DNA from: an uncultured Pseudomonas sp.
Lineage (GTDB): Bacteria > Pseudomonadota > Gammaproteobacteria > Pseudomonadales > Pseudomonadaceae
Assembly (NCBI GenBank): GCA_946886875.1
Contig: CAMPJN010000107.1
Location: 1-10,323 of the forward strand
DNA: 10,323 nt
Reading direction: 5' to 3'
Shown in pieces: positions 1 to 10,323 of the stretch. The notes under the pieces were generated by a model. That model had not been told where the DNA came from. It made no database searches and was given only the letters and a program-made list of their open reading frames with translations. The stretch's first letter is position 1. Every line of letters starts with the position of its first letter. Position numbers and translations under genes: made by a program.

Positions 1-1811
1 TCGCCGAGCAGGATTTCCGCCCGACCCGCTGGATCCGCAACAACCTGCTGCGCGCGCCGAGCAAGGACAGCAAGCCGGTGTTTCTGATCGAGCCGCTGGT
101 GATGCTCGGCGATCTGGACAAGGACATCGAAGGGCGCATCCGCTTCTCGCGCAAGGGCGAAAGCAGCGGTTTCCTCAGCGACTACAGCAAGATGAAGATC
201 ATGGACCTGTCCGAGGTGCATGCCGGTGGCGCCGGTAACGCGCCGATCCTCGGCCAGTACCTGGCGAAGATAATCCTCAACAAGGACACCCAGCGCTTCA
301 GCAATGCCGACTGGAAGTTCATCCACAGCTACCTGATCGATTCCTGCGGGATCAAGGCCAACCAGTCGCGGCTGTATTTCTATATCTTCAGCGCTGGCGG
401 CGGCACCGGCTCGGGCATGGCCTCGGAGTTCGGCCTGGCCCAGCAATTCGCTTACATGAGCAAAACCTTCGACACCAAGAACGCCGACCAGACCCCGGAA
501 AACCGCGACCACAGTTTCGTCTTCGAGCCGATCTTCACCAGCGGCATCTGCATCCTGCCGAACATTTCCGACCAGCGCAGCGAGATGTCCGAAGCGCTGC
601 ACATCAACGCCGGCCGCCTGCTGTGCAAGTACCTGGCCGAGGAATGGGATTTTTCCTACAACTTCGACAACGAGGAAAACAGCGAAGAAAGTGTGATGAA
701 GCGCATCCGCCCGTGGAACGCGATGATGCTGATCTCCAACGACATCATGCGTTACGCCGAGGAAAGCGACGACGGCAATATCCAGAACATCGACGTCAAC
801 GCCATGGAGCGCTACGCCAACCAGTACATTTCCCAACAGATTTTCAACATCCTCACCGCCCAGGCGGTGACCACCGACTACGACCAGAACTACTTCCGCC
901 GCGCCGGCATCGATATCGGCGAAACCATTCGCCTGGACGCCAACGACCTGTTTATGAGCCTGGCCGGCCCGGTGGCGGTGGCCTATGCCGAATCCGTGGT
1001 GCCGGAATACACCCCGGCCACCGCAGAAAAATTCCGCGTATTGGACAAAGAACAACCGCGCCTGAATATCGACGACCTGTTCTTCCGCTCCATCGATCTG
1101 CCGCACTTCAATAAGGTGACCCAGGCCATCGAAGGCATCAGCCTGCTGCCGATCGAGTCCAAGCGTTACCGCCAGGCGCTGGAGCAGTACAAGCGCTCCG
1201 ACTACAACGCCGATGAGCTCAGCGATTTGCACTTCTTCAAGAACTGCTCATCGGTGGTGTCGATCGTCTCGCTGCCAAAAGACTACAAGCTGTCCTACAT
1301 GGACCTGAACCGGCTCAAGAGCCATCTCAACAGCCTGTTCCCCAACACCACATTGAAGCGCTACGCCCTGGTCATCGGCGCCTCGGCCAACCTGTCGCTG
1401 ACCACCCTGATCGTCAAGAGCCCGTGCCTGTCGGACGATTTCCTGACCCTGATCGTGGCCTTTATCAAGCGCTGCTTCGCCCGCGACCAGCATCGCTTCG
1501 ACGACAGCCTGGATACCGCGATTCTCGACTTCATCGTCGCCGATCACTTCGACGAGGCGCGGGTCGATGCCATGCTCAACGAGTACGAGAACCCGGCGAA
1601 GATCCTCGATACCAACTGGTACGCGATCAAACCGATGTATGAGAAAAAGTACCGCGAGCTGATCCATGAGCCGGAGAAGTTCGTCTCGATCAACGACATT
1701 CGCCTGAGCCGCGACAGTGTCAAGAAAGCCATCAAGTACCTGCGCGAGATTTACCGCCACCGCATCGGCAAGACCCGCGTCATCTCGCTCAACGACTACC
1801 ACAGCAAATAG
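1..1811 (+). CDS. Bacterial tubulin/FtsZ-like GTPase superfamily protein (5' end missing)
   Basis: Seen: the frame is open from the left edge (first full codon at 3) to TAG at 1809-1811, about 602 residues. The GTG at 78 is internal and not a real start, because the frame continues upstream with ordinary protein sequence. Codons 396-416 encode GGGTGSG, the tubulin/FtsZ T4 glycine signature, preceded by a hydrophobic strand (LYFYIFSA) and followed by a helix, as in the tubulin fold. Further on, PWNAMMLISNDIM (about 709-747) resembles the strand and Asn-containing loop that contacts the nucleotide base. No membrane segment or signal peptide is visible. Known: bacteria carry FtsZ-like families distinct from FtsZ (Pfam 'Tubulin like'), proposed to act in membrane remodelling. 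The length and divergence exclude cell-division FtsZ. Inference: a cytoplasmic GTP-binding, possibly filament-forming protein. Partners would lie left of the window, and nothing downstream looks functionally linked. Substrate and role are unknown. Confidence 0.75.
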   Translation, partial: AEQDFRPTRWIRNNLLRAPSKDSKPVFLIEPLVMLGDLDKDIEGRIRFSRKGESSGFLSDYSKMKIMDLSEVHAGGAGNAPILGQYLAKIILNKDTQRFSNADWKFIHSYLIDSCGIKANQSRLYFYIFSAGGGTGSGMASEFGLAQQFAYMSKTFDTKNADQTPENRDHSFVFEPIFTSGICILPNISDQRSEMSEALHINAGRLLCKYLAEEWDFSYNFDNEENSEESVMKRIRPWNAMMLISNDIMRYAEESDDGNIQNIDVNAMERYANQYISQQIFNILTAQAVTTDYDQNYFRRAGIDIGETIRLDANDLFMSLAGPVAVAYAESVVPEYTPATAEKFRVLDKEQPRLNIDDLFFRSIDLPHFNKVTQAIEGISLLPIESKRYRQALEQYKRSDYNADELSDLHFFKNCSSVVSIVSLPKDYKLSYMDLNRLKSHLNSLFPNTTLKRYALVIGASANLSLTTLIVKSPCLSDDFLTLIVAFIKRCFARDQHRFDDSLDTAILDFIVADHFDEARVDAMLNEYENPAKILDTNWYAIKPMYEKKYRELIHEPEKFVSINDIRLSRDSVKKAIKYLREIYRHRIGKTRVISLNDYHSK

Positions 1812-1886
1812 CCGGTCCAATAGCATCTATTGGCCACTATTGAACTAAGCTGCGGGTAAACACGCATAGCGAATTATCGGAAGACT
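1812..1886. promoter_or_regulatory. Short intergenic region with a small perfect hairpin (1817-1833)
   Basis: Just after the tubulin-like stop codon lies CCAATAG-cat-CTATTGG (1817-1833), a perfect 7-bp inverted repeat with a 3-nt loop. It is AT-rich and has no following T run, so it is not a convincing intrinsic terminator; it could be a weak RNA-end hairpin or a protein site. Downstream, TTGAAC (1840-1845) resembles a -35 box, but the best -10 partner (CATAGC, 1865-1870) is poor and 19 bp away. A promoter for the cyclase gene probably lies here, but I cannot place it. Confidence 0.3.
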
Positions 1887-3563
1887 ATGCATGCGCTTCA
1901 GGTAGTCGTGATGCCAATATCCATTCGCCGCCGATTAGCAGCAAGACGAGGCCAGCGCCTCGTCTTGCTGCTGGTGACTATTCTCGCTATCCAACTATTG
2001 CCAAGCCAGCTCGCGGCCGCGGAGCCTCTGAGGCTGCAGTTGCGCTGGCTGCATCAATTCCAGTTCGCCGGCTATTACATGGCGCAGGAGAAAGGCTACT
2101 ACCGGCAAGCCGGGCTGGATGTCGAGATACTCGAAGGCGGGCCCCATGCGCCCAAGCCCATCGATAAGCTGCTGGCCGGCGAGGCGGACTTCACGATATC
2201 CAACAGCGGCCTGGTTATCGCCCACATGCAAGGCAAGCCGGTGGTCGCGCTGGCGGCGATCATGCAGACCTCGCCGATCGTCTGGATCGTACGCGCCGAC
2301 TCGGGCATCTATTCGCCCCATGATCTGGCCGGCAAGCGGGTGATGCTGATGCCGCCGCCGGAAAGCACCGAGCTGCTGGTCACCCTGGCCCGCGAGGGCA
2401 TCGACCTCAATCGCCTTGAAGTGCAACCGACCAGCTTCAACCCCCAGGATCTGATCGACCGTAAAACCGACGCCTATGACGGCTATAGCACCAACGAACC
2501 CTTCTGGCTGAAACAACAGGGCGTCGACTACCGCCTGATCATCCCGCGCGAGTATGGCGTCAACTACTACAACGACGTTCTGGCCACCCGCCAAGCCGTG
2601 CTGGATAAGCGACCGCAGGATGTCAGAGCCTTCGTCCAGGCCAGCCTCGCCGGCTGGCAATATGCGCTGGATCACATCGAAGAAAGCGTGCAACTGATCC
2701 ACCGACGCTATGCGCCGAACAAAAGCCTGGAACATCTGCGTTTCGAGGCAGAAGAACTGAAAAAACTGATCCTGCCGGAGCTGGTGCAGCTCGGCCATAT
2801 GAATCCCGGTCGCTGGGAAACCATCGCTCGCAATTACGCAGAACTGGGCTTGGCCAAAGGGTCGGTCGACCTCGATGGTTTCATCTACAGGCAACAACCC
2901 ACCACCGATTACCGCTTGCTTTACAAAGTGTTGGCGGGCTCATTGCTGTCATTGCTGGTACTGGGTGGCGTGGCCTTGCGCTTCGCCCATCTGACACGCC
3001 GGCTGCGCCATGAAATCGCGCTACGCCGCCAGGCCGAAAGCGAACTGCTGAACAGCAACCAACAATTGGAAGTCATGGCCAACACCGATCTGCTCACCGG
3101 TCAGCTGACCCGGCGCAAATTCGAGGAGGTGATCGACAAGGAGATCAAGCGCGCCGAACGCTACGGCTTTCCACTGTCACTGGTGTTTCTGGATATCGAC
3201 CATTTCAAGCAGATCAACGACGAACATGGCCACGAAGTCGGCGACCGGGTGCTCAGCGCCATGGCGGCGCGGATCAAGGCGCAACTACGCGAGTCCGATA
3301 GCCTGTGCCGCTGGGGCGGTGAAGAGTTCATCGTGCTGATGCCGCATATCGACCTAGATCTGGTGTGCACGCTGGCGGAGAAACTGCGCGCCATGCTGGC
3401 CGCCACGCCCTTGATCGAGAACATCCACGTCACCGCCAGCTTCGGCGTGGCGCAGTGGCAGCCCGGCCAGGACCTGGGCACGCTGATGCAACGCGCCGAC
3501 AAGATGCTTTACCGCGCCAAACAACTCGGCCGCAACCGGGTGGAGTGTTATCTGCCTGATTGA
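1887..3563 (+). CDS. Membrane diguanylate cyclase with periplasmic NMT1/THI5-like ligand-binding domain
   Basis: Predicted to make cyclic di-GMP from two GTP in response to a periplasmic ligand. Order of parts (558 aa): basic N-terminus and signal/anchor helix (about 22-45, ending LAAAEP); NMT1/THI5-like substrate-binding domain (about 47-340, with LRWLHQFQFAGYYMAQEKGYY, typical of this fold); one membrane helix (about 345-365); a short coiled-coil linker; GGDEF domain (about 395-556). Active-site residues are present: D436-I-D438, N444 and D453 in the metal/guanine segment, and GGEEF at 477-481. The inhibitory site RxxD (R468-E-S-D471) sits five residues before GGEEF, so product inhibition is likely. 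The usual DxLTGLxNRR motif reads DLLTGQLTRR here. The start is uncertain: ATG 1887 has GGA 5 nt upstream, while ATG 1911 has AGG 8 nt upstream and gives a tidier signal peptide. The ligand is unknown; the binding-protein family includes thiamine-precursor and sulfonate/nitrate binders. The gene ends 2 bp from the convergent isomerase stop. Confidence 0.88.
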   Translation: MHALQVVVMPISIRRRLAARRGQRLVLLLVTILAIQLLPSQLAAAEPLRLQLRWLHQFQFAGYYMAQEKGYYRQAGLDVEILEGGPHAPKPIDKLLAGEADFTISNSGLVIAHMQGKPVVALAAIMQTSPIVWIVRADSGIYSPHDLAGKRVMLMPPPESTELLVTLAREGIDLNRLEVQPTSFNPQDLIDRKTDAYDGYSTNEPFWLKQQGVDYRLIIPREYGVNYYNDVLATRQAVLDKRPQDVRAFVQASLAGWQYALDHIEESVQLIHRRYAPNKSLEHLRFEAEELKKLILPELVQLGHMNPGRWETIARNYAELGLAKGSVDLDGFIYRQQPTTDYRLLYKVLAGSLLSLLVLGGVALRFAHLTRRLRHEIALRRQAESELLNSNQQLEVMANTDLLTGQLTRRKFEEVIDKEIKRAERYGFPLSLVFLDIDHFKQINDEHGHEVGDRVLSAMAARIKAQLRESDSLCRWGGEEFIVLMPHIDLDLVCTLAEKLRAMLAATPLIENIHVTASFGVAQWQPGQDLGTLMQRADKMLYRAKQLGRNRVECYLPD

Positions 3564-3565
3564 AT

Positions 3566-4354
3566 TTAGAGTTCAGCGTTACGCCAAGTCGGCAGCCAGG
3601 CCAGGGTCGCCTGGGTGCCCTGCTCGCCCGGCTTGTATTCGGCGCCCAGCCAGGCGGCGTAGCCGCTTTCGCGCAACGCACGCAATATCGGCACAAAATC
3701 CACCCGCCCGCTACCCGGCGCGCCCCGTCCCGGACAATCGGCGAATTGCACATGGCCGATTCGCCCCGTCAGCAAAGCCACACCCGCGCCCGGTTCAATG
3801 CCTTGGCGGGCCATATGGTAAAGGTCGTACTGGGCAAACAGATTCGGATGATCCACACACCTGAGCAGCTGATCCAGGTGCTCGGGGGTGTTGATCAGAA
3901 AGTCCGGCATATCCAGCGGGTTGATCGCCTCGACCAATACGCGGATACCGAGAGTCTCGAAAGCGCTGGCGGCGTTGCGCAGATTGGTGGCCAAGGTCGC
4001 CAACGCCTGCTCGCGATCGAGCCCGGCGGCCAGCCGCCCCGGCAATACATTGACGCAGGCCGGTCGGACCATCACGGCATAGGTCAGCGCCTGAGCCAGC
4101 GCGGCATCGAACTCGCCCTGGCGCGCCGGTACCGCTGCTAGCCCCGCACCGCCCGTCATCAAATCGCCGGCCGGCAGATTGATCAGCACCAGCGGCATGC
4201 CGGCCGCGGCCAGCGCCTCTTTCAGGCGAATGGCCGGCAGTTCATAGGGAAACTGAATTTCCACCCCATCGAAACCAGCGGCAGCGGCGGCGACCACCCG
4301 TTCGATCAGCGGTAGCTCGGTGAACAGCATGGATAAATTGGCGGCGATTTTCAT
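3566..4354 (-). CDS. hyi: Hydroxypyruvate isomerase (Hyi/OtnI family)
   Basis: A 262-aa TIM-barrel sugar-isomerase-like protein. It should interconvert hydroxypyruvate and tartronate semialdehyde, or act on 2-oxo-tetronate phosphate if it is an OtnI-type member. Family landmarks are all in place: ANLSMLF near the N-terminus, NLPAGD (59-64), VEAIN with catalytic-type E142, QYDLYHM (175-181), GHVQFADCPGRG (200-211) and AEYKPG with the second acidic residue E239. The length matches E. coli Hyi (258 aa) closely. Compared with that enzyme, two loop positions differ (ADNP to ADCP, RGEPG to RGAPG), suggesting a paralogue branch. The gene lies downstream of the reductase on the same strand, 138 bp away with an inverted repeat between, so co-transcription is likely but not certain. 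No good Shine-Dalgarno sequence is visible before the ATG at 4354. The stop (3566-3568) nearly abuts the convergent cyclase stop. Glyoxylate carboligase (gcl) is not in the window. Confidence 0.85.
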   Translation of the reverse strand: MKIAANLSMLFTELPLIERVVAAAAAGFDGVEIQFPYELPAIRLKEALAAAGMPLVLINLPAGDLMTGGAGLAAVPARQGEFDAALAQALTYAVMVRPACVNVLPGRLAAGLDREQALATLATNLRNAASAFETLGIRVLVEAINPLDMPDFLINTPEHLDQLLRCVDHPNLFAQYDLYHMARQGIEPGAGVALLTGRIGHVQFADCPGRGAPGSGRVDFVPILRALRESGYAAWLGAEYKPGEQGTQATLAWLPTWRNAEL

Positions 4355-4393
4355 AACGATGATCCGATCAGAAGCTGCACGCAGCTTTTGTAG

Positions 4394-4460
4394 GGTGGGT
4401 TAGTGGCGCAGAGCAGAACTTCAATATCGGGTGCGAAATTTGCGCGCCACGTAACCCACC
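4394..4460. repeat. REP/MITE-like inverted repeat between the reductase and isomerase genes
   Basis: The left arm 4394-4409 (GGTGGGTTAGTGGCGC) pairs with the right arm 4444-4460 (GCGCCACGTAACCCACC). This gives 9 bp plus 7 bp of perfect stem interrupted by one bulged G (4451), closing a 34-nt loop. It lies in the 138-bp gap between the reductase stop (4493) and the isomerase start (4354). The GTAGGGTGGGTTA...AACCCACC ends resemble a motif I recall as recurrent between genes in several proteobacteria, so a dispersed palindromic element is likely. It could also act as an RNA hairpin tuning expression of the downstream isomerase. Copy number cannot be judged from this window. Confidence 0.6.
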
Positions 4461-4492
4461 AGGCGATTTTCGGTTTATCCACGGGATCACCG

Positions 4493-5383
4493 TCACACCT
4501 CGGACTCCCGATACAACTGCACCAGGGTCGCCGGATCGCGCTCCAGGTTGCCCTGACTGCCGTGCAAACGCATCAATTGCGCCGCCAGGCCGCTGAGCGG
4601 AGTCGCCGAACCTATTTCGCGGGACAGTTTGACTGCGCTGTCGAGATCCTTGAGCAGGGTGCGTACATGCCACTTGATCGGCTCGAACTGGCTGGCAGCC
4701 ATTTGCGGTGCGAGTATCTGTAGCGGTTTGGAATCGGCGAAACCGCCGATCAAGGCCGGCGCAAGCAAATTGGCATCGACCCCGGATTTCTCCGCCAGGG
4801 CAACCACTTCGGCGATCACCAGAGCGTTGCAGGCGACGATCATCTGATTGCAGATCTTGGTCACCTGGCCGGCGCCAACATCGCCCATACGAGTCAGGTG
4901 GGAACCAAGGTGAGCAAGAATCGGCCGCACCCGTTCGATGTCCTCCTCGTCGCCACCGGCCATGATGGTCAGGCTGCCGTTCGCCGCGCCAGGAGTGCCG
5001 CCGGAAACCGGCGCATCCACCCAGCGCATGCCGGTCCGCGCTTCAAGTTCCGCGGCCATTTCTCGGGTCGCGGCGGGTTCCAGGCTGGAGAAGTCCACCA
5101 ACAACTGCCCAGCCCGCGCGGTTTCAACGATGCCGCCGGGGCCGAAGACCACCTCGCGCACCACCTCGGTATTGGCCAGGCAGAGCATCACCACGGCGGC
5201 ATCCTCGCAGAGTTCCGACGGCGTCAGCGCCCGCTCAGCGCCCTGCTCCAGCAGCGGCAGGCATTTATCCAGCGTGCGATTCCAGACCTTCAGCGGATAG
5301 CCGGCCGCCAGCAGTCGCCTGGTCATAGGCAGGCCCATCAGGCCAATACCGGCGAACGCCAGGGCGGGAAGCGATGAGGACAT
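4493..5383 (-). CDS. NAD(P)-dependent beta-hydroxyacid dehydrogenase, tartronate semialdehyde reductase-like
   Basis: A 296-aa member of the 3-hydroxyisobutyrate dehydrogenase superfamily. It has an N-terminal Rossmann fold with GIGLMG (12-17) and WNRT after the second strand (34-37), whose Arg favours NADP(H) over NAD. The substrate-binding loop is DAPVSGGTPGA (123-133), and GQVTKICNQ (172-180) supplies the catalytic Lys176 and Asn179. The helical C-terminal domain includes KDLDSA. Length is normal. The downstream hydroxypyruvate isomerase points to 2-hydroxy-3-oxopropionate (tartronate semialdehyde) reduction to D-glycerate. A threonate dehydrogenase (LtnD-like) role is the main alternative, but no OtnK/OtnC partner gene is here. 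The ATG at 5383 is preceded by CTGGAG at good spacing. It is transcribed away from the transporter operon out of the 5384-5515 region, so the two may share control. I leave the symbol blank because glxR/garR/ltnD cannot be told apart by eye. Confidence 0.83.
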   Translation of the reverse strand: MSSSLPALAFAGIGLMGLPMTRRLLAAGYPLKVWNRTLDKCLPLLEQGAERALTPSELCEDAAVVMLCLANTEVVREVVFGPGGIVETARAGQLLVDFSSLEPAATREMAAELEARTGMRWVDAPVSGGTPGAANGSLTIMAGGDEEDIERVRPILAHLGSHLTRMGDVGAGQVTKICNQMIVACNALVIAEVVALAEKSGVDANLLAPALIGGFADSKPLQILAPQMAASQFEPIKWHVRTLLKDLDSAVKLSREIGSATPLSGLAAQLMRLHGSQGNLERDPATLVQLYRESEV

Positions 5384-5515
5384 GGTCGGACTCCAGTTAG
5401 AAGGTGACGGCTATCTTAACGTGGCCCGTCCAACGTGGACCGGCCCAACCTACACAAAACCGCCAATCCCTTTATACTCCGCCGGCTTTCCCCGCTATTG
5501 AACCGGAGACCCCCA
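5384..5515. promoter_or_regulatory. Divergent promoter region with a hyphenated palindrome and a -10 box
   Basis: This 132-bp gap separates the minus-strand reductase and the plus-strand transporter operon. Seen: GGCCcGTCCA (5423-5432) and TGGACcGGCC (5436-5445) form a palindrome around ACG with 9 of 10 positions matching per arm, a typical shape for a dimeric repressor or activator site. TATACT (5473-5478) is a strong -10-like box on the plus strand, 38 bp before the binding-protein ATG; no good -35 box accompanies it (CTACAC at 17 bp spacing), so activation may be needed. The ribosome site CCGGAG (5503-5508) fixes the ATG at 5516. No regulator gene is adjacent. Confidence 0.45.
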
Positions 5516-6379
5516 ATGTTGAAACGTACCCTGGCACTCGCCGCAGGCGTAGCCCTGTGCTTTACCGCTGCAGTTTCCCAAGCCGCCGACGTCCTGCGCG
5601 TCTCGGCCATCCCCGATGAAGCCCCCACCGAACTGCTGCGCAAATTCGAGCCGCTGGGCGCTTACCTCGAGCAACAACTGGGCATGAAGGTCGAGTTCGT
5701 GCCGGTATCCGACTACGCCGCCGTGGTCGAAGCCATCGCCGCCGACCGCATCGACCTGGCCTGGCTCGGGGGTTTCACCTTCGTTCAGACCCGCCTGAAA
5801 ACCGCTGACAGCCAACACCCGGCGATTCCGCTGGTGCAGCGCGCCGAAGACGAAAAATTCACCAGCAAGATCATCAGCGCCGACCCGGCGGTGAAGTCGC
5901 TGCAGGACCTCAAAGGCAAAACCTTCGCTTTCGGCTCGGTGTCCTCGACTTCCGGTAGCCTGATGCCACGCTTCTTTATGGTGCAGGACGGCATCGAACC
6001 GGAGAAATTCTTCAGCCGCATCGCCTATTCCGGCGCCCACGACGCCACCGCCGCCTGGGTCCAGGCTGGCAAGGCCGACGGCGGCGTGCTCAACGCCTCG
6101 GTATGGGACAAGCTGGTCGCGGCCGGCAAGGTCGATACCGACAAGGTCAAAGTCATCGCCACCACCCCGCCCTACTTCGATTACAACTGGACGGTGCGCG
6201 GCACTCTCGACGCTGGTCTACGCGACAAGATTAAAGTAGCGTTCCTCGCCCTCGACCCGGCTAACCCGGAGCACAAGGCGATTCTCGACCTGCAAGCAGC
6301 CAGCCGCTTTATCGAAACCAAAGCCGAAAATTATCAAGGCATCGAAAAAGCAGCTTACGCGGCCGGCCTATTGAAGTGA
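5516..6379 (+). CDS. Periplasmic substrate-binding protein of a PhnD-family ABC importer (putative selenate/oxyanion type)
   Basis: A 287-aa periplasmic protein that captures an anion for the ABC transporter encoded just downstream. Seen: a clean signal peptide ([11 protein letters not shown], cleavage near AVSQAA/D at residue 24), then the PhnD/PtxB-type type-2 fold: [69 protein letters not shown] (ligand-loop serines), and [19 protein letters not shown]. Start: the frame is open further up, but ATG 5516 has CCGGAG 7 nt upstream and begins the signal peptide. The [13 protein letters not shown] and [11 protein letters not shown] wording recalls the group annotated in pseudomonads as 'putative selenate ABC transporter' rather than true phosphonate binders; no phn lyase or ptx genes are nearby. 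Substrate choice among selenate, phosphonate, phosphite or a related oxyanion is an inference. It overlaps the ATPase gene by 4 bp (GTGA). Confidence 0.83.
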
Positions 6380-7179
6380 GTGTCAGCCTCCGCGGCGTGG
6401 GTTTGACCCACGCCAACGGCCAGGTTGCGCTCAGCGGTATCGATCTGCAGGTACGCAGCGGCGAGCGGCTGGCGATTATCGGCCCCTCGGGCGCCGGCAA
6501 AACCAGCCTGCTGCGTGTGCTTGCCAGCAATCTGCAACCGACCATGGGCGAGATCGGCCTGCTCGACCAACAGCCCTGGCAAATGCCCGCCGGTCGACGG
6601 CAGCAGTTGCGCGCGCGCATCGGTTTGATCCACCAAAGCCCACCGCTGCCGCCGCGCCAACGGGTAATCACCGCGGTACTGGCCGGCAAGCTGGGGCAAT
6701 GGTCGTTGGGCAAAAGCCTGCTCAATCTGCTGTATCCGCTGGACATCCCAGGCGCCCGGGCGGCGCTTGCCCGCCTGGACCTGGCGGACAAACTGTTCGA
6801 GCGCTGCGACCAGCTTTCCGGCGGTCAGTTGCAGCGCGTGGGCATAGCCCGAGTGCTGTACCAGGCGCCGGAACTGATACTCGCAGACGAGCCAGTGTCG
6901 GCCATGGACCCGGTACTCGCCGGGCATACCCTGAGCGTGCTCAACGAAGAAGCCAGCAGACGCGGCATAACACTGCTGGCCAGCCTGCATGCGACCGAAC
7001 TTGCCCTGGCGCATTTCCCGCGGATTATCGGCGTGCGCGAGGGGCGCATTCTGTTCGACCTGCCGCCAGCCGAAATCGCCCCGGCGCAGCTCGATGCGCT
7101 CTACGCCAACGAGCAGTTGCAGACATTGCCCGCCTCGCCAGCCGCGGCGCCGGTCTGTCTACAGATCCCGCGATGCTGA
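6376..7179 (+). CDS. ABC importer ATPase (PhnC-like)
   Basis: A 267-aa cytoplasmic nucleotide-binding subunit that powers the importer. Walker A GPSGAGKT is at 36-43, the Q-loop Gln at 87, signature LSGGQ at 147-151, Walker B LILADE at 167-172 with catalytic Glu172, the D-loop region reads SAMDP (175-179), and the switch His is H205 in SLHATE. All motifs needed for ATP hydrolysis are present. The start is GTG at 6376, overlapping the binding-protein stop as GTGA, which indicates translational coupling; no ATG lies near the N-terminal strand. About 35 residues follow the last conserved part and end in a Pro/Ala-rich tail (PASPAAAPV). The gene overlaps the first permease by 7 bp. The family includes PhnC (phosphonate) and PtxA (phosphite); the substrate follows the binding protein. 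Confidence 0.9.
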
Positions 7180-8015
7180 AACCCGCGCCCCTGTCCCCTG
7201 TGCTACGCGACCCCGCCGCACTGCCACGCCTGGCGCTGACGCTGCTGGCGCTGTTGCTGTTATGGCCGGGTTTGCAGCTCAGTGAACTAAACCTGGCGGT
7301 GCTGGCCGAGCGCGATAACGCCGCCAATATGGGGCGCTTTCTCGCCGACTTCTGGCCACCGGCGCACGAGCCGGAGTTCCTCCGCCTGCTCGGTCGCGCG
7401 ACCCTGGAAACCCTGGCCATCGCCACCGCGGGCATGGCCCTGGCGCTGTTGATCGCGGTTCCCGGTGCCTTGCTCGCCAGCCGCGCCTTATCGCTGTCGG
7501 CGCTGCACCGCGACGGCCGCCCGGTCTGGTGGGCGCAAGCCCTGCGCTGGCCGGTGCGCGGCCTGTTGATCGTATTGCGCAGCGTACCGGAGATCGTCTG
7601 GGCATTGCTGTTCGTCCGCGCCGTCGGCCTCGGCCCCACCGCCGGGGTGCTGGCCATCGCGATCACCTACAGCGGCATGCTCGGCAAGGTCTATGCGGAG
7701 ATTTTCGAATCGGTCGACCCGCGTCCCAGCCGCGCCCTGCTGCTGGCCGGCAGCCCACGTCTGACGGCGTTCGCCTATGGCATCCTGCCCAACGCCGCGG
7801 CGGAGATGCTCTCCTACAGTGTCTACCGCTGGGAATGCGCTATCCGCGCCTCAGTGATCATGGGCTTCGTCGGCGCCGGCGGTTTGGGCCAACAGATCGA
7901 TCTGTCGATGCGCATGTTCGCCGGCGGCGAAGTCGCAAGCATGCTCTTGACCTTCCTCGCCCTGGTACTGCTCGCCGACCAGATCAGCCGCTTGCTGCGC
8001 ACGAGGCTGCTATGA
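7173..8015 (+). CDS. ABC importer permease 1 (PhnE-like)
   Basis: A 280-aa inner-membrane subunit forming half of the translocation path. The frame is open well upstream, but that stretch is only the antisense-frame reading of the ATPase gene. ATG 7173 (inside ATGCTGA) begins just before the first hydrophobic helix, [14 protein letters not shown]. Further membrane segments lie at [63 protein letters not shown] and [18 protein letters not shown]. The coupling loop reads [20 protein letters not shown], a degenerate EAA motif of the kind seen in Phn[13 protein letters not shown] and [12 protein letters not shown] are family signatures shared with the second permease, so the two are paralogues. 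It overlaps the genes on both sides (7 bp and 4 bp). Confidence 0.88.
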
Positions 8016-8803
8016 ACACGCCAGCACGCCTGCGCAACGCGCGCTTATTGAACATCGGCCTGCTATTCGGCCTGCTCGCGGCGGTGATCGCCTCCTTCGT
8101 CTATCTGGGTATCGATCTCGGTGCCCTACTCGGCGGCGACAGCCTGAGCCAGATGGGCCGCTATGCCAGCGGCTTCGCCCAGCCGGACTTTTCCGCCGCG
8201 CACCTCAGGGCGATTTATCAGGGCGCCTTGGAAACCCTGGCCATGTCTGCCATCGGCACCCTGCTCGCAGCTCTGCTCGGTTTGCTCCTGGCGTTGCCAG
8301 CGGCCGGGCGTTTCGGCTGGCTGGCCTCGAGCGGCGCGCGTTTGCTATTGAATGCCCTGCGCGCCATTCCCGAGCTGGTTTGGGCGGCGCTGGTGGTATT
8401 GGCCGCAGGCCTCGGCCCGAATGCCGGCACCCTGGCATTGGCGCTGCACACCAGCGGCGTACTCGGCCGTCTGTTCGCCGAAGCCCTGGAAAACACCCCG
8501 ACCGAACCGGCTGAAGCGATTCGCCTAAGCGGCGGCGGGCCTGTCGCGGCCTTCTGCTACGGCACCCTACCCTGCGTTTGGCCACAACTGATCGCTTATT
8601 CGCTGTACCGCTGGGAAAACAACATCCGCATGGCCAGCGTACTCGGCTTCGTCGGTGCCGGCGGCCTGGGGCAGATGCTCTATGTCAGCCTCAGCCTGTT
8701 CCAGCAAGCCCAAGCGGCCACGGTGATCCTGGCCATGCTGCTGATGGTGGTGGCTGTCGACGCGCTCAGCGGCTGGGCGCGCCAGCGTTGGGTCAGTCAC
8801 TAA
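8012..8803 (+). CDS. ABC importer permease 2 (PhnE-like)
   Basis: A 263-aa inner-membrane protein, the partner of permease 1 in a heterodimeric channel. ATG 8012 overlaps the preceding stop as ATGA; the longer open frame upstream is a shadow of permease 1. Helices are visible at LLNIGLLFGLLAAVIASFVYLG, LETLAMSAIGTLLAALLGLLLALP, LLNALRAIPELVWAALVVLAAGL and ATVILAMLLMVVAVDAL. Its coupling loop EALENTPTEPAEAIRLSGG keeps more of the EAA consensus than that of permease 1. RAIPELVWAAL, YSLYRWENNIRMASVLGFVGAGG and GLGQ mirror permease 1. It is the last gene of the transporter operon. Its final 11 bp overlap the 3' end of the convergent integrase pseudogene. A 5-bp CCTCT/AGAGG hairpin follows (about 8807-8821) without a T run, so no clear terminator is visible. 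Confidence 0.88.
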   Translation: MNTPARLRNARLLNIGLLFGLLAAVIASFVYLGIDLGALLGGDSLSQMGRYASGFAQPDFSAAHLRAIYQGALETLAMSAIGTLLAALLGLLLALPAAGRFGWLASSGARLLLNALRAIPELVWAALVVLAAGLGPNAGTLALALHTSGVLGRLFAEALENTPTEPAEAIRLSGGGPVAAFCYGTLPCVWPQLIAYSLYRWENNIRMASVLGFVGAGGLGQMLYVSLSLFQQAQAATVILAMLLMVVAVDALSGWARQRWVSH

Positions 8804-9402
8804 GCCCTCTACCCCAGAGGCTCAGCACTCCGGCAAATGCCTGACCCAGCACTTGGGTATAGATCTGGGTCATCCGCACATCGGCATGGCCAAAGAGCGT
8901 TTGCACCGTACGAATATCGCTACCACGACGCATTAGTTCAGTGGCAAAGCTATGGCGAAAGGTGTGGCAGCCGGCTGGCTTATGAATACTGGAGCGCCGC
9001 ACAGCCTGCTTGACCGCCTTCTGGATGGAGCTGACACGTAAATGAACGCAGCGAGGATTCGATGTACTTCCTCAATCGACAAAACCGCGGGTAAACGATG
9101 CGGCTTGTTCACCTGTACAACATCGGCCAGCTAGGGCAAATCGAGCGCCAGTACCTCCTTATAAAAAACAGCAAAGCGGACAGCGCCGGTTCTGCGTAGA
9201 TGCCGAAACATTATGCTTCACCGCCAGCTCGGGTAAGAAAGGGTTCAACTTCGGCAGCCCCCATGCCCTGGGGGTGACGATATTGGTGAAAGCGGGTAAA
9301 GCGCTTTACCCAGTCGCAATAGACGTGCTCAGTGCGAATCGAGTAGTGTTTCAGGCGAATCTGCTCGCGAACCTGGTCGAGTAACCGAGGCTTTCCGTCC
9401 AT
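8793..9402 (-). pseudogene. intI: Integron integrase intI, inactivated remnant
   Basis: A tyrosine recombinase of the integron-integrase type, destroyed. Reading from ATG 9402 (GGGAG ribosome site upstream), the N-terminal domain is clear: KPRLLDQVREQIRLKHYSIR and MGAAEVEPFLT. A +1 shift near 9231 moves to ELAVKHNVSASTQN; a -1 shift follows before ALSALLF; another -1 shift in a T run restores YKEVLALDLP. TAG (9131-9133) replaces the expected Trp codon; then LADVVQVNKP and HRLPAVLSIEEVHRILAAF. Near 9038-9046 the sequence jumps to the C-terminus (SSIQKAVKQAV, CHTFRHSFATELMRRG, GHADVRMTQIYTQVL). By comparison with integrases of about 320-340 aa, roughly 115-120 central codons are missing, including the first catalytic Arg and Lys. 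The His-x-x-Arg, second His and Tyr nucleophile codons remain. No active enzyme can be made. The 3' end overlaps permease 2 by 11 bp. Confidence 0.92.
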
Positions 9403-9538
9403 GGTGTATAACTCCCTTTACTGCCAAAACACAGCGCCAAGCCCCAGCCTAGACGGCCCAGCACGACAGGACAAGAATGTTATCCACCACGCCCGCAAAA
9501 GCGTTATCACACCAGTTGGTGTCTATTTATCGTTAAGT
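9403..9538. other. attI-like region with core site GTTAAGT (9532-9538)
   Basis: This stretch lies between the integrase start and the first cassette, where attI belongs. GTTAAGT (9532-9538) fits the core consensus GTTRRRY; crossover would fall between G9532 and T9533. The assignment is confirmed by the first cassette's attC, whose R'' box (ACTTAAC, 9899-9905) is the exact complement. Ten bases before the core, ACACCA-gt-TGGTGT (9509-9522) is a perfect 6-bp inverted repeat that could be part of the integrase-binding sites. I found no convincing cassette promoter (Pc) or LexA box; TATAAC (9407-9412) resembles a -10 box but lacks a -35 partner. Confidence 0.7.
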
Positions 9539-9968
9539 GCAATCTGGTGACCCATGAAATATATTATTGCCATTCTTGGAGGTTGGATACTCGGCGCTGT
9601 CACGATCGTATTCACAAATCACGTCAATGACTCCAGCGGCAGCATTCATATTAACGTTGAGAACGATACCAACATAACATTCTCACTAATTACCTTGCAG
9701 GTTGAATCTGCACAACGCTTCACATGCACTCTTCACTACAACAAGTGCTCGTTTGTCGTGGCTCATTTGGGCGACACCAACTTTGAGCTTCAAGCCACTA
9801 AAGAGGGTGAAACATCACCGAGTCTGCATTATTCGGTAGGGTACGCGGAGTCAGGTTCTGCCCTAGTAATAAATCTCAGCCAATTCAACAAAAATGGCAC
9901 TTAACAAGTGGTTCAAATCGCTCGCTTTGCTCGCTGGGACGGGCTAAAGCCCGCCCCTTAACCAAACG
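9533..9968 (+). mobile_element. Gene cassette 1 (complete)
   Basis: The borders follow from the two core sites: G|TTAAGT at 9532/9533 and G|TTATGA at 9968/9969, giving a 436-bp cassette. When circular, its attC would have R' = G+TTAAGT, which pairs perfectly with its R'' ACTTAAC (9899-9905). It holds a single ORF starting 21 nt after the crossover point, so the 5' leader is very short and expression should depend on an outside promoter. The content is visibly AT-richer than the chromosomal genes to the left. Confidence 0.85.
9554..9904 (+). CDS. Cassette-encoded small exported or membrane-anchored protein, unknown function
   Basis: A 116-aa ORF filling cassette 1; I do not recognise the family. 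The N-terminus MKYIIAILGGWILGAVTIVF is a hydrophobic helix with one Lys at the start, either an uncleaved inner-membrane anchor or a signal peptide without an obvious cleavage motif. The rest (about 24-116) is polar and reads as alternating beta-strands (SIHINVEND, ITFSLITLQV, FELQATKEG, SALVINLSQ), suggesting a small periplasmic beta-fold. Two cysteines (C58, C65) could form a disulfide there. The ATG at 9554 has a weak GGTGA ribosome site 4-5 nt upstream. The TAA stop (9902-9904) lies within the attC R'' box, as is usual for cassettes. Composition and codon use differ from the chromosomal genes, consistent with acquisition. No toxin, antitoxin, resistance or acetyltransferase motif is visible. 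Confidence 0.75.
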   Translation: MKYIIAILGGWILGAVTIVFTNHVNDSSGSIHINVENDTNITFSLITLQVESAQRFTCTLHYNKCSFVVAHLGDTNFELQATKEGETSPSLHYSVGYAESGSALVINLSQFNKNGT

Positions 9969-9974
9969 TTATGA
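9899..9974 (+). other. attC recombination site of cassette 1
   Basis: A 76-bp imperfect palindrome with all attC parts: R'' ACTTAAC (9899-9905), 3-nt spacer AAG, L'' TGGTTCAA (9909-9916), centre, L' TTAACCA (9958-9964), 3-nt spacer AAC, R' GTTATGA (9968-9974). L'' and L' pair over 7 bp with C9914 left extrahelical, the feature that sets strand choice and polarity. The centre holds a strong extra hairpin: GGG-a-CGGGCT (9936-9945), loop AA, AGCCCG-c-CCC (9948-9957), and a direct repeat GCTCGC at 9920-9925 and 9929-9934. R' does not match R'' because R' belongs to the next cassette. Confidence 0.9.
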
Positions 9975-9985
9975 GGTATGACGCA

Positions 9986-10273
9986 ATGACCGAGGCTGAT
10001 CTGAAATTTTATTTGCTGCTTAAAAGGCAGAGTAAATATACAATTCATGTATACGCAGTACTTTCAGCTGCTCTGTTTTTGAATTCGCACTTTCACTTCC
10101 TTAGTCTTATTAATGGTCAGTTGTCCTTCCTTGTAGCAAGCTATTTGACCATCATAGTATTTTCATCTTTCTTCAGAGAAACGTCCGATCAAAAAGCATG
10201 CAGAATCATCGAAGAGTATATAAACAATGATCAAGCTCTCATGGTAAAGCTGAACGAATTGCGGAACTCATAA
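9986..10273 (+). CDS. Cassette-encoded small two-helix membrane protein, unknown function
   Basis: A 95-aa ORF in cassette 2 with no family I recognise. A polar, charged N-terminus (MTEADLKFYLLLKRQSKY) leads into two hydrophobic segments (HVYAVLSAALFLNSHFHFLSL and LSFLVASYLTIIVFSSFF) separated by a short NGQ turn, so both ends are probably cytoplasmic. A charged, helical tail follows (SDQKACRIIEEYINNDQALM to ELRNS). Start: ATG 9986 has GAGG 9 nt upstream. ATG 9971, which would add MRYDA, lies inside the recombination core GTTATGA and has no ribosome site, so I prefer 9986 but cannot exclude 9971. The TAA stop (10271-10273) lies inside the R'' box. The gene is AT-rich with rare-codon use unlike the flanking chromosome. 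Small membrane proteins are common in cassette arrays; no specific role can be assigned. Confidence 0.7.
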   Translation: MTEADLKFYLLLKRQSKYTIHVYAVLSAALFLNSHFHFLSLINGQLSFLVASYLTIIVFSSFFRETSDQKACRIIEEYINNDQALMVKLNELRNS

Positions 10274-10323
10274 CAATGCGTATATGGACTCTCTCCACAA
10301 GTAGTGAGTAAAGCTTTGCTTTT
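10268..10323 (+). other. attC site of cassette 2, 5' part only
   Basis: It starts with R'' TCATAAC (10268-10274), the complement of the cassette's own 5' core, followed by AATGCG. The 56 visible bases differ completely from attC 1 beyond the R'' box, so the two sites are of different types and the cassettes likely have different origins. The end (AAAGCTTTGCTTTT) reaches the window edge before L' and R'. Confidence 0.65.

Follow-up and report, generated by a model that had tools for sequence, protein, structure and literature searches.

The closest described counterparts of the locus reported here are the intI pseudogenes of chromosomal integrons ("pseudo-integrons"), in which frameshifts, stop codons and large losses occur as they do in our sequence (accessible text of PMC2426708 and PMC3108266). 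In the same portions of these sources, nearly one third (PMC2426708) or 43-46% (PMC3108266) of intI genes are given as decayed, and more than one intI per genome as occurring in ~20% of integron bearers (PMC2426708). Integrase decay is usually taken as loss inside one gene, and the pseudogenes described in those portions do carry their indels and stops inside one gene, whereas the halves of the relic analysed here very probably stem from two intI lineages. A fusion involving intI genes is likewise described for clade 15, but in the available text of PMC2426708 its proteins are ~120 residues longer, clade-wide and perhaps functional, with a partner that is not named, whereas our product is a short broken relic. 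Another similar case is provided by the integrons of Xanthomonas, in which intI is truncated or lost and the arrays are stable. They share with our locus the retention of cassettes beside a truncated integrase and the position of intI downstream of a host gene. They differ in that, according to the available text of PMC12444791, nearly all lie downstream of ilvD and mostly contain one inherited intI (with a second variant in X. arboricola), whereas the locus here adjoins phnE2 and bears what appears to be a two-lineage scar.

The window, by which we mean the whole stretch of 10,323 nucleotides of an uncultured Pseudomonas sp. that was analysed, had been described in an initial annotation as carrying the decayed remains of an integron integrase, next to which the cassette border and an attC are well formed, and this description is borne out. 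With intact IntI proteins as queries, tblastn detected homology in all three minus-strand frames in the order originally described, namely frame -1 (9393-9166), frame -2 (9290-9162), frame -3 (9163 to ~9038) and again frame -2 (9044-8811), with best E-values of 3e-36 (C-terminal stretch) and 3e-19 (N-terminal stretches). In Pfam, the N piece matches PF13495, the N-terminal SAM-like domain (9214-9402, profile positions 1-51 of 85, 1.1e-15), and the C piece matches PF00589, the catalytic domain, in its C-terminal part only (profile positions 120-168 of 172, 2.9e-15). For TIGR02249, the "integron integrase" family of NCBIfam, each of the two pieces gave a match, covering 1-52 and 236-310 of the 315 profile positions; being fragments, these matches fall below the whole-protein cut-off. 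Coordinates of the features are collected in Table 1.

Table 1. Features of the integron remnant and its surroundings, with half-integrase relics of related genomes.
Feature	Position	Strand	Evidence
phnE2, second phosphonate-type ABC permease, intact, flank abutted by the remnant	8012..8803	+	TIGR01097 PhnE, 242 bits, above cut-off; 90.6% aa to G086
Left border of integron debris, five bases between phnE2 stop and lineage-B intI stop	8804..8808	.	sequence
Lineage-B intI, last 78 codons and stop, one lesion near 8818	8809..9045	-	82.6-83.0% nt to L151, L152, L153 from 9045 down to 8811, 8806, 8819; 86% aa to P0121 residues 244-321
Probable fusion point	9044..9045	.	TC fits both parents; reading frame offset by one base across the junction
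Lineage-A intI, first 120 codons with three single-base shifts and TAG	9044..9402	-	78-79% nt to L148, L149 up to 9044; 77% to L147 up to 9084; 84% aa to P0001 residues 1-57
Lineage-A attI region	9403..9535	+	crossover core 9532-9535; 44/44 columns invariant in 18 A-type relatives agree
Gene cassette 1	9533..9968	+	ORF 9554-9904 (116 aa), no Pfam or NCBIfam family
attC 1, Pseudomonas type	9894..9974	+	at most 94.4% identity to attC of A array (L147), at most 95.7% to B arrays (L151, L152)
Gene cassette 2 (start)	9969..10323	+	ORF 9971-10273 (100 aa)
Half-integrase relics in relatives	L146 6272-6661; L150 6294-6752; L189 6740-6330; L190 6579-7169		

DNA alignment to intact relatives of the N piece (lineage A, see below) placed single-base indels near 9231, 9185 and 9165, and a TAG at 9131-9133 occupies the position of a Trp codon in the lineage-A relatives shown; all four lesions had been recognised correctly from the sequence itself. 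With these three shifts, the TAG and an out-of-frame junction further downstream, no single open frame runs through the remnant. The initial annotation had also reported a jump near 9038-9046 that removes ~115-120 codons including the first catalytic Arg. A jump is indeed found, near 9044, where codons 1-120 of lineage A are followed by residues 244-321 of lineage B so that ~123 codons of an intact IntI are without counterpart; its interpretation as a deletion within one gene is not supported. The first catalytic Arg box, which we take to lie within the missing central segment, is absent from the remnant. The C piece retains the HxxR, GH and Tyr motifs of the catalytic domain, as read in the tblastn alignment. 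The IntI-specific domain, given as residues 186-245 of VchIntIA in the accessible part of PMC3108266, disappeared along with the central segment. At the other end of the gene, the boundary previously set at 8793 has to be corrected, as the lineage-B stop codon is retained at 8811-8809; the ORF ends at 8793 only because the frame shifted by a further single-base lesion near 8818, in the lineage-B part, runs on past this stop. Lacking the central part that holds the first catalytic Arg, and with mismatched frames on either side of the jump, the product cannot make an integrase. Judged by its sequence, the remnant is a dead chromosomal integron integrase, in itself an ordinary kind of object, with an origin that appears to be unusual.

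Sequencing or assembly could in principle mimic such an object, by a false join combined with indel errors, and it may be noted that one of the indels lies in a homopolymer and that the window is a single sequence. Yet the neighbouring garR, hyi and phn genes match a relative (G384) almost end to end, so that the lesions are local and an error rate producing three shifts in 360 bases is unlikely, and only two bases are common at the join, too few for an assembler overlap. We thus regard an artefact as very improbable. Protein P0247, listed with a 574-base contig, contains 46 consecutive residues that are also found unchanged in the C piece, and the junction is not visible in that record.

The closest relatives differ between one side of the jump and the other. 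In DNA alignments, lineage A covers 9402-9044 together with the attI (to 9535), and lineage B covers 9045-8806: L148 and L149 (A) align from 9542 or 9535 to 9044, L151-L153 (B) align from 9045 down to 8806-8819, and L147, an intact A gene, aligns only as far as 9084. The lineages are homologous, and each also shows a weak alignment (62-65% nt) with portions of the half assigned to the other. When 398 genomes of the P. alcaliphila genus were searched at the DNA level (88 with a match), the query was split into two blocks (~3-233 and 241-732) whose best matches come from different genomes. G245 and G384 each match both blocks, but at separate loci, the distances being 230 and 415 kb. In this search and in that with the phn genes, no more than two candidates were scored in nearly every genome; a missing match therefore does not equal absence, and all figures for co-occurrence are lower bounds. 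Lineage A includes the IntI of Pseudomonas sp. CC6-YY-74 (P0001), P. taeanensis MS-3 (P0011) and Pseudomonas sp. MT-1 (P0118), which share the first 120 codons and the attI with the window but are at most 58% identical in the C-terminal part among the A places tested. Lineage B, represented by P0121 (as in G086) and by L001-L004 from Pseudomonas sp. P818, P. composti, P. alcaliphila and P. oleovorans, shares the last 78 codons and the stop codon but is at most 62% identical in the N-terminal part among the B places tested, and its attI is different.

A C-piece match was obtained at 118 places, and at 105 of them the gene concerned matches the N piece too (some of the places were retrieved twice). 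The 22 of these 105 places with an N-piece identity of at least 70% reach 58% at most in the C piece, a ceiling that applies equally to the close N matches (77-86%); the 19 places with at least 70% identity in the C piece reach 62% at most in the N piece, as do the close C matches (72-87%). An IntI that is at least 65% identical in both pieces was found at none of the 105 places, the nearest single gene to a hybrid being L058 with 65% in the N piece and 58% in the C piece. The phylogenetic trees, with 51 rows each and only 57 columns (N) and 78 columns (C), are discordant: a placement of the N piece with lineage B is rejected (p-AU 0.0019) and one with lineage A is not (0.434), and a placement of the C piece with lineage A is rejected (p-AU 0.0047). 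The C piece forms one branch with lineage B (support 92/88, not starred), the window's C piece being flagged for odd letter composition, and lineage A is a separate branch in that tree (100/98); in the N tree, lineage A is not a clean branch.

The initial annotation had read the remnant as one IntI with a central deletion. On that reading, the intact ancestor would need to have combined an N-terminus like that of A with a C-terminus like that of B. A single, internally deleted integrase would account for the IntI identity of both pieces, for their correct order and orientation and for the ~123 codons missing between them. Such an IntI is, however, absent from the 105 places, lineage A stands apart from the C piece in the tree, and the attI is of type A. 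Given the different closest relatives, the discordant trees and the lack of hybrids, this reading is unsupported and we consider it improbable; the homologue searches, made with one A and one B protein, scored ~8000 homologues each, of which the best 120 were seen, and a native hybrid might exist elsewhere. From these comparisons it appears to us very probable that the front of one chromosomal integron integrase, A, has been fused in the remnant to the tail of a different one, B, and the TC at 9045-9044 is compatible with the flanks of both parents. A scar of a fusion between two lineages, its origin included, is quite likely the best explanation of the locus as a whole.

The phn-type transporter operon upstream of the remnant is conserved in the genomes of relatives, with the best match in G086 (87% nt over 498 bases). 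Among the matches listed, every phn match ends at or before position 8810 of the window, and no integron DNA was found in 59 phn loci of relatives (several of them the same place twice, and many with 1.5 kb of flank only). As far as sampled, the placement of the integron beside phnE2 would thus be particular to the lineage of the window. In G142 (L153 6252-7217 and 7214-9001), the end of a lineage-B intI overlaps the end of a convergent ORF, so that tight integron borders, such as the five bases next to phnE2, are not unique. The binding protein of the operon itself (5516-8803) scores best in TIGR04553 (365 bits, cut-off 250), the family of putative selenate ABC transporter binding proteins, and two PhnE-like permeases come after it. 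Elsewhere in the window, an NMT1/THI5-like periplasmic binding domain is fused to a GGDEF domain (1887-3563), and a 602-residue ORF that is open at the window start (3-1811) has no Pfam, NCBIfam or meaningful solved-structure match; its glycine run SAGGGTGSG resembles, we presume, the tubulin/FtsZ signature.

A mobile (class 1-type) integron, borne on a transposon or plasmid and with an array of resistance genes, is not indicated: the phn neighbourhood is conserved, the region 6376-8803 had no plasmid match in the "near" search and the cassette ORFs belong to no Pfam family. When the remnant was compared with plasmids, the best 20 of 109 matching records were attC-sized, with two exceptions, an intI match of 119 bases in Vibrio gangliei and a match of 138 bases to the end of phnE2; in a further plasmid search, 8 of the 117 matches listed were attC-sized.

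With respect to the origin of the scar, the joined points lie at non-matching positions of the two genes, for which ordinary gene conversion does not account but an illegitimate join does; the two-base overlap at the junction is too short for identifying the mechanism. The simplest route, which we see as evenly poised between right and wrong, is the collapse by deletion of tandem A and B integrons facing the same way. The ancestor would have possessed both integrons in the same orientation, with B adjoining phnE2, and one illegitimate deletion would have run from within intI_B to within intI_A, taking out the 5' portion of the former, attI_B, B cassettes if there were any, and the 3' portion of the latter. 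What remained would be the first 120 codons of A with its attI and array, to which the last 78 codons of B are attached out of frame. Both lineages do occur together: of 13 genomes with a B match of at least 200 bases, five also have an A-like match (G291, G245, G384, G205 and G003; a lower bound), which in G205 and G003 is at only 69-71% nt, and G142 is a further relative holding both. The attC type is common to A and B arrays.

A rearrangement, by inversion or translocation, may instead have joined the broken ends of a distant B and a distant A integron. This alternative accords with the separation of the two loci in G245 and G384, with neighbours of A and B integrons that vary from locus to locus, and with the failure to see a tandem A-B pair among 129 loci with IntI, where two loci have two IntI places, neither of them A-B; many of these loci reach only 1.5 kb beyond the match, so that tandem pairs with long arrays would escape. 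It requires, however, that two broken integrons meet in the same orientation, whereas a tandem deletion is one event, and we regard it as possible but somewhat doubtful. None of 133 intI loci has phn genes.

Half-integrase relics recur in related genomes (Table 1). Only the C-terminus of B is present in G384 and G245, only the C-terminus of A in G142, and only the N-terminus of A with its attI in G472. Some of these relics may be further scars of this sort.

The attI adjoins the start of intI, as in a chromosomal integron platform, and it matches A-type loci and not the B loci tested, the alignment having a match in 18 of the 21 loci given. Of 70 columns that are invariant in nine intact A genes, the attI of the window keeps 69, and the one that is changed shows the same change in L101 and L107. 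Selection on attI was considered and not upheld, as a comparison of 69/70 with A coding (182/197) and B coding columns (133/140) gave Fisher p = 0.078 and 0.27. The bottom strand of attC 1 folds at -14.6 kcal/mol (z -2.35), a value equalled by 4 of 200 shuffles. Near the end of the window what seems to be a second attC starts and is cut by it; the cassettes are bounded by attC, and the array is likewise cut by the window end. A crude scan of 9200-9620 for the cassette promoter Pc found no sigma-70-like site, and Rfam gave no match at the gathering threshold. Both cassette ORFs are without a Pfam family, and in NCBIfam only ORF 9971-10273 had a match, far below threshold. Their hydrophobic stretches, judged by eye, suggest small membrane or exported proteins.

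Being integrase-less, such a product would leave the A array stable, unless an integrase in trans acts on attI_A and the shared attC type. The well-kept attI and the typical attC 1 indicate that the array could be used in this way. In the initial annotation the array was taken to be either immobile or supplied with an integrase from another locus. Nine of 16 relatives, chosen by their phn or intI matches and hence not at random, have one or more A- or B-like IntI that are full-length and without interruption; in six, every such IntI is interrupted or cut, and one (G465) has none at the threshold used.

The number of lesions had originally been taken to imply long disuse, a claim that is weak in the light of the substitution pattern. 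The A part of the window has a dN/dS of 0.08-0.22 against 10 full-length A genes (43 A-gene pairs: median 0.08, maximum 0.14), and the B part has 0.04-0.12 against 11 B genes (55 B-gene pairs: median 0.06, maximum 0.22), all values being rough, with many dS near saturation. The set comprised genes of at least 300 codons (without L181 and L097), and the comparison passed over the stretch of about six codons that separates the second shift from the third. Such low values imply that most of the divergence accumulated under purifying selection, and they point to a decay that is recent relative to the divergence, with the A part somewhat relaxed. The window also keeps 32 of 34 N-piece residues that are invariant in 14 A proteins and 43 of 50 C-piece residues invariant in 14 B proteins. 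In leave-one-out comparisons of the coding DNA, 15 of 197 invariant columns are lost in the A part, barely beyond the intact A relatives (0-14), and 7 of 140 in the B part, equal to the worst intact B relative (0-7; ten B genes); in the corresponding control, intact A relatives lose 0-9 attI columns.

Integrase decay itself is known; what sets this locus apart is the probable two-lineage origin of one intI relic. Searching by title and start of the abstract, with subscription papers mostly outside coverage, we found no report in which the parts of a decayed intI were traced to two lineages, a negative result that counts only weakly as evidence of absence. A fuller reading, to which we give slightly less than half of our credence, is that two chromosomal integrons of different lineages merged when a deletion ran into both integrase genes, leaving a hybrid scar and placing the attI and array of A at the site of B by phnE2, as an integrase-less platform with an attI usable in trans.

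If other decayed intI genes are two-lineage fusions as well, counts of internal deletions, and trees built from pieced-together pseudogenes by the method described in the accessible text of PMC2426708, could mislead. Such a scar is easily sought, by comparing the nearest relatives of the two halves. The sequence studied here suggests that two gene-capture platforms have been merged into one scar and, if this is true more widely, integrons would gain a route to merge platforms and to relocate their arrays.
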